Of a stretch of 64,000 bases of DNA, positions 1 through 64,000 are shown piece by piece. Each line of letters opens with the position of its first letter. The first letter of the stretch is position 1. The DNA is from Myxococcales bacterium (GTDB taxonomy: Bacteria > Myxococcota_A > Polyangia > Polyangiales > Houyiibacteriaceae). Location of the stretch: the NCBI GenBank assembly GCA_024640845.1, contig JAHEEE010000009.1, forward strand, positions 4,052 to 68,051, in the 5' to 3' direction. The notes beneath the pieces are model-generated. The model saw nothing but the letters and a program-made list of their open reading frames with translations, was not told where the DNA came from and made no database searches. The translations under genes and the position numbers were made by a program.

Positions 1-80
1 TGTTCTCTCTCTCGGGTTGGATCTCTGTTGGCGAGGAGCTTGTTGTAGTCGCGTTTGGCGAGGGTCGTGGCTGCGGGCAT
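1..80 (-). CDS. Possible N-terminus of an unknown protein, cut by the window edge
   Basis: An ATG at 80-78 opens a frame that stays open to the edge of the window and encodes about 26 residues beginning MPAATTLAKRDYNKLL, rich in basic and polar residues. A GGGGA stretch lies about 9 bases upstream and could act as a ribosome binding site, but it is also part of an inverted repeat. The frame follows uvrA on the same strand. I do not recognise the family, and the fragment is too short to be sure it is coding. Confidence 0.3.
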   Translation of the reverse strand, partial: MPAATTLAKRDYNKLLANRDPTRERE

Positions 81-82
81 TG

Positions 83-107
83 AATCTCGTCCCCGGGGGA
101 CGGGATT
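83..107. repeat. REP-like GGGGAC inverted repeat downstream of uvrA
   Basis: Two 12-base arms (AATCTCGTCCCC and GGGGACGGGATT) flank a single G and pair at 11 of 12 positions. The hairpin lies between the uvrA stop and the next possible gene on the same strand. No T-run follows it, so it is not a classical intrinsic terminator. The GGGGAC...GTCCC core resembles short REP palindromes often associated with REP-associated transposases; that link is inference. Confidence 0.45.
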
Positions 108-120
108 GGCACGGACCACC

Positions 121-3100
121 TCAGCGCTGAAGCTCGCGCCTCAGCACCTCCCCGGTGTGACTCCGCTTGCGCTTTGCGATCGTCTCGGGAGTCCCTTGCG
201 CTACGACGCGGCCGCCGTGGGTGCCGCCCTCGGGTCCCAGGTCGATGACCCAGTCCGCGGCAAGCATGACGTCGGGGTGATGCTCGATCACGGCGACGGT
301 GTCGCCGCGCCCAACGAGGCGATCGAGCACGCCGAGCAAACGGTCGACATCGTCGCGGTGCAGGCCCGTCGTTGGCTCATCCATCACGTAGAGTGTGGGT
401 CCGGTGTTCAGGCCGGTTGCGAGCTCCGAGACGAGCTTGATCCGCTGGGCCTCGCCGCCGCTCAGCGTGTTCGAGGCTTGCCCGAGGTGCAGGTATCCGA
501 GACCGAGCTCATCGAGGAGCTTCAGTGGCTCGCGGATCTTGTTGACGGGAGAGAAGACTTCCACAGCTTCCGACACTTCCAATTGCAGGAGCTCGCCGGC
601 GTTCAGGCCCTGCCAACGGACGGACAGAGTCTCCGGCGTGAACCGCATCCCGTTGCAGGTTTCGCAAGGGATGTCGACGTCCGGCAGGAACGACATCTCG
701 ACGTGTATGGAGCCCTGCCCTTCACATTCGGGGCAGCGACCCTCTTTGACGTTGAAGGAAAACCGGCTGGCAGTGTAGCCGCGAGCGCGCGCTTCGGGCG
801 TCCCGGCCAGCAGTTGTCGGACCGTGTTCCAAATGCCGATGTAGGTCGCGGGCACCGAGCGGGGTGTGCGTCCGATCGGGCTCTGATCGACCTCGATGGC
901 GCGTTTGAGCGATTTGAATCCGGAGATCCCGTCGAAGCGGCCGGGCGGCGCGTCGTTGACCATGCCGACCGCCTCGCGCGTGGCGCGAAGCAGGACCTCC
1001 CGCACGAGCGAGCTCTTCCCCGACCCACTGACCCCGGTGACGACGACGAAACGCTCGAGAGGGAACCGCACGTCCACATCCTTCAAATTGTGATGTCCCA
1101 CGCCGGTGAGCTCGAGCCAGGTGGCGTCCTGGGTGGGTCGACGCTTCTCCGGGAGCTTCGGAGGCCGTTCGAGGGCCTTGGCGGTCACCGAGCCCTTCAT
1201 GCTTGCGAGCTCGCCTTGCGCGACGATGCGCCCGCCGTGCTTGCCGCCGCCCGGTCCGACGTCGATGACGTGATCAGCCGCCCGAATCGTGTCGGCATCG
1301 TGCTCGACGACGAGCACCGAATTCCCCCGGTCGACCAAGCCACGGAGCGCGCCGACCAGCTGGCCGGTGTCTCTCGGGTGCAAGCCGATGGTCGGCTCGT
1401 CGAGGACGTAAAGCACGCCCGTGAGCCCGCTGCCAAGCTGAGCTGCGAGACGCACGCGCTGCATCTCCCCGCCGCTCAGTGTGTCGGCCGCGCGGCCGAG
1501 GCCCAAATAACCGAGGCCCACTTCCTCGAGGAAGGATAAACGCCGAAGCGCTTCCTGCAGCGGCGTCTTCGCGATGGTGGCGTCGCGGCCTTCGAGATCG
1601 ATCTGCCGCAGCGTCTCGATCGCCTGGGAGACGCTCTGATCGAACAGTCTCGTGATCGACATGTCCGTGACCGTCACACCGCGGGCCAGCGGCGACAGGC
1701 GCGTTTGGTCGCACTGGTCGCAGAGCCGTCTGTCGAGAGCGCGCTTTCGGCGCCGTCCCCGCCACTTCTTTTGAACGATCTCGCCGCGGCCCTCGCACGC
1801 GGGACACTGCCCTTGGCGGGTGTTGAACGAGAAGAAGCGCGGGTCGAGCTCGGGATAGCCGCGACCGCAGCTCGGGCAGGCCCGCGTGCTCGACAACTGC
1901 ATCTGCTCCTTGCCGGAGATGGCCCATGCCGCCCCATCTCCTGTCGAAAGCGCACGTTCGAGCAGCGCTTGCAGCTCGCTGCTATTCGCGGAAACCTGTC
2001 CAATGACGAGCTCCACATCATGCTCGACATACCGGTCGAGCTTCATGCCCGGCTCGAGCGCTTGGATCTTGCCGTCGATGCGGGCCTCGGTGAACCCATC
2101 CTTCTGCGCTTTTCTCAGAAGCTCGCGGTGGATGCCCTTGCGTCCGCGCACCACCGGCGCCAGCAGGCTAACCTTCTTGCTGCCGAATCGGCGCTTCACG
2201 TCGCGCGCGAGCTGCGCCGCCGGCCGAGCTGCGATCGGCACCTTGCACTCGACGCAGTGCAACACGCCGATCCGAGCCCAGATCAGGCGAAGGTAGTGCG
2301 ACACCTCCGTGACCGTGGCGACAGTCGAGTTCGCGCCGGCTCGCGTCATTCGTTGCTCGAGAGACACGCTTGGCGGGACGCCAACGACCTGATCGACGGC
2401 CGGCCGCGGAAGCTGCGGCATGTACTGACGCGCGTAAGGCGAAAGCGTCTCGAGATATCTCCGCTGTCCCTCGGCGAAGAGCACGTCAAACGCGAGCGTG
2501 CTCTTGCCGCTGCCGCTCGGACCCGTGATCACCACCAACTGGTCGCGCGGAATGTGAACGCTGATGTCTTTGAGGTTGTGTTCGCGCGCGTGGGTGATCC
2601 GAATCTCTTGGCGGCTGTTGTCCCGTGTGACCTTCTTCTTTCGAGTGGGCGCGACCTTGGCAAGCGACTTGCCGAGCGCCCGCGCAAGATAGGGCGCCGT
2701 CTGCGAGCGCTTCCGTCGGGCTACGGCCTCCGGGGCGCCCTCGGCAACGATCTTGCCGCCTTCCGCCCCTGCGCCTGGGCCGAGATCGATCACGTGGTCG
2801 GCATGCGCCGCGACCTGCATGTCGTGTTCCACGACGACGACCGTATCGCCACGTTCGACCAGATCATCGAGCACCTTCATCAAGGGTTCGACGTCGTTTG
2901 CATGGAGCCCCGCAGTTGGCTCGTCGAAGATCAGGAGCGAGCCGGGGGCGGCCCTCAACAGCGCTTCCGCCAGCTTGAGACGCTGGGCCTCGCCTCCCGA
3001 GAGCGTGTTGAGCGGTTGCCCGAGGCGCAGGTAGCCAAGCCCTACATCGAGCAGCGGCTGAAGAGCGCGGGAGACCAGCGCGTCCTCCGCGAAGTGCGTG

Positions 3101-5430
3101 GCGGCCTGGCGGGCGGTGAGCTCGAGGACGCCGGCGATGTCGAGGCCCATGTACTCGACGTCGAGAACCGGTCCGACGAAGCGCCTCCCTTGGCACTCCG
3201 GGCAACTGAACATCACGTCGGCCAAGAACTGCATCTCGACAGTCTCGGCGCCATCGCCACGGCACGCTTCGCAGCGGCCGCCGGTGACGTTGAAGGAGAA
3301 GAAGCCTGGCTTGTACCCTCGCTCCTTGGCCAGCGGCTGAGCGCTAAAGCGCTTTCGGAATACATCCCAAATCTTCAAATATGTCGCTGCATTACCCCGT
3401 GAAGTTCGACCGAGTGGGGCTTGGTCGACCCCTACGACCCCGTGCAGCGAGGCAAACCCCGTAAGGCTCGCATGCTCGAGCGGCGCGCCCTCGGCCTTCA
3501 GGCCGAGCTTTCGTTGAACAGCCGGAAGCAGCGTCTCGAGGACCAAGCTGCTCTTGCCGGACCCGCTGACTCCGGTGACGCAGGTCATCACGCCTCGCGG
3601 GAAGGCGACGTCCACCGAGCGCAGGTTGTGACCGGCGGCTCCCTTGATTTCGATCCAGCCTTGCGGCTCGCGCCGTGTCCGCTTTCGCGCCCCATTCACA
3701 CGAAGTGCGGCGCCGGTCGCCGTGTCGGCGTTGCGCAGCGCCGCCGGCGTGCCGTCGAAGACGATCTCCCCGCCGTCTTCGCCCGCGCCCGGACCCAGCT
3801 CGATCACACGGTCGGCACCGAGGATCATCTCCGGGTCATGTTCCACCACGACAGCGATGTTCTCATCCTTCGAAAGCGCGCGGACGACGCTCAGCAGGCG
3901 CTCGACGTCGCGCGGATGCAGCCCGACCGTCGGCTCGTCGAGGACGAACATCGCACCGTTGAGTGTCGCGCCGAGGGCGCTCGTGAGCGCGACGCGCTGC
4001 GTCTCGCCACCCGAAAGCGTGCGCGAGGTCCGGTCGAGCGACAGGTAGCCGAGGCCGACATCGTGCAAGGCCCGCAGCCGTCCAATCGCTTCGCGCCAGA
4101 GCAACGCGGCACCGGCGTCAGCGGCGAACCGCGCCTCTTGCTGCTCCAGAAAAGAGAGTGCATTCGAAGCGGGAAGTCCGTAGAGCTCGGGAAGACTGAG
4201 CCCGTCGATCGACCAGGCGAGAGCCTCGGGCTTGAGCCGGGTGCCGTTGCAGTCCGTGCAGGTCTCGTACTTCCGGTACCGGGACAAAAACACGCGCACA
4301 TGCATCTTGTAGGCGCGCGACTCCATCCATTTGAACCAGCTGCGAATCCCCCACCACCCTTTGGGATAGCCGATCTCATCGCCATCGATCAGCCACTCGA
4401 GCTCGGCCGGTGTCCACTTGTTGAGCGGCTTTCCGAGCGGGATCCTGGCCTTTTTTGCGTGCTTTTTGAGCTCACGGCGTTCCCAAGTCGTGGCCTTGCC
4501 CTGCCACGCACGAATCGCGCCCTCATCCGGCGACAAGTCGTAGTCCGGAATCACGCGGTCGAGGTCGATCTCGATCGTGCGCCCGAAGCCCCTGCATGTC
4601 TCGCAGGCCCCGATGGGGCTATTGAAGCTGAAGAGCCCCGGCGTTGCACGACGAAACGATCGGTCGCAGCTCGGGCAGTGAAGGCCTTCGGAGAACCCGA
4701 GCTCCGTCCCGCCTGCCGACCATACGGAGGCGCGCCCCTCGCCCCGGCGCATCGCGTCCTCGAGCGCTTCGACCAAGCGGTCCTGGTCTCGCGGCCGAGC
4801 GACCGTACGGTCCGCGATGACGTCGACATGCGTGCTGCGCCCGTTGGTGATCTCGCTTGGGCGAACCCCGTCGAGGTCGCGAACCTCGCCGCCGACCCGA
4901 ACGCGCCGATATCCGTTCTTCAAGAGGCCCTCGCGGATACCGATGAAATGCTCGCCGTCGGCGACCGCGACCGGATAGGTGATCAGCACCTTTTGTCCGG
5001 CGAGCTCGCTCAACACGCTTTGCGCTGCGCGCGTCGGGGCGTCGCGGTGCACGAGCGCGCCACACCCCGGGCAGTGAAGCTCGGCCGCGTGGGCCCATAG
5101 GTGTTTCGCGTAGTCAGCGATTTCGGTCATCGTGCCGACGGTGGAGCGGCTGGTGCGGACGGGCGCTTGGCGGTCCACCGCGATTCCGACCGGAACCGGA
5201 TCGAGCTCGTCGACCGGGGGTCGCGAGAGGCGCTCCAGGAACTGGCGCGCGTAGGCGCTGAAGCTTTCGACGTAGCGACGCTGCCCCTCGGCGTACAGGG
5301 TCTTGAAGGCGAGCGACGACTTACCGGCACCCGAGGGTCCGACGACGGCCAGAAACGTGCCCGGCGCGATGTCGAGATCGATCGACCGCAGGTTGTGGGT
5401 ACGCGCGCCTCGAAGTTTGGTGGGCTGCAT
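121..5430 (-). CDS. uvrA: Double-length UvrA (two UvrA units fused in tandem)
   Basis: Excinuclease subunit UvrA recognises bulky DNA lesions and loads UvrB in nucleotide excision repair. This protein has 1769 residues, about twice the roughly 940 usual for UvrA, and contains two complete UvrA-like halves. Walker A motifs lie at about 31-39, 620-628, 970-978 and 1466-1474. LSGGE signatures lie at 472, 810, 1318 and 1656, each followed by a DEPT Walker B. CxxC zinc-module pairs occur in both halves (for example C252/C255 with C276/C279, and C720/C723 with C743/C746). The halves join through a basic linker near 920-945. Since UvrA normally dimerises, the fusion may be a covalent pseudo-dimer. 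It starts with ATG and shows no frameshift. Whether both halves are active, or whether a normal UvrA exists elsewhere in the genome, cannot be seen here. Confidence 0.96.
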
Positions 5431-5473
5431 GGACGGGCCGTGTTTCTAGGATGACCGCCTCCGATGTCCAGGA

Positions 5474-7687
5474 CTAACGGCGACCCCAGCGTCTTCGGAG
5501 GACCCAAGTCGCGCCCAGCACGCCGATCGTGAGAAAAATGAACCACGGGTTCGACAGTGGCTGCTTGGACACGAGGCCTGCGGCTCGGCGCGTCGTCGAC
5601 GCCAGCTCCGAGAGAGCCGGTACGCCACTCACGCCGAGAAACGCCCTTCCCCCGGTACGTTCAGCGAGGGCTTGGAGCTCGGCTGGCAATGGCTCGAGAT
5701 CTGCAAGCTCATCGCCGCTCTCTTCCACGATGAAGACCTCTCGGGCGATCTCCTGCTCGCCGACTGAGGCGATGATCTCGTATGCGCCGCCCTCAGCCGG
5801 TCCCGCAAGCGTCGCCCGGACGCGTCCTTCGTCATCGGTGTCGACGACGATCGCTCCAGCATCGTCTTCGGACGGCTCGAAGCGGAGCGTCGCGCGCGCG
5901 TTCCGCATGGGCTCGTAGCGCTCGTCACGCAGTAGCCCCGAGACCTCGATATCCGCACCCATGCTGTAGCGTTCTCGGTCGGTCGAAATCCGCGCCGGCT
6001 CGAGCAGTGGATCTCGGGTGAGCCAGCGAACCATGCGATCCCAGAAGAGCTCGTACTCGTCGGAGCCGACTGTCACATCGTCGGCCGCGAATCTCCAGCG
6101 CCAAGTCGCGTCGGTCATCAGGGCAGCGGAGCGGCCTCTTCCCGCTTCGCCGACGACGAGGATCGGCAGCTTGCGGCCGTCGAGCCGCGCCCTCGGATGA
6201 TGGAGGAGCACCTGAGCGCCCTCTTTGACGCCCGCGACGCGGTTCGCCCCCTGGAGCCGTGGAAGCGATTGCCAGGTCTGCCGACTGAGCCCAGGGTCCG
6301 GGCCGAGCGCAACAATCGGATGACGGGCGAGCCCTTTCTCAACCTCGGCTCGAAAGCTCCCCTTGATGGCGCCGGGCGATCCGATCTTCACCGGTAGAAT
6401 CTCCTCGATCGGGGTCCCGCTGTAGCGCCCCTCCGCAAACGACCGGTCACCGCCAATCATCACGAACGAACCGCCTCGTTGCACGTAGTCGCGAATGCGG
6501 GGCAGGTACGTGGCCATTTCATACGGTGCGTAGTCGAAGTTCTGAAAGATCACGATATCGAAGCTCCCGAGGTGCTCGCGAAAGAGCTCGTCGGTCGGGA
6601 ACGGAATCAGCGCAAGCTCGTTGGTGGGGGCCGCGGTCAGGTCCGCCGCCGCGCGCAGGATGAAGAAGGAAACGAGGTCGACCGACCCGTCCCGCTTTAG
6701 GAAATCGCGAAGGAAGCGAACGTCCCAGCTCGGGCGGCCGGCCACCAGAAGTGCGCGCAAACGTTCGCGCCCGACGCGAAGGAGCGCGGCACGCGCGTTG
6801 TTCTCCGGCACCTCGTCCTCGTTCATCGTAGGAATCAACACGCGATAGAGCGAGCGCCCAATCCGCTTGGGCGTCACCTCGAAGGCGACCGTGGCTCGAC
6901 CATTCGCGTCGAGCACGGCAACGGACTCCTGCTCCATTCGGTCCTCGTGCCAAAGCTGCACGCGAAGCTCCCGGTCGCGGAGCGCTCCGAGGGCGCGGAC
7001 GTCGGCCCGAATGATCGCATCGACGCCGACGTACGCGGTGGTATCCGCTCGAAGAGAAACGACGGCCTGATCGTCCAGGGGATCGTCTCCGCCCACGATC
7101 ACCGCGTGCACGGCGGGCGAGTCAGCGTCGAGCGCAATCGAGTCTGTCCGGAAGCGCTTGTCGGCACCATCGGTTACGACGATGACGGAGCCGATCTCGC
7201 GACCAGCGTCGTTTGTAAGCGCGTGATCGAGCGCCTCCCGGAGGTTCGTCGTATCGTCCCTAGGTCGATAGCTTTCAGCGAGGCCATCCCAAACGGCCCC
7301 GCGCGTGCTCGAGCCAAACAGGTAAACGACGGGGCTCACGCGGCCGTCCTCTTGCCATTCGGAGACGAGCGCGCGAACGGCATCGGCTCTCGAGCCACTC
7401 GCACCGGAGAGCGTCATGCTTCGGGAGTTGTCGAGCAATACTGCGGTCCCTCCCGCGACCTCTTCGAAGGTCTCACGAACGAGGGTGATCTGAAGCACGA
7501 GCAGATAGACGCAGAGGATGCCAAGCCCGCCGAGGCCGCCGAGTGCGACTCGCCGCCACCAGTCGCTCTCACCCCGGATCGAACGCAGCTCGAAGAGCCA
7601 AAGGGCCAACAATCCGAGCCCTATCACCCACGCGGTCGTGGCCCCTCCCGGGATACCGAGCTGCCATTGCCACCCGCCGACGTCCAC
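5474..7687 (-). CDS. Membrane protein with von Willebrand-type domain and glutamine-amidotransferase-like fold
   Basis: This 737-residue protein has two N-terminal membrane helices (about 18-33 and 48-68). A von Willebrand A-like domain follows, with an intact MIDAS signature DNSRS at 86-90 and a later VIVVTDGAD strand. The middle contains a class I amidotransferase-like region (a VRFLRDFLKRDG segment and a GGSFVMIGGDRSF segment) of the kind found in BatA-like and large periplasmic VWA proteins. A final transmembrane helix ends in RRRWGRR. The protein should lie mostly in the periplasm. The GTG start lies four bases beyond the stop of the upstream DUF4159 gene, so the two are probably co-translated. 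The pair resembles the end of MoxR/DUF58/VWA clusters, but no MoxR gene is in the window. Its substrate is unknown. Confidence 0.85.
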   Translation of the reverse strand: MDVGGWQWQLGIPGGATTAWVIGLGLLALWLFELRSIRGESDWWRRVALGGLGGLGILCVYLLVLQITLVRETFEEVAGGTAVLLDNSRSMTLSGASGSRADAVRALVSEWQEDGRVSPVVYLFGSSTRGAVWDGLAESYRPRDDTTNLREALDHALTNDAGREIGSVIVVTDGADKRFRTDSIALDADSPAVHAVIVGGDDPLDDQAVVSLRADTTAYVGVDAIIRADVRALGALRDRELRVQLWHEDRMEQESVAVLDANGRATVAFEVTPKRIGRSLYRVLIPTMNEDEVPENNARAALLRVGRERLRALLVAGRPSWDVRFLRDFLKRDGSVDLVSFFILRAAADLTAAPTNELALIPFPTDELFREHLGSFDIVIFQNFDYAPYEMATYLPRIRDYVQRGGSFVMIGGDRSFAEGRYSGTPIEEILPVKIGSPGAIKGSFRAEVEKGLARHPIVALGPDPGLSRQTWQSLPRLQGANRVAGVKEGAQVLLHHPRARLDGRKLPILVVGEAGRGRSAALMTDATWRWRFAADDVTVGSDEYELFWDRMVRWLTRDPLLEPARISTDRERYSMGADIEVSGLLRDERYEPMRNARATLRFEPSEDDAGAIVVDTDDEGRVRATLAGPAEGGAYEIIASVGEQEIAREVFIVEESGDELADLEPLPAELQALAERTGGRAFLGVSGVPALSELASTTRRAAGLVSKQPLSNPWFIFLTIGVLGATWVLRRRWGRR

Positions 7688-7690
7688 GCT

Positions 7691-8458
7691 TCAGCGCCCC
7701 GCCCCGCGCCGACGCATGATGAAAGGAGCATGCACCTGGTCGTCTTTGTAGTCGGTGCACAACGCGTACAGCACCAAATTCACCCCGAGACGTATCGCAC
7801 GCTCGCGCTGCCCCTCGCCCCCGGGAACCACGGCCTGGCTCCACGCTCCGAGCTTGTCTCGTTGCAGAGCTCCGCCGAGGTCGTGGCGCGAATATACGAT
7901 CGCGATTCGATCTCCGTATGTGACACCCTCGAGAAACGCGGGGCCCTCCACACGCCCCATCGGCCGGTTCAGCAGGTAAAAAGAGCGATAGATAGTGTGG
8001 TCGCTCGAGATTGGCTTCAGGGGCGTTGCGGGAAAAGCGCGAAGAAGCTCGCGGCGAACGGCGCGGTCGAAGCCTTCTCCGCCGGCGGTGGCATCGTCGA
8101 TGAGGACGAATCCGCCGCGGTGAATGTACTTCCGCAGACCCTCGATCGCTTCTTCGCTCAACGGTGGGAACTCTTGGTTCCCGCGCCAGTAGAGGAACGG
8201 GCTTCGAAACAAAGACGCCTTGTCGAGCCGCGTGCGCCCGGGCTCGAGTATCGGCTCGACGCTCGAACGCTTGCGCACCTCCCACGCGAGACGCTCGGTG
8301 ACGCTGAGCGCCTCCTCGACCCCTCCTCCTAGGTCGAGCGAGACGAGCTCGACTCCTGTCGCGTCGCCGAACGCCATTGCGCGATGGGCCGGCACTACTG
8401 AAAGGCAGGTCAGTACCAACGAAAGGCGACCCAGACGCACCCCAATGACGGCCCGCAT
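7691..8458 (-). CDS. DUF4159 domain secreted protein
   Basis: A 255-residue protein with an N-terminal signal sequence ending near an AHRAMA processing site, followed by a DUF4159 region. Visible elements are LFRSPFLYWRGN, then EEAIEGLRKYIHRGGFVLIDDA, which resembles the early strand-helix-strand of the amidotransferase-like fold, and a YGDRIAIVYSRHDLGG segment. Function is not established for the family. It usually accompanies VWA/MoxR/DUF58 genes, and here it directly precedes a VWA membrane protein. The ATG at 8458 was chosen because the frame upstream lies opposite the apbE-like gene and has antisense composition. The divergent apbE-like start is only about 75 bases away, so the two promoters must share that short interval. 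Confidence 0.82.
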   Translation of the reverse strand: MRAVIGVRLGRLSLVLTCLSVVPAHRAMAFGDATGVELVSLDLGGGVEEALSVTERLAWEVRKRSSVEPILEPGRTRLDKASLFRSPFLYWRGNQEFPPLSEEAIEGLRKYIHRGGFVLIDDATAGGEGFDRAVRRELLRAFPATPLKPISSDHTIYRSFYLLNRPMGRVEGPAFLEGVTYGDRIAIVYSRHDLGGALQRDKLGAWSQAVVPGGEGQRERAIRLGVNLVLYALCTDYKDDQVHAPFIMRRRGAGR

Positions 8459-8533
8459 GCTGAGAGGCGTACCAACCGTGTGCGAAAGCGCAAGCGGGTT
8501 GACGCGACGGCGGTTCACGACGAAGGTTGCGCC

Positions 8534-9616
8534 GTGCTTTGCACCCGTGCCGCGTATTGCTTGCTCGCATTGGCGATCGGTTGCCAGAGCAAGAGCGGGA
8601 CGACCGAACCGGCGTTGCCCGGCGAGGTCGCCAACACCTCGAGCTCTCCCTTGCTCACGCGCACGCGACCTTTGATGAGCACGGTGTTCCGGATTCAAGT
8701 GGAATCTCCGCCCGACAACGCGGAGAACATCATTCGCACTGCGTTCCAAGAGATCGAGCGATTGGAAACCGTGCTCTCCGAATGGCGTGACGACAGCGAC
8801 ATTGCCATGGTCAACGCGCTCGCAGGACAGAAGCCCGTCAAAGTCAGCGACGACACGTTGCGCGTCGTCGACGCAGGTGTCGATGTGTCGATGTGGTCGC
8901 GTGGTGCATTCGATCTGTCGTGGGCGGCGCTCTGGGGCCTCTACGACTTTCGCCCCGATTCGATCAAGATCCCGAGCGCCGACGACATCAAGCCCCGCCT
9001 CAAGCTCATCGACTACAGGAACATCCGCATCAGCAAGAAGTACAACACCGTGTTCTTGAAGAAGCGCGGGATGGCGATCGGCACCGGCGGCATTGCCAAA
9101 GGCTACGCACTGGACCACGCGGGGGCGATTCTGCGCGGCGGTGGTGTCGACAACTACATGATTTTCGGCGGCGGTCAGGTGCAAGTCCACGGCCGACGCG
9201 ACGGACGCCCCTGGCGCGTCGGAATCCAGCATCCCCGCGACCCGAAGAGCTATTTCGCGTCTCTCGAGTCGACCGGGGCCTCGTTTTCGACTTCCGGAGA
9301 CTATGAGCATGCGGTATTCGACGGCACAGGAAAGCGCTGGCACCACATCATCGACACCAAGACCGGCCGTCCCGCCGACAAGTCTCTCTCCGTTACCATC
9401 ATGACCGCCGAGGGCATCTACGCAGACGCTCTCAGCACCGCCGCCTTCGTGCTCGGCCCCGAGAAGGCCCTCAAGATGCTCGGCCGAATCGCCTACCCGG
9501 CCGAAGCCGTCATCGTCGGCGCCGACTGCCGCGTCTACATGACGCCCAAAGCCAAGAAGCGGATACGCTGGAACGTCGATCTCGTCGACGGCCGGTTGCC
9601 CAACTGCAAGCCTTAG
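8534..9616 (+). CDS. apbE: ApbE-like FAD:protein FMN transferase, lipoprotein
   Basis: ApbE-family enzymes move FMN from FAD onto a threonine of target proteins outside the cytoplasm, for example NqrB/C or RnfD/G. The GTG start is preferred because AAGG lies seven to eight bases upstream and because it gives a compact lipoprotein signal ending in the lipobox LAIGC. Family landmarks are LMSTVFRIQV near the mature N-terminus, GTGGIAKGYALD in the centre (the FAD-binding GGIAKG loop), and ADALSTAAFVLGPEKAL near the C-terminus. The length (360 residues) is normal. No obvious flavinylation target (Nqr, Rnf or FMN-bind protein) is nearby, so the substrate is unknown. Its stop abuts the stop of the next minus-strand gene with no spacer. 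Confidence 0.9.
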   Translation: MLCTRAAYCLLALAIGCQSKSGTTEPALPGEVANTSSSPLLTRTRPLMSTVFRIQVESPPDNAENIIRTAFQEIERLETVLSEWRDDSDIAMVNALAGQKPVKVSDDTLRVVDAGVDVSMWSRGAFDLSWAALWGLYDFRPDSIKIPSADDIKPRLKLIDYRNIRISKKYNTVFLKKRGMAIGTGGIAKGYALDHAGAILRGGGVDNYMIFGGGQVQVHGRRDGRPWRVGIQHPRDPKSYFASLESTGASFSTSGDYEHAVFDGTGKRWHHIIDTKTGRPADKSLSVTIMTAEGIYADALSTAAFVLGPEKALKMLGRIAYPAEAVIVGADCRVYMTPKAKKRIRWNVDLVDGRLPNCKP

Positions 9617-9943
9617 CTAGGAGGTCGAACGCAGCGCGAGGTGTCGCGCAAACGCCGGACGTACCGACCCAAGCACGACGTCAGCCGTCTGCTCCATGAG
9701 CTTCGCATGCGACCGAGCCTCGGGGGATTGGGTGGCCGAACGGATCACGATCAGAAACTCGGCTTCAACATCGCGGTGCGCTTCGGTTGCGCCCGCATCC
9801 CTCAAACAAGCAACGAACTGCTCCGCAGCGGAGCCGTCGTGCGCGTCTGCAATTGAAAGGATCCGATCACCGAGCGTGACGAAGATGGGCTCGGAAGGAA
9901 CGTGGTCACGCGGCCCACCGACGACGTGGAGCGCGCGCTTCAA
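9617..9943 (-). CDS. Small conserved-looking protein coupled to thioredoxin gene
   Basis: A 108-residue protein with no family I can name. The proposed TTG start overlaps the thioredoxin stop in a TTGA arrangement, typical of translational coupling. The sequence begins MKRALHVVGGPRDH and has alternating hydrophobic strands (IFVTLGDRILSIAD, AEFLIVIRSA) and a helical segment, consistent with a small folded cytoplasmic protein. There is no signal peptide, membrane helix or cysteine pair. Two facts support it: the coupling and the exact abutment of its stop against the apbE stop. A longer start upstream would lie wholly within the thioredoxin gene and is not preferred. Function is unknown. Confidence 0.5.
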   Translation of the reverse strand: MKRALHVVGGPRDHVPSEPIFVTLGDRILSIADAHDGSAAEQFVACLRDAGATEAHRDVEAEFLIVIRSATQSPEARSHAKLMEQTADVVLGSVRPAFARHLALRSTS

Positions 9944-10578
9944 CCGCGCTCGACCTCGAGACCGTCCGCTTCCCAGTGCAGGAAGCCGCCCGAGAGAAAC
10001 CCAACCTGGACACCGTCCGCCTGCAGCTTCTCGCTCCACTCCTTGGCCTCTTCACTTCGGCCGTAGAGGACGCGAATGCGTCCGTCGAACGGCTGGAGCT
10101 CTTGCGCCCGGCTCGCCAGCTCGTTGGCGGGGATGTGAATCGCGTTTGGAATTCGGTAGCGACCATAGGAAGAAGCGTCGCGGATATCGACAGGCAGCGC
10201 TTTGTTCTGTGCCACCCACGCCGCGAGCTCCTCGGGCCGAACCTCCGCGGCCGAACGCGGCATGACGGGTTCCAGCAGCCGCAACAGGCCGGCCTTGTCG
10301 AGAACGCCAACGTGGTGCTGTACGACGCGTCCCTGCGCGATGACGAGCAGCATTGGAATCGACTGCGCTCGAAACGTCTGCGCAACCATCGGGTTATTGT
10401 CTACGTCGACCTTGACCACTTTGATCTTGCCGGCGAGCTCCTCGGAAACCTGCGCCACGATCGGCGAGAGCTGCTTACACGGCTGGCACCAGTCCGCGTA
10501 GAGGTCGACGAGCACTGGAAGCTCGGACCGGAGAACCTCGGCTTCGAACGTTGCGTCTGTGACTGCTTGCACTGCCAT
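9940..10578 (-). CDS. Thioredoxin fused to a rhodanese domain lacking its catalytic cysteine
   Basis: The N-terminal half (residues 1-110) is a thioredoxin fold with the active site WCQPC (cysteines 31 and 34) and the cis-proline segment QSIPMLL. Residues about 115-212 form a rhodanese-like domain: VDIRDASSYGRYRIPNAIHIP is the typical first loop. At the active-site position the sequence reads VLYGRSEE, where an active rhodanese has a cysteine. The C-terminal FLSGGFLHWEADG is a normal rhodanese ending. The protein has no signal peptide, so it should be cytosolic. The natural reading is a disulfide reductase with a non-catalytic rhodanese domain for binding or regulation; the latter is inference. 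It lies one base from deoC and overlaps the next gene. Confidence 0.9.
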   Translation of the reverse strand: MAVQAVTDATFEAEVLRSELPVLVDLYADWCQPCKQLSPIVAQVSEELAGKIKVVKVDVDNNPMVAQTFRAQSIPMLLVIAQGRVVQHHVGVLDKAGLLRLLEPVMPRSAAEVRPEELAAWVAQNKALPVDIRDASSYGRYRIPNAIHIPANELASRAQELQPFDGRIRVLYGRSEEAKEWSEKLQADGVQVGFLSGGFLHWEADGLEVERG

Positions 10579-10579
10579 C

Positions 10580-11251
10580 TCAGTAACCTCTTTGCTCCGT
10601 CTCGGATTCTGTCACGATCGCGACTCCGGCGCTCGTTCCGAGCCGGTTCGCACCTGCCGCGATCATTCTATCGGCGGTCGCCGCGTCGCGAATTCCGCCG
10701 GAGGCTTTGATCCCGAAATCCGGTCCGACCACCTCCCGAATCAGCCGGATATCCTGTGCCGTCGCCCCTCCCGACGAGAAGCCGGTCGAGGTCTTCACGA
10801 AGGCCGCGCCGGCCTCTCGAACCCACTCGGCCCCGCGACGCTTCTCGTCCTGGCTGAGGAGGCAGGTCTCGAGGATGACTTTCACGACCCGCCCGTCCGC
10901 GCCGCCCACGACCGCTCGGATGTCCTCGTCGAATGCGTCACGAAGCCCCTCCTTGAGCCAACCGATCGCGCAAACCATGTCGATCTCGCAAGCCCCGTCT
11001 TTCACAGCTCTAGCCGTCTCGACGGCTTTGGAGGCCATACTCGCGGCCCCCAGCGGGAACCCCACCGTGGCCGCCACGGGGACCTGGCAGTCCTCCAGCA
11101 GTGCGGTACATAGCGCCACGTGGGCCGAGTTGACACACACAGTGGCAAAGCTGTGCTGGGCAGCCTCTTCGCAGAGGGTCTCGAAGTCCGACCGGAGGGC
11201 GTCGGGGCGCAGCAGGGTGTGGTCGATGAGGGCAGCCAGGTCTGGGCGCAT
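10580..11251 (-). CDS. deoC: Deoxyribose-phosphate aldolase
   Basis: DeoC cleaves 2-deoxyribose 5-phosphate to glyceraldehyde 3-phosphate and acetaldehyde during deoxynucleoside breakdown. The 223-residue length fits the class. The Schiff-base lysine is in AAFVKTSTGF (K153) and the assisting lysine in GIKASGGIRD (K182). The early IDHTLLRPD and the VGFPLG and CEIDMV segments are all typical. It starts with ATG and is the first gene of a minus-strand group with the thioredoxin-rhodanese fusion, one base apart. No other nucleoside catabolism gene (deoA, deoB, deoD) is in the window. Confidence 0.97.
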   Translation of the reverse strand: MRPDLAALIDHTLLRPDALRSDFETLCEEAAQHSFATVCVNSAHVALCTALLEDCQVPVAATVGFPLGAASMASKAVETARAVKDGACEIDMVCAIGWLKEGLRDAFDEDIRAVVGGADGRVVKVILETCLLSQDEKRRGAEWVREAGAAFVKTSTGFSSGGATAQDIRLIREVVGPDFGIKASGGIRDAATADRMIAAGANRLGTSAGVAIVTESETEQRGY

Positions 11252-11328
11252 CGGGCGTCTCGTCCTAGCAACAATCGGGTGGGCGGACCAACCGCGCCCG
11301 CGCGCGAGCCTGGGGGGCTTCTAGACTG

Positions 11329-13602
11329 ATGGATGTTACTTGCGAGCGCTGCAGCACCGAATACGAGTTCGACGAGACATTGCTTTCTGGACGTGGGACC
11401 AGCGTGAAGTGCACGAACTGTGGTCATGTGTTCAAGGTGTACCCACGAGCGGCCGAAGAGGCCGATCGGACGACGAGCTCTTGGCGTCTCAGGACCACAT
11501 CGGGCTCCGTCGACACCATCGAAACGCTCCGCGAGCTGCAACGCCGGATCAGCTCCGGGGAGCTGACCCCGCACGACGAGATCGCGCGGGGGGATGATGA
11601 CTGGAAGAAGCTGGGTTCGATTCCGGAGCTCGAGACGTTTTTTCAGGCGGCCGGGGTCCAGATCGATTCCATCCGAATCCCGTCCCCCCTGCCACCGGTA
11701 GCGCCGAACCCGAGCCCGAGGGAGTCGAGCCTGCCTCCAGGGAAGCGCCCAAGACAACCCACGCTCCTGGGGGTAAGCCCCGTGCAGCGCATCCCGGCAC
11801 CCGCGAAGGTGCCAGGGACCGCGTCTGCGCCGGTGTCAGAGCCGGTGTCAGAGCCGGAGCCAGCGTCCGCGTCAATGCAAGACGAGGAGGTCCTGCCAGA
11901 GGCTGCGCCTTCGATTGCAAGGGGTTCGTATCGGTCGCCGTACACGCGCGACTCCCTCGCGGACACCGCGTCGATCGAGCCCGAGGACGCCGTGTTCGAG
12001 GAGACACCGGCGGCTTCCGCCAGAACGAGCACACCGCCCCCCGCATACTACGACGATGAAGATGACATCCCCGAGCTCCCCGGCCGAGGGACGTCGCCGT
12101 TGATGTGGCTCCTCATCATCGTCGCCGTTGGCGGGCTCGTGTTGGTGGCGTCGCAATGGAGCCGCGTCGCGACCATGTTGGGGATCGGCGCCGACTCGAC
12201 GCTGATCGCAGCGAGGGTCGATGAAGGAGACGCGGCCATGGCTGAAGGTCATCCCGGCGCGTACGCAAACGCGATCGAAGCCTACGGCCGGGCGGTCGAA
12301 GCTGGCGGCGACACTGATGCGGAGGTGCTGACGAAGCTCTCGAACGCATACGCATTGGCGGTGCAAGCCCAGCTTGACGGAGGCGCGACAGAAGAGAGCG
12401 TGAGGAGTTTGACCGAAGCCGCAATGTCTACTGCGCAAGCAGCGAGCGCCCTCGATGGCCGCCGGCTCGACGTCAAGCTCGCAATTGTAGATGCGCTTCG
12501 ACTCGGAGGAAGCAATGAGGAAGCGCGCGAGCGGCTCGAGGACGCGCGGGCGATGGCGTTCAGCCGCACCGCTGAGCTCTATCGAATCGACGCACGATTG
12601 AGCGCTGCGGAGGCGGACGGCCGATTGGAGAACGGGCTGAGGAGCGCGAGGCAGGCGGCAGAGCTCGATCCGGACGGCGTGCGCTACGCGCTGTTGTTGG
12701 CGCGCGCGGAGAAAGCGTCTGAGCACGAGGATCGGGCGCGCGAAGCCCTCGCTGGCATCCTTGCGGCGTATCCGGAGCATCCGGTGGCGACCGCGCTGAT
12801 GGCCGAGATGAAGGCGGCTGAAGCGGCGGTGGCGCCAGCGACCGTGGCAGACGCGGGGACAGGGACAGACGGAGGGGCAGAGACAGCGTCAGACCCAGCG
12901 TCAGCGACACCGTCAGAGCCAGAGCCAGAACCAGAGGCGGCGACCAAGCCCGAGCCCGAAAACAAGGCGGCTGCAGAGCCTGCCGCTCCCGCCAAGACCG
13001 AACCTCCTGCCAAGCCCAAGCGGCGGAAGCCCCCGGAAGGCGAGCCGCAGATGGATGAGTACGACCGGCTCGCACAAGCCGCGCAGTCCGATGCATTCGT
13101 CGATGGACGGCCGCCAGTGCTCGACTACGAGTCGAACATGAAGAAGGGCCGTGAAGAGCTTGGAGCAGGGAACTATGCCCGGGCGCGCGCCTACTTCGAT
13201 AGCGCCCTCGAAGTACACCCAGGCTCGGCGGAAGCCATGGACGCGCTGGGCGACGTGGCGACGGCCGTGAACGACTACGCTTCGGCGCTGCGCTACTACC
13301 GAGTCGCTGGGCAGCGGGGCCATCCGGACGGTTACTTCAAGCTAGGTCAGACCTACGAGCGTTTGGGCAAGAATGAAGAAGCCGTCTCGGCCTACTACAC
13401 TTACGTGAAGCGGCGACCGACCGGCACTCATGCCGAAGCTGCTAGACAGGCCATTCGAACCTTGGAACCTCGCGCAAAGCTTCCTCCGGAACTAGAGCCC
13501 GATCTTCAACCCGACACACCCGTCGAGCCGGAGGCAGCGCCCGAGCCCGATGCATCAACACCCGAAGACGCCGCGCCGGAGTCAGACTCGACAACACCAT
13601 GA
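11329..13602 (+). CDS. Zinc-ribbon / GYF-like / TPR membrane protein
   Basis: A 757-residue modular protein. Residues 1-38 form an MJ0042-type zinc ribbon with CxxC pairs C5/C8 and C28/C31. Residues about 50-105 resemble the GYF-like domain found in myxobacterial signalling proteins (SGELTPHDEIARGDDDWKKL). A proline/serine/glutamate-rich linker follows, then one membrane helix at about 257-276. The large C-terminal part has TPR-like helical repeats, interrupted by a PEPEPE low-complexity stretch near 525-565 and ending in a second TPR block. The layout suggests a cytoplasmic sensor with a periplasmic protein-protein interaction region. Its stop overlaps the sppA start (ATGA), so the two are translationally coupled. 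The exact function is unknown. Confidence 0.85.
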   Translation: MDVTCERCSTEYEFDETLLSGRGTSVKCTNCGHVFKVYPRAAEEADRTTSSWRLRTTSGSVDTIETLRELQRRISSGELTPHDEIARGDDDWKKLGSIPELETFFQAAGVQIDSIRIPSPLPPVAPNPSPRESSLPPGKRPRQPTLLGVSPVQRIPAPAKVPGTASAPVSEPVSEPEPASASMQDEEVLPEAAPSIARGSYRSPYTRDSLADTASIEPEDAVFEETPAASARTSTPPPAYYDDEDDIPELPGRGTSPLMWLLIIVAVGGLVLVASQWSRVATMLGIGADSTLIAARVDEGDAAMAEGHPGAYANAIEAYGRAVEAGGDTDAEVLTKLSNAYALAVQAQLDGGATEESVRSLTEAAMSTAQAASALDGRRLDVKLAIVDALRLGGSNEEARERLEDARAMAFSRTAELYRIDARLSAAEADGRLENGLRSARQAAELDPDGVRYALLLARAEKASEHEDRAREALAGILAAYPEHPVATALMAEMKAAEAAVAPATVADAGTGTDGGAETASDPASATPSEPEPEPEAATKPEPENKAAAEPAAPAKTEPPAKPKRRKPPEGEPQMDEYDRLAQAAQSDAFVDGRPPVLDYESNMKKGREELGAGNYARARAYFDSALEVHPGSAEAMDALGDVATAVNDYASALRYYRVAGQRGHPDGYFKLGQTYERLGKNEEAVSAYYTYVKRRPTGTHAEAARQAIRTLEPRAKLPPELEPDLQPDTPVEPEAAPEPDASTPEDAAPESDSTTP
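11831..11854 (+). repeat. Perfect 12-bp tandem duplication in a coding linker
   Basis: The unit CGGTGTCAGAGC occurs twice in a row within the linker region of the zinc-ribbon/TPR gene and encodes repeated VSEP. A related, degenerate GTCAGAGCCAGAGCC pattern recurs around 12890-12945. The unit length is a multiple of three, so slippage would change linker length without breaking the frame. Confidence 0.75.
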
Positions 13603-15359
13603 AGCACCTCTCACGCGCCGCCGCGCTTCCGTTCATAACAATTCTCGTCTCACTCGCTCTCGTTTCCTGCGACAACACTGAGCAACGCATTGATGAGCCA
13701 GTCGTCAGTGAGCTTCGCATCCTCCAGCCGTTTCCCGACGGCGCAGAGCATGATCCGTTCGCGCGTCCCCAACCAACACTGCACGACATACTGACGCGCG
13801 TATGGGAGGTGACCGACAACGAGAACGTCAAAGGGTTGTTCCTGCGTGTCGGCTCGCTGCAGGGTGCATGGGGAAGCGTCGGCGACCTCAGCGAGGCGCT
13901 CGCCGCGTTCCGCACGGAGACGCGCCCCGTGCATTGCCACTTCGAGTCGGCAGATAACGTCGGCTACTTGTTGCTCGCATCGACTTGCGACCGGGTAACG
14001 ATGTCCCCAGCCGGCATGCTGAACCTGGTTGGCCCCGCTGCCGTCATGATCTACGCGCGTTCGTTCCTCGACAAAGTCGGAATTGAGGCCGAGATCCTTC
14101 ACATGGGTCGCTACAAGGGCGCCGGCGACATGTTCGTTCGCGACGACATGCCGGAAGAAGCCAAGGAGTCGATGGATGCGATCCTCGACGACCTCTACGG
14201 CGCGCTGATCGCCGCCACCAGTACCCGAACGGAGGGCGATGCCAGCAAGGCCAGGGCGTTGATCGATGGAGGGCCCTACACCTCTGCAGCCGCCGCAAAG
14301 GCCGGGCTCGTCGATGCGGTTGGCTTCCTTCGGGAGTCTCGCGAAGAAATCAAGAAGGCGGCCGGTGTCGAGAAAATCAGTCGAACGAGGATGCTGCCGA
14401 AGCAAGCGCCGCTCACCCTAGGACAGTTTCTCGACCTGGTGAGTGGCGATACCGACGAACCCATAAATCGTGACGAGCGAATCGCGCTCGTCTTCGTTAC
14501 GGGCAACATCACCGAGGGCGAGTCATCGGTCATGGGTAACGCCGTCGCTGGACCGTTCGTGGGCGCGATGGAGCGACTCCGCGAAGACGACAACGTCAAG
14601 GCGGTCGTGCTTCGAATCAACTCGCCGGGCGGCTCGGCGCTGGCAAGCGATCGCATGTGGGCGGCGGCTCGCGAGCTCGGTGAAGTAAAACCGTTGATCG
14701 CAAGCGTTGGCGACATGGCCGCGAGCGGCGGTTACTACATCGCCTCCGCGGCCGACGAAATCCTTGCGCATCCCAACAGCCTGGTCGGTTCGATCGGCGT
14801 CGTCGGCGGAAAGCTCAACATCGCTCCGCTCGCCGATAAGCTCGGGGTGAGTACCGTCGTGCTGCAGCGCGGCGCGCGGGCAGCCTGGTCGAGTCCCGTC
14901 CGCGGCCTAACGCCCACCGAAAGGGAGGCGTTCGAGGCACTCCTTCGCGACACCTACGAGCGTTTCATCGATCGGGTGGCGACTGGCCGCGAGATGGAGC
15001 GCAACGCGGTTCTTGCGGCGGCGGAAGGTCGGGTGATGACCGCGCAGGACGGGAAGGAGCTCGGGTTGATCGACCGCCTGGGCGGCCTCAGCGAGGCGCT
15101 AGAACGGGCCCGGGCGGCGGCAGGTCTCGGCCCGAATTCTCCCGTAGAGCTCTGGCCTTCGGCCAAGGGATTGATCGACACGATCAACGACATTCTCGGA
15201 GGGAACGGCGAAGACGGCGCGAAGACGCTAGAGCGCGCCTGGATGCGCGGAAATCCGCTCGCGGCGGCTCTCCCACTCGAGCCATGGGCCACGACGCTGC
15301 GCACGCTGGCCGACGAGCGCGTCGTGCTGGTGCCGCCGTATCTCTTCTCGCTGCGTTAG
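13599..15359 (+). CDS. sppA: Signal peptide peptidase SppA, long form, predicted lipoprotein
   Basis: SppA degrades remnant signal peptides at the membrane using a Ser/Lys dyad. The 586-residue protein has the tandem layout of the 67K type. The N-terminal half carries the general-base lysine in GRYKGAGDMF (K173), and the C-terminal half carries the nucleophile in GDMAASGGYYIA (S376). SPGGSALASD and SLVGSIGVVGG are further family segments. The N-terminus looks like a lipoprotein signal, with LVSC at cysteine 24, whereas E. coli SppA uses a membrane anchor. The ATG overlaps the previous stop (ATGA). Its own stop interlocks with that of the convergent lipoprotein gene. Confidence 0.95.
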   Translation: MKHLSRAAALPFITILVSLALVSCDNTEQRIDEPVVSELRILQPFPDGAEHDPFARPQPTLHDILTRVWEVTDNENVKGLFLRVGSLQGAWGSVGDLSEALAAFRTETRPVHCHFESADNVGYLLLASTCDRVTMSPAGMLNLVGPAAVMIYARSFLDKVGIEAEILHMGRYKGAGDMFVRDDMPEEAKESMDAILDDLYGALIAATSTRTEGDASKARALIDGGPYTSAAAAKAGLVDAVGFLRESREEIKKAAGVEKISRTRMLPKQAPLTLGQFLDLVSGDTDEPINRDERIALVFVTGNITEGESSVMGNAVAGPFVGAMERLREDDNVKAVVLRINSPGGSALASDRMWAAARELGEVKPLIASVGDMAASGGYYIASAADEILAHPNSLVGSIGVVGGKLNIAPLADKLGVSTVVLQRGARAAWSSPVRGLTPTEREAFEALLRDTYERFIDRVATGREMERNAVLAAAEGRVMTAQDGKELGLIDRLGGLSEALERARAAAGLGPNSPVELWPSAKGLIDTINDILGGNGEDGAKTLERAWMRGNPLAAALPLEPWATTLRTLADERVVLVPPYLFSLR

Positions 15360-16048
15360 GGCGCGCTATCCGCGGGGACGATCGTCTGGCACCATTGCCA
15401 CCGATCCTGCCCAGGAAAGCAACCGACGCCGTCACCCTCTTGTGCGGGCTCGGGGCACTCGATCCCGAGGCAGCCCTCGCAGAACTCGATGGGCCAGCTG
15501 AAGGGAGGCGACTTCTGACTGAAGCCCCCGGACGTCGAACCGAAGGCTTGAATGTCGATCACGATGGAGTTGAACCCGCTGTCTTGGAACACGGCGTCGA
15601 GGGCCGGTCGGTACGCGGATGGAATCCCGGGCGCGGCGGCAACACCACTCGAAATACCGCCCAGGGCGGTGCTCGCCGGAATCACCACGCTCGAGGTCAC
15701 GAGATACGGGTTGGGCAGAGCCTCGCCGAAATCAGGGGTACTTCCGTCCGGGAGCTTGATCGTGATCTCGAAACCGGTGACCTGAAAATTGGTTTGAGGC
15801 GCTTGCGTGTTGAGCGAGTTGTCGAACAAGTAGCTATCGATCTGCGGCGTGATGATGTAGTCGAACGCAGGCGCTTCGAGGTCGTACCTCCCTCGGAGGA
15901 GAACCAGCTCCTGGTTGGGAACAACGGCGCACTCGGGCGGATCGCTCGGCACCAGGTTAGCGGATACTTGAATAGTGAGGTCCGGAAAGCGATTGCAACC
16001 AGCAACCGTCACCGCCAGCACCATAGCCATGAGGATGATTCGACTCAT
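15356..16048 (-). CDS. Small lipoprotein of unknown function
   Basis: A 230-residue protein. The ATG at 16048 is supported by a strong GGAGGGG ribosome binding site seven bases upstream and by a signal sequence ending in the lipobox VAGC. The mature protein is rich in beta-strand segments and lacks membrane helices. The C-terminal third carries a cysteine cluster (EFCEGCLGIECP, then two later cysteines), which suggests disulfide bonding in the periplasm. I do not recognise a family. It is a single gene, convergent with sppA and sharing the tetranucleotide TTAG for both stops. Confidence 0.75.
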   Translation of the reverse strand: MSRIILMAMVLAVTVAGCNRFPDLTIQVSANLVPSDPPECAVVPNQELVLLRGRYDLEAPAFDYIITPQIDSYLFDNSLNTQAPQTNFQVTGFEITIKLPDGSTPDFGEALPNPYLVTSSVVIPASTALGGISSGVAAAPGIPSAYRPALDAVFQDSGFNSIVIDIQAFGSTSGGFSQKSPPFSWPIEFCEGCLGIECPEPAQEGDGVGCFPGQDRWQWCQTIVPADSAP

Positions 16049-16113
16049 AAGTCCCCTCCAAAGGGTATGCTCATGGTATCGAGGCGCGACGTAAGCCGCC
16101 AAATTTCCGGAGC

Positions 16114-17676
16114 TTAGGAAGCGGCCAAGGCGGAGCGAACCTCGTCGAGCCCGAGGAGATCGATCTCCGTTTGCCCGGGAAGGCGCGGAATTACGAAGTG
16201 AATCTTGTCGCCACGCCGTTTCTTGTCGGACCCGATGAAACCGAGGGCACGGCTGTTCAGTCGTGCGTCGAGGTCGGTCGGGAGGCCCAAGCGGTCGAGC
16301 AGGCGAGTCAGGCGCTCGGTTTCTTCCGAGCGGCCGCGGCCGAGGCGTTGGGCGACGCGCATTGCGGCGATCATTCCGAGCGCCACGCCCTCCCCGTGTC
16401 GGATGCCACGGTAGTCGCTCGCGGCTTCGAGCCCGTGCCCCACCGTGTGCCCCAGGTTGAGAAGCATGCGGCGTCCAGACTCCTGCTCATCTTCATGAAC
16501 GATGCGGGACTTCAACAGGACGGACATGCGGACCGCTCGTATCGTAGCTTCCGCGTCTCCAGCCATGAGCGCATCGGCATCCCGTTCGAGCAGCGCGACC
16601 GACGCTTCGCAGTCGAGCCATGCGCTTTTGACCACCTCCGCAAGACCCGCGACGCGTTCTGCGTCGGGGAGCGTCGATAGCGTCTCGACGTCGCAAAGCA
16701 CGAACTTCGGCTGGTAGAACGTGCCGACGAGATTCTTGCCGCGGGGCCGATTGAAGCCGGTCTTTCCCCCGACCGAGCTGTCGACCATCGCCAACAGCGT
16801 CGTGGGGATCTGCCCGAGCGCAACCCCCCGAAGCAGCGTCGATGCCGCGAACGCGCTCAGGTCGCCGATGACGCCGCCTCCTACGCCAACGATGATGGCG
16901 CGCCGGTCGACTTCGGCTTCGAGCGCCGTGTCCCAGATGCGTTCCACGCTGCCGATGTTCTTGTGTGCCTCGTCTCCGGGCAGCCTCACCTCGATTGGAG
17001 GTTTGCCTGCCAACGTCAGGTCTCGGACCGCATCTTTCGGCCAAGGCCGCTCCGAGCCCCCATCGAATACGAGGATGGCATCACCGTCCGAATGCTCCCC
17101 GGCGCGCAACCCTACCCGGTGGCGCACCCCCCGACCGACCTCGACCCGGTAGGTGCGCAGACCAAGCGGCACGACGATGGGCCGCAGGTTCCGCACCGCA
17201 ACGATCTCAGCCGCGATGTCATGAGCGCCGAGCTTGCCCGTATCGATGACCGCGTGGGCCTCAGCGTACGCGTGCGCGCGCAGGGCCAGGATTCTCCGAA
17301 GATCGTCGAGAGGATCATCGCCAAGGAGCGGGCGCCCTCGCCCAGTGCCCACGCGCTCCGCAAGGACGCTCGGATCCGCTGTCAGCGTAACGACGATCCC
17401 ATCGCGCAGAAGCGTTTGCCTCGTCTCCTCATCGACGACCGTCCCACCGCCGAGCGACACCACGCCGACATCGCTCGGCAGGGCCGCAAGCGCTTCCTTC
17501 TCGAGTCTTCGGAAGGCCCCTTCGCCGCGCTCGTCGAAGATCTCGGGAATGGATCGGCCTGCGATTCGCTCGACCTCGGCATCCAGGTCGAGCGCGCGAG
17601 TCCCCAACTGCTCGGCCACCGCACGAGCCACGAACGACTTCCCGGCCCCCATCGGCCCTGACAGATAGATGCGCAC
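16114..17676 (-). CDS. aroKB: Fused shikimate kinase and 3-dehydroquinate synthase
   Basis: One 520-residue polypeptide carries two shikimate pathway enzymes. Residues 1-160 are shikimate kinase (AroK): Walker A GPMGAGKS at 7-14, the FRRLEKEAL substrate region and SLGGGTV at 74-80. Residues about 168-520 are 3-dehydroquinate synthase (AroB): GGGVIGDLSAF, DSSVGGKTG (299-307), and likely zinc ligands E347, H411 and H427. The two steps are not consecutive (AroB is step 2, AroK step 5), so the fusion need not channel substrate. It lies 63 bases behind pilQ in the same direction, matching the pilMNOPQ-aroK-aroB order of gammaproteobacteria. The start is GTG without a clear ribosome binding site. 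Confidence 0.96.
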   Translation of the reverse strand: MRIYLSGPMGAGKSFVARAVAEQLGTRALDLDAEVERIAGRSIPEIFDERGEGAFRRLEKEALAALPSDVGVVSLGGGTVVDEETRQTLLRDGIVVTLTADPSVLAERVGTGRGRPLLGDDPLDDLRRILALRAHAYAEAHAVIDTGKLGAHDIAAEIVAVRNLRPIVVPLGLRTYRVEVGRGVRHRVGLRAGEHSDGDAILVFDGGSERPWPKDAVRDLTLAGKPPIEVRLPGDEAHKNIGSVERIWDTALEAEVDRRAIIVGVGGGVIGDLSAFAASTLLRGVALGQIPTTLLAMVDSSVGGKTGFNRPRGKNLVGTFYQPKFVLCDVETLSTLPDAERVAGLAEVVKSAWLDCEASVALLERDADALMAGDAEATIRAVRMSVLLKSRIVHEDEQESGRRMLLNLGHTVGHGLEAASDYRGIRHGEGVALGMIAAMRVAQRLGRGRSEETERLTRLLDRLGLPTDLDARLNSRALGFIGSDKKRRGDKIHFVIPRLPGQTEIDLLGLDEVRSALAAS

Positions 17677-17739
17677 GCTGCGGAATATAGCAGCAGAACC
17701 GAGAACGCGAGCCCGAAGGGCGAAGTCCGTCCGCTCGCC

Positions 17740-19911
17740 CTACTCCGGCAACGCGAGCGCCCGGTTCACAATCCTCGGGGTCAGGAAGATCAACAGCTCG
17801 TTTCGATCCTCGCGGAACCGACGGCGCTTGAAGAAGATGCCAAGGACCGGGATATCGCCGAAGAACGGGACCTGGTCGACGTTTCGACCGGTGTTCCTCG
17901 TGTAGATGCCGCCGATGACCGCAGTATCGCCGTCGTCCACGAGAAGTTGTGTCAGAGCCTCGCGCTCGAGAATCGTGGGGTCACCCTGCGCGCTCGTTCG
18001 ACCGAAGTCCGGCTCGTTACGCGTAATCTTGACGTCCATGGCGACCGCTCCGTCACTGGTGACGTGCGGCGTGACGTTGAGCTCGAGCTTGGCTTCCTGG
18101 AACGCCGTGTTTACGCCCTGGGCGCTGACCTGCGAGAAGGGGATCAACGTACCCTGGGAGATCGACGCCTCGTGGTTGTCCAAGGTGAGCACACGCGGCG
18201 AGCTGATGATCCGCACCGAGCCCGCTGCTTCTGCCGCGCTGAGACGGACGTTCAGGTTCACAGCCCCGCTCAGGCTGCCCATCGTCAGACCAAGCGCGCC
18301 ACCCGAGCCGGCGCCCGTTACGGCGGGAAGGTTCACGGCGAAGTTCGGATTGGGGTTCGTGCCATTGCCGAAGGGTGAGAGTCCATTCGTCTGCGCGTCG
18401 CCGACCGGAACGCCGCCCGAGATGCCGAGGTCGGACGGGAATCGAAGTCCAGTCGGGTTGCCGGTCGCGCTACTCATGACGGCGTTGCCGCCCCACTGAA
18501 TACCGATGTCCCGCGAGTACGTGCTGCTCGCTTCGACGATGCGCGACTCGATCAAGACTTGCGGAGTCTGGGTGTCGAGGTTTCTCACCAAGTCTTCGAC
18601 GTTGTCCAGCTGCCCAACGATGTCGCGAACGATCAGCATGTTGGTTCGAGTGTCCACCGACACGCTGCCGCGCTCCGTGAGAAGCTCACGAACGCGTGGC
18701 TGAAGGTTCGTCGCATTGGCGTAGCTGACCGGCACCAGACGAGTCTCTAGGGGCGCGAGCTGTTGTTGTTGCTTCTGCCGCGCGATGGCCGCTTCGCGTT
18801 CCTGCTCGAGCTGAGCAAGTGGTGCAACTCGAAGTAAGTTCCCCTGGCGCACCATGCCGAGCGCCTTCGCTTGAAGGATGACGTCGAGCGCTTGGTCCCA
18901 CGGGACGTCCCGCATCCGAATCGTGACCGTGCCTCCGACGTTGTCGGCGGTTACCACGTTGACGCCGCCGACCTCGGAGAGAAGTCGAAGGATGTTGTGG
19001 ATGTCCGCATCCTTGAAGTCGAGGTCGATGCGACGACCGGAGTACTTGCGCGTTGACTTCGGGCCGGCTTGGGCGGGCATCTTGCTGAGGAAGCCTGCGA
19101 CCTCGGGGCCGTCGACCTCGGCGGCATAGTCTTTTTCGCGGGCAATCGTGCGCGAATGCGGGCGCGTCTCGACCTTGGTGGGCGAGAACATCCAGACGAT
19201 CTGGTCGCCGGAGCGGATCGCGGTGCCCGCAGCCCCCTCCACGCCATGCACCTCTATGACTGCGCGGTCACCGCGCTGTTCGAGCTCGACGGAGCCGATC
19301 AGGGCATCCCGCGGCGCCTCGATGCGCCGCTTCGCGCTCGAGTTGATCCGTGCGCCAAGAACCTCGAGTCGAGGTGGCGCTCCGGCGCGAGTCGAGACTC
19401 GGAACTCGGCATCTCCGTCGAGAGAAATCACGACGCGGTCCCGTCCATCCTTCTGTTCGAGATAGACTCGTTCGATCTTGGGTCCTTCCGCGCTTGCCGA
19501 CTTCTTGGGCATGGCTTTGGTAGACCCGTCGCCACGCTCGAGCCTCACGGTGATTCGATCACTGGTTGCACGCGCGTGGTAAGTCGCCTTGCCGGTGAGC
19601 GCTAGCTCGATGCGTGCGCCGTGCGCGGTATTGCTCGCAACCGTACGCGCGATGAGAGAGCTCGTGCCACTCGTCTCGATACCGCCGGCGGGCAGCGCCG
19701 CCTTATCGACATCGATGATGATCAGTCGCCCGTTCTCTTGGGCGCGCACCGCATATTGCGGATTGTCGAACTCACCCTCGATCGAGATTTGTGCCCCGTC
19801 CCGTTCGCCGTTTATGTGGACACTGTCGATTTTCGGCCCCGCCGCCTGAGCGAAGTTGCCCAATGCAAGCGTTGCCGCCACGGCGATTGCGAGACCCCAT
19901 TGAATACGCAT
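17740..19911 (-). CDS. pilQ: Type IV pilus secretin PilQ
   Basis: PilQ forms the outer-membrane ring through which the type IV pilus extends. The ATG at 19911 is preferred because GAGGAG lies eight bases upstream and it opens directly into a signal peptide ending AQAA. Two AMIN domains follow (each starting GPKI), which in other PilQ proteins bind peptidoglycan. Then come an STN-like domain (LDFKDADIHNILRLL), an N1/NolW domain (RLVPVSYANATNLQP) and the secretin core, ending in LLIFLTPRIVN. At 723 residues it is shorter than the PilQ of Myxococcus xanthus but complete in domain order. It is the last pil gene of the operon, 82 bases after pilP. Confidence 0.97.
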   Translation of the reverse strand: MRIQWGLAIAVAATLALGNFAQAAGPKIDSVHINGERDGAQISIEGEFDNPQYAVRAQENGRLIIIDVDKAALPAGGIETSGTSSLIARTVASNTAHGARIELALTGKATYHARATSDRITVRLERGDGSTKAMPKKSASAEGPKIERVYLEQKDGRDRVVISLDGDAEFRVSTRAGAPPRLEVLGARINSSAKRRIEAPRDALIGSVELEQRGDRAVIEVHGVEGAAGTAIRSGDQIVWMFSPTKVETRPHSRTIAREKDYAAEVDGPEVAGFLSKMPAQAGPKSTRKYSGRRIDLDFKDADIHNILRLLSEVGGVNVVTADNVGGTVTIRMRDVPWDQALDVILQAKALGMVRQGNLLRVAPLAQLEQEREAAIARQKQQQQLAPLETRLVPVSYANATNLQPRVRELLTERGSVSVDTRTNMLIVRDIVGQLDNVEDLVRNLDTQTPQVLIESRIVEASSTYSRDIGIQWGGNAVMSSATGNPTGLRFPSDLGISGGVPVGDAQTNGLSPFGNGTNPNPNFAVNLPAVTGAGSGGALGLTMGSLSGAVNLNVRLSAAEAAGSVRIISSPRVLTLDNHEASISQGTLIPFSQVSAQGVNTAFQEAKLELNVTPHVTSDGAVAMDVKITRNEPDFGRTSAQGDPTILEREALTQLLVDDGDTAVIGGIYTRNTGRNVDQVPFFGDIPVLGIFFKRRRFREDRNELLIFLTPRIVNRALALPE

Positions 19912-19993
19912 TCCTGACTCCTCTGCCAGCACGCGTTAATCATCGAACGCTAGCTAGGGCCGGGGCAAGAAAACGGCCGAATATCTTTCGCAA

Positions 19994-20614
19994 TCAGGGA
20001 TTTGCGATCGACACCGGCTCACCACCTTCGTGGAGGGGCATCACGCGTGTCAGCGGTGGCTTGTCCGGAGCCGTGGGATCTTCGCGTGTTAACACCACAG
20101 ATCCTGGACGGATGCGATCCACACGCCAGTTCAGTGTGACTGGCATTCCCTCTGAACCTCCGGACTGTACTACCTCCGGACGACCAATGTAGTCTCCGCG
20201 CCGAACGACGTGTCCGACTTTCGCGGTGTCTGTAAGCATGGCGCGCGGCGTCGTGATGCCGGTGACGATGGCAATGAGCTGCATCTCGTCGAGGCTCGTG
20301 CTTGGCATCAGCACCCGACGCTGCGCTGGAGCGGCGGCCTGGGCCTTGAACGCCTTTGCGTAGGAGCGGAACGGGTCACGATTCTGGATGTCTAGCTCCA
20401 CGAAATCGTCGTCGGTGTAGATGATGGGTCCGAGGTCTTGCGCGCCTTGTGCGGATGCCGATTCGGCCGCCTGTGGGTCCGCCTTGCCGGGAGTCGCAAA
20501 GCCCTCGCCGAGACCGGGTGTCCCGGAGAACTCGTCATCGCCCCCGCTGCAGCCAGCAGCAACGACGCCCGCGGCGAGGAGAAGAAGGTAAGCTCTGGTC
20601 TGGGAGATCATCAC
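19994..20614 (-). CDS. pilP: Pilus assembly lipoprotein PilP
   Basis: PilP is an inner-membrane lipoprotein that binds the PilN/PilO pair and connects it to the PilQ secretin. The sequence has a lipoprotein signal ending VAAGC, an acidic and alanine-rich linker, then the conserved PilP beta domain (DPFRSYAKAF at its entry, MQLIAIVTGITTPRAMLTDT, then VVRRGDYIGRPEVVQ). The GTG at 20614 has GGGGA eight bases upstream; an ATG three bases later is equally possible. The spacing to pilO is three bases. At 206 residues it is slightly long because of the linker. Confidence 0.94.
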   Translation of the reverse strand: MMISQTRAYLLLLAAGVVAAGCSGGDDEFSGTPGLGEGFATPGKADPQAAESASAQGAQDLGPIIYTDDDFVELDIQNRDPFRSYAKAFKAQAAAPAQRRVLMPSTSLDEMQLIAIVTGITTPRAMLTDTAKVGHVVRRGDYIGRPEVVQSGGSEGMPVTLNWRVDRIRPGSVVLTREDPTAPDKPPLTRVMPLHEGGEPVSIANP

Positions 20615-20617
20615 TCG

Positions 20618-21199
20618 CTAGTTCCCCTTGCCTGACGGCCGACGATAGGTCGTTGCGCGCACGTCGACGCTGACAACTACCTCTCCAGATGGAAGCAGCG
20701 TCGGCTGTGTCATTCGAATGTTCTCCATGCTGATCGCGCGATCGAGCTTGCTGATGTTGTAGAAGAACTTCGTCAACTGATGAAAGCGTCCTTTGAGCGC
20801 CAGCACGACAGGAATCTTGGAGTAGAGCTCCTGCCGCTGCTCCGGCCGTGGCTCGACGAGTCGAATGGTGAGCCCACTAAGCTCCGCGACACGGTTGAGG
20901 TCCTGAAGGAACGCCGCGATTTCTGCCTTCTCAGGAAGCGTTCGCCGGTTCTGGAGGTCGGCGGCCTCGCGGTTGGCGAGCTCCTGGGTGAGCTCGAGGT
21001 ACTGCTTCTCGCGGCGCTCGGCGTCGCGGATTTGGTCTTGAAGCTGTTGCTTTTGCGCCCGCGCCGCCTCCAGCTCCGAAGAGACGCTGCTGTGCACGAC
21101 CCCGTAGTAGGCGAAGCTGAGCAATACGAGGACGGCGACCAGCGCAAGCGCCTTGGCCCAACCCGGCAACCCAACGAACGTATCTTCGAGACTCGCCAT
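20618..21199 (-). CDS. pilO: Pilus assembly protein PilO
   Basis: PilO is a bitopic inner-membrane protein that dimerises with PilN in the type IV pilus alignment complex. One membrane helix (about 14-34), a coiled coil (about 37-75) and a C-terminal ferredoxin-like periplasmic domain (IPVVLALKGRFHQLTKFFYNISKL) are visible. The ATG at 21199 overlaps the pilN stop as ATGA and was preferred to a TTG 18 bases earlier. The length of 193 residues is typical. Confidence 0.94.
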   Translation of the reverse strand: MASLEDTFVGLPGWAKALALVAVLVLLSFAYYGVVHSSVSSELEAARAQKQQLQDQIRDAERREKQYLELTQELANREAADLQNRRTLPEKAEIAAFLQDLNRVAELSGLTIRLVEPRPEQRQELYSKIPVVLALKGRFHQLTKFFYNISKLDRAISMENIRMTQPTLLPSGEVVVSVDVRATTYRRPSGKGN

Positions 21200-21870
21200 C
21201 AGTAGTTCACCTTGCAAGTCACGTCGAAGCCGACCAACTGCAGCCCGGTATCGGGGTCGCTGGCTGCCCGGGTTCGTTGGAGTGTCACGCTGTCATAGAT
21301 CTCGCTAAGCGTCAGACGGCGCAAGAACTCTGCAACGTCCTCGTTGGATCGCCCCATCCCGGTGATCTTGCACTCGCGGTCGATTTCCTCGAAACGGGTA
21401 AGCCACAGCCGTCGAACATCCCACGACTCGTTGAACCCAGCGAGTGGATTCTCCTCGCGCATGCGCTCGAGCTCCGCAGGATTGATCGTGGGACCACCCG
21501 GGCTGCTCAGCACCCTCGAAAGCTCCATGACCGCCCGCGTCGGCCCCCGTCGCGCTCGTTCGAGCTCGTGGACGACCTTTTCGAGACGGCGGCTCTTCTC
21601 GAGGCGGGCTTCGACGTCGGCCAGGCCCTTGGTCTTGCCTTGCAGCTCGTCGCGCCGAGCCTCGAGCGTCTTGTTCTCCTGAGCGATGGTTTCGAGCTCG
21701 CCGCTCTGGACGAAATACATGATACCGAGAACGACCAGCCACAACGCGATCGCGCCGCCATAGATGACGCCCCACGTTCCGAGACTGAAGTCCCCTGTCG
21801 GCAACGATGCGGGCGCAGCGCGCCGCGCTCGCTTCTTTCGGTCACTCGGCAGCAGGTTGATGCGAATCAT
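21199..21870 (-). CDS. pilN: Pilus assembly protein PilN
   Basis: PilN links cytoplasmic PilM to periplasmic PilO. The N-terminal RINLLPSD is the conserved PilM-binding motif. A membrane helix follows (about 33-53), then a coiled coil (60-105) and a periplasmic domain. The protein has 223 residues, the usual range. The start overlaps the pilM stop (ATGA), and its own stop overlaps the pilO start in the same way, so translation of pilM-N-O is coupled. Confidence 0.94.
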   Translation of the reverse strand: MIRINLLPSDRKKRARRAAPASLPTGDFSLGTWGVIYGGAIALWLVVLGIMYFVQSGELETIAQENKTLEARRDELQGKTKGLADVEARLEKSRRLEKVVHELERARRGPTRAVMELSRVLSSPGGPTINPAELERMREENPLAGFNESWDVRRLWLTRFEEIDRECKITGMGRSNEDVAEFLRRLTLSEIYDSVTLQRTRAASDPDTGLQLVGFDVTCKVNY

Positions 21871-22919
21871 CAGTGACGCTCCCGCTCTTTGCGTAGAGCT
21901 AGCCCTACGCTCACGACCGCCTGCGCAGTCCGTCCTTGCAGGTCGGCCAACGCCTTTTCATCGACGTCCGCGACGCGAGTTGGGTCGAGAACCTCGACGG
22001 GCACCTGAGTGCGTCCCTGAAGAATGTCGACGAGCGCTTGGATGTTGGCCGTACCGCCCGACAGACAAATGCGGTTGAGGTCACGGTCTCCGCTCGTCGC
22101 CAGGTAGAAATCGAGCGAGCGCTGAATCTCGCCGGCAAGTTGGTCGACCGCTTGATTCACGATTTCGGGGACCTCGCGCGGGACGATGCCGCGGCCTTCG
22201 CCGCCACACTTGTACGACTCGGCCTCCTCGCGGCCGATGCCGAGCTGCCGCTGGATCTCTTCGGTGATGGCGTTGCCGCCGTTCGCGATGTCGCGGGTAA
22301 ACGCCGTCGTTCCGTCCGCAAGGATGTTGACCGTCGTGGTCGCGGCGCCGCAGTGCACCAAGACCGAGGTCTCATCGCTCGCGGCCGCCCCATAACCGGT
22401 TTCAAAGACGTTTTGGACCGTGAACGCGTCCAGGTCGACGACCATCGGACGGAGTCGAGCTTCCATCGCTAGGTTGGTGAGATCCGTGATCTCTTCCTTT
22501 TTGGCGGCAACGAGAAGGACGTCCATCTGGCCGTGCTCTGTGCGCTCGTGTAGCACCTCGTAGTCGACGTGGACTTCCTCCAGGTCGAATGGGATGTGCT
22601 GCTCCGCTTCCCAGTTGATTTGTTCCTGGAGCTCCGCGGCGGTCATCAGCGGCATCGCGATCTTCTTGATGATCACGCCGTGACCGCTCGCCCTCAGTGC
22701 AACGTTACGGCGCTTCGACTTGGCGAACAGCATCTCGAGGCCCTCGACGACAGCGCTCGAGTTGATGATGTGCCCATCGACGATGGTTTCGGCAGGAAGA
22801 GGATGGAAACCGAACCGTGTGATGGTTCGTGCCCCCCGGCGCCCCTCTTTGATTTCACAGACTTTAATCGAGCTCGAACCGATGTCGACGCCGATTAAGT
22901 TCTTCCCCTCGGATGCCAT
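21870..22919 (-). CDS. pilM: Type IV pilus actin-like ATPase PilM
   Basis: PilM is a cytoplasmic actin-fold protein that binds ATP and the PilN tail. The phosphate-1 motif is in GVDIGSSSIKVCEI, and phosphate-2 is in VLVHCGAATTTVNIL. The IPFDLEEVHVDYEVL and GGTANIQALVDIL segments are typical of the family. The length (349 residues) is normal. It is preceded by a small HTH gene, nine bases away, and is coupled to pilN. No pilin, PilB, PilT or PilC gene is in the window. Confidence 0.96.
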   Translation of the reverse strand: MASEGKNLIGVDIGSSSIKVCEIKEGRRGARTITRFGFHPLPAETIVDGHIINSSAVVEGLEMLFAKSKRRNVALRASGHGVIIKKIAMPLMTAAELQEQINWEAEQHIPFDLEEVHVDYEVLHERTEHGQMDVLLVAAKKEEITDLTNLAMEARLRPMVVDLDAFTVQNVFETGYGAAASDETSVLVHCGAATTTVNILADGTTAFTRDIANGGNAITEEIQRQLGIGREEAESYKCGGEGRGIVPREVPEIVNQAVDQLAGEIQRSLDFYLATSGDRDLNRICLSGGTANIQALVDILQGRTQVPVEVLDPTRVADVDEKALADLQGRTAQAVVSVGLALRKERERH

Positions 22920-22928
22920 GCAGGCACG

Positions 22929-23252
22929 CTACTCCTCCTCACCGAACACGCGAACACGGTCGGCAAGCCTCAGACCCAAAGCTTCGAGAATCTTTCGTTT
23001 TGTGTCCATCCGACATCCAAAACCCTTCTCGACACGATCAATCGTCAACACCGATAGGTTCGCGCGACGAGCCAACTCAGCCTTGGACATCATGCGTTCG
23101 ATACGAATCTTGCGAACATTGTTGGGCTTGTTGCCACTCTTCTTGCTCGCTTTGGGCTTTTGAGCCCCTTCGTTGCCGCCCGCTTCCGAGGCCGATGCAC
23201 TGGTCGTATCAGACTTCTGCATCGCTTCATTGGCCTCTGGGTCGTAGGTCAT
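22929..23252 (-). CDS. Small HTH protein at the head of the pil operon
   Basis: A 107-residue protein. The first half is polar and low-complexity with many Ala, Ser, Lys and Gly residues. The C-terminal half (about 45-105) is a helix-turn-helix of the Cro/XRE type: MSKAELARRANLSVLTIDRVEKGFG fits the helix-turn-helix and its next helix, although that stretch alone does not define the target. A DNA-binding regulator is likely. It lies nine bases upstream of pilM and points the same way, so it may control its own operon, possibly through the palindrome at 23341-23356 (inference). The ATG at 23252 lacks a clear ribosome binding site; a TTG at 23300 is an alternative start. Confidence 0.78.
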   Translation of the reverse strand: MTYDPEANEAMQKSDTTSASASEAGGNEGAQKPKASKKSGNKPNNVRKIRIERMMSKAELARRANLSVLTIDRVEKGFGCRMDTKRKILEALGLRLADRVRVFGEEE

Positions 23253-23340
23253 GATTTGGCTCGTCGGAGGAGGAACAGACAACTCGCCGTTCCTCAACAA
23301 GGCTATGACCGAACCGCACTAGGGTCAAGCAACTTAGGAA

Positions 23341-23356
23341 AATTTAGGCCTAAATT
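23341..23356. promoter_or_regulatory. Perfect 16-bp palindrome, candidate operator
   Basis: The sequence AATTTAGGCCTAAATT is its own reverse complement. It sits in the most AT-rich spot of the window, a few bases from TATAATTATA at 23361-23370, which provides a TATAAT -10 element in both directions. The position is upstream of the HTH-pilMNOPQ operon. An operator for the HTH protein or another dimeric regulator is plausible but unproven. I could not find matching -35 elements of good quality. Confidence 0.5.
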
Positions 23357-23419
23357 ACACTATAATTATATCTAATTCATGCGAGGCTTTTCCTCGAAAC
23401 GCAGACATCCGCGATCGCC

Positions 23420-23435
23420 AGGCACTGGTTGTGCT
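23420..23435 (+). promoter_or_regulatory. Candidate sigma-54 (-24/-12) promoter
   Basis: AGGCACTGGTTGTGCT matches the TGGCACG-N4-TTGCW consensus at 9 of 11 fixed positions and keeps the essential GG and GC ten bases apart. Transcription would start near 23446, about 130 bases before the LysM/DUF882 gene. A sigma-54 activator is encoded just beyond that gene, but no link has been shown. A single hand-found match can occur by chance. Confidence 0.35.
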
Positions 23436-23576
23436 CGACGCGCGAACCCATCGATTGTCAACGAACAAAGGTGTCGGATTCATGGTCGCAATGCTCGAAG
23501 CCGAACGCAAAAAAAGGGCGAGGATGGGTCAGATAGTTGCCCTGCTCCCCGACTCATCAATACTCGCGTGGTCGTG

Positions 23577-24506
23577 ATGAGGTCGATTGGGGTGTGGCGC
23601 GGCGTCGCCGTGGTGTTCTTGGTCCTTTTGATGCATCTGCCCGCCCACGCGCAGCGGAAGCACACGGTTCAGTCGGGGCAGACGCTTGGGGTGATTGCGA
23701 AGCGCTACCGCGTGTCCGTCACCAACCTCGCAGCGGCCAATGGGCTGAAGAAGACCTCGAATCTGCGCATCGGTCAGGTGCTGAGGATTCCACCCAAGGG
23801 CGTCGTTTACGTGTACCCGGGTCAGACCCTCACGGGCATCGCGCAACTCAACAAAGTGAGCGTGACCGCTCTCGCGAAGGCCAATGGCCTCAGCCCGAGC
23901 TCCACGTTGCGCGTCGGTCAACGTTTGGAGCTGCCCGGCTACAGCGCGGGCGCCAAGGCAACGAAAGCACGTAGAGCCATCCTCAGCGGAATGGTGACGC
24001 TCGAGCGTCCTGCAAGCCAGGAGTCGCTTCGGGTGCGCCTGTTCGACACGGCCGGCAAGCCCGATCCGAAAGCGAGAACACGCTTGGCTCGGTTCTTGCG
24101 CGACCGCGAAAGCGACGAGGAAAAGCGGCCCAGCATCCGGTTGATGCGGGTCCTTGCGTACCTCGCCGATCATTTCAACGGCCGCACGATCGTCGTGGTC
24201 AGTGCGTACCGCTCCGACAAAGATGGGACGAGCGAGGCGAGCCGCCATTCGTCAGGCGAAGCCGTCGACATTCGCGTCGAAGGCGTGCCTAGCGAGTCGC
24301 TGCGTGACTATTGCCTCACCTTGCGGCGCGTGGGTGTGGGCTACTATCCGCGGAGCAGCTTCGTCCACGTGGACGTCCGGGACCGCGAGGTGTATTGGGT
24401 CGATTGGTCGCGGCCAGGCGAGCCGCCGCTTTACCTTCCTCCCGGTGAAACCCCGGAGAAGTATGACGCGGGCTCCTCGACTGGGTCCACGCCGGCCGCG
24501 CTCTAG
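23577..24506 (+). CDS. LysM and DUF882 (peptidase M15-like) envelope protein
   Basis: A 309-residue secreted protein. A signal peptide ends at AHAQ, followed by two LysM repeats ([19 protein letters not shown] and [17 protein letters not shown]) that bind peptidoglycan. The C-terminal part is a DUF882/YcbK-like domain: [24 protein letters not shown] and [10 protein letters not shown] carry the arginine, histidine and aspartate pattern of the zinc-dependent M15 peptidase fold. A role in peptidoglycan cross-link trimming is likely. The ATG at 23577 was chosen because it begins the signal peptide; GTG codons three and nine bases earlier are possible, and no strong ribosome binding site is visible. 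The stop interlocks with that of the convergent regulator. Confidence 0.87.
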
Positions 24507-26815
24507 CCGCCCCCTGCCGGAAGCTCGATCCCATGCTGCTTGAGACGGCGGTAGAAGGTGCGTCGCGCCATCCCGAGTGAGCGCGCCGCCCTGGCACGGT
24601 TCCAGTCATGTGCGTTGAGCGCTGCCAGAATGCGGTCCCGCTCGGCATCTTTGAAGTCTCGGTAGTTGTTCGCGTCCGGCGCAGTTCTGAGCGGTTTCGC
24701 GCTCGTCTCAATCGCGAGGTCCTCTGCCTCGATGATGCCGCCGGTCGCAAAAACGCTGGCGTTGATCAGCAGATGCTCGAGCTCTCGCACGTTGCCCGGG
24801 AAGTCGTGTGCGCCCAAACGCCGAACCGCGGCCCTGCTGAGACTCTTCTTCGGCTCCCCCCGTTCGTTGGAGATGCGGGTGAGGAAGTGGTCGCAGAGCA
24901 GCGGAATGTCGTCGCGGCGCGCGCGGAGCGGGGGCAAATCGATCTCCACGACCGCGAGCCGATAGTAGAGATCCTCTCGAAGCTGCCCTTCGGCGACCAG
25001 CTCGCGCAGAGGGCGCTTCGAGGCTGCGACGAGCCGAACATCGATGGGCCTTTCTTCGGCTGAGCCCACCGGCCGGACGCGACGCTCCTGCAGGACCCGA
25101 AGTAGGTCCAGCTGCATGCGTGGAGGCATGTCGGCTATTTCGTCCATGAACACCGTGCCCCCGTTGGCTTGAACGAACAAGCCCTTGCGGGCCTGCGTCG
25201 CGCCGGTGAAGGCTCCCTCGACGTGGCCGAAAAGCTCGCTCTCGAGCAGTCCTTCGGGAATCGCGCCGCAGTTCAACGATAGGTACGGCGAATCGGCCCG
25301 CCCGCTAGCGCGATGAATGGCTCTTGCGACGAGCTCCTTGCCGGTGCCGCTTTCTCCCGTGATGACGACAGGAACCTCGTTGGCCGCCACGCGTTCCAGG
25401 ATCTCGCAGACGTGCGCCATGCCCTCACTCACACCGACCAGACCCCAGCGCTCCCCGCTCGCGGTCGATGCTCCGAGGCGCGCGATCTCGCGACGAGTCT
25501 GCTGCAAGGCCTCCTCCTGGCCGCAGAGCCGCTGCTCGAGTTGGAGATTCGCCTCGCGCAGTGCCTCGTTCGCGCGCTCCAAGTCCTGTTTCTGGGCTTC
25601 GATACGCTCCAAGAGGGCGGCCGTTTCAATCGCGATCGCTGCCTGATCGGCGAATGCGCGGAGCACGGAGAGGTCCATCCCCGAGAACCGCCCGCTCGCG
25701 CTCCGATGCTCCAGGTAAAGCACACCCCAAGTCCGTCCGCGCGCCTCGATTGGCAAACAGGCGACCGACTTCAACATCAACTGATGAACCGACATGTAGT
25801 CCTGAACCCGCGCGTCGTGCGTGGCATCGATGGTGACCACCGGCTCCTGGTCGATCAACACGGTTTCCGCTATCGAGCGACTGAACGCAGCGGTGTGCTT
25901 GCCGAGCCGGTCCTCGGCCCCGCGAATGGTTCGGGCCTCGAGCTTGCCGGCCTCGTCGACGAGCAAGACGAAACCTCGCTCTGCGCCCGAAAGCGATACA
26001 GCGCTGTCAGTGATCAGCCCGAGGAGCTTGGGGAGATCGCGCTCGCTTGCGAGGCGCCTGAGAATGCCTAGCAATGGTCGAACACCAGTTGCTGCCGGCG
26101 CGGTCGCGATCGGCTTCGCTCGTTTCGCTGCGGCGCGCGTTTTTTGCCGCCGGAGGTCACGCCAAAACCCAGCGCGCAAAGGGGGCGGCAAGGTCATCGC
26201 CATGTCGTCCCAGAGCTCGACCGCGCGAACCGCGGCCTTGCGCGCGGCTTCCTCGTCGCCAATCGCCCGATGGCGTTCGCAAAGGTCAGCCCATGCGTCT
26301 GCCTCCGCGCGAGTAGCGCCCTCGCCGCGCGCCCGCGCCGCCGCGCTGCTCAGCTCGTCGACCGACCCTCGTGCGCCCGCCGTCTCTTCCTCGATCTCGA
26401 TCCGCGCCCTCGCTACGATGGATGCGGCGCGCGCTCGAGCGCCGGGCGACTCCGGAGGCTTCCCGCCCCAACGCAAGGCCGCCTGCCAATCGCCCCGGGC
26501 CGCTGCGATCCGTGCGCGCACCAAGGACACACGTGGAGCCTCGCCCACGGCATCGGCGAGCAGGCCGAGGGCGGCGTCCTCGTTACCACAAAATGCCTGT
26601 AGCTCAGCTCTCGTCAACAGACGGATCTGCGCCGGGTCGGGTGTTTCGTCTGGCTCCCAAAGCACTTCAAAGGCTGTGCCCAGATCGCCTCGCTCCACGT
26701 GAGCCCAGGCAAGCTCCGACACAAGATCGTGCCGCTCGGGGCCATCTGTGATCGCCAAACACGCTGAAAGATGTTGAACGAGTTCAACAAGGCACACCGA
26801 GGCACGGTCTGGCAC
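24503..26815 (-). CDS. Sigma-54-dependent activator with TPR-like, GAF and Fis domains
   Basis: A 770-residue enhancer-binding protein. Residues 30-205 are alpha-helical and TPR-like. A GAF sensory domain spans about 255-400 and a coiled coil about 400-447. The AAA+ domain spans about 455-690, with Walker A GESGTGKE (487-494), the sigma-54 contact loop GAFTGA (534-539) and Walker B VFMDEIAD. The C-terminal Fis-type HTH is at about 725-765. It has no receiver domain, so control is probably by ligand or protein binding rather than phosphorylation. All residues needed for sigma-54 contact are present. The GTG start has no clear ribosome binding site, and an inverted repeat lies within its first codons. 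Confidence 0.95.
26772..26789. repeat. Inverted repeat in the first codons of the sigma-54 activator gene
   Basis: Two perfect 8-base arms (TGTTGAAC and GTTCAACA) are separated by GA. The site lies 26 to 43 bases inside the gene from the GTG start. It could be an operator for autoregulation or an mRNA hairpin near the ribosome binding region. Codon constraints alone do not require the symmetry. Confidence 0.5.
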
Positions 26816-26835
26816 ACTAGCAGTGTAGCCGAAAG

Positions 26836-27009
26836 CTAGCGCCCGCCTAGGTCGATGATCAACACACCGCGCTTGGCATCGTCCTCGCGCTCGGGCGCTT
26901 GGGAGCCTTCCGGTGCGGGAAGCGGCAATTCGATGCGAAGAACCTCATGCTTTGATCGCTCCTCTTCCTCGCGTTGTCGGATTTGATCGATGATGAAGCC
27001 TGGAAGCAT
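26836..27009 (-). CDS. 57-residue acidic/basic protein, very short gene
   Basis: This gene is short and easily missed. The ATG has a good ribosome binding site (AGAGGAA) five bases upstream. The protein starts [18 protein letters not shown], continues with a charged middle and ends [11 protein letters not shown]. The hydrophobic start, charged helix and final beta-strand give a compact pattern not expected of a random frame. I have the impression that similar short MLPGF proteins occur in related bacteria, but I cannot verify this. No function can be assigned. It is transcribed toward the sigma-54 activator gene and may be co-transcribed with it (about 20 bases apart). Confidence 0.7.
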
Positions 27010-27152
27010 CGGTTCCTCTTTCTTTAACCTAGGTCACTCTTCGGGCTCGGCCAATATAATAACGCCTTCCACCCCCACAAGAGCCGTGACACAACATGAT
27101 TCGCAGTGCTGTTTGTGTTCCGAAAGCTTTGTGATCTTCAGAGGTTCGCTTC
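27010..27152. promoter_or_regulatory. Divergent promoter region between the small protein and ksgA
   Basis: The AT-rich CCAATATAATAA at 27051-27062 contains TATAAT toward ksgA and TATATT on the other strand. On the minus strand a TTGTGG lies 16 bases from TATATT. No good -35 was found for ksgA. The ksgA ribosome binding site AGAGG lies eight bases from its GTG. Confidence 0.35.
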
Positions 27153-27995
27153 GTGACAAAGCCGATCTCTGATCTGCCCGATGCCCGGGATCTCCTCAGG
27201 AAGCACGGCCTCGCTCCCAAACGAGGTTTCTCGCAGAATTTCCTCGTTCAACCCGCGATCACAGCACGGATCGCGGATGCTGTGACCGATCTCGGGAGAG
27301 AAGTCGTGGAGCTGGGGCCCGGCTTGGGGGCGTTGACCCACCCGCTTCTGCTCTGCGGTTGCCGCGTACTGGCTGTCGAGCTGGATCGCGACATGGTCCA
27401 CGTCTTGGAAGAGGAGCTCGGCGGACACCCCCAGCTCGAGATTCGCCAAGGCGATGCTGCAGAGCTCGATCTGACTGCGTATTCGAGGGCTTGCGGAACG
27501 AAGCTCGTTGTCACTGGAAACCTGCCATACCAGGCGACAGGAGCGATTCTCCGCCAGGTCGTTCGGCACCGTGATGCGTTGAAGGGGGCGGTTTTGATGG
27601 TTCAACGCGAGGTTCGCGACCGCCTGGTCGCCCGGCCGAGCACCAAGGAATATGGCGCCCTCAGCGTATTCATCCAGGCGGCGTTCGCGGTAGATACGGT
27701 CTGCCGCCTCAAGCCCGGCTCCTTCTTTCCCCCACCCCAAGTGGAGAGCTCCGTGGTCCGGCTCACGCCGTGGCCCGAGCCTCGCGCGGAGGAGACTCAG
27801 ACCTTCCAGGAGATCGTTCGGGCAGCGTTTCAGATGCGGCGTAAGACCCTTCGAAACGCGCTTCGGTCCATGGGAGACCCGGATCGCGTCGCTCGTGCGG
27901 CCGACGACGCCGGGATCGACCTAGGTCGTAGGGGAGAGACCCTCTCCGTCGAAGACTTCGCGCGACTTGCGGCGGCGTGGGACAGGCTCGGCTAG
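27153..27995 (+). CDS. rsmA: 16S rRNA dimethyladenosine transferase KsgA
   Basis: RsmA/KsgA dimethylates two adjacent adenosines near the 3' end of 16S rRNA and checks late 30S assembly. The S-adenosylmethionine site is in VVELGPGLGALT, followed by the acidic VELDRDM. The catalytic motif NLPY is in VVTGNLPYQATG. GFSQNFLV at the N-terminus and FFPPPQVESSVVRL near the C-terminus are highly typical. The 280-residue length is normal. The GTG start is supported by AGAGG eight bases upstream. Confidence 0.97.
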   Translation: MTKPISDLPDARDLLRKHGLAPKRGFSQNFLVQPAITARIADAVTDLGREVVELGPGLGALTHPLLLCGCRVLAVELDRDMVHVLEEELGGHPQLEIRQGDAAELDLTAYSRACGTKLVVTGNLPYQATGAILRQVVRHRDALKGAVLMVQREVRDRLVARPSTKEYGALSVFIQAAFAVDTVCRLKPGSFFPPPQVESSVVRLTPWPEPRAEETQTFQEIVRAAFQMRRKTLRNALRSMGDPDRVARAADDAGIDLGRRGETLSVEDFARLAAAWDRLG

Positions 27996-28025
27996 AGCCG
28001 GTACGTGGCGAGGCCGCGACGCGCC

Positions 28026-29873
28026 ATGTATCGTTCCCGCCGCATGTGGAGAAGCGCATTGTCGTGCGCGGGCCTCGTCTTGTTGATGAGCTGCGCGCCA
28101 AAGCAAGTGGAGAGCCCGCTCGAAAAGGCGCCGCCTGCGCAGATCGCTGAGGCGCGTGAGCTCGCCGAAGGGGGGGACATCGGTGCGGCGCAAAACGCAT
28201 ACGAGAAGTTCATCATCGGGCATCCAGGGACCGCCGAGGCTGACTTGGCGAGGCTCGAGCTCGGTCTGCTCAGGGTCGATGTCGGCCAATGTCCGAGCGC
28301 GGTACCTTATTTGGAGCAGGCGCAGGACAGCTCGGATCGGGCTATCGCACTTCGCGCGTCGCTTCATCTCGGCTCCTGCCAGTTGGTCCTCGGTGATCCG
28401 GAGAGAGCGTTGTTGACCGTGGGCCCTATCGCCGAGGAACGATTCTCGGCGGAGGAACAGACGCTGTTGTGGGACACGGCCATGGTTGCGTCGGAGCAGA
28501 CCGTGAACGGCGCTTTGGGCCTCCGCGTACTCGACGCTCTGAGCGAGCGCGGCAGCGACCCGCCCGATCCGCAACGCCTCTGGGCAACCGCGGAGCTGCT
28601 CGCGCAAAAAATCACCGTCGAGGAAGCTGCAACGCTCTACGAGGAGCTCCGGCCGAACGCCCTCCCCCATGCCGCCGTTGCCGTGCGTCTGCTCGACCAT
28701 GCGCTCGAGATGCAGGACGCAGAGGCGGTCCGCCGAACCGCGGACGCGCTGAGGGCGAGCGATGTGATCACCGTTCCGGCCGTGACAATTCTCGTGGCAC
28801 GCGCGGATGAGTTCCTTCACGGCAACCCCTACGCCGTCGGCGCCCTGCTCCCGCTGAGCGGCCGCGGTCGAGAGGTCGGGCGCCAGCTCCTTCAGGGGAT
28901 GCAACTCGCGCAGCTCGAGGAAGGCGGCCCCGAGCTCGCGGTGGAAGACACGGGCGGCGACCCCGTGAAGACTGAATCGGCGATCGACGCGCTGGTCGGC
29001 GCCCGAGGTGTCATCGCGGTGCTCGGGCCTGTGGATAGCCGGACAACCGAAGCCGCGGCGGAGGCCGCGCACCGCTCGGGCGTACCGTTGCTCAGCTTCT
29101 CCGCATCAGATGCAGTGACGAGCGCGGGCGACGAGGTCTTCCGCTTGATGTACAGCCCGAGAGACGAGCTTGCCGCGTTGGTTCGAACCGCGCGCGCCCG
29201 GGGCCTTACGCGCTTCGTCATCCTCTACCCCGACCACGGCTATGGACGGACGATGGAGCGGCTGTTCGACCAGGAAGTCGCAGCTGCGGGTGGCGTCGCC
29301 TGCGAAGGCATCGCGTACCCACCCGGCACGAAATCGTTCGTCGAGTACGTGAGAACCGTCCTCGAGACGACATGCGACGTCGTGCTCTTGGCCGACGTGG
29401 CCGATCAGGTTGCGTTGATCGCCCCGACCTTTGCAGCGGAAGGTGCGTGGAGCGTAGTCGATGCTGTGTTACCGGAGCACGCGGAACGCGAGGTTCATTT
29501 CCTGCTCCCGAGCCCGAGTTGGTCCCCGGATCTGCTCCGGCGCGCGGACCGCTACCTTCAAGGCGCTGTCATCGCGCTGCCGTACTACGATGCCTCGGAG
29601 AGCGCGGTTAGCGTGCACTTCCGAACCGCATACGAAGCGCGCTACGGCAAAGCACCGCAGACGTTTGCCGCGTACGGATACGACGCATACCGGATGATCT
29701 CCGCAACGTTGAGACAAGGTCATCAGACCCGGCAAGCGCTCACCGAAGCCCTCAAAGCCGGTGGTTCGGTCGCATCGGTCACATCCGTCGGAGCCCTCTC
29801 TTCAGACCGGGTTCCAGCGAATCCGCCGAGTGTGTACCGCGTGACGGGCGACCTTCTGCAGCCGGTCGACTGA
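28026..29873 (+). CDS. LpoA-like lipoprotein with a periplasmic-binding-protein fold
   Basis: About 615 residues. A positively charged n-region and hydrophobic core end in the lipobox LMSC. The N-terminal half is alpha-helical and TPR-like (AEARELAEGGDIGAAQNAY), and the C-terminal half (from about 265) is a type I periplasmic binding fold: PYAVGALLPLSGRGREVG, AVLGPVDSRTTEAAAEAAH, VPLLSFSASD and FVILYPDHGYGRTMERL. This arrangement is that of LpoA, the outer-membrane activator of penicillin-binding protein 1A, although branched-chain substrate receptors share the C-terminal fold. The ATG at 28026 was selected for its charged n-region; ATG at 28044 and GTG at 28005 are alternatives. It ends two bases before the convergent parvulin-like gene. 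Confidence 0.83.
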   Translation: MYRSRRMWRSALSCAGLVLLMSCAPKQVESPLEKAPPAQIAEARELAEGGDIGAAQNAYEKFIIGHPGTAEADLARLELGLLRVDVGQCPSAVPYLEQAQDSSDRAIALRASLHLGSCQLVLGDPERALLTVGPIAEERFSAEEQTLLWDTAMVASEQTVNGALGLRVLDALSERGSDPPDPQRLWATAELLAQKITVEEAATLYEELRPNALPHAAVAVRLLDHALEMQDAEAVRRTADALRASDVITVPAVTILVARADEFLHGNPYAVGALLPLSGRGREVGRQLLQGMQLAQLEEGGPELAVEDTGGDPVKTESAIDALVGARGVIAVLGPVDSRTTEAAAEAAHRSGVPLLSFSASDAVTSAGDEVFRLMYSPRDELAALVRTARARGLTRFVILYPDHGYGRTMERLFDQEVAAAGGVACEGIAYPPGTKSFVEYVRTVLETTCDVVLLADVADQVALIAPTFAAEGAWSVVDAVLPEHAEREVHFLLPSPSWSPDLLRRADRYLQGAVIALPYYDASESAVSVHFRTAYEARYGKAPQTFAAYGYDAYRMISATLRQGHQTRQALTEALKAGGSVASVTSVGALSSDRVPANPPSVYRVTGDLLQPVD

Positions 29874-29875
29874 GG

Positions 29876-30778
29876 CTACTGATTGCGCTCCGGCAAGCCG
29901 GGCAGCGCGAGCAGTAGCGCGACACCCTCCTCGTCGTACTCGACCAGTCCGTCGGCCTCGCGCGCGCGCACGACCTCCACCAGTTTCTCAAAGCGCATCT
30001 TCTGACTGAGGCGCACGCGGATTTCTTCTTCCACGTCGCGCAACGTCTTGCGCTCGCCCGGAAGGATCTCGCTGAGCACGATGACGTGCCAACCGTAGGA
30101 GGTCTCGACCAATGCATCGAGCGGCCCGGTCGACCTCGCCGCGAAGAGCGCGTCCTTGTAGGGTTGCTCGATCCTGGCACGCCGTGTGATCGGGGGGAGG
30201 TCTTCGGCGGTCACGTCGATGGGCGGCTCCGCGTCCCCACCCTGCGCGTAGCGGCGAAACACGGACCTCGGATCTTCGGCCGCTCGAACGTCGTCCAGAA
30301 TCTTACCGGCAAGGCGCTTTGCGGCTTCCGACGTGTCCTTGACGACGATGTGCCAAGACGCCCGGCGCTCCGGAATCTCAAAGGCCTCACGATGGGATTC
30401 GAAATCCGCGCGCACCTCTTCGTCGGGCACCGCTTCCGGGGTCAGGTCCTTTTCGAAGTCGCGCAGCATTGCGCGCACCATGACCCGCTCGGCGGCACGC
30501 TCCTGGTCCTTCCTCTCGGTGACCCCGACGCGCGCCGCTTCTTGCACCAAGAGCTCTTCATCGATCAATCGATCGAGCGCGGTTTTGGCGTCGAGGTGCT
30601 GGGTCGACATGAGCGCGGCTACGTCCGCGGCGCCAATCGGTCGTTCACCGACGCGAGCGACGACATTGGTCACCGCAGGCGCGTCGCGCGTATCGACGGA
30701 GTGGCCGTTGCCTTCGTCGCGCCCGCATGCGGCCAGCGCGAATGCAGCGACCAAAAACAATGAGATGTTGGCTCGCAC
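29876..30778 (-). CDS. Parvulin-type peptidyl-prolyl isomerase lipoprotein
   Basis: A 300-residue protein with a lipoprotein signal ending LAAC. A SurA/PrsA-like N-terminal helical region (DRLIDEELLVQEAARVGV) is followed by a parvulin-like core: the ASWHIVVKDTSEAAKRLA segment is the first strand and helix, and ETSYGWHVIVLSE is the last strand. Such proteins help fold outer-membrane or secreted proteins in the periplasm. The usual histidine of the first strand is retained (SWHIVV). The start is GTG. The gene is 21 bases downstream of a HEAT-repeat lipoprotein gene and probably co-transcribed with it. Confidence 0.85.
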   Translation of the reverse strand: MRANISLFLVAAFALAACGRDEGNGHSVDTRDAPAVTNVVARVGERPIGAADVAALMSTQHLDAKTALDRLIDEELLVQEAARVGVTERKDQERAAERVMVRAMLRDFEKDLTPEAVPDEEVRADFESHREAFEIPERRASWHIVVKDTSEAAKRLAGKILDDVRAAEDPRSVFRRYAQGGDAEPPIDVTAEDLPPITRRARIEQPYKDALFAARSTGPLDALVETSYGWHVIVLSEILPGERKTLRDVEEEIRVRLSQKMRFEKLVEVVRAREADGLVEYDEEGVALLLALPGLPERNQ

Positions 30779-30799
30779 GAAGGCTCACCCGGCAACGCG

Positions 30800-32491
30800 C
30801 TAGCTGGCCTTGCCCCCACGACTGCGAAGGCGCGCCTGAATCGGAAGCGCCTCCCCACGGAAACGAGTCCAAACCGATTGGCCTTCTTCTCGAGTGCGGA
30901 GGTCGTCGATCTTGGCGACTGCGGCGGCGCTTCCGTCCACCGCAATCCGGTCGATGGCCATGAGCGCTGACAAGCGCACACCGAGGTCTTCGCTTCCGAG
31001 CTGGCCGACCAACGCGTCGATGGCTTTTTGATTGCCGGCCGCATACCGACCGAGCATGTAGGCGCCCTTACGTGCCTTGTCAGCCTCCGAGCTCGCGGCC
31101 TTCGAAACCCAGCAGTCGACGTTCGTGTCACATTCGTTTGCGAGCGCGAGCAGCGGTTCATTTTCGGCGAACTTCTCGCGATAGCCGCCGTCTTCGGAGC
31201 GCGGCTCTCCGGCGATGAGGGCCGAAAGTTTCGCAGCCTCGCCCTTGTCGGCGAGCAACGCATAGTTGTGCACCGCAATCAGCCGAAGCTCGGGGTTCCC
31301 CTTCTTGTCGGCTGCCTGCTCGAAGATGAACGGCATCATCTCGGCGTCGTAGGTGTGTGCGATTGCGGCGAGCAACTGGCCGCGCATCGCGACCCCGCCA
31401 AACCCCGTCGGAAGACCGTCATAGACTTTCTTCAACGTGGAACGGACCCGATCCTGTTGTGCCGCTGGCACGTCCACGCGGACCAGCGCGATGGCTGCGT
31501 TCAGCTTGCGGGCCGTGTCCGAGGAAGCAGCTTCCTCCAAGAGAGGCTCGAGCGCCTCCGAGAATCCAAGCGCGCCGAGCGCAAAGCTCGCCTCGCTGCC
31601 GGTGACCTGCCTGACCGTCATCCGGTTGGCTAGGTCCGGTCGACGCGCTTTGATCGCGTCGATGTAGTGCTTGGCGATGGCATTCGCCGTTGCGTCCTGG
31701 CCGGAAAGCACTCCAAGAAGTGGTTTGAGCGAGGGACGTCCAATGAGGATCAACGCCTCGGCGGCCACGTCGTTCATGCGCATATCCGGGCGTCCCGGGG
31801 CGAAGAGAAACAAGCACTTGATGAGGGCCGGGATGGCCGACGGATCGCGGAGCTCGCCGAGTTGTTGTGCGGCAAGCCGGTTGATCAGGAAGTTTTGGTT
31901 CTCGTCCTGTTTCGTCGCGATGGCCGTCAGGATCTCGGTGGCCCCCTGGTCGTTGAGCGAGCCGAGCGCACGGATCATCGACACGCGCATCTTGTTGTCC
32001 TCGGGACGCGAGCCGGTGATGCGCTCGAGCGAGCGGCCGAGCGCGGCGATTACCTGCGACCGCTCTTCGCTCGGGACATCGATCACCTGTATGGTCTGCG
32101 CAGCACGAATCGCGTGATCTTCGGAAACCTCGGTCCGCCAGTTGAGCGCTTCGGTCAATGCAGGCAAGCTTCTCGGGTCCCGCATCTCATAGAGCAGGTC
32201 CAGAATCGCAAGGCCGCTCATTCCGTCCTCCGGATATTTCAGATAAGCCTCGGTCAGCGGCCCGACGATGACGGAAGCCACTTCGGCCACCGCCTCGCTG
32301 CTCCGGTCGCCATTATTCGCGGCGAGTGTTTCCGTGTAGATCTCTTTGAGGTTGTAAATCGCGTTTTCGCGACGCACTGGATCTGCGAGCTCACCCGCTT
32401 GCCCCTCCGGATCATCTTTGGCTGCGTGACAACCCAAACCGAGCGTTGCAACGAGAACTGCAACCGCCCACCCCCTGTGGCGCACAATCAT
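30800..32491 (-). CDS. HEAT-repeat lipoprotein
   Basis: A 563-residue protein with a signal peptide ending in the lipobox LGC, followed by a series of HEAT/PBS-type helical repeats. Recognisable units are DPRSLPALTEALNWR, RVSMIRALGSLNDQGATEILTA, DPSAIPALIKCLFLF, and later ones to the C-terminal SEDLGVRLSALMAIDRIAV. These repeats make a curved scaffold for protein binding. No enzymatic motif is visible. A GGAGG ribosome binding site lies seven bases before the ATG, and a good sigma-70 promoter lies upstream. The neighbouring parvulin-like lipoprotein suggests a role in envelope protein assembly (inference). Confidence 0.85.
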   Translation of the reverse strand: MIVRHRGWAVAVLVATLGLGCHAAKDDPEGQAGELADPVRRENAIYNLKEIYTETLAANNGDRSSEAVAEVASVIVGPLTEAYLKYPEDGMSGLAILDLLYEMRDPRSLPALTEALNWRTEVSEDHAIRAAQTIQVIDVPSEERSQVIAALGRSLERITGSRPEDNKMRVSMIRALGSLNDQGATEILTAIATKQDENQNFLINRLAAQQLGELRDPSAIPALIKCLFLFAPGRPDMRMNDVAAEALILIGRPSLKPLLGVLSGQDATANAIAKHYIDAIKARRPDLANRMTVRQVTGSEASFALGALGFSEALEPLLEEAASSDTARKLNAAIALVRVDVPAAQQDRVRSTLKKVYDGLPTGFGGVAMRGQLLAAIAHTYDAEMMPFIFEQAADKKGNPELRLIAVHNYALLADKGEAAKLSALIAGEPRSEDGGYREKFAENEPLLALANECDTNVDCWVSKAASSEADKARKGAYMLGRYAAGNQKAIDALVGQLGSEDLGVRLSALMAIDRIAVDGSAAAVAKIDDLRTREEGQSVWTRFRGEALPIQARLRSRGGKAS

Positions 32492-32550
32492 CCCTAACCT
32501 CCGCGCACGGCCCGTTTCCCCATTCGTTCCGAAGGCTTATGCGCACCGAA

Positions 32551-32580
32551 AGCATAGCGACCAGGGCTTGAAGCTGTCAA
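32551..32580 (-). promoter_or_regulatory. Sigma-70 promoter of the HEAT/parvulin lipoprotein pair
   Basis: On the minus strand a perfect TTGACA -35 (32580-32575) is followed after 18 bases by TATGCT (32556-32551), four of six matches to the -10 consensus. Transcription would start about 55 bases before the HEAT gene ATG at 32491. This is among the clearest promoters in the window. Confidence 0.65.
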
Positions 32581-32641
32581 ACCTTCGTCAAGCAGGGGCT
32601 AAAAGGATGCGATTCACGGCTTCGGCGACCCGATGCCGGGC

Positions 32642-33190
32642 TCATGCATCTCCCATGAAGTCAGTGCGATCGTAGAGGGTGCTGAACGTCAGGCCGGCGT
32701 TGCGGATCGCATCGGCCCCACCCTCCAGCCGATCGACGACCGTCACCACGCCTGCCACGTCGAAGCCCGCTTCGCGCACGGCCCTCACAGCCCGCAAGGT
32801 CGAGCCTCCGGTGGTGACGGTGTCTTCGACGATGGCCAGCTTGGCCCCTGGCGAGAGATGGTCGGCGCCCTCGAGCATCTTCTTCGTGCCGTGCTCTTTG
32901 GTCGTTTTGCGAATGTACACTGCGTCTAGAGGCGTTCCTTCTGCCCATGATGCGCAAGCGACTGCGGACGCCAGCGGGCACCCACCAAGCTCGACGCCAG
33001 CGACCGCCGAAACGGGACCAAGCGCGTCGCCGATTCGACGGAGCAACGCTCGGCCAACCAAGGCGTGCCCGCGCGCGAGAAGCACGGCCGGCTTGCAGTC
33101 GATGAAAAAGTCGCTCTTCTTGCCGGAGCTCAAGACGAAGTGACCACGGCGAAAGCCGCGCTCCCGGAGTAAATCGAGCAGTTCATCCAC
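32642..33190 (-). CDS. pyrE: Orotate phosphoribosyltransferase
   Basis: PyrE converts orotate and PRPP to orotidine monophosphate in pyrimidine synthesis. The PRPP loop is in LAIVEDTVTTGGSTLRAV. GHFVLSSGKKSDFFIDCK is the characteristic N-terminal flavodoxin-like segment, and the KEHGTKKMLEG segment is the flexible catalytic loop. The GTG at 33190 gives a start (VDELLDLL) that aligns with other PyrE proteins and has GGTGG eight bases upstream. A longer GTG start at 33229 adds a Trp-rich segment that looks unlike the family. The length of 182 residues is normal. Confidence 0.94.
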   Translation of the reverse strand: MDELLDLLRERGFRRGHFVLSSGKKSDFFIDCKPAVLLARGHALVGRALLRRIGDALGPVSAVAGVELGGCPLASAVACASWAEGTPLDAVYIRKTTKEHGTKKMLEGADHLSPGAKLAIVEDTVTTGGSTLRAVRAVREAGFDVAGVVTVVDRLEGGADAIRNAGLTFSTLYDRTDFMGDA

Positions 33191-33307
33191 CGGTGTGTTC
33201 CACCACGTCCGAGGCCATCGCGCAACCACGAACTCGCTCTGCCTAGGGGCGTCATTCGAGCCTTCGTGGTAGGGTCCGGCGCCCCATCAGCGGACCCAGA
33301 GGACACG

Positions 33308-34657
33308 TTGCCCACACTCGATGCCCCGCTTCGCGGGATGGATGACTTGCTCGTGCTGTTCCACGACGCGGAGAAACCGCGGGCGCGTTGGCGGATCGGT
33401 ACGGAGGCGGAGCGGATTGCAGTCGGGCAAGTCGATGGCGCGCGCCTCCCTTACGACGGCCCTGTCAGCGTCGTGGCGATTTTCGAACGCCTGATGCGCG
33501 ACAGGGGATGGACGGCGGAACGCGAGACTCCGAGCGGCCCAATCATCGCGCTCCGTCGCGGCGACGGATCGATTACCCTCGAGCCGGGCTCTCAGATCGA
33601 GCTCTCGGGTGCGCCCTTTCGTTCGGTCCATGAAGGCAAGGCGGAGTCGGACGCGCACTGGGCGGAGCTCGAGCCGGTGGTCGACGAGCTCGGTCTCACC
33701 TGGCTTGCGCTCGGGTGCCATCCTTTCGCGTCGGTCGACGAGCTCGGGTGGGTCCCGAAGATGCGCTACGGCGTGATGCGGGAGTACATGCCGACACGCG
33801 GCACGATGGCCGGCGACATGATGACGAAGACGTGCACCGTGCAGGCCAATCTCGACTACGCATCTGAAGACGACGCGATGCGCAAGCTCCGTGTCGCCCT
33901 CCGCGCCCAGCCAATCGCTACCGCGATGTTCGCCAATAGCCCATGGAACGAGGGCAAGCGAAGCGGGTACAAATCGTACCGAGCGCTTGCCTGGCTTCAC
34001 ATGGATCCCGATCGCTCTGGTCTCTTGCCGTTCGCCTGGAAGGATCACCCGAAGTACATCGACTACGTCGAATGGGCGCTCGACACGCCGATGTTTCTCG
34101 TCAAACGCGACAACAGGGCCCATTTCAACACCGGACAGACCTTTCGGGCCTTCATGGAGGAGGGCTTCGAGGGCGTGAAGGCCAACTACGGCGACTGGGT
34201 CGCGCACTTGAGCACCCTCTTTCCCGAGGTACGCCTCAAGAGCACCCTCGAGTGTCGCGGCGCCGACGTGCAGCGCCCAGAGATGCTGTTTGCTCTCCCC
34301 GCCCTTTGGAAAGGCCTTCTTTACGACGACGAGAGCTTTCGCGCGCTCGAGGGCCTGGTCGACTCCTGGACGTTTCTCGAGGTCGAACGGCAACGAGACG
34401 CGCTCGCGCGGCACGGCGTGCAAACCAAGTTCATGAATCGGGACGCAGTGGACTGGGCTGGCGACATCCTGGAGCTCGCGGAGGCCGGCCTGCGACGCAT
34501 CGGCGATCGGAACGAGCTCGGCGAAGATGAGTCGATTTTGCTCGATCCGTTGCGCGCGCTTCTCGAGCGCGGGCGGTGCCCAGCCGACGTGTTGCTTGCC
34601 GAGGTCGGCGCCGACGTTCCAGGGCGTGACGCGGTGATCCGCGTTGCTGGGATCTAG
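33308..34657 (+). CDS. gshA: Glutamate-cysteine ligase, plant-type (GCS2-like)
   Basis: GshA makes gamma-glutamylcysteine, the first step of glutathione synthesis. Visible family features are RIGTEAERIAV, ITLEPGSQIELSGAPF, TCTVQANLDYAS, FANSPW and LECRGADVQRPE, which fit the plant-type (alphaproteobacterial and myxobacterial) class rather than the E. coli class. About 449 residues. The TTG at 33308 is preferred for its AGAGGA ribosome binding site five bases upstream; a GTG at 33266 and an ATG at 33338 are alternatives. No glutathione synthetase gene is in the window. It is divergent from pyrE. Confidence 0.93.
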   Translation: MPTLDAPLRGMDDLLVLFHDAEKPRARWRIGTEAERIAVGQVDGARLPYDGPVSVVAIFERLMRDRGWTAERETPSGPIIALRRGDGSITLEPGSQIELSGAPFRSVHEGKAESDAHWAELEPVVDELGLTWLALGCHPFASVDELGWVPKMRYGVMREYMPTRGTMAGDMMTKTCTVQANLDYASEDDAMRKLRVALRAQPIATAMFANSPWNEGKRSGYKSYRALAWLHMDPDRSGLLPFAWKDHPKYIDYVEWALDTPMFLVKRDNRAHFNTGQTFRAFMEEGFEGVKANYGDWVAHLSTLFPEVRLKSTLECRGADVQRPEMLFALPALWKGLLYDDESFRALEGLVDSWTFLEVERQRDALARHGVQTKFMNRDAVDWAGDILELAEAGLRRIGDRNELGEDESILLDPLRALLERGRCPADVLLAEVGADVPGRDAVIRVAGI

Positions 34658-34726
34658 GCATCTCGGGACAGCCGTTCATCTTGGGCCGGATGAGAAAGTC
34701 AACGAAGCACCGAGGCGTTCACGCGG

Positions 34727-36376
34727 TTATGCGCGCGCCGGTGTCGGTGGTGGTGCGGACTTGTCGCGTAGGGCTTGCGCCTGATGCTTGAGCACCTGTC
34801 CGAGCACGTTGCCTTTGAGCACCGCGGACGCACAGACGAAGCCGCCCATCATACCGCCCATCAAGCCAGCGGTGACGACATCTGTACCGGTGAGGTAGAG
34901 ACCTTTGATCGGTGTTCGGGGGCGGAGCCAGCGTTGCTCGAAGCGTTCGGGGGTGTGAGCGAGGCCATAGATCGCGCCGTCCGGGTGGGCGGCGAAGTTC
35001 GTCGTGGTGAGCGGCGTGGACAACTCGGCGATCTCGACCTTTCCGCGGGCGCCGGGCGCATGCTTGTAGAGCGTGTCGAGCAGCCGCTCGGAGAGACTCG
35101 CCTTTAGGTCATCGTAGGCGGCGCCGCGCTTCTTCCAAGTGGTGTTCTCCCAGCGTTTGAAAGGGGTCGCGGGGCCGAGCGTGATGGCTTCGATCGTCGA
35201 CTTGCCTGGGTGGCGACGATCGAAGTCGGGGTCTTTCGCCGAGGGGAAGGACAAATAGACGACGGGGAGAGGCGCGTTGATATCCTTCTCGAAGGCTTCG
35301 AAGTTCTTCTCGTGCCGGTGATCCCGGTAGACCCAGAGGTTGGTCTTTTCGAACCCGAGCTCCTCTGTCGTCCCCTGGAGGCCGACGTAGAGGGAGAGGT
35401 GCGCGATCGACGCGCCAATCTCGCGGGCCTTGGCGGCATACCCTGTCTCCTTGGCGACCGCTGCAGGCAATAGCTTCTCGAATGTATTGATGACGCCCGC
35501 ATTGCTGATCACGATGGGCGCGCGAAGCTCGTGACCGTCGGCGAGTTTCACGCCGACGGCCTTCCCGTCGCGAACCAGGATTTCGTCGACGTCCGCGTTC
35601 GTGACGACCTCACCACCGGCCGACTCGATGACGGGTAAGATGGTCGCTGCGATGCGCGAAGATCCACCAATGGGATATGCGGCGCCACGCAAGTAGTGCG
35701 CAACGACCATCGCATGAATGAAGAAGCTGCCCTTCGCGGGCACCAGTCCATAGTCACCGAACTGGCCGGTGAGCACACCGATGAGCTCTTGATTCTGCGT
35801 GATCTGCTCGAGGACCTCGCGTGTCGTGCGAGTTGCCTCCTTGAGCGTCGGCCGCCGCATCAGCCCGCCGAACAAGCTCGACACGAATGGCGGCACAGCT
35901 TTCTCGGCGAAGAACAACTGCGCCTTCTTCGCCGTCGCAATGATCTTCTCGAGGTATTGGTCGATCGCGGCCTTGTCTTGCGGAAAGTATTCGTGCATCT
36001 GCGCGCGGAAATTTTCGTAGCCTTTGACGAAGTCGTATGCGTTGTCGCCAAGGAAGATGCGGTCATAGACCTCGCCCATGTCCTCCCACTGAAGCTCGCC
36101 CTCGGTGAGAAAGTCGAACATACGACGACCTGTGGCCTTCGGGTGGGACACGTCGCCGATGTAGTGAATTCCGACATCCCATTCGTATCCCGGTCTACGA
36201 AACGTGTGCGTGAACCCCCCCGCCGTGTAGTGCCGCTCGAGTACGAGCACCCGTTTGTTAGCGAGCTTCGCCAAGCTCGCCGCCGCAGTTAGTCCTCCAA
36301 TGCCCGAGCCGATCACGATGGCATCCCATTCGTCTTTGAGACCGGGGTGCTGCTTGTAGGATGTTCCGATTCGCAT
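34727..36376 (-). CDS. FAD-dependent oxidoreductase, RetSat/CrtISO-like
   Basis: A 549-residue flavoprotein. The dinucleotide-binding loop is in DAIVIGSGIGGLTAAASLA, and the companion motif ERHYTAGGFTHTFRRPGYEWDVG is typical of the carotenoid isomerase and retinol saturase group. The C-terminal GLYLTGTDVVTAGLMGGMMGG is the second FAD motif. Such enzymes reduce or isomerise polyenes or other unsaturated lipids. The substrate is unclear because no carotenoid gene is nearby. It has a hydrophobic middle region and no signal peptide. It is separated from tyrS by an inverted-repeat element. Confidence 0.88.
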   Translation of the reverse strand: MRIGTSYKQHPGLKDEWDAIVIGSGIGGLTAAASLAKLANKRVLVLERHYTAGGFTHTFRRPGYEWDVGIHYIGDVSHPKATGRRMFDFLTEGELQWEDMGEVYDRIFLGDNAYDFVKGYENFRAQMHEYFPQDKAAIDQYLEKIIATAKKAQLFFAEKAVPPFVSSLFGGLMRRPTLKEATRTTREVLEQITQNQELIGVLTGQFGDYGLVPAKGSFFIHAMVVAHYLRGAAYPIGGSSRIAATILPVIESAGGEVVTNADVDEILVRDGKAVGVKLADGHELRAPIVISNAGVINTFEKLLPAAVAKETGYAAKAREIGASIAHLSLYVGLQGTTEELGFEKTNLWVYRDHRHEKNFEAFEKDINAPLPVVYLSFPSAKDPDFDRRHPGKSTIEAITLGPATPFKRWENTTWKKRGAAYDDLKASLSERLLDTLYKHAPGARGKVEIAELSTPLTTTNFAAHPDGAIYGLAHTPERFEQRWLRPRTPIKGLYLTGTDVVTAGLMGGMMGGFVCASAVLKGNVLGQVLKHQAQALRDKSAPPPTPARA

Positions 36377-36414
36377 GTGGTTCTCCTATGTGCGCGTCTT
36401 TGGGATCCTTCAAC

Positions 36415-36563
36415 GGGGACACGCTCCCCCCCCCGCGAACTCCCGCAATCACAGCGTTCCCCAGCGAACGATCGCAGGCCTGAAACCCCAATGATTTCAG
36501 CGCTGCGATCTTTGCGGGGAGAGCCGAGTGATTTCAAGAGGTTTGGGACCCGGAGACTGTCCC
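36415..36563. repeat. 149-bp nested inverted-repeat element (MITE or REP doublet type)
   Basis: The ends are GGGGACACGCTCC on the left and GGAGACTGTCCC on the right, pairing at 10 of 12 positions. Inside, GATCGCAGGCCTGAAA at 36470-36485 and TTTCAGCGCTGCGATC at 36495-36510 pair at 14 of 16 positions around a 9-base loop, and the stem extends outward through the CCCC and GGGG segments. It has no open frame. The right end touches the stop codon of tyrS exactly. This shape fits a non-autonomous element moved by a REP-associated transposase, which would be encoded elsewhere. The element name is inference; the symmetry is visible. Confidence 0.65.
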
Positions 36564-37787
36564 TCACTTGAGGGTCACGGCGGCCCAGGCTCGTTTGCCC
36601 GCCTTGATGATGTAGCGGTGGCCTTTTTGGAGGTTGGTTTGTGGGTCGGTGACTCGCTCGCCGTCGACCTCCACTCCGCCTTGCTGAATGCGTCGGCGGC
36701 CGTCGCTGGAGCTCTTCGCGAGCCCGAGGTCGCTCAGCAACTTGGGGACCCAAATCGACTCCCCCTCGATATTGACCTCGTGCTCGGGCATGTCGTCGGG
36801 GACCTGACGCTTCGAGAACTGGGCGAGCCAGGACGCTTCCGCGGCGTCGGCTTCCGCCTCGTCGTGGTAGCGGCCGACGATTTCCTTCGCGAGCGCCAGC
36901 TTTGCGTCACGCGGATTCATCGTCCCATCTGCGCAGGCGCGCTTGCGGCGCTCGATTTCCTGCGCCGCATGTGTCGACAGGAGCTCGTAGTAACGCCACA
37001 TCAGATCGTCGGAGATACTCATGAGCTTTCCGAGCTGCTCTTTGGGTGGCTCCGCAACACCGACGTAGTTGTCGAGCGACTTGCTCATCTTGGCGCCAAC
37101 GATCTTGCCGTTCTCTGACCGCGCGTTGATGCCCTCTAAAATGGGAGTCGTCATGACGATTTGCGGGCGTTGGCCCATCTCGCGCATGATCTCCCGTCCC
37201 ACCAGAAGGTTGAAGAGCTGATCGGTGCCGCCGAGCTCCACGTCGCACTTGAGCACCACCGAGTCGTATGCTTGCGCGAGCGGGTATAGAAGCTCGTGTA
37301 TCGAAATGCTCTGATGTTCGGACCAGCGGCGGCGGAAATCGTCCCGCTCCATCATCCGCGCGAGCGTGTACTTGCCGGCAAGCCGAATGACGTCGTCGAA
37401 CGCCATTTTGCCAAGCCACTCGCTGTTGTAGACGATTTGAGTGCGATCCTGGTCCAGGATCTTGAACGCCTGCTCTGCGTAGGTACGCGCGCCCTCTAGA
37501 ATTTCGTCACGTGTCGGAACAGGTCGAGTGCTGCTTCGGCCGGACGGATCGCCGATTTGCGCCGTGAAGTCGCCAACGATGAACACGACATCGTGCCCCA
37601 GCTCCTGAAACTGGCGCATCTTGTTGAGCAATACCGTGTGCCCGAGATGCAGGTCGGGCCGCGTCGGGTCGAACCCAGCCTTGATCTTGAGAGGCTTACC
37701 CGCGTTCAAACGCTCGAGAAGCTCGGCCTCGACGTGTAAGTCGACCACGCCGCGCTTGAGCTCGGCGAACTGCGCTTCTGGTTTCAT
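36564..37787 (-). CDS. tyrS: Tyrosyl-tRNA synthetase
   Basis: Class I synthetase charging tRNA-Tyr. The HIGH motif appears as HLGH in RPDLHLGHTVLLN, and the KMSKS motif is intact in VGAKMSKSLDN. The tyrosine and tRNA-binding segment GGTDQLFNLLVGREIM is typical. The C-terminal S4 RNA-binding domain is visible in SSSDGRRRIQQGGVEVDG. The sequence is of the TyrS/TyrZ bacterial type with 407 residues. It follows ihfB by nine bases and is probably in the same transcript. Confidence 0.98.
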   Translation of the reverse strand: MKPEAQFAELKRGVVDLHVEAELLERLNAGKPLKIKAGFDPTRPDLHLGHTVLLNKMRQFQELGHDVVFIVGDFTAQIGDPSGRSSTRPVPTRDEILEGARTYAEQAFKILDQDRTQIVYNSEWLGKMAFDDVIRLAGKYTLARMMERDDFRRRWSEHQSISIHELLYPLAQAYDSVVLKCDVELGGTDQLFNLLVGREIMREMGQRPQIVMTTPILEGINARSENGKIVGAKMSKSLDNYVGVAEPPKEQLGKLMSISDDLMWRYYELLSTHAAQEIERRKRACADGTMNPRDAKLALAKEIVGRYHDEAEADAAEASWLAQFSKRQVPDDMPEHEVNIEGESIWVPKLLSDLGLAKSSSDGRRRIQQGGVEVDGERVTDPQTNLQKGHRYIIKAGKRAWAAVTLK

Positions 37788-37796
37788 CGCCGGCCC

Positions 37797-38108
37797 CTAT
37801 TCGCCGGGCTCGGCCGCGCCGCCCTCGACGACGCCTCCGTTGACGAGCTCCTTGAGCTCCTTGCCAACTTTGAAGAACGGCAGCCGCTTTTCCGGCACAG
37901 GCACAGGCTTGCCTGTCCGCGGATTGCGCCCACTGTAGGATTTGTACTCACGAACCGTGAAGCTCCCGAAGCCGCGGATTTCGATCCCCTCCCCCTGCTC
38001 GAGCGCCGACGTCATCGCATTGAAGACGCAGTTTACAACTTGTTCAGCTCGGCTCTTGGTGATCTTCGTCCGCTGGGCTACAGCGTCGATGAGCTCCGAC
38101 TTCGTCAT
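37797..38108 (-). CDS. ihfB: Integration host factor beta-like DNA-binding protein
   Basis: A 103-residue histone-like protein. MTKSELIDAVAQRTKITKSRAEQVVN is the helical dimer region and starts as in IHF-beta; RGFGSFTVREYKSYSGRNPRTGKPVPVP is the DNA-bending arm with the intercalating proline in NPRTGK. The first residues MTKSELI favour IhfB over HU, but a single sequence cannot fully separate them. The ATG at 38108 is preferred over one 15 bases earlier because GGGGAGAG lies directly upstream. The C-terminal tail is acidic and glycine-rich. It heads the ihfB-tyrS transcript. Confidence 0.92.
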   Translation of the reverse strand: MTKSELIDAVAQRTKITKSRAEQVVNCVFNAMTSALEQGEGIEIRGFGSFTVREYKSYSGRNPRTGKPVPVPEKRLPFFKVGKELKELVNGGVVEGGAAEPGE

Positions 38109-38132
38109 CGATTCTCTCCCCATTGGGCGCCC

Positions 38133-38160
38133 AGTATATCTAGGGGCCTAGGCGCGTCAA
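38133..38160 (-). promoter_or_regulatory. Sigma-70 promoter of ihfB-tyrS
   Basis: On the minus strand TTGACG (38160-38155) is followed after 16 bases by TATACT (38138-38133). Each matches the consensus at five of six positions. Transcription would start about 18 bases before the ihfB ATG, a short leader containing the GGGGAGAG ribosome binding site. The spacer contains an imperfect CCTAGG...CCTAGA repeat that could bind a regulator. Confidence 0.65.
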
Positions 38161-38276
38161 CAGCGATTTCGCGCACTTGGACCCATCCGACCTCAGAGCT
38201 CTCCGCGAGGCCCTCGGGCGACTAGAGAGTTCCAGCGGTGTTTTGTGAGACGAATCGCAGTATCTGTGACGATACG

Positions 38277-39464
38277 CTAGGCAGTCCGGTCGAGCGCGCC
38301 GACCATATCGGCGATGAGCTCATCCGTATCTTCGATACCCACAGCGTAGCGTACGAGGTTGTTCTTGATGCCGATGGCCTCGCGCTCTTCGGTGCTGAGC
38401 TCGAAGTAGCTCATCAACGCGGGCTGCTCGATCAGCGACTCGACTCCGCCCAAGCTCGGCGCGATTCGCGGGATCTGGCAAGCATCGATGATGCGACTCG
38501 TGCCGTTGAGGTCGGCGTCGACGGAGAACGTCACGACGCCTCCGTAGCCGCTCATGAGCCTTTTTGCGGTCGCATGATTCGGATGCGACGCGAGCCCCGG
38601 ATACCAAACCTGTTGGACTCGCGGATGCCTCTCGAGCCGTTCCGCAAGCGCCTGCGCGGAAGCGTTTTGCTGCTCGACGCGCAAGGCGAGTGTCTTGATC
38701 CCGCGATGAACGAGATAGGCAGCGTGGGGGTCGAGGCAAGCGCCGAACACGCTTCGCAAGTCACGTACCAAGGATACGAGCCCGGTCTTGCCGGCAACGA
38801 CGCCTCCGAGAACGTCATTGTGCCCGGCCAGGTATTTCGTCGCGCTATGGACGACGATGTCGATGCCATAGCTCGCGGGCTTGCAGTTGATCGGTGTTGC
38901 GAAGGTGCTGTCGACCAGCGTCTTGATCTTCCTCTCCCGGCAGATCTCGGCGACCTGCTCGAGGTCGGGAATGGTTTGGTATGGATTGGTCGGCGCCTCT
39001 GCAATGACTAGGCGCGTCTCGGGGCGGATCGCAGCCTTCAACGCCTCGCAGTCGGCGGGTGGAATCAAGGTGCTGGACACGCCGAAACGGTCGAGGAAGG
39101 TCGTCACGAACTGCCGCGTCCGTCGGTAGCAATCCGCGAACAGAATTACGTGCGACCCGGATTTCACCAGTGCAAGGATCATCGAGGTGATCGCCGCCAT
39201 CCCACTCGCAAACGCCGCAGCGTCTTCGGTGCGCTCGAGCGCCGCGACCTTTTCCTCGACGAGGCGAACCGACGGATTGCCATACCGGCCGTACTCCTCT
39301 CGCTCCATTCGCCCCTCGAAATAGGCGATGAGCTCTGCGGTATCGGCGAACGAGTAGGTGGCGGTCTGCGTGATTGGCGCCACCAGCGCGTCGTAGGGAT
39401 ACGTTCTCGGCTCACCACCGTGAACCGCCAACGTCTTTTGCGAGATGTCGTCCTCGTCGGACAT
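38277..39464 (-). CDS. Cystathionine gamma-synthase family PLP enzyme
   Basis: A 395-residue member of the Cys/Met metabolism PLP family. The PLP lysine is in HSATKYLAGHND (K210). YGRYGNPSVRLVEEKVAALE binds the phosphate of a neighbouring subunit, and SLGGVESLIEQPALMSY is the substrate-end motif. The protein could be cystathionine gamma-synthase (methionine synthesis) or a gamma-lyase; sequence by eye does not separate them. No met gene is adjacent. It starts with ATG without a clear ribosome binding site. Confidence 0.93.
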   Translation of the reverse strand: MSDEDDISQKTLAVHGGEPRTYPYDALVAPITQTATYSFADTAELIAYFEGRMEREEYGRYGNPSVRLVEEKVAALERTEDAAAFASGMAAITSMILALVKSGSHVILFADCYRRTRQFVTTFLDRFGVSSTLIPPADCEALKAAIRPETRLVIAEAPTNPYQTIPDLEQVAEICRERKIKTLVDSTFATPINCKPASYGIDIVVHSATKYLAGHNDVLGGVVAGKTGLVSLVRDLRSVFGACLDPHAAYLVHRGIKTLALRVEQQNASAQALAERLERHPRVQQVWYPGLASHPNHATAKRLMSGYGGVVTFSVDADLNGTSRIIDACQIPRIAPSLGGVESLIEQPALMSYFELSTEEREAIGIKNNLVRYAVGIEDTDELIADMVGALDRTA

Positions 39465-39544
39465 GAGGCCGGAGGTTAGGAGAGCCGATCTAGCGGCGCA
39501 ACCTCCGGTCCCCGTGTACTGGGGGTGTCCTGCGAGGCGTATCC

Positions 39545-42500
39545 TCAGAGCGGATCGCAGGTCGATGTCGCGATATCGCGCACGCAGTCAAAAACAGGGT
39601 CGCCCGGACCTGGGTTTGCGGCTTGCCCGTTCAGCTCGTAGACGCGGACCCCTGGTGGACCCGTGAACATGGGAGCAGAGCCGGTATAGACCACTGCGGC
39701 ATAGCCCTCCGAATGTGACAGCGTTGCCGCGCCCATCGTGACCACCGACCCGATGCGGAAGTTCACGTTGCCGGTGCCGTTGCTACTACCACCGTAAGAG
39801 ACGACGACGTGATCGAGCATCGAACCGTCCGAACCCTGGTTGAAGTCGATGCCACGCCAGAAAACGGGCGCGACCGTGTCGATACTGGTGAACGTGATCG
39901 GATTGGCGGAGGTGCCACGCGCATCGAGGACGCCGTCGTTGCCTTCACCCACCCGCAATCGGCGGTCGCTCGCAAAACGGAGCTCTGCCCCCGGCTCTAT
40001 GCTGAGCACCGTAATCGGATCGAGCGGGTACGCCTGACGGAGCTCGATGTCGCCTTGGACGACATACGGGACATCATTGGCTGGCCACGTCGCGCTCGTA
40101 TCTACGACGTCACCCGCTACCCAGATACCCTCGTGCCCCAACGTTCCCGAGGTGTTGTTGCCCGCGAATGCGTTGCCGCTGCCGAAGCGGCCGACGAAGT
40201 TCGCGAACATGCGCAGAGCCGAGAATCGCGAGCCGACGATCCTGTTGTCGTCGCAAGCGCTGGCGCAGTGAGTGTCGTTTGCGAAGGTCATGCCGTATCC
40301 GTTGCTGTCGACGATGCTGGTGTCCGCGATCGCCGGTGTCGCTGGGACACCGTCCGCCACTTCGACCACGACCGCCGCGCGCTGCGTCGACGCCCCGAGC
40401 GTCGGATCGGATCCCGCAGATTCGAGGACGGCGTGTGTAATGCGAGAAACGCCCGAGGTTCCGGCCCCCCGGAGCCGGATCCGGTTCCAGTAGGCCACTC
40501 CGGACGCAGGTGCGAAGACCACCGGCTCGCCAGGCGTGCCGCTGACGACCAACTGGCTGTCCGTCATCGCGAGTTGACCGTTGAGCGGCATCTCGATGCG
40601 GGTGCCGGCCGCGATCGTGAGAGAGCCGCTGGTGACGCTCAAGTTGCCCGTGGGCCGAATCGGCTGTGTGTTCGCGTCGCTTGCAACCGGCTTGCTCCAC
40701 GTCATATCGACGCCCGAAGCGCGGCTGGCGCGCACGCGAAGCGGCGCCTCGTACACGCTGGATGAGGTCAGTACGTCGCTAAAGCCCGGCATCGCCGCAT
40801 CGACCGACAGCGAGTCGGTGTCGACGACGTTTCTCTCGAAGGAGCTGACCCCGGCTGAAGTGGCGAGGTGGATGCCAACGGAGCCTGGCTCATCGCTCCA
40901 AAGGAGGCAGTCCTCCACGATCGCGACCCTCTGCCCGGGATCGACCCGGACCCCGCCGTTGACGCTTCCGCTGAAGCCTTCGACCCGCGCGTTGCGCAGC
41001 ACGGTCCCGCTCTGCACGTTGTCGTCCAAGTGAACACCGTCCCACGGGCCAGTGTCTCCGACCATTCGAATGGGCGCTTGCGGTGTGCCTGACCCCACGA
41101 AGGTCCCGTTCTCGCCGCTGCTTCCGCCTGTCGACACCTGCAACCGCCGCCCAGGGGCGAATCGCATCTCGGTCCCCGGTGCAACGCGCATGATGCTTCC
41201 ACCGCGAACCACTAGCCCCGCACTCAGGTAGAAAGGAACACCGTAGTTCGTCCAAGTCGCAGCTGGGCGGCTCACTGTGGACCCGCGCACGTACACGCGG
41301 TCCTGGCCGTTGCCCCGGAGCTCGAGGCTGCCGCCAAGCGTCGACACGTCATCCGCGCCCATGCTGATCGGGGAGCGGCCGTTGCCCGTGAGCCGGTTGC
41401 GGTCAAACCAGTTGCTGGTGTCGGAGCCTGCGCCCGCCTGAGCGTAAAGACCATAGTTCACGCTTTCGCGAATGATCGAGTCGTGAATGCGAGGCGCCGA
41501 GGCGGCGAGCACCTCGAGCGCGCCCTGCTCCGTCGCGGAGCTACGCCGTCCGCCGAATTCGATGACCACGTTCGTGAGCGTGGTAACATTCGAGATGTTG
41601 TTGGCGCCGAAACGCAAGCCCCGGAAGTGACCACTCGGCGCCGGCGAGGCAACACCTTGATAGCGCGTGAACACCACCTGGTCTCCAACGCCCGGTTCAC
41701 CTCCATCAGCAACCAGCGCGCCGGCACTGGCGACACCGATGTCGATCCGCAGATTGCTGTCAGCTCCGAACATCACCACAGCGCCTGGCTCGATCGTCAG
41801 CGTGGCTCCGTTCTCTACGCGCACATTGCCTGTGACGACGTGTGGGCTCGCAAGCGCGCTTAGATTCGTATCGACGGAGATGGTTCCACTCAAGGTCGAG
41901 CCATCGCCTTCGGTCACGGTGAATCGTTTGGCGAGCGTCGTGGTAGAACCTTGGTCAACTACAACATCATAGACGCCCGACGGGCGCGACGGGTCGGTTG
42001 GTACGACTGCGCTCAAGGTGTTCTGGTCGATGAAGGTCGTGGTGAGCGTTTCGCTGTATGCGCCCAGCTCGAGGCGTATCGCGGGTGCTGCGACGCTGAC
42101 GAATCCTGCACCACGCACTAGAACCGGAACATCCGATTGCCGACGTCCAGCCGCCGGCGTGATCGAATCGACGGCGGGCGGAGCCGCGACCACGGTCACA
42201 TCGATCGTCGCGCTGTCCGTTCCCTCCGTGTTCGACGCGACGATGTCGAAACTGTACGCGCCGATGTCGGCCTCTACTGGCGCAGGCTTCGTCGACGACG
42301 CCGACAACAGCCCCGTGAGGGGGTTGAAAGCGAGGAAGTCCGGGAGGTTACCGGAGATCGTCAAAGTAGGCGCTGGGTTGCCGGTCGCCGCCGCGGCAGC
42401 TCCCGGGAAGCTCTCACCGACTTCGAGGGCGAAGAACGTGCCCGGTGTGACGGTCAACAGCGGGGTCGCCGGCGGGTAGACGGCGTCGACCGTGATCGTC

Positions 42501-43684
42501 TCCTCGTCGCCATCTCCGAGAACGTTCTCCGCGCGAACCGTATAGCGGTATTCGATCTCCCCGTTCGAATCGGATGCCGTGAAGCTCACCTCGCCGCTGG
42601 ACGAATCAATGCTGATCGCCAGGTCCGGAGGGACAGTGGCTCCCACCAGACTAAACGCCACGCCCGCGCTCTCCGTACCTGGCACGAGGCTGACGTCGTA
42701 TGAGTACGTCGTTCCCACGAACACCGTCGCCGGAGGCGGCGTCGTCACAAGATCGATCTCGGGCACCGGCGGCCGCGGATCGACCGTGACTACGAACTCC
42801 TGCGTATTCGGGGTCCCCAGACCGTTCGAGACCTGCAGAGCGATACTGTAGTCGCCTGGGGAAACCGATGCAGTGTCCCATTCCACGGTCACAGCGGCGC
42901 CCTCTGGCGGATTGGTCACGATAGTCACGCCGTCCGCCTGCGTCCCGCTCGACGGTGACTCGACGCTCCATTTAATCGTTGGCGCACCAGCCGCGGTAGC
43001 GGCGTAGCTGAGCACCTCGCCGGCGTAGATGCGGCTCGGCGGGGTCGACGTGATGACCGCCGGGCCGCCCGTGTCGATGACGCTCAGCGTGAAGGCTTGA
43101 TCGGTCGACCGCCCGCTGCCGCCATCCGTCGCGCGGATTACGACAGGCTGATCGCCCACCTGGTCCGAAGTGGGCGTCCAACGTACGGCCCCCGTCTCCT
43201 CATCGATGGAAAGGCCAATCGGTGCGGTCGGTGCGCTCCATCTGACCTCGCCTTCGGCGATGACCATCGGATCATATGCGTAGGGCGCAGCGACCGTCGC
43301 TTCGGTCGGGGGCTCCGTCGTGAACACAGGACCGCTCAACGCTTCGACGTCGACGTCGAAGCGTTGCGTGTCACTCCCGGCAAGGTTTGCTGCGCTAATC
43401 TCGATCGACTCGACGCCCACTTCGCGTGGAACCCACGTGACGATTCCCGAGGTCGGGTGTACCTCGAACCCTGCGGGCCCGGAGACGACGGAAAACGCCA
43501 TCGGTGTCATGCCGTCGACAGTCACGACGTAGTTGAAGGGGACCTCGACGGTCGCTCTGCTCGGCGGCGTCGATGTGATCCTCGGAGCCACGTCTGGGTT
43601 TGGCGTGTTCCCTCGGCCGCATCCTGCCGCAATCAGCCCAATCGCGGCGAGCGCCATAACCCAAGTTCGCATAGGTCCAGTCAT
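39545..43684 (-). CDS. Giant Ig-like / IPT / beta-helix surface lipoprotein
   Basis: A 1379-residue predicted lipoprotein with the lipobox IAAGC at residue 22. Five cadherin/Ig-like modules follow (about 31-115, 118-202, 207-302, 307-400 and 405-498), several with the repeating TTPP or TSTPPSR start and a G-[TV]-W-TP core. An IPT/TIG domain lies at about 502-592 and a large right-handed beta-helix at about 597-1379, made of three similar blocks that each begin LTIEPGAVVMF, MRVAPGTEMRF or LSIEPGAELRF. No protease or hydrolase signature was seen. The architecture suggests a surface adhesion or carbohydrate-binding protein (inference). GAGGGG lies five bases from the ATG, and a possible TTGACC -35 lies at 43742-43737. 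Confidence 0.85.
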   Translation of the reverse strand: MTGPMRTWVMALAAIGLIAAGCGRGNTPNPDVAPRITSTPPSRATVEVPFNYVVTVDGMTPMAFSVVSGPAGFEVHPTSGIVTWVPREVGVESIEISAANLAGSDTQRFDVDVEALSGPVFTTEPPTEATVAAPYAYDPMVIAEGEVRWSAPTAPIGLSIDEETGAVRWTPTSDQVGDQPVVIRATDGGSGRSTDQAFTLSVIDTGGPAVITSTPPSRIYAGEVLSYAATAAGAPTIKWSVESPSSGTQADGVTIVTNPPEGAAVTVEWDTASVSPGDYSIALQVSNGLGTPNTQEFVVTVDPRPPVPEIDLVTTPPPATVFVGTTYSYDVSLVPGTESAGVAFSLVGATVPPDLAISIDSSSGEVSFTASDSNGEIEYRYTVRAENVLGDGDEETITVDAVYPPATPLLTVTPGTFFALEVGESFPGAAAAATGNPAPTLTISGNLPDFLAFNPLTGLLSASSTKPAPVEADIGAYSFDIVASNTEGTDSATIDVTVVAAPPAVDSITPAAGRRQSDVPVLVRGAGFVSVAAPAIRLELGAYSETLTTTFIDQNTLSAVVPTDPSRPSGVYDVVVDQGSTTTLAKRFTVTEGDGSTLSGTISVDTNLSALASPHVVTGNVRVENGATLTIEPGAVVMFGADSNLRIDIGVASAGALVADGGEPGVGDQVVFTRYQGVASPAPSGHFRGLRFGANNISNVTTLTNVVIEFGGRRSSATEQGALEVLAASAPRIHDSIIRESVNYGLYAQAGAGSDTSNWFDRNRLTGNGRSPISMGADDVSTLGGSLELRGNGQDRVYVRGSTVSRPAATWTNYGVPFYLSAGLVVRGGSIMRVAPGTEMRFAPGRRLQVSTGGSSGENGTFVGSGTPQAPIRMVGDTGPWDGVHLDDNVQSGTVLRNARVEGFSGSVNGGVRVDPGQRVAIVEDCLLWSDEPGSVGIHLATSAGVSSFERNVVDTDSLSVDAAMPGFSDVLTSSSVYEAPLRVRASRASGVDMTWSKPVASDANTQPIRPTGNLSVTSGSLTIAAGTRIEMPLNGQLAMTDSQLVVSGTPGEPVVFAPASGVAYWNRIRLRGAGTSGVSRITHAVLESAGSDPTLGASTQRAAVVVEVADGVPATPAIADTSIVDSNGYGMTFANDTHCASACDDNRIVGSRFSALRMFANFVGRFGSGNAFAGNNTSGTLGHEGIWVAGDVVDTSATWPANDVPYVVQGDIELRQAYPLDPITVLSIEPGAELRFASDRRLRVGEGNDGVLDARGTSANPITFTSIDTVAPVFWRGIDFNQGSDGSMLDHVVVSYGGSSNGTGNVNFRIGSVVTMGAATLSHSEGYAAVVYTGSAPMFTGPPGVRVYELNGQAANPGPGDPVFDCVRDIATSTCDPL

Positions 43685-43738
43685 CGATTCCCCTCGGCGT
43701 CCGAATTCCTATGCTAACAGATTTTTATGGTATTGCGG

Positions 43739-43927
43739 TCAATCCCGCCCGTATCCGAGGTCTTCCATGACGTCCGCGAGGAGGATCTCTGGCTCAACCG
43801 TCCAGCTGCGGCTCCACCCCCGTTCCCACTCTCCTCCGATCGCAGCAACGACGCGCTCCCAGACCTCCGACTGCTTGCGCCGAGCGCGTGCATAGAGATC
43901 CGGGTCGATTTGACTGACGATATGCAT
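43739..43927 (-). CDS. 62-residue protein of unknown function
   Basis: A perfect AAAGGAG ribosome binding site lies six bases before the ATG, which makes this short gene convincing. The protein begins MHIVSQIDPDLYARARRKQ, followed by a tryptophan-rich middle (WERGWSRSW) and an acidic C-terminus (ILLADVMEDLGYGRD). It has no signal peptide, no cysteines and no known domain I recognise. It is divergent from the LysR gene, with about 120 bases between the starts. It may be the target of that LysR regulator (inference). Confidence 0.7.
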   Translation of the reverse strand: MHIVSQIDPDLYARARRKQSEVWERVVAAIGGEWERGWSRSWTVEPEILLADVMEDLGYGRD

Positions 43928-44010
43928 GAATGACTCCTTTCGTCCGTGATATGGGAGACTTAGCGCCATGCGACGGCACTCGGGCGCAGCTTGGAAACGC
44001 ATTTTTGCAG

Positions 44011-44027
44011 TTGCGACCCGGGGGCAA
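44011..44027. promoter_or_regulatory. Candidate LysR-type binding site
   Basis: TTGC and GCAA flank nine bases (GACCCGGGG) and fit the T-N11-A style of LysR boxes. The site is 20 bases upstream of the LysR ATG in the divergent interval with the small 62-residue gene. Autoregulation is possible. The motif is short, so chance is a real alternative. Confidence 0.35.
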
Positions 44028-44046
44028 TGCTGCGAAGCTGCAGCCC

Positions 44047-44934
44047 ATGTTTAACTGGGACGATGTGCGATATTTTCTGACTCTGCACCGCCAAGGCACC
44101 CTCGCTGCAGCCGGCGCTGCACTTGCGCTGGATCCGACGACGGTCGGCCGGAGGTTGCTGAAGCTCGAGGAGGGACTTGGTGCGCGGCTCTTCGACCGAA
44201 CCCCCACCGGCTACGTGCTGACCGAAGCCGGGCACCGCCTGCTCCCTCGTGCGGAGCGCATCGAACGGGAGGCGCTTGGCGTGGAGCGTGACGTCGCCGG
44301 CGAAGACCAGAAGCTCGAGGGGGTGGTGCGACTCACCGCCACCGAGATGCTGACCACCCGCTTCATCGCGCCGCACCTCCGCCGGTTCCGAGAGCGCTAT
44401 CCAGAGATCCAACTCGAGCTCCAGTGTACGAACCTCGATGTCAACCTCGCGCGGCGGGAGGCTGACATCGCGCTGCGGCTAGCCCGCCCGACCCAGGAGG
44501 ACCTCATCATCAAGCGCCTGTCGTTCATTCACCTCGGTCTCTACGCGTCGCTCGACTACATCACCCGATTCGGGCTTCCCAAGGACAACCTGGCGGGACA
44601 CCAGTTGATCCTCTTCGCCAACACACGCCCGTTCCGCCGCGAGAACGATTGGCTCGAAGCACGCATGGACGGAGCACACGTGACGTTGCGATCGGATAGC
44701 GTCTCGGCGATCTATTCGGCCACTGTCGCGGGAAGCGGCATCGCGTTGCTTCCTTGCCTCGTCGCCGACCACGACCATCACTTGAAGCGCGTCCCGCTCG
44801 AAGGTGCACCTGAGCCGAGGCAGATTTGGCAGGCGGTCCACAAGGATCTTCGTGACAGCGCCCGCATCCGCGCGGTGCTCGATTTCGTCGGAAAGACGAT
44901 GACCCCCGCGCAAGAGCGAGTCTCAGCGGCCTAG
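44047..44934 (+). CDS. LysR-family transcriptional regulator
   Basis: A 295-residue regulator. The N-terminal winged HTH is MFNWDDVRYFLTLHRQGTLAAA, with a recognition helix in LDPTTVGRRLLKLEEGLGARLF. A helical linker follows, and the type 2 periplasmic-binding-like effector domain runs from about 90 (VRLTATEMLTTRFIAPHLRRF). The length and layout are ordinary for LysR. The ATG at 44047 was chosen because it begins the canonical HTH; residues further upstream have antisense character. The inducer is unknown. Its stop is two bases from that of the convergent radical SAM gene. Confidence 0.94.
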   Translation: MFNWDDVRYFLTLHRQGTLAAAGAALALDPTTVGRRLLKLEEGLGARLFDRTPTGYVLTEAGHRLLPRAERIEREALGVERDVAGEDQKLEGVVRLTATEMLTTRFIAPHLRRFRERYPEIQLELQCTNLDVNLARREADIALRLARPTQEDLIIKRLSFIHLGLYASLDYITRFGLPKDNLAGHQLILFANTRPFRRENDWLEARMDGAHVTLRSDSVSAIYSATVAGSGIALLPCLVADHDHHLKRVPLEGAPEPRQIWQAVHKDLRDSARIRAVLDFVGKTMTPAQERVSAA

Positions 44935-44936
44935 GC

Positions 44937-46034
44937 TCAAGACAGCGCTATCCCGTCCTCCCCGATCTTGACGGCCAAACGCCGCGCTCCCCAGGTCCCC
45001 GCACGCGGCTCGAAGACACCCGCGCACGGCTCTCCACACTTGGGGCACGCGCCATCATCGAGATTCCAAGCCACGAGCTCATACCAGTTGCGCTCGATGA
45101 GCGGCGTTGCGCAACTCGCGCAATACGTGGTGTCGCCCTCTCGGTCGTGGACGTTGCCAAGGTACACATGTCGGACGCCTGCGCTCGTGGCGATGTTGCG
45201 CGCGCGCCGTAGCGTCGCTCTCGGGGTCGGTGGAACGTCGCGCATCTTGTAGTTGGGATGAAATGCGGAAAAGTGGAGCGGCACCGCGCCGCCGAGCTCC
45301 CGGACAATCCACTCCGCCATCCTGCGGATCGAGTCGTCGGAATCGTTGTAGCCAGGAATGAGCAGATTGGTGATTTCGAACCAAACGTCGGTCTCGTTGC
45401 GAAGGTAGCGCAGCGTTTCGAGAACCGGCGCAAGGCGACCACCGACAACCCGACGGTAAAAATCGTCATCGAACGCCTTCAGATCGACGTTCACCGCATC
45501 GATGAAGGAGAAGAGCTCCTTTCGCGGCTCTGGGTTGATGTGGCCGGCGGTGACGGCAATGGTGTGAAGCCCTCGCGCTTTGCAGGCGGCTGCCACATCG
45601 CGCGCGTACTCGAGAAAGATGACGGGATCGTTGTAGGTGAAGGCGACACTCCGGCACCCGAGGCGCTCCGCGGCTGTTACGATCGCATTGGGCCCGGCAG
45701 CCTCCGCTAGGGTATCCACGTCGCGGGATTTCGAAATGTCCCAGTTTTGGCAGAACTTGCACGTCAGGTTGCAACCGGCCGTCCCGAAAGACAGCACCGG
45801 TGTCCCCGGAAGGAAGTGGTGGAGTGGCTTCTTCTCGATCGGATCGACGCAGAACCCACTCGACCGCCCATAGCTCGTCATGACGACTTCGCCGCCTTCG
45901 CAAGCGCGGACGAAGCAGAGGCCATGTTGCCCCTCGCGTAGCTTGCATTCCCGCGGACAGAGCTCGCAGACCACCCGATCATCGTCTAGACGACGCCAAT
46001 ATGCGGTCCTCACAGTCGTCTGCGCCTTAGTCAT
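44937..46034 (-). CDS. amrS: AmmeMemoRadiSam system radical SAM enzyme
   Basis: A 365-residue radical SAM protein of the AmrS/PflA-like group. The iron-sulfur cysteines are in CNLTCKFCQN (C88, C92, C95). The N-terminal CELCPRECKLREGQHGLC and the C-terminal YCASC plus ACPKCGEPCAG add further cysteine pairs, the first being typical of the family. The VAFTYNDPVIFLEYARD and NVDLKAFDDDFYR segments are conserved. The family reaction is not firmly established. It is divergent from the Memo-domain gene, with an 80-base gap. Confidence 0.93.
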   Translation of the reverse strand: MTKAQTTVRTAYWRRLDDDRVVCELCPRECKLREGQHGLCFVRACEGGEVVMTSYGRSSGFCVDPIEKKPLHHFLPGTPVLSFGTAGCNLTCKFCQNWDISKSRDVDTLAEAAGPNAIVTAAERLGCRSVAFTYNDPVIFLEYARDVAAACKARGLHTIAVTAGHINPEPRKELFSFIDAVNVDLKAFDDDFYRRVVGGRLAPVLETLRYLRNETDVWFEITNLLIPGYNDSDDSIRRMAEWIVRELGGAVPLHFSAFHPNYKMRDVPPTPRATLRRARNIATSAGVRHVYLGNVHDREGDTTYCASCATPLIERNWYELVAWNLDDGACPKCGEPCAGVFEPRAGTWGARRLAVKIGEDGIALS

Positions 46035-46114
46035 CTATTCTAAGATGCGCACTCGCGGCAAGCCTGACAACCTCATCGCATTGACACGGGCGCAACCGTG
46101 CTCAGAGTCGGGAT

Positions 46115-46942
46115 GTGGCTACGGTTCGACCCCCGGCGGTTGCCGGTTCGTTTTATCCGGCAGACGCGCAATCCCTGCGCGCCGTCGTGGCTGAATACTT
46201 GCTCGAGGCATATGAGTCTTCTCCTCCAAAGCCTTCCAACGCGACCTGGCCGAAAGCTCTGATCGTACCCCACGCCGGCTACATGTACTCCGGGCTCGTC
46301 GCGGCGCGGGCGTATGCAACGCTCGAGCCTGGTGCGGACATCGTCCAACGAATCATCCTGATCGGACCGAGCCATCACGTGCCCTTCGAGGGCATCGCGC
46401 TTCCGAGCAACGCCGCGTTCGAGACGCCTCTCGGGCGCGTCCCCATCGACGAGACGTCGCGCCACCAGGCGCTCACCCTTCCCTTCGTGCATACGTTCGA
46501 CGACGCACACCACTGGGAACACTCACTCGAGGTGCAGCTCCCCTTCCTGCAGATCGTCCTCGGGACGTTTTCCGTGCTGCCGTTGGCGGTCGGGCGCGCG
46601 ACGCCGTCGCAAGTCCGCGCCGTCATCGACACACTCTGGGGTGGAGACGAAACCGTGCTCGTGATCAGCTCGGATTTGAGCCACTTCCACGACTACGAGA
46701 CCGCGAAGCGCATGGACACGGCGACTGCCAACGCCATCGAATCGCTCGATCCGGGGCGCATCGGCCGCGAAGATGCATGCGGCCGGACCGGCGTACAGGC
46801 GCTTCTCGGCGCGGCGCGAGAACGCTCGCTCATTCCGCAAACCCTCGACCTCCGGAGCTCTGGCGACACGGCCGGCGGCCGCGACGAGGTGGTCGGCTAT
46901 GGTGCGTGGGCGTTCACGGCCTCGAGGAACGGCTCGCCATAG
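46115..46942 (+). CDS. amrB: AmmeMemoRadiSam system Memo-domain protein
   Basis: A 275-residue Memo-family protein. The motifs RPPAVAGSFYPAD, VPHAGYMYSGLVAARAYA, IGPSHHVPFEGIALP and HSLEVQLPFLQIV are typical, with histidines placed as in the non-haem iron-like dioxygenase fold of the family. The start is GTG, and no strong ribosome binding site is seen. It is paired with the radical SAM gene in divergent orientation. The AMMECR1 part of the trio is not in the window. Its last 46 bases overlap the end of recQ on the other strand. Confidence 0.93.
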   Translation: MATVRPPAVAGSFYPADAQSLRAVVAEYLLEAYESSPPKPSNATWPKALIVPHAGYMYSGLVAARAYATLEPGADIVQRIILIGPSHHVPFEGIALPSNAAFETPLGRVPIDETSRHQALTLPFVHTFDDAHHWEHSLEVQLPFLQIVLGTFSVLPLAVGRATPSQVRAVIDTLWGGDETVLVISSDLSHFHDYETAKRMDTATANAIESLDPGRIGREDACGRTGVQALLGAARERSLIPQTLDLRSSGDTAGGRDEVVGYGAWAFTASRNGSP

Positions 46943-48789
46943 TTTGCGATTCGCGCGGGGCCCATCCCGTGAATTTGCGCGAGCGCCTCCATCGACGAGG
47001 GCCGGAACGCCGCAATCTCGAGGAGCGTTCGATCGTGGCACACGACGTAGGCCGGCACGCCCTTTTCACGCGCGATGTCGAGGCGCGTTTCGCGGAGGCG
47101 CTCGAAGAGCGACGGATCGACGTCATCGGGCAGCTCGTGCGTAGACCTGCTCCGCGCCGCCTTCCTTTCATGCGCGCGTCCCGCATCCGCCGGTGGAAGA
47201 AGCACCCGCACCGGCTCCTCGCCTTTCATGACGGCAACCCCGGCTGCCGTGAGGAAGGGAATCGGATACTCGCTCGTCGTAATGTCGACGAGGCCGGCGG
47301 TGATCAAGCGCCGAAGAAGCGCGAGGACCCATGCTTTCGGGTGGTCTTGGAGAAGCCCGTGTGTGCTCAAGCCAGTAAGACCCAAGCGGCGGATGCGTTC
47401 GTTGTCCGCCCCGTGCAGCATCTCTGCTACGGCAGTGAGCCCAGCCCGGCCGTGGTTCCGCGCGATGCCGGCCAGCGCCTTCCTCACGAGGATGGATTGC
47501 TCCCCGGAGACACCGGACGAGGCGCTCTCCTCCCCTACCTGCTCGAGGCGCTCGCACACGTCGCAATGACCGCACCCACCAAGCGTTTCTTGCTCGTCGC
47601 CGAAATAACGAAGAATGAAGTCGTGTCGGCAGCTTCCGGCTTCCACGTAGCGCATCAGGTCGAGAAACAGCCGCCATTGCTGTTGAACGTGATCGGGGTC
47701 GCTCGCACCGTCGCCACTGAAGCCGATCAGACGACGGCGTAGCCCGAGGTCGCCCGAGCTGGTGAGCAGCAGACCGTGGGCAGGTTGCCCATCGCGCCCC
47801 GCGCGACCGACTTCCTGGTAGTACGCCTCGACCGAGCCCGGTGCCTGTACGTGCACGACAGTGCGAAGGTCCGCCCTGTCGATGCCCATCCCAAATGCGT
47901 TGGTTGCGACGACGACGTCGAGCGAGCGCTCGGCAAAGCGACGGTTGACTTGCTCGCGGACACTCGCTGACAAGCCGGCATGGTAGGCCGCCGCTCGCCA
48001 ACCCGCCTTCGCCACCGCTTCGGCAACTCTTTCGGTATTCCGTCGGGTCGCGGCATAGACAATGGCGCCGCCTCGCGGGTTTGCCGGCTCACCGAGCGCA
48101 TCACGGAGCGCGCCCAGCATGAGCTTGCGGCGATCGGCCGAGCTATCACTCTCGATGACCGCCAGGTGGAGATTCGGGCGCGAGAAGCCGCGGAGGATTA
48201 CTGCGCTGCGGTCCGCGTCGAGCCCCAGGCGAGCCTGTATCTCGCGACGAACGATCGGCGTTGCGGTTGCGGTGCAGGCGAGCACTCGCGGCGGCTGGAG
48301 GCGCTCCAACACTTCGCCAAGTCGCAGATACGAAGGCCGGAAGTCGTGCCCCCATTGGGAGATGCAATGCGCTTCGTCAATCGCGACCAGGGGCGGCCGG
48401 AGCTGCGCCAGCCGTTCGACCAACCAGCCCGACTCCAATCGCTCCGGGGCGACGTAGACTAGTTGGTAGCGGCCCTCGGCGAGCGCCTGCTCCCGGCTTT
48501 GGAGCTCCTCCGGTCCGAGGGTCGACGCCAGGTAGGTCGCGTTGATTCCCCGCTCCGTGAGCGCGCGAACCTGATCCTCCATCAGCGCGATCAGCGGGGA
48601 GATGACGATCGAAGTACCCTGAAGCACGGAGGCCGGAAGCTGATAACAGAGCGACTTGCCGCCCCCTGTCGGCGCGATGACGATGACCCTGCCCGGCCCT
48701 TCGAGCAGCGCCTCGATGGCTTCACGCTGCCAAGGGCGGAACGCGGAGAGCCCGAAGCGCTCCCGCAGTGCTACATCAATTTCGCTCAT
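46897..48789 (-). CDS. recQ: ATP-dependent DNA helicase RecQ
   Basis: RecQ unwinds DNA 3' to 5' in recombination and fork repair. Walker A is in APTGGGKSLCYQLP, the DEAH-type Walker B is in VAIDEAHCISQWGHDFRP, and the second helicase lobe ends with VGRAGRDGQ. A four-cysteine zinc-binding domain is in CRHDFILRYFGDEQ...CGHCDVC. The C-terminal HRDC domain (MEALAQIHGMGPARIANYGE) is present. The ATG at 48789 is preferred for the AAGGA seven bases upstream; an ATG at 48813 has no ribosome binding site. About 630 residues. Confidence 0.96.
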   Translation of the reverse strand: MSEIDVALRERFGLSAFRPWQREAIEALLEGPGRVIVIAPTGGGKSLCYQLPASVLQGTSIVISPLIALMEDQVRALTERGINATYLASTLGPEELQSREQALAEGRYQLVYVAPERLESGWLVERLAQLRPPLVAIDEAHCISQWGHDFRPSYLRLGEVLERLQPPRVLACTATATPIVRREIQARLGLDADRSAVILRGFSRPNLHLAVIESDSSADRRKLMLGALRDALGEPANPRGGAIVYAATRRNTERVAEAVAKAGWRAAAYHAGLSASVREQVNRRFAERSLDVVVATNAFGMGIDRADLRTVVHVQAPGSVEAYYQEVGRAGRDGQPAHGLLLTSSGDLGLRRRLIGFSGDGASDPDHVQQQWRLFLDLMRYVEAGSCRHDFILRYFGDEQETLGGCGHCDVCERLEQVGEESASSGVSGEQSILVRKALAGIARNHGRAGLTAVAEMLHGADNERIRRLGLTGLSTHGLLQDHPKAWVLALLRRLITAGLVDITTSEYPIPFLTAAGVAVMKGEEPVRVLLPPADAGRAHERKAARSRSTHELPDDVDPSLFERLRETRLDIAREKGVPAYVVCHDRTLLEIAAFRPSSMEALAQIHGMGPARIANYGEPFLEAVNAHAP

Positions 48790-48825
48790 CCCCCGTTCCT
48801 TGCCTGAAGCCATCGACCAAACCGG

Positions 48826-49590
48826 TCAAGAGTTGCGCAGCCACTCCTCGATCCAGCCGGCGACCTCGGCCGGTCGTTCCATCACGAACATATGCCCGGC
48901 GCCCTCGATCACGTGCAACTCGTGGTCCGCAATCCCGTTTGCCATGAATTCGGCGTACTTCAGAGGTGTCAGCGCGTCCCTGGTTCCGACGACGATCAAC
49001 GCCGGCACCTGGATTGTGCCGATTTCGCTCATCCGATCGAAAGCATCTGCGGCGCGCCAATCCGCTCCCCCCGTTTCGATCGGCGTGAGCTCTCGATCGC
49101 GCGAGGCCTTGTCGATCAGCGCCGGGTCGGTGCCCTGCTCGTAGAGCCCTGGCGGCAGAGGCGGAATCTTCTGCCCGGTGGCGGCTGCCTGCTCGAAGAG
49201 CTGAAGGATCATCGGATGAACACGAAGGCGCGCTCCGGTAGCGAGAAGCACGAGACTCTCGAGCCTCGGCGGGGCTCGAAGCGCGTGCTCGATCGCCACC
49301 GCTCCGCCGAGCGAGTGCCCGACGACCACGTACTCGCCCGCCACCTCCGCCTCGACGAAGCGCGCGAGAAATGTCTCCATCTCCGCGACGGTGCGAAGCG
49401 GCGACCCATCGGTGCCCGCGCGCCCCGGCATGTTGATCGCATAGCGATCGTGGCCATGCAGCGAGTCGAGAAGCCCATCGTAGACGTGGTGGTTGTCGGC
49501 CGAGCCGTGGATGCACACGAGGGCCGGCCCAGGCCCGGTCTCGTGGCGGAAGGTCACGGTGGCTCCGTCGATCTGCCGCGACGCTACCAA
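48826..49590 (-). CDS. Alpha/beta hydrolase
   Basis: A 254-residue hydrolase. The nucleophile elbow is GHSLGG, and the acid and histidine of the triad are in VGTRDALTP and GAGHMFVMERP. The oxyanion HG appears in CIHGSADNH. The substrate is unknown; the closest broad groups are esterases and menaquinone-type hydrolases. The proposed TTG start at 49590 overlaps the stop of the upstream methyltransferase gene. It is 36 bases from recQ. Confidence 0.87.
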   Translation of the reverse strand: MVASRQIDGATVTFRHETGPGPALVCIHGSADNHHVYDGLLDSLHGHDRYAINMPGRAGTDGSPLRTVAEMETFLARFVEAEVAGEYVVVGHSLGGAVAIEHALRAPPRLESLVLLATGARLRVHPMILQLFEQAAATGQKIPPLPPGLYEQGTDPALIDKASRDRELTPIETGGADWRAADAFDRMSEIGTIQVPALIVVGTRDALTPLKYAEFMANGIADHELHVIEGAGHMFVMERPAEVAGWIEEWLRNS

Positions 49591-50432
49591 AGCGCCATGT
49601 CCTCGCTCGCGCTGGCAAGGGCAATCGCTTGAAAACGGAAGAAGCGCTCGCGCGCGTACGTACCGGTGTACTCCAACGCGAGCTCGTCGAACGACACGGT
49701 CCTGAGGAACCGATACCCCGACTCCGCCATCAACGGCGTCGGATCGTCGATTCCAAACCGCATCGGTTCGCCCAGCTCCTCGATGATGTCCTTCATCGCC
49801 CGGTCCTCGGGTCTCAGTCGGGGGCTCGATCTCGCCATCTTGGTGTTGAGGTAGTCAAACACCAGGAGTGACCTCGGGTCGAGCTCGGTCGCGATTCGCT
49901 CGAGGGTTGCGCGCGCGGCCGACTCGGCGAGGTAGTAGATGACGCCTTCCCAGACGAGGCAGGCGGGTCGCCGGCGGTCGAAACCGGCGGAGGTGAGCCG
50001 TTCCACGAAGTCGTGGCGCTCGAAGTCGCAAGCTACGAAGCTCGCTGCGTCCATCGGATAGCCACCAAACCTCGAAAGCCTCTCACGTTTGTCGAGCTGG
50101 CTCGCAGGCTGGTCTACCTCGAAAAAGCGGACCCCTTCGCGGCCGAGCCTCGCCGCCCGGGTGTCGAGCCCAGCCCCCAGGATGACGACCTGGTCGATTC
50201 CGCGTTCGAGCGCGCGGAGCACACAGTCGTCGATGTACCGCGTGCGCAGCCCCATCCAGAGCTCCATCGACGGCGAGTGCTCATCCCATCGGCGGGACAG
50301 GGCTTCCCCTTCGGGTCCCGCCAGTCGGAGCGCCCACGGGTCGCTGCAGATCGACTGGGCTCCGGCCGATGCGCGGCCGCGGTACGCGGCGACCATGATC
50401 GCCGTCAGGCTGGCCGCGCGCGCCTCGGACAC
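49584..50432 (-). CDS. SAM-dependent methyltransferase, leucine carboxyl methyltransferase (PPM1) family
   Basis: A 282-residue methyltransferase. VVILGAGLDTRAARL is the S-adenosylmethionine site with the AGLDTR signature of the LCMT/PPM1 family, and VWEGVIYYLAE is another family motif. The GTG at 50432 starts VSEARAASLT, as is usual for the family; it lies two bases after nuoI. Longer starts overlap nuoI in another frame and were rejected. The target is unknown. It may be carried on the nuo transcript. Confidence 0.85.
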   Translation of the reverse strand: MSEARAASLTAIMVAAYRGRASAGAQSICSDPWALRLAGPEGEALSRRWDEHSPSMELWMGLRTRYIDDCVLRALERGIDQVVILGAGLDTRAARLGREGVRFFEVDQPASQLDKRERLSRFGGYPMDAASFVACDFERHDFVERLTSAGFDRRRPACLVWEGVIYYLAESAARATLERIATELDPRSLLVFDYLNTKMARSSPRLRPEDRAMKDIIEELGEPMRFGIDDPTPLMAESGYRFLRTVSFDELALEYTGTYARERFFRFQAIALASASEDMALW

Positions 50433-50434
50433 GC

Positions 50435-51028
50435 CTAGTGCCCGTGCTCCCGGTCGACGCCCGGATGCGTCGGATCGCCCGGTTCGTGACGTGGGTTGGC
50501 GGTTAGATAGGTCCCGTCCCGCCCTGGAATCGAGAGCAGCATCTCTTTGTCGTAGAGGAAATGCTCGCGGTGGGTCGAGGGGGGCATGTGCATCCCGGTG
50601 TCCATGCGGATGGCGTCGCACGGGCAGGCTTCGACGCAGTAGCCGCAGAAGATGCAGCGAAGCTCGTCAATGACGAAGACCGACGGATAGCGCTCGTAGC
50701 CATAGCGTGGGTCGTCTGGCTCGTACTCGGCCGGTTCGATGTAGATGCACTGCGCGGGGCACGCCGTGCTGCAGCAAAGGCAGGCGACGCAGCGGGGAGA
50801 GCCATCGGTACGCTGCGTCAGGCGATGGATACCACGGAAGCGCTCCGGGTACTCGATCTTCTCCTCGGGGTACCTGACCGTCGCGATTTCCTTCTTGGCT
50901 TTGGGCGCAAAGGTGTTCCGGAAGAAACGCCCGGCTGCGAAGGTGAGGCCCTTCGCGATCTCGGGCAGGTACACCTGCTCGGCGACCGTGCGGCCTGGCT
51001 TCTTGATGACTTTGACTTCGACTGCCAT
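50435..51028 (-). CDS. nuoI: NADH-quinone oxidoreductase subunit I
   Basis: NuoI carries two 4Fe-4S clusters that connect the peripheral arm to the quinone site of complex I. Both ferredoxin motifs are present: CVACLCCSTACP and CIFCGYCVEACP. The N-terminal hydrophobic helix and the RGIHRL segment are typical. The 197 residues include a longer C-terminal tail rich in His and Pro. GAGG lies five bases before the ATG. Confidence 0.96.
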   Translation of the reverse strand: MAVEVKVIKKPGRTVAEQVYLPEIAKGLTFAAGRFFRNTFAPKAKKEIATVRYPEEKIEYPERFRGIHRLTQRTDGSPRCVACLCCSTACPAQCIYIEPAEYEPDDPRYGYERYPSVFVIDELRCIFCGYCVEACPCDAIRMDTGMHMPPSTHREHFLYDKEMLLSIPGRDGTYLTANPRHEPGDPTHPGVDREHGH

Positions 51029-51035
51029 GCGAACC

Positions 51036-52451
51036 TCAGAAAATCTTCTCGAAAAACGCGATCCAGCCGTCAGCCCACCCGGACAGGATGAACGCGCCCA
51101 TCACGAAAATGTTGAGCAGCGACACCGGAAGGAGCCCCTTCCAGCAAAGCGACATGAGCTGGTCATACCGAAATCGCGGGAGGGACCAGCGAATCATGAG
51201 CTGAAACCAGATCAGCACGATGATCTTGAAAAGGAAGACCAGGACTTGGATGACGATGACCAGCCAGTGGGGGAGAGGCACTGGGTAGCTGGCGGCGACG
51301 AAGGGAAAGGAGAATTCGAAGCCATCTCGGAAAAGATACGGTACGTCCCAGCCCCCGAGAAACAGGACCGACGCGATGGCTGCCAGTGAAACGACCTCGA
51401 GGAACTCGCCCATGAAGAACATGCCGAACTTCATGCCTGAATACTCGGTGAGGTATCCGCCGACGAGCTCGCTCTCGCCCTCCGGAAGGTCGAAGGGGAC
51501 GCGCTTGGTCTCCGCGATCGATGCGACGAAGAAGTTGATGGCGCCAAGCGTGAGCGGAGGAACGAAGATGCCCCACATGTGCTCGTGCTGCCACATCGCC
51601 ATGTCCTCGAGCCGAAGGGACGCGTAGAGCATGAAGGCTGGGACCAGTGTCAGGCCGATCACGACCTCGTAGCTCACCATCTGGCTGGCCGCGCGAATGC
51701 CGCCGAGCAACGAGTACTTGTTGTCGGACGCATACCCCGCAACTGCGGCACCGATGATGCCTGTGCTTGCGATGGCGAAGATGAAGAGGATGCCGACGTT
51801 GATGCTCGCCACTTGCATCGGGATCGCCGGCCCGGAAAGCTCGCCCGTGCGGGGCAGCACCTCGTTGAGGTGCTCGAGGTGCAACGTACTCGCGAACGGG
51901 ATGACCGCGAACGCCGCGATTGCCGGGACCAGGGCGATGATCGGACCGGCCGAAAATAGGAGCTTGTCAGACTTCGGAGGAACGAAGTCTTCTTTGAAGA
52001 TGAACTTGAGCGCGTCGGCCACCGGGTGGAGGAGGCCGATCAACATGATCTTGCCCTGGTTGCCTACGATCATCGTGTGCACGCCGTAGCCAGCGCGAAG
52101 CAGCACGGACGCGAGGCCGAAGCCAATGAGGCCTTTCGTCAGATCCGCGGTGGAAATCGGGAGCGGGTTGCTGCCTTTGATCGTGATGAACGTGAGGGCA
52201 ACGAGGGCCACGATTGCGACGACCCCAGTGAGGGCAGCAAGGCGCCAAAGCGGCAGGCGGGCTCGGTCGAGCAGTGCTACGGCGCCGGGCGGAAGCACGA
52301 GAGCCGCGCGGGATGGACCAAGGCGGTCCTGGATCATCGCGCTCTGCCGGCGCTCGGCCCAAATCAGAATCGGTGCAAACGCGCCAACCGTGATCAGCAA
52401 GACAAAGAGAATCTTCAGAACCGAAGAGACGAGCAGGAGTCCCGTCGTCAT
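51036..52451 (-). CDS. nuoH: NADH-quinone oxidoreductase subunit H with an N-terminal insertion
   Basis: NuoH is the membrane subunit forming part of the quinone chamber. Typical motifs are WAERRQSAMIQDRLGP, GLLHPVADALKFIFKED, ETKRVPFDLPEGESELVGG and the following amphipathic helix. The protein has 471 residues against roughly 325-430 usually. The extra part is mainly an insertion of about 85-90 residues between RLGPSRA (45-49) and GLLHPVADALK (139-149), with two hydrophobic segments near 71-93 and 104-124. No frameshift is needed. The gene overlaps nuoG by four bases (ATGA). Confidence 0.95.
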   Translation of the reverse strand: MTTGLLLVSSVLKILFVLLITVGAFAPILIWAERRQSAMIQDRLGPSRAALVLPPGAVALLDRARLPLWRLAALTGVVAIVALVALTFITIKGSNPLPISTADLTKGLIGFGLASVLLRAGYGVHTMIVGNQGKIMLIGLLHPVADALKFIFKEDFVPPKSDKLLFSAGPIIALVPAIAAFAVIPFASTLHLEHLNEVLPRTGELSGPAIPMQVASINVGILFIFAIASTGIIGAAVAGYASDNKYSLLGGIRAASQMVSYEVVIGLTLVPAFMLYASLRLEDMAMWQHEHMWGIFVPPLTLGAINFFVASIAETKRVPFDLPEGESELVGGYLTEYSGMKFGMFFMGEFLEVVSLAAIASVLFLGGWDVPYLFRDGFEFSFPFVAASYPVPLPHWLVIVIQVLVFLFKIIVLIWFQLMIRWSLPRFRYDQLMSLCWKGLLPVSLLNIFVMGAFILSGWADGWIAFFEKIF

Positions 52452-54022
52452 TGCGCCGCCTCCGCCGCATCGCTGAGACCCTTGCGAAGGCCTTCGAGAT
52501 CCGTGAAGCCTAGGTCCTTGCCGAGCGCCTGGGCGAGATCAGCGATGGTCTTCCAGGCCGGTTCGATCTCAGCCGGGGCAGAAAGCACCCCTCGAAACGC
52601 TTGCGCCATGCCTTTTTCGTTGATGAAGCTGCCTTCGATTTCAAAGATGTCCGCAACGGGAACCACGACCTCGGCCGCGGCCGGAAGGGCGCCGATGTGG
52701 CTGGTGAGCGACACGAAGCCGTCGAGAGCCGTCAGCGGCGCGAGCTCTTCGAGCCTCTCGGCGCTCGCCCAACCGAGGGCCAACACACCTTGCACCTCGC
52801 CGCCGAGCACGTCCTCGATGAGCTTGCGTACCGGTTGCAGCGTCGTCCCGCCCGCAGCTTGGGTGGCGCCGGCTCTGTTCGGGTTGTTGTCGTCGCTTCG
52901 GAGGATGTCGTCGCCTTCCCAGCCGCCAAGCGCACCGAGGTAGAGCCTTTCGGCGCCGAGCGCGGACGCAAGCTTCGCGAGGGCGAGGTTGTCCTCGGTC
53001 GTGTGTTGCGCGCTCAGTACGACTGCCAGCTTCGAAGGCTGGACGCCTTGCAGTTTTTCGGCAGCGAGGGCAATCGCCTCGCGCTCACCAAGAGGGAGAC
53101 GGTCGTCCCCTCGCCCCCTGGTCGGCGTGAGGACCCGGTCGGTGGAGTGCCGTGTGTACGTCATCATGCCGTCGTCACACATCCAGAACTGGTTGACGTC
53201 GGCGTTATCGCGCGGGCGAAGACGATAGACCTTGCCGTAACGGGGGTCGTAATCGATATGCGTGTTGCAGCCGGTGGCGCAGCCCGTGCAAACGCCCTCC
53301 CCGGACTTTAGAAACCAGACACGCGCCTTGAAGCGAAAGTCGCTGCTCGTGAGTGCTCCGACGGGACACACGTGCTCGGTCATTAGCGTGTATCTGTGGT
53401 CGAGCTCTCGGCCGGGCGCGAGAACGATTTCGTTCTTGTTGCCGCGCTCCCGCATGTCGAGAACGTGATCCTTTGCAACCTCGTCACAAACCCGGATGCA
53501 GCGCGTGCACATGATGCAGCGCTCTGCGTCATAGACGATGGTCGGCCCGAAACGAACGCCCTTCGGCTTGTGTACGGGCTCGGTGAGCTTTCGCTTCAGG
53601 GTGCCTTGATGCTCGTAGTAGTAGTCCTGAAGCTTGCACTCGCCCGCCTGGTCGCAAATAGGGCAGTCGACCGGGTGATTGAGCAACAGGAACTCCTGCA
53701 CGGATGCTTGCGCAGTCTTGACCTCTTCGTTCGTGGACGAGACGACCATGTCCTCGGCAGCGGCGAGCTGGCAGGCCGGCTGAAGCTTCGGCTTGGTCGA
53801 TGGGACGTATTCGCCTTTCGCCTCGTCGAACGTGAGCTGCGGCATGGCCATTTGCCGGCCGCTCTCGACGTGGACGAGACACATGCGGCAGTTCGCGGCA
53901 ACCGAGAGCCCGGGGTGCCAGCAGTAGTGCGGGATCTCGATCCCCTCGCGCCACGCAGCCTGCATGACAGTCTCGCCAGGCTCGAACACAATCTCTTTTC
54001 CATCTAATGTGAACTTAGGCAT
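52448..54022 (-). CDS. nuoG: NADH-quinone oxidoreductase subunit G, short form
   Basis: NuoG carries iron-sulfur clusters that pass electrons from NuoF. It has an N-terminal 2Fe-2S ferredoxin domain (HYCWHPGLSVAANCRMCLVH), a His-Cys 4Fe-4S motif (HPVDCPICDQAGECKLQD), further cluster motifs (CIMCTRCIRVCDEV, CPVGAL) and a bisMGD-type domain entered at CTGCATGCN. At 524 residues it is much shorter than the roughly 900 of E. coli NuoG, because the C-terminal molybdopterin-like part is reduced. The length is in the range of complexes that use a smaller G subunit. It begins three bases after nuoD. Confidence 0.93.
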   Translation of the reverse strand: MPKFTLDGKEIVFEPGETVMQAAWREGIEIPHYCWHPGLSVAANCRMCLVHVESGRQMAMPQLTFDEAKGEYVPSTKPKLQPACQLAAAEDMVVSSTNEEVKTAQASVQEFLLLNHPVDCPICDQAGECKLQDYYYEHQGTLKRKLTEPVHKPKGVRFGPTIVYDAERCIMCTRCIRVCDEVAKDHVLDMRERGNKNEIVLAPGRELDHRYTLMTEHVCPVGALTSSDFRFKARVWFLKSGEGVCTGCATGCNTHIDYDPRYGKVYRLRPRDNADVNQFWMCDDGMMTYTRHSTDRVLTPTRGRGDDRLPLGEREAIALAAEKLQGVQPSKLAVVLSAQHTTEDNLALAKLASALGAERLYLGALGGWEGDDILRSDDNNPNRAGATQAAGGTTLQPVRKLIEDVLGGEVQGVLALGWASAERLEELAPLTALDGFVSLTSHIGALPAAAEVVVPVADIFEIEGSFINEKGMAQAFRGVLSAPAEIEPAWKTIADLAQALGKDLGFTDLEGLRKGLSDAAEAAQ

Positions 54023-54025
54023 CGC

Positions 54026-55243
54026 TTACCGATCACACTCTCCGCCGATCATGTTCACCGACCCGAAGGTGGGAATGATGTCGGCGATCATGCCGCCCAG
54101 CAGCATCTCGCGGGACGCGGCGAGGTTGTACCAACACGGCGGTCGGACACGAACGCGATACGGGGTGCCGCTGCCGTCTGACACGATATGGAATCCAAGC
54201 TCGCCGTTGCCGCCTTCGGTGAAGCTGTAGACCTCGCCTTTCGGTACTCGGAGCCCCTCCATGACGAGCTTGAAGTGCGCGATGGTGGCTTCGATGGTGG
54301 TGTAGACGCTCTGTTTTTCCGGATAGACGATACGTGGGTCGTCGACGTTGACCGGGCCTTCATCCGGCATCTGCTCGAGGGCTTGCTCGATGATGCGAAT
54401 CGACTGCCGAATTTCCTCGAGGCGAACCATGAAGCGATCCCAGTTGTCGCCGTCCTCGCCGATCGGCACATCGAAGTCGAAGCGGTCGTAGACCAGGTAC
54501 GGATGGTCCTTTCGAACGTCGTACGGGATACCCGCAGACCGCGCCACCGGGCCCGTGCAGCCGTAGGAAAGCGCCTGCTCCTTCGTCAACACGCCTACGC
54601 CCTGCATGCGGTCGAGGAAGATGCGGTTTCGGAGAAGCATGATCTCCGTCTCTTTCACCACTTTGAAGAGCTCTGGGATCAGCTGCCGGACATCGTCCTT
54701 GAAGTTGGGCGTCGGGGGAGCAGCCATGCCGCCGATGCGGCCGAAGCTGTGCGTCATACGGGCGCCGGTCTCGCGTTCGAGGATGTCCCACACCCAATCG
54801 CGGACCTTGAGCAGCCACAAGAACGGCGTGAACGCGCCAAGCTCCATCGCCGACGCGCCGTTGCAGGTGAAGTGGTCCGCGATGCGCGAGAGCTCGCCGA
54901 GCACGACGCGGTAGTACTGACAGCGTTCGGGCACCTCGATGTCGAGCAGTTTCTCGACCGCGAGAGACCAACCGACGTTGTTGAGCATCGGCGAAACGTA
55001 GTTGAGGCGGTCGGCGTAGGGGAAGACCTGCGCCCAGGTTCCGCGCTCGCATGATTTCTCGAAACCGCGGTGAAGGTATCCGGGCTGCACGTCGAGGTTG
55101 ACGAGGTTTTCTCCGTCGAGGTCCATGACCATGCGGATCGTCCCGTGCATCGCCGGATGGGACGGGCCCATGTTCAGGCGCATCGGATCGGCGTCGAGCT
55201 CGAGCGAAGCTTGGTCGTTCAACAACTCGTCAGCGGGTTCCAT
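54026..55243 (-). CDS. nuoD: NADH-quinone oxidoreductase subunit D
   Basis: NuoD forms the quinone-binding pocket together with NuoB. MGPSHPAMHGTIRMVMDLDGE is the conserved beta-hairpin with the quinone-contact histidine, with GYLHRGFEK and the C-terminal DIIPTFGSVNMIGGECDR also characteristic. The ATG at 55243 overlaps the nuoC stop (TAATG); the frame further upstream lies opposite nuoC and was rejected. The protein has 405 residues, as expected for a stand-alone NuoD. nuoC and nuoD are not fused here. Confidence 0.97.
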   Translation of the reverse strand: MEPADELLNDQASLELDADPMRLNMGPSHPAMHGTIRMVMDLDGENLVNLDVQPGYLHRGFEKSCERGTWAQVFPYADRLNYVSPMLNNVGWSLAVEKLLDIEVPERCQYYRVVLGELSRIADHFTCNGASAMELGAFTPFLWLLKVRDWVWDILERETGARMTHSFGRIGGMAAPPTPNFKDDVRQLIPELFKVVKETEIMLLRNRIFLDRMQGVGVLTKEQALSYGCTGPVARSAGIPYDVRKDHPYLVYDRFDFDVPIGEDGDNWDRFMVRLEEIRQSIRIIEQALEQMPDEGPVNVDDPRIVYPEKQSVYTTIEATIAHFKLVMEGLRVPKGEVYSFTEGGNGELGFHIVSDGSGTPYRVRVRPPCWYNLAASREMLLGGMIADIIPTFGSVNMIGGECDR

Positions 55244-55983
55244 TACTCCTTCGACCCTTCTTCGGGAGCTGGTGAAGCCTGGGCGGCTTTCGCCGCAGCC
55301 GCCTCCGCTGCCATGCGGGCATCGATGCGCTCCTGAATTTGTTGGGCAGCTTCCGAATCGCTCAGGGTTCGGCGCTGGCCCTGCTGGACCCCGATCGCGG
55401 GCGAAACCTGATGATCGCCTCCGCCCAGCCGCGCCTCCCAATCGATGCGTGCGAAGGGTTGCCCCTCTTCGATGCCGAAAGGTGGAAGCTTGACGATGTC
55501 GGCGACCTCTCGATATGGCACGAGCGGTTGCGCCTTGTCGATCGGGTAGTCTTTGCGGAGCGGGTGACCGATGAATTCTTCGTACAAAAGAATGCGACGA
55601 AGGTCGGGGTGATCTTTGAACTCGATCCCAAACATGTCGAAGACCTCTCGCTCGGCCCAATTCGCGCCCATCCAGATGGTGCTCAACGTGTCCGGCTTCT
55701 CGCCCTCTTTGACATGGGTTCGGATGCGGATTCGCTGCCCGTTGACCGACGAGCGCACCATCAGCGTGACGTCGAAACGCGCCGACTTGCGCTCCGGGTA
55801 GTCGATCGCCGTGAGATCGATGAAGTGATCCATTTGGAGATCTTCGTCGTCTCGCAGAAACTGAGCCACCTCGGCCCAGTCCTTGACGGCAACGGTCGCT
55901 TCGTAGTCGCCGAAAGCGTCGCTCGTCTCGAGGACCCGCTCACCAAGCTGCGCGCTCAGACGGTCCAAGACCGCTTGGCTCAT
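55243..55983 (-). CDS. nuoC: NADH-quinone oxidoreductase subunit C
   Basis: NuoC is a peripheral-arm subunit of complex I. The signature is WAEREVFDMFGIEFKDHPDLRRILL, followed by GHPLRKDYP. The ATG at 55983 overlaps the nuoB stop (ATGA). At 246 residues it has a C-terminal extension (from about 175) that is Ala- and Glu-rich and probably disordered or helical, beyond the core of about 160-170 residues. Confidence 0.96.
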   Translation of the reverse strand: MSQAVLDRLSAQLGERVLETSDAFGDYEATVAVKDWAEVAQFLRDDEDLQMDHFIDLTAIDYPERKSARFDVTLMVRSSVNGQRIRIRTHVKEGEKPDTLSTIWMGANWAEREVFDMFGIEFKDHPDLRRILLYEEFIGHPLRKDYPIDKAQPLVPYREVADIVKLPPFGIEEGQPFARIDWEARLGGGDHQVSPAIGVQQGQRRTLSDSEAAQQIQERIDARMAAEAAAAKAAQASPAPEEGSKE

Positions 55984-56525
55984 CAGCCGTCCCCCTTCGC
56001 GCTTCCGGGCGCGTTCTCGAGTACGTGCTTCGGCGGCACGACGACCGGACGGCGATCGTTCGCCTGGATCTTCTCCTGTAGGAGCATCAACGCATCGAGC
56101 ACAGCTTCGGGGCGTGGCGGGCACCCGGGGATGTACACGTCGACCGGGATGACTTTGTCGACCCCGGGAATCGTCGTGTAGTTGTCGTAGAAACCGCCAC
56201 AGGAAGCGCAGGTCCCAAACGCGATGACCCACTTCGGGTCGGCCATCTGCTCCCAGATGCGGCGAATAACCGGGCCTTGGCGCTGGCTGATCGTGCCGAC
56301 GACCCAGAGCACGTCGGATTGGCGTGGGCTGAAGCGCGGAGCCTCGGCGCCGAAGCGTGCGATGTCGTAACGGGGCGCGGCCGTGGCCATGAACTCCATG
56401 CCACAGCAGGCGGTGACGAACGGATACTGGAAAAGCGACCACTTTCGTGCCCACTGAAGCAGGTCGCTGAGGCGCGTCGTGACCGCAACCTCGCCGCCAC
56501 CCTCGATGACTTTCAGTTGTCCCAT
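55983..56525 (-). CDS. nuoB: NADH-quinone oxidoreductase subunit B
   Basis: NuoB carries the terminal 4Fe-4S cluster N2. Its ligands are in TACCGMEFMA, FGTCASCGG and YIPGCPPRPE. The ATG at 56525 is preferred because it gives a normal N-terminus; it lies within the nuoA coding end, giving a 13-base overlap. The 180-residue length is typical. Confidence 0.97.
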   Translation of the reverse strand: MGQLKVIEGGGEVAVTTRLSDLLQWARKWSLFQYPFVTACCGMEFMATAAPRYDIARFGAEAPRFSPRQSDVLWVVGTISQRQGPVIRRIWEQMADPKWVIAFGTCASCGGFYDNYTTIPGVDKVIPVDVYIPGCPPRPEAVLDALMLLQEKIQANDRRPVVVPPKHVLENAPGSAKGDG

Positions 56526-56872
56526 TCGAGCGCACCCTTTCTCCAGGCGTAGACGAGCGTCACGCCGAGAACGACGAGGAACAGCATCATCTCGAAGAAG
56601 CCCAACCAACCGAGCTCAGCGAATAAGCTCGCCCATGGGTAGAGAAAAACGGCCTCGATATCGAAGACGACGAAGAGGATCGCCGTGAGGTAGAACTTGA
56701 TGCTGAGACGTATGTGCCGAGCGCCCGTGGTCTCCGACCCCGATTCGTACGGAATGGCCTTTTCGGCCGTCATATTCTTCGGTCCGAGGACAGAAGTGAG
56801 GCCGAAAACCCCGAAGGCAACCAGCGCTGCGATGCCGAGCATCAGGAAGACGGGTAAATAGGCCGAAAACAT
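56513..56872 (-). CDS. nuoA: NADH-quinone oxidoreductase subunit A
   Basis: NuoA is a small membrane subunit with three helices (about 5-28, 61-83 and 88-110). The motif YESGSETTGARHIRLSIKFYLTAILFVVFDIEAVFLYPWA is diagnostic in its two halves, YESG at the loop and FVVFDIEAVFLYPW in the second helix. It is first in the nuo operon and begins with ATG. The 119-residue length is normal. Confidence 0.97.
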   Translation of the reverse strand: MFSAYLPVFLMLGIAALVAFGVFGLTSVLGPKNMTAEKAIPYESGSETTGARHIRLSIKFYLTAILFVVFDIEAVFLYPWASLFAELGWLGFFEMMLFLVVLGVTLVYAWRKGALEWDN

Positions 56873-56917
56873 CGAGGGGCGGACTCCGAGACTGGTCTCT
56901 ATCGACCGGTGTGGAAG

Positions 56918-56946
56918 TGCTTAGTATCACCCCCATGGGGTGTCAA
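56918..56946 (-). promoter_or_regulatory. Likely promoter of the nuo operon
   Basis: A perfect TTGACA lies at 56946-56941 on the minus strand, 70 bases before nuoA. The -10 is ambiguous: TAAGCA follows after 17 bases, and TACTAA after 14. CCCCATGGGG, a perfect 10-base palindrome, sits between them and could be an operator. Confidence 0.4.
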
Positions 56947-57057
56947 TGAGGGTACGGCCTGGCTGCGCAAGAGTGCGCGGAGATCCGCAAACACTCGAAT
57001 ATTATGTCCGCGGCAAAGTGGAGAGATCGCCCCCGTTGTGCGATGGTTGGCGCGGGG

Positions 57058-58605
57058 ATGGGGACACGCTGGACGATGGTTGTCGCCTTGTGGGCGAGCT
57101 CGTGGCCGGGTGGCGCGTTCGCCCAAGCTGGGAATGCGGACGAAGGAGGGATAGGGGCCGTCCTGAAGTCGCTCGACGCTTGGTTCGGTGCGAACGTAGT
57201 CGGCCCGATCGCTTCGGTCCTCTTCTTCGATCTCGCGTTCTGGGACAACGGTCTGCCGGGCGAGATCAAGCTGCCCTTCATCGTCGTGTGGCTCATCGCG
57301 GGCGCGACCTTCTTCACGCTCCGCTTCGGCTTCATCAACCTGCGCGCGTTTCGTCACGCCTGGATCGTCACGACCGGACATTACGACGACCCGGATGATC
57401 CCGGGGAGGTTACGCACTTCCAAGCGCTCTCCTCCGCTCTTTCGGCGACCGTCGGTCTCGGGAACATCGCCGGTGTCGCGGTCGCGGTCGCCATGGGCGG
57501 TCCGGGCGCGATCTTCTGGATGATCGTCGCCGGCTTTCTCGGCATGTCCTCGAAGTTCACCGAGTGCACGCTCGGCCAGATGTATCGCGAAGTGGGCAAG
57601 GACGGACACATCCTCGGTGGGCCCATGCGCTACCTGGGTGTGGGCCTCGGCGAACGCGGAATGCCGAGACTCGGGCGCTTCCTCGCCGTTCTCTTCGCCG
57701 TGATGTGCATCGGAGGAAGCTTCGGTGGCGGTAACATGTTCCAGGCCAACCAGAGCTACGCTCAGGTCGCCGACGTCTTGCCATTCTTCGCCGGCGGCTG
57801 GGGCTCCCTAGCCTACGGTGTGATCCTCGCCTTCTTGGTTGGCATCGTGATCATCGGGGGAATTCGGCGCATTGGGCAGGTTGCAGGTTTCATCGTTCCG
57901 ATCATGTGCGGGATCTACCTGCTCGCGGGCTTCTTCATCATCTTCACCAACGTCGACCAAGTCGGCCCTGCATTCGAGAAGATCGTCTCCGAGGCGTTCA
58001 CGCCCAAGGCGGGCTTCGGAGGCTTGCTCGGCGTTCTCATCACAGGATTTCGGCGTGCTGCGTTTTCGAACGAGGCCGGGGTCGGCTCAGCGTCGATCGC
58101 ACACTCGGCCGCCGCTACCGATGAACCGGTTCGCGAAGGCATCGTCGCGCTGCTCGAGCCATTCATCGATACCATCGTCGTTTGCAGTATGACGGGGCTC
58201 GTCGTCGTCATCACGGGTGCCTACGAGGGGGACGCCGAAGGCGGCGTGCTGATGACCTCGAACGCATTCGCGACCGTCCTCCCCTGGTTCCCGAACGTGC
58301 TGAGCCTGGCGGTGTTCTTGTTTGCGTTCTCCACGATGATCTCCTGGAGCTACTACGGGGAACGATGCTGGACCTTCCTCTTCGGGCCCGAGCTCTCGAT
58401 GGTCTACAAAGTCATGTTCCTCGGGTTCGTGGTGTTCGGATCGGTCCTCGAGCTTGGCAACGTGATCGACTTCTCCGACCTGATGATCCTCGGCATGTCG
58501 TTCCCGAACATCCTCGGGGCGGTACTGCTCAGCGGGAAAGTCAGCCGCGCGCTGAAAGACTACTGGCGCCGTTACAAGAGCGGCGAGATGCAGCCGAGAA
58601 GGTAG
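57058..58605 (+). CDS. Sodium:alanine symporter, AGCS family
   Basis: A 515-residue transporter that moves alanine or glycine with sodium. The AGCS signature lies in SALSATVGLGNIAGVAVAVAMGGPGAIFWM, with further conserved segments ECTLGQMYREV and GFRRAAFSNEAGVGSASIAHSAAAT. About ten to eleven membrane helices are visible. An N-terminal signal-like helix ends near AFAQAG. The ATG at 57058 follows a GGGG; ATG at 57043 and 57075 are alternatives. A TATTAT -10-like element just before 57004 argues against a start that early. It is divergent from nuoA. Confidence 0.93.
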   Translation: MGTRWTMVVALWASSWPGGAFAQAGNADEGGIGAVLKSLDAWFGANVVGPIASVLFFDLAFWDNGLPGEIKLPFIVVWLIAGATFFTLRFGFINLRAFRHAWIVTTGHYDDPDDPGEVTHFQALSSALSATVGLGNIAGVAVAVAMGGPGAIFWMIVAGFLGMSSKFTECTLGQMYREVGKDGHILGGPMRYLGVGLGERGMPRLGRFLAVLFAVMCIGGSFGGGNMFQANQSYAQVADVLPFFAGGWGSLAYGVILAFLVGIVIIGGIRRIGQVAGFIVPIMCGIYLLAGFFIIFTNVDQVGPAFEKIVSEAFTPKAGFGGLLGVLITGFRRAAFSNEAGVGSASIAHSAAATDEPVREGIVALLEPFIDTIVVCSMTGLVVVITGAYEGDAEGGVLMTSNAFATVLPWFPNVLSLAVFLFAFSTMISWSYYGERCWTFLFGPELSMVYKVMFLGFVVFGSVLELGNVIDFSDLMILGMSFPNILGAVLLSGKVSRALKDYWRRYKSGEMQPRR

Positions 58606-58623
58606 CTGCTAGGCTCGCCATCC

Positions 58624-59919
58624 ATGTCGGAGTTCGCAGCACGCCGTAAGCGGCTTCTTGATGCCATGGGGGACGGCGTCGCCCTTTTCCCGTCCGCGCC
58701 ACTCGCGCTGCGCAACCAGGATGTGGAGCATCCGTATCGGCAAGACAGCGACCTCTATTACCTGACTGGTTTCGACGAGCCGGAGAGCGTACTGCTGTTG
58801 ACCAACCAGCACGAAGAGCACAGCGCCGTGCTGTTCGTTCGCCCGAAGAAGCGAGAGCGCGAAATCTGGGACGGTCCACGCGCCGGTGTCGAGGGCGCGG
58901 TCGAGCGCTTCGGGGCGGACGCCGCATTTCCGATCGACGAGCTCCGAAAGCGCCTACCAGACTACCTCGGCAACGTCGACCGACTGCACTACCGAATCGC
59001 CAAGGATAGCGACACCGATTCCATCCTTTTCGATTGTTTGAACCAGCTGCGTCGCGGCAGCCGCCGCGGTGTGACAGCGCCCGAAGTGATCATCGACTCG
59101 TCCGTGCACCTTCACGAGATGCGGCTCCGCAAGAGCCCCGCCGAGCTCGCGACGATGCGCGAGGCCGCGGCCATCACCGAGGAGGCACACCTTCGCGCGA
59201 TGAGGCTCACCAAGCCCGGCATGCGCGAGTACGAGATCGATGCCGAGCTCATCCACATCTATCGACAACACGGGTGTGAACGCCCTGCGTACGAAAGTAT
59301 CGTCGGGTCGGGACCGAATGCGACGATTCTTCACTATCGCGCCGGCAACCGAATCATGAACGACGGCGAGCTCGTGTTGATCGACGCAGGTTGCGAGCAC
59401 GAGTACTACGCGAGCGATGTGACGCGCACCTTCCCGGTGAACGGGAGGTTCTCGGACGCTCAGCGCGCCATCTATGAACTGGTCCTCCGTGCCCAGGATT
59501 CCGCGATCGCGGCGGTCAAGCCCAAGGCGACGCTCGAGGAGATCCACGCACAGGCCGTCCGCACCATCACCGAAGGCCTGGTCGACATCGGCTTGTTGTC
59601 CGGCGATCTCGACACGCTGATCGAGGAGAAGAAGTATGAGCCGTTCTACATGCACCGGACCTCCCACTGGCTCGGGATGGATGTCCACGACGTCGGCCGC
59701 TACTATCTAGGGGGAAAGCATCGGCCCCTCGAGCAGGATTTCGTGCTGACGGTCGAGCCGGGGATCTACATCGCCACTGATGCAGAAGACGTCGACGAAC
59801 GATGGCGTGGAATCGGCGTGCGTATCGAGGACGACGTCGTCGTCACCCGAAGCGGTGCAGAGGTGCTCACGGCCGGAGTGCCCAAGACCATCGCCGACGT
59901 CGAAGCGGCCTGCCGATAG
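58624..59919 (+). CDS. pepP: Aminopeptidase P (Xaa-Pro aminopeptidase)
   Basis: PepP removes N-terminal residues preceding proline. The metal ligands fit the pita-bread fold: the aspartates in LIDAGCEHEYYASDVTRTF, the histidine in HRTSHWLGMDVHDVG and the glutamates in LTVEPGIYI and GVRIEDDVVV. The N-terminal domain (LFPSAPLALRNQDVEHPYRQDSDLYYLTGF) is that of the long proteobacterial form. The length of 431 residues is normal. It lies 18 bases after the transporter gene. Confidence 0.97.
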   Translation: MSEFAARRKRLLDAMGDGVALFPSAPLALRNQDVEHPYRQDSDLYYLTGFDEPESVLLLTNQHEEHSAVLFVRPKKREREIWDGPRAGVEGAVERFGADAAFPIDELRKRLPDYLGNVDRLHYRIAKDSDTDSILFDCLNQLRRGSRRGVTAPEVIIDSSVHLHEMRLRKSPAELATMREAAAITEEAHLRAMRLTKPGMREYEIDAELIHIYRQHGCERPAYESIVGSGPNATILHYRAGNRIMNDGELVLIDAGCEHEYYASDVTRTFPVNGRFSDAQRAIYELVLRAQDSAIAAVKPKATLEEIHAQAVRTITEGLVDIGLLSGDLDTLIEEKKYEPFYMHRTSHWLGMDVHDVGRYYLGGKHRPLEQDFVLTVEPGIYIATDAEDVDERWRGIGVRIEDDVVVTRSGAEVLTAGVPKTIADVEAACR

Positions 59920-59965
59920 TGGGCCAAGCGTGTGGCGCGCCTTGCCGTGTGGTATGCCCGCCGGC

Positions 59966-60799
59966 ATGTCAGTTGATCAGACAGTCGCCTTCATCGGCGC
60001 GGGCAACATGGCCGGCGCGCTCATTCGCGGACTAATCAGCACGGGCACCGTGCCCGCGGACCGCATCATCGCAGCAGACCCCGACCAGGCGAGGCTGGAC
60101 GCCTTGCGCTCCGAGCTAGGCATTCGCGCGGCTGAGGAGAACGACGAGGCAGTCGCCGGAGCAACCGTCGTCGTGTTGGCGATCAAGCCGCAGGTTTTTC
60201 CTCAGGTTTTGCCGAGCCTGGGTGCGGCCCTGCATCCCGAGACGCTGGTCGTGTCGATCGCCGCAGGTATCTCGACCAAAATCATCGAACGCGCACTGCC
60301 CGCGGGTACCCGCGTCGTTCGCACCATGCCGAACACGCCGGCCCTGGTTGGTGAAGGGGCGACCGCGATCGCAGGAGGCGCCAAGGCAACCGACGCCGAC
60401 CTCACGCTGGCCGAGACCCTCTTCCAGAGCGTCGGGATCTGCGTCACCGTCCCCGAAGCGCAAATCGACGCCGTCACGGGACTCAGCGGCTCGGGACCGG
60501 CCTACGTGTTTGCCATGATCGAGGCGCTTCGAGACGCCGGCGCAAGCGAGGGGCTCTCCGAGGAGGTCTCCCTCGAGCTGGCCGCGCAGACTGTGCTTGG
60601 CGCAGCCCGACTTCTCTTCGAGGAGGGTGAGTCGCCCGAGACGCTGCGCGATCGCGTCACCAGCCCCGGTGGAACCACACGAGCCGGCCTCGACGCGCTC
60701 GAGGCAGCCGGCTTCGCAACGACACTTGCTGGCGCGGTCCGCGCCGCGACACGCCGCTCGAACGAGCTCCGCGAAATCGCGGAGAGCCAGATCAGCTAG
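59966..60799 (+). CDS. proC: Pyrroline-5-carboxylate reductase
   Basis: ProC makes proline from pyrroline-5-carboxylate with NAD(P)H. The nucleotide-binding loop is VAFIGAGNMAGALIRG, and the C-terminal catalytic motif is VTSPGGTTRAGLDALE. RTMPNTPALVGEG and LSGSGPAYVFAMIEA are also typical. 277 residues. The ATG at 59966 is preferred; one 12 bases earlier adds four residues. Its stop interlocks with that of the convergent yggS. Confidence 0.97.
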   Translation: MSVDQTVAFIGAGNMAGALIRGLISTGTVPADRIIAADPDQARLDALRSELGIRAAEENDEAVAGATVVVLAIKPQVFPQVLPSLGAALHPETLVVSIAAGISTKIIERALPAGTRVVRTMPNTPALVGEGATAIAGGAKATDADLTLAETLFQSVGICVTVPEAQIDAVTGLSGSGPAYVFAMIEALRDAGASEGLSEEVSLELAAQTVLGAARLLFEEGESPETLRDRVTSPGGTTRAGLDALEAAGFATTLAGAVRAATRRSNELREIAESQIS

Positions 60800-61488
60800 C
60801 GGGTGACATCCGGGCGCGGTCCGAACAGCGCCGTGCCGATGCGAAGCATCGTCGAGCCTTCTTGGACGGCAGCCTCGAGATCGTGCGTCATTCCCATCGA
60901 GAGCTCGGGAAGAGCGTGAGCCGCGGCCAGCTCTCGGAGCTTCGCGAAGGTCGGTCTCGCGTCGTCTGGGTCGGCGGTGTGTGGGGCGACGGTCATCAAG
61001 CCGCGCAGGTCGACGCTCGGCAAAGCTCGCACAGCCTCGACGAGGGTCGATAGCTCCTCGGGGGCGCATCCTGATTTCTGCGCCTCACCTGCGACGTTCA
61101 CCTGCAACAACAGCTCGACAGTCACGTTCCTCGCGGCCGCCCTCGAAGAGATCGCTTCGGCGAGCCGCACTGTGTCCACCGTGTCGACGGTTGCGCGCGA
61201 GCGCTCGACGAGCTTGATCTTGTTGCGCTGAAGATGACCAATGAAGCGCCATCGAATCTCGCTGAGATCTTCGAGCGCCGCCGCCTTGGCAGCCAATTCT
61301 TGCGCGTAATTCTCGCCGAACACGCGGAGCCCGGCGGCGTACGCAGCGCGCACCGCCTCCACAGGGTGCGCCTTCGACACGGCGACCAGTACGATCTCAT
61401 CCGAATCGCGTCCCGCACGCGCACACGCGCGCTCGATCCGTTCGCGTACCCGCGCTAACGCGGCTGCAAGGTCGTGACTCACGGCCAT
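60796..61488 (-). CDS. yggS: YggS family PLP homeostasis protein
   Basis: YggS/PLPBP binds PLP and buffers its supply. The PLP lysine is in LVAVSKAHPVEAVRAA, and GENYAQELAAK and HFIGHLQRNK-type residues (FIGHLQRNKIK) follow. The SMGMTHDLEAAVQEGSTMLRIGTALFG end is diagnostic. 230 residues, single TIM-barrel domain. It overlaps maf by ten bases on the same strand. The proC gene faces it convergently, a pairing found in many bacteria. Confidence 0.97.
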   Translation of the reverse strand: MAVSHDLAAALARVRERIERACARAGRDSDEIVLVAVSKAHPVEAVRAAYAAGLRVFGENYAQELAAKAAALEDLSEIRWRFIGHLQRNKIKLVERSRATVDTVDTVRLAEAISSRAAARNVTVELLLQVNVAGEAQKSGCAPEELSTLVEAVRALPSVDLRGLMTVAPHTADPDDARPTFAKLRELAAAHALPELSMGMTHDLEAAVQEGSTMLRIGTALFGPRPDVTR

Positions 61489-62078
61489 TGCTCCAGTGCA
61501 CCGTGCTCCAGAAGGAGCGCGACCACTTCCGCCGCCGGGAGTCCCACGACGTTGGTGTACGAACCCTCGAGGCGGGTCACGAAACCGCTCGCGAGACCTT
61601 GGATGCCGTAGGCGCCCGCTTTGTCGCGAGGTTCGCCGGAGGCTACGTAGCGCCGGAGCGCCTCGTCCGAAGCCTCTCGAAACCGAACGCGTGTTCCGAC
61701 GACACGGGTTCCGAGGGGGCCCTGCCCTTGGCGGCCGAGGGCAACGGCCGTGCGCACCACATGCTCTCGACCTGCAAGGCCCCGAAGCATCCGGAGCGCG
61801 TCGAGGTCGTCGGAGGGCTTGCCCAGTCGAGCGCCATCGACACAGACGATGGTGTCGGCAGCTAGCACGTACGCGCCTTGCCGTTCAATCGTCGCGAGAG
61901 CGCTCCGAAGCTTGAGCAGCGCCGCTTCTCGAACGAAGTCGACGTCGTCCTCGACGCTGAGTGATGTTTCGTCCGCATGGCTCGGCCGCACGTCGCAGGG
62001 GATGCCGAGTGTGGAGAGTATCTCGCGCCGTCTCGGCGAGGCAGACGCGAGCACCAGCGGAAGCCCGGAACGGATCAT
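61479..62078 (-). CDS. maf: Maf-like nucleoside triphosphate pyrophosphatase
   Basis: Maf proteins hydrolyse non-canonical or excess dTTP/UTP and are linked to septum control. LVLASASPRRREILSTLGI is the opening signature, and LAADTIVCVDGARLGKP is the core. DKAGAYGIQGLASGFV is the conserved C-terminal motif. The ATG at 62078 has AAGGAG eight bases upstream; it overlaps the stop of the MinD-like gene (ATGA), so translation is coupled. 199 residues. Confidence 0.96.
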   Translation of the reverse strand: MIRSGLPLVLASASPRRREILSTLGIPCDVRPSHADETSLSVEDDVDFVREAALLKLRSALATIERQGAYVLAADTIVCVDGARLGKPSDDLDALRMLRGLAGREHVVRTAVALGRQGQGPLGTRVVGTRVRFREASDEALRRYVASGEPRDKAGAYGIQGLASGFVTRLEGSYTNVVGLPAAEVVALLLEHGALEQWP

Positions 62079-63628
62079 ACGCCGCTCTCCTTCGATTCCA
62101 TCCGCGCTTTGTACCGGCGCAAGTAGCTCTGGCTCACTTGTTCGGGGTCCAACCGGAGACATTTGGCAAACTCCGTCACGAAGCCGCGCACGTAGACCGA
62201 CGCGGGTAGCTTGTCGAAGTCCTCTTCCTCGATGCAGCGCAGGTAGCTCGTCCCGACCTTGGTGCGCTCGCTGATCTGACCGAGGCTCGTTCCCTGCGAT
62301 TGCCTCACAGCCCGCAGCAGCTCGCCGCTGAACTCGGTGTCGGGCGTGATGCTCGGGGCGGGCGGCAGCTCCTCATCGGGGGCTTCCTCCGTCTCGGCTT
62401 CGACGGCGTCCTCTGGTGCCTCGGGGAACACGGAGATTTCGTACGGTCGGCGCCGTGCCGGATCCAAGAGCACGTCGTACGCCTCGTCGATACGCGCGCG
62501 AGCTGCCTCGATCCCTTGTTCGTCGAAGAGTCCGAACATGACGAGGTTCTCCGGGTCGAAGACGGCACCCATCCGCTTGTACGCGCGGCGAATCTCTTCG
62601 TCGGTCGCGCCCCGTTCGACCTCGAGCACGTCGTGATGGGAGCTGTTCGGCACCTCGCGCCATGGCTCTCGATCGCGCCGCGCGTCCTGCGACGCAAAGA
62701 GCCGCCGCGCGATCTTTTCGATGTTGCGGCTCGCACGGCACCCTGGGCTTTCGAGCAGAAGGGGCCGCCGCTTGCGAGAACAAGACCGCACCGCGTCGTC
62801 GTGCTCGACATAGCCGAGATATTTCAAGTGCACGCCATACCGACGCCGGACGGCAACGGTCACCTGATCACCAAGCTCGAGGTCGGCTCGCAGCCGGGCT
62901 TGATTCACGATGAAGGGAAAGCGCATGGACGCCATCTGTTCCCGAAGCGCTTGACCGAGCTCCGGCCACTCGAGCTGCATCAGCGAAGCGATGTCAGACG
63001 GTGCAGGGGAGTGTCCCGCCTTGGCGAACGCGGCATGGAGCGCACTCTGCTCACGTTCGTCGCGTGCATCCCCGAGCGCTGTGACTGCGAACGCTTTGCG
63101 AACCAGTCGGTAGAGGCCGCTCACCGCGTTCGGCTCCGGAATCGTCAGAGCGAGCCGATGCGGGCTTCGGCACCAAAATTGAATCGCTGCATCCGTCGCG
63201 GCGGAGCCGAGATCAACGACGGCATAGTCTGCATCTTGTTTGGAGAGGCGCCGTCCAAGCTCGCGCAACGAGCTCCTGCGGGCACTTCCCCGGTGCGGCT
63301 CACTCAGGCCGCCATCCATCCATTGCAACTGAGGAATCGGCCCTTCGACCGGCTCGCGCGGGGCCAGTGTGTTGATCGTGTCGTGATCCAGAATCGACGC
63401 AAGACTCGCGAGGCTTCCCTCCGCGCCAAAAGCCGGTGTCGGAGCAACGTAAGGCGGGACGCGCGGACCGACGCCCAACATGGCGTGGAGGTCCGCTCCG
63501 GAAGGGTCCGCATCGACGGCCAGCACCCGCTTCCCAATGGTGGCCAGGTAGATCGCCAGGTTGGCGCTGAAGAGAGAAGTCCCGACCCCTCCCTTGGCCC
63601 CAAGAATCGCGATCGTAGTCGGGGGCAT
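62075..63628 (-). CDS. MinD/ParA-like ATPase fused to a J-like domain and a RodZ-type HTH
   Basis: A 517-residue protein with three modules. Residues 1-310 are a MinD/ParA-like P-loop fold: GAKGGVGTS at 10-18, then VLAVDADPSGADLH. The loop keeps the signature lysine 12 but has threonine where MinD has the second lysine, as in the CpaE/TadZ type. Residues about 331-397 resemble a J domain (HHDVLEVERGATDEEIRRAYKRM, then IDEAYDVLLDP) but lack HPD (FDPEN at that place). An acidic, Pro-rich linker follows, then a RodZ-like HTH (about 433-506: FSGELLRAVRQ to VYVRGFVTEFAKCLRLD). In RodZ this domain binds MreB. There is no membrane helix. It is coupled to maf. A spatial-organisation role is inference. 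Confidence 0.92.
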   Translation of the reverse strand: MPPTTIAILGAKGGVGTSLFSANLAIYLATIGKRVLAVDADPSGADLHAMLGVGPRVPPYVAPTPAFGAEGSLASLASILDHDTINTLAPREPVEGPIPQLQWMDGGLSEPHRGSARRSSLRELGRRLSKQDADYAVVDLGSAATDAAIQFWCRSPHRLALTIPEPNAVSGLYRLVRKAFAVTALGDARDEREQSALHAAFAKAGHSPAPSDIASLMQLEWPELGQALREQMASMRFPFIVNQARLRADLELGDQVTVAVRRRYGVHLKYLGYVEHDDAVRSCSRKRRPLLLESPGCRASRNIEKIARRLFASQDARRDREPWREVPNSSHHDVLEVERGATDEEIRRAYKRMGAVFDPENLVMFGLFDEQGIEAARARIDEAYDVLLDPARRRPYEISVFPEAPEDAVEAETEEAPDEELPPAPSITPDTEFSGELLRAVRQSQGTSLGQISERTKVGTSYLRCIEEEDFDKLPASVYVRGFVTEFAKCLRLDPEQVSQSYLRRYKARMESKESGV

Positions 63629-63681
63629 CGAGCGCTCTTACCAATCGCTCGTTTGGGGCGCAACGAAGCGTTCGAACAGTG

Positions 63682-63903
63682 TCAGCCCTGGTCGTCGTCG
63701 TCGCGGGCCTGGAGCGGGAACGGGTAGAACGACGGATGCGTGCTTTCCCGCAGAGATTCCTCTGCCTCGCTCATCTCCGACAGGAGCGGCGGCTCGGCGG
63801 GTCTCCATCGGCCTGTTGTCCCCGACGTGCGTCGGCTGCCCGCCTCTGAAGTCTTGATTCGCATGCGCCCAATGGGCGCGCTCATCCTGGGCTGCGTGCT
63901 CAT
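63682..63903 (-). CDS. 73-residue hydrophilic protein upstream of the MinD-like gene
   Basis: A GGAGGGGG ribosome binding site adjoins the ATG. The protein starts MSTQPRMSAPIGRMRIK, has a Ser/Gly/Arg-rich middle and ends in an acidic segment (ARDDDDQG). No domain is recognised. It points the same way as the MinD-like gene, with 53 bases between them, so it could be the first gene of that operon. Another frame across the same region is open for longer but has no comparable ribosome binding site and lower-complexity composition. Confidence 0.6.
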   Translation of the reverse strand: MSTQPRMSAPIGRMRIKTSEAGSRRTSGTTGRWRPAEPPLLSEMSEAEESLRESTHPSFYPFPLQARDDDDQG

Positions 63904-64000
63904 CCCCCTCCGATCCAGTCCGTGCTGACTTTAACCCTAGCGGATGTTTCCGAGGAAAGCACAAGTGCTGAGCGTTGAGAACCCAAGACTGATAGATTCC

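Follow-up and report, generated by a model that had tools for sequence, protein, structure and literature searches.

A short gene between a sigma-54 activator gene and ksgA

The window, a 64,000-nucleotide stretch of DNA from a Myxococcales bacterium, contains a short open reading frame (ORF) in the 337 bp that separate a sigma-54 activator gene on the minus strand from ksgA on the plus strand. The ORF consists of 57 codons and a stop and lies on the minus strand, a detail absent from the sequence-only reading of this DNA. The features of the locus are as follows.

24503-26815, minus strand: gene for a protein with GAF, sigma-54 activator and Fis-type HTH domains (Pfam); downstream neighbour, outside the small-protein family
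26836-27009, minus strand: small-protein gene, 57 residues, conserved in frame within the genus
26848-26871, minus strand: C-terminal block of the small protein, residues 47-54, RGVLIIDL
26917-26940, minus strand: central block, residues 24-31, consensus P-[RQ]-L-E-L-P-L-P
26962-27009, minus strand: N-terminal block, residues 1-16
27014-27019, minus strand: Shine-Dalgarno-like AGAGGA
27024-27037, minus strand: near-palindrome GTGACCTAGGTTAA in the 5' leader, candidate gene-specific operator
27051-27068, minus strand: 18-nt element AAGGCGTTATTATATTGG, likely core promoter
27153-27995, plus strand: ksgA (identified by sequence and by the sequence-only reading), divergent neighbour, inherited synteny

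The sequence-only reading had described a 57-residue frame between these two neighbours, preceded by a strong ribosome binding site, and had taken it for a real short gene. All of this is borne out. AGAGGA lies four bases ahead of the ATG, and similar stretches precede the ATG in relatives within the genus. Within the genus, 18 of 19 genomes (the window included) match the small protein at E <= 8.3e-18, as do 17 of 18 other genomes of the wider family and order at E <= 9.2e-4; further matches to sequence profiles extend across Myxococcota. Neither of the two non-matching genomes (G003 and G019, each an assembly of more than 500 contigs) contains a convincing copy by profile either. A search of the same 37 genomes with the reversed peptide gave nothing below E 0.005. 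The sequence-only reading took the gene to fall below usual length cut-offs; common gene callers, however, take ORFs of about 90 nt.

The ratio of synonymous to nonsynonymous change, which had been proposed as a check on coding selection, was determined for 18 genus sequences. The pN/pS of the small gene is 0.27, and pN is smaller than pS in all 153 pairs; variable sites at codon positions 1, 2 and 3 number 28, 15 and 48 of 55. Stop codons break four of the other five frames in 10 to 15 of the 15 ungapped genus sequences, and the fifth frame in 6. A low ratio (0.35) is seen in one antisense frame too, yet all 15 sequences carry stops in it. A spurious ORF is ruled out by the pN/pS and by the stops in the other frames. 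In many relatives an in-frame stop is found shortly upstream of the ATG, which supports the assigned start. An Rfam search at the locus returned sub-threshold matches only and no known RNA. Judged from these comparisons, the small ORF is almost certainly a real gene.

Two elements in the leader are conserved along with the gene. The near-palindrome is situated just before the Shine-Dalgarno sequence. Its exact genus form, TTGACCTA[GC]GTTAA, occurs once each in 13 of 19 genus genomes, always beside the small gene by coordinates; the window carries a one-mismatch form (chance expectation 0.03). As a side observation, the near-palindrome TTGACCTASGTTAA resembles an operator with a single target. 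The 18-mer, 42-59 bp upstream of the ATG in the window, is identical in all of the genus sequences that were aligned (11 of 18), which have the near-palindrome in common as well; it is present once each in 17 of 19 genus genomes, again always beside the small gene. By inspection, it contains a putative -10 element (TATATT, 27053-27058) preceded by a weak -35 (TTGTGG, 27075-27080), while its plus strand contains TATAAT facing ksgA. A promoter scan of the window called no site. We infer that the 18-mer is likely to be the core promoter of the small gene.

The sequence-only reading had noted an ordered pattern in the protein, with a hydrophobic start, a charged helix and a hydrophobic LIIDL end, and this pattern has turned out to be the conserved anatomy of a protein family. 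There are three conserved blocks: an N-terminal helix, MLxxFII-[DE]-x-I-[RK]; a central strip, [RQ]-[LIV]-E-[LIV]-P; and a C-terminal RGVxII-[DE]-L. In alignment A4, which has 64 members and from which L081 was left out because of a stop inside the match, the mean column identities of the blocks are 0.84, 0.75 and 0.78, respectively. The two stretches between them have mean identities of 0.40 and 0.33 and are without predicted structure. The C-terminal block shows no gap or insertion in any of the 64 members, and the N-terminal block has seven inserted residues in all; most of the inserted residues (168) come after residue 30, where the central block ends. In the 120 host loci surveyed the protein is 47-70 residues long, the shorter lengths including matches that start after the true start, apart from one outlier of 150 residues (L075), where the frame continues and which was counted as it stands in the survey of motif, length and charge. 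The net charge is negative in 116 of the 120, with a median of about -4.

AlphaFold2 predicts a single helix at residues 5-20 of the window protein (mean pLDDT 67, pTM 0.22) and at residues 3-21 of a member beginning MLDA (pTM 0.27), with no fold in either case. The small protein is taken to be soluble and mostly without a predicted fold.

Outside the genus, 85 of 103 members contain the motif [LIV][EDQ][LIVM]P. In the form [RQ]-L-E-L-P-L, the central strip resembles the motif of beta-clamp-binding peptides, which are of the QL[SD]LPL type, as in Hda. This candidate was rejected, as the key Q position is occupied by R in 45 of the 85 members and by Q in only 11.

The family is absent from every reference library searched (Pfam, NCBIfam and the PDB, with PHROG matches that are unreliable). 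The window protein reached no curated cut-off in Pfam or NCBIfam and had no match there. Among 28 diverse members the best E-values were 0.075 for Pfam, 0.061 for NCBIfam and 0.0043 for PHROG, one member each, and one virus member has a single weak match to phrog_35860 at 0.0035. The sole match among solved structures, a potassium channel at E 1.2, was dismissed. Six peptide strings of the family do not occur in 5.39 million open-access papers, most subscription journals being outside this scope, and word searches of the same literature brought up nothing on the family in the parts of articles retrieved.

Distribution and neighbourhood in Myxococcota

Conservation of the frame in Myxococcota, the other check proposed, was examined in 282 sampled genomes. 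Profile A1 detected the small protein in 168 of them at E <= 0.01. The broader profile A2 detected it in 189 at E <= 0.001, corresponding to 138 of 192 good assemblies and 125 of 186 genera, although many rows of A2 derive from the sampled genomes, which therefore match by construction. Most of the 189 genomes have one match; two are often found in family f26. The contexts of the two f26 copies (L168, L174 and L198 versus L164 and L153) differ, with an SDR gene and a sigma-54 activator close to one of them. The small gene is not universal, since 93 of the 282 genomes, including every genome of families f22, f25 and f29, have no match to profile A2 at E <= 0.001.

A named genome collection, searched with a pattern specific to the window-type protein, yielded 86 confirmed loci, of which 80 were kept; their titles are myxobacterial, deltaproteobacterial or uncultured, with Sorangium, Sandaracinus, Labilithrix and a bin labelled Nannocystis among them. 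The profile searches covered Myxococcota genomes. Family f36, which has large genomes and may be Myxococcus-like, encodes a 55-residue version, so that a laboratory myxobacterium is likely to have the small gene.

The surroundings of the gene were compared by tblastn at eligible loci, that is, those with enough flank for the neighbour check. In the window the activator gene starts 20 bp downstream of the small gene on the same strand. A homologous GAF/sigma-54 activator follows the small gene at all 13 eligible genus loci and at 6 of 51 elsewhere. The ksgA gene lies divergently upstream at all 12 eligible genus loci, as the direct neighbour, and at 28 of 48 loci outside the genus. Outside the genus, mostly within the order, the small gene borders a DUF4350-MoxR-DUF58-ksgA run, the divergent upstream genes being DUF4350 in 48 of 60 eligible loci, MoxR in 49 of 57 and DUF58 in 45 of 55. 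Of the twelve DUF4350 exceptions, six are loci where the called frame does no more than overlap the small gene, three have DUF4350 downstream on the same strand and three have none. Gene counts that rest on the neighbour label 'N1214' are lower bounds, for this label probably reflects the DUF4350-MoxR run read in antisense; the tblastn counts take their place.

In the window's genus the small gene persists without DUF4350, MoxR or DUF58. PF14258, the DUF4350 family, is above cut-off in none of the 19 genus genomes (seven have weak matches below it), but exceeds it in 14 of 15 other members of the family and order; in two of these, G033 and G035, it lies on a different contig from the small gene. 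Comparison of these arrangements suggests that the window most likely represents the ancestral site, from which DUF4350, MoxR and DUF58 have been lost. At 40 loci outside the order, none has DUF4350, MoxR, DUF58 or KsgA labelled beside the small gene (within about 5 kb), and the neighbours vary by family. Thus, the small gene is not tied to one operon. A separate observation concerns L081, where, from about 7230 onward, a 1651-residue ORF occupies the position of the kinase/sigma-54 activator; the activator match covers only its last third, and it is possibly a fusion.

Copies on virus contigs

Seven distinct members of the family were found on eight contigs classed as viral by IMG/VR. These are L212 and L213, which encode an identical protein and have a GC content of 0.33, L214 (257 kb, GC 0.60), L217, L220, L223, L230 and L232. 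Myxococcota is a mostly GC-rich phylum, and a GC content of 0.33 is odd for its phages. Three of the contigs came from searching IMG/VR with a member of the Myxococcaceae type, and codon patterns for the N-terminus added more. The pattern MLDAYII[DE] gave five stretches; all were real, and three lay on contigs known by then. MLDAFII gave two, one real; and MLD[AP]WII gave four, two real. None of the five stretches for MLPP[FY]II was real, and MLPD[FY]IIYDE gave no stretch in the viral contigs. An earlier viral scan with the window-type alignment A1 returned 78 stretches, none confirmed, and an MLDAYII scan with alignment A5 returned 14, of which two were confirmed, both on known contigs.

Membership of the virus proteins was assessed with a hidden Markov model (HMM) built from host sequences only. 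The seven score between 2.5e-14 and 1.1e-4, and the next best of 2200 ORFs from 15 viral loci scores 0.019. A C-terminal motif like RGVxII[DE] is present in six of the seven, L214 being without it; this is independent support, since most of the virus members had been searched for by their N-terminus. Searches of INPHARED phages with three queries found no member, and neither did full scans of the cultured Myxococcus phages Mx1 and Mx8 (best E 0.39). Plasmid searches gave one partial chance match at E 2 and then none.

For six virus members the best host match falls in one of five host families (f47 twice, f27, f23, f24 and f13); for L232 it is L086, a locus without a family label. This spread is weakly suggestive of several acquisitions, bearing in mind that similarity over 57 residues can neither date transfers nor prove that each phage took its host's copy. 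L217 and L220 have in common a PG-binding, endolysin-like gene (70% identity) close upstream of the small gene, and L230 and L232 have in common an AAA protein (45%) and a ClpP-like gene beside it. With these shared genes taken into account, the contigs perhaps represent five phage groups. The top-ranked INPHARED match of the L230 AAA protein is Myxococcus phage Mx1 (34%, 8e-40), which suggests a myxobacterial host for the L230 group, this being the one contig for which a host is suggested.

Three further details were recorded on these contigs. In L230 (5543-6191) and L232 (6188-7029) the ClpP-like protease gene, which has a leader or lipoprotein-type start, is divergent from the small gene. 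In L217 (5574-5915) and L220 (2177-4160) a repeated tag similar to RKALIRLAS..GS..RK.IL.GL opens several virus ORFs and resembles a shared targeting or processing signal. The L212 member (5001-5201) has an apparent second, repeated C-terminal strip (RVIIIDT ... IGIVIDL).

Possible function of the small protein

A predicted helix without a fold, conserved ends, the lack of a constant operon and the existence of virus-borne versions together point to an accessory docking peptide. We give about an even chance to the reading in which the small protein acts in trans on a conserved cytosolic host complex, with some phages carrying their own version. Conservation and the low-confidence models suggest a peptide that would dock at several points. 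The N-terminal helix, through L2, F5, I6, I7 and I10, would bind a surface of the host complex; the C-terminal RGVxII[DE]L strip would bind the complex too, by beta-strand pairing; and the linker, rich in proline and acidic residues, would bridge the distance between the two docking ends. Phages, probably those of Myxococcota, may use their own version to dock on the same complex, to retune it or to compete for it. As the gene is widespread, mostly single-copy and independent of any one operon, a core machine such as RNA polymerase, the ribosome or a protease would be the most likely partner. It is a tentative further step, and one we hold to be possible rather than probable, that this docking peptide of a core machine has been taken repeatedly by phages from, or tuned to, their own host groups in order to commandeer the machine.

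Naming the machine is more doubtful. In one specific version of the docking peptide, RNA polymerase or the ribosome would have it as an accessory subunit that phages replace with their own, and we consider this unlikely. A widespread, mostly single-copy, operon-independent gene with virus copies recalls the ribosomal protein bS21, which, according to PMC9723584, is encoded by phages. The two are alike in being small host-type proteins with relatives on diverse virus contigs, one of them 257 kb long in the present case. The comparison is one of pattern, with no sequence relation claimed; the small protein is acidic rather than basic, and family and structure searches gave it no match. A role as adaptor or inhibitor of a ClpP-type protease, in which the conserved ends would dock on Clp or its ATPase and allow phages to redirect proteolysis, is a lead but an improbable choice. 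It draws on the two related virus contigs L230 and L232, where a ClpP-like protease gene lies at 22 and 104 bp from the small gene, and on host family f24, where the gene is convergent with clpP in all three loci fetched. However, of the 139 host loci scanned, the other 136 gave no ClpP by phmmer; four of the seven virus records, possibly fragments, have none; on the 257-kb contig ClpP is about 38 kb from the small gene; and both virus ClpPs look secreted, judging by inspection of their starts.

The remaining alternatives are tied to the neighbours. In the window's order the usual neighbour is the DUF4350-MoxR-DUF58 cluster, and the small protein could regulate the MoxR AAA+ machine or be its substrate, perhaps at the cell envelope. 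The frequent divergent placing of DUF4350 outside the genus, with three more loci where it is downstream, is in keeping with this. Nevertheless, the genus retains the small gene under selection where PF14258 does not rise above cut-off, and none of the three genes was labelled at the loci outside the order, so that a part in this system has a poor prospect of being correct. A leader peptide or upstream ORF controlling the sigma-54 activator would explain the 20-bp spacing in the window and the conserved leader elements of the genus, found only beside the small gene, but its amino acids are also conserved in the 45 of 51 eligible loci outside the genus where no activator follows; this reading is disfavoured and very improbable. 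The same is true of a toxin-antitoxin component or a chance ORF, for which only small size speaks: the loci examined show no constant partner gene, and purifying selection and broad conservation run counter to both, leaving this reading scarcely credible.

The small gene should matter to the cell, being retained in about two thirds of the sampled Myxococcota through very different neighbourhoods. Its copies on virus contigs suggest that phages exploit a host process, and they provide ready-made variants with which to search for the partner. If the proposal is correct, that partner would be a new control point common to host and phage.
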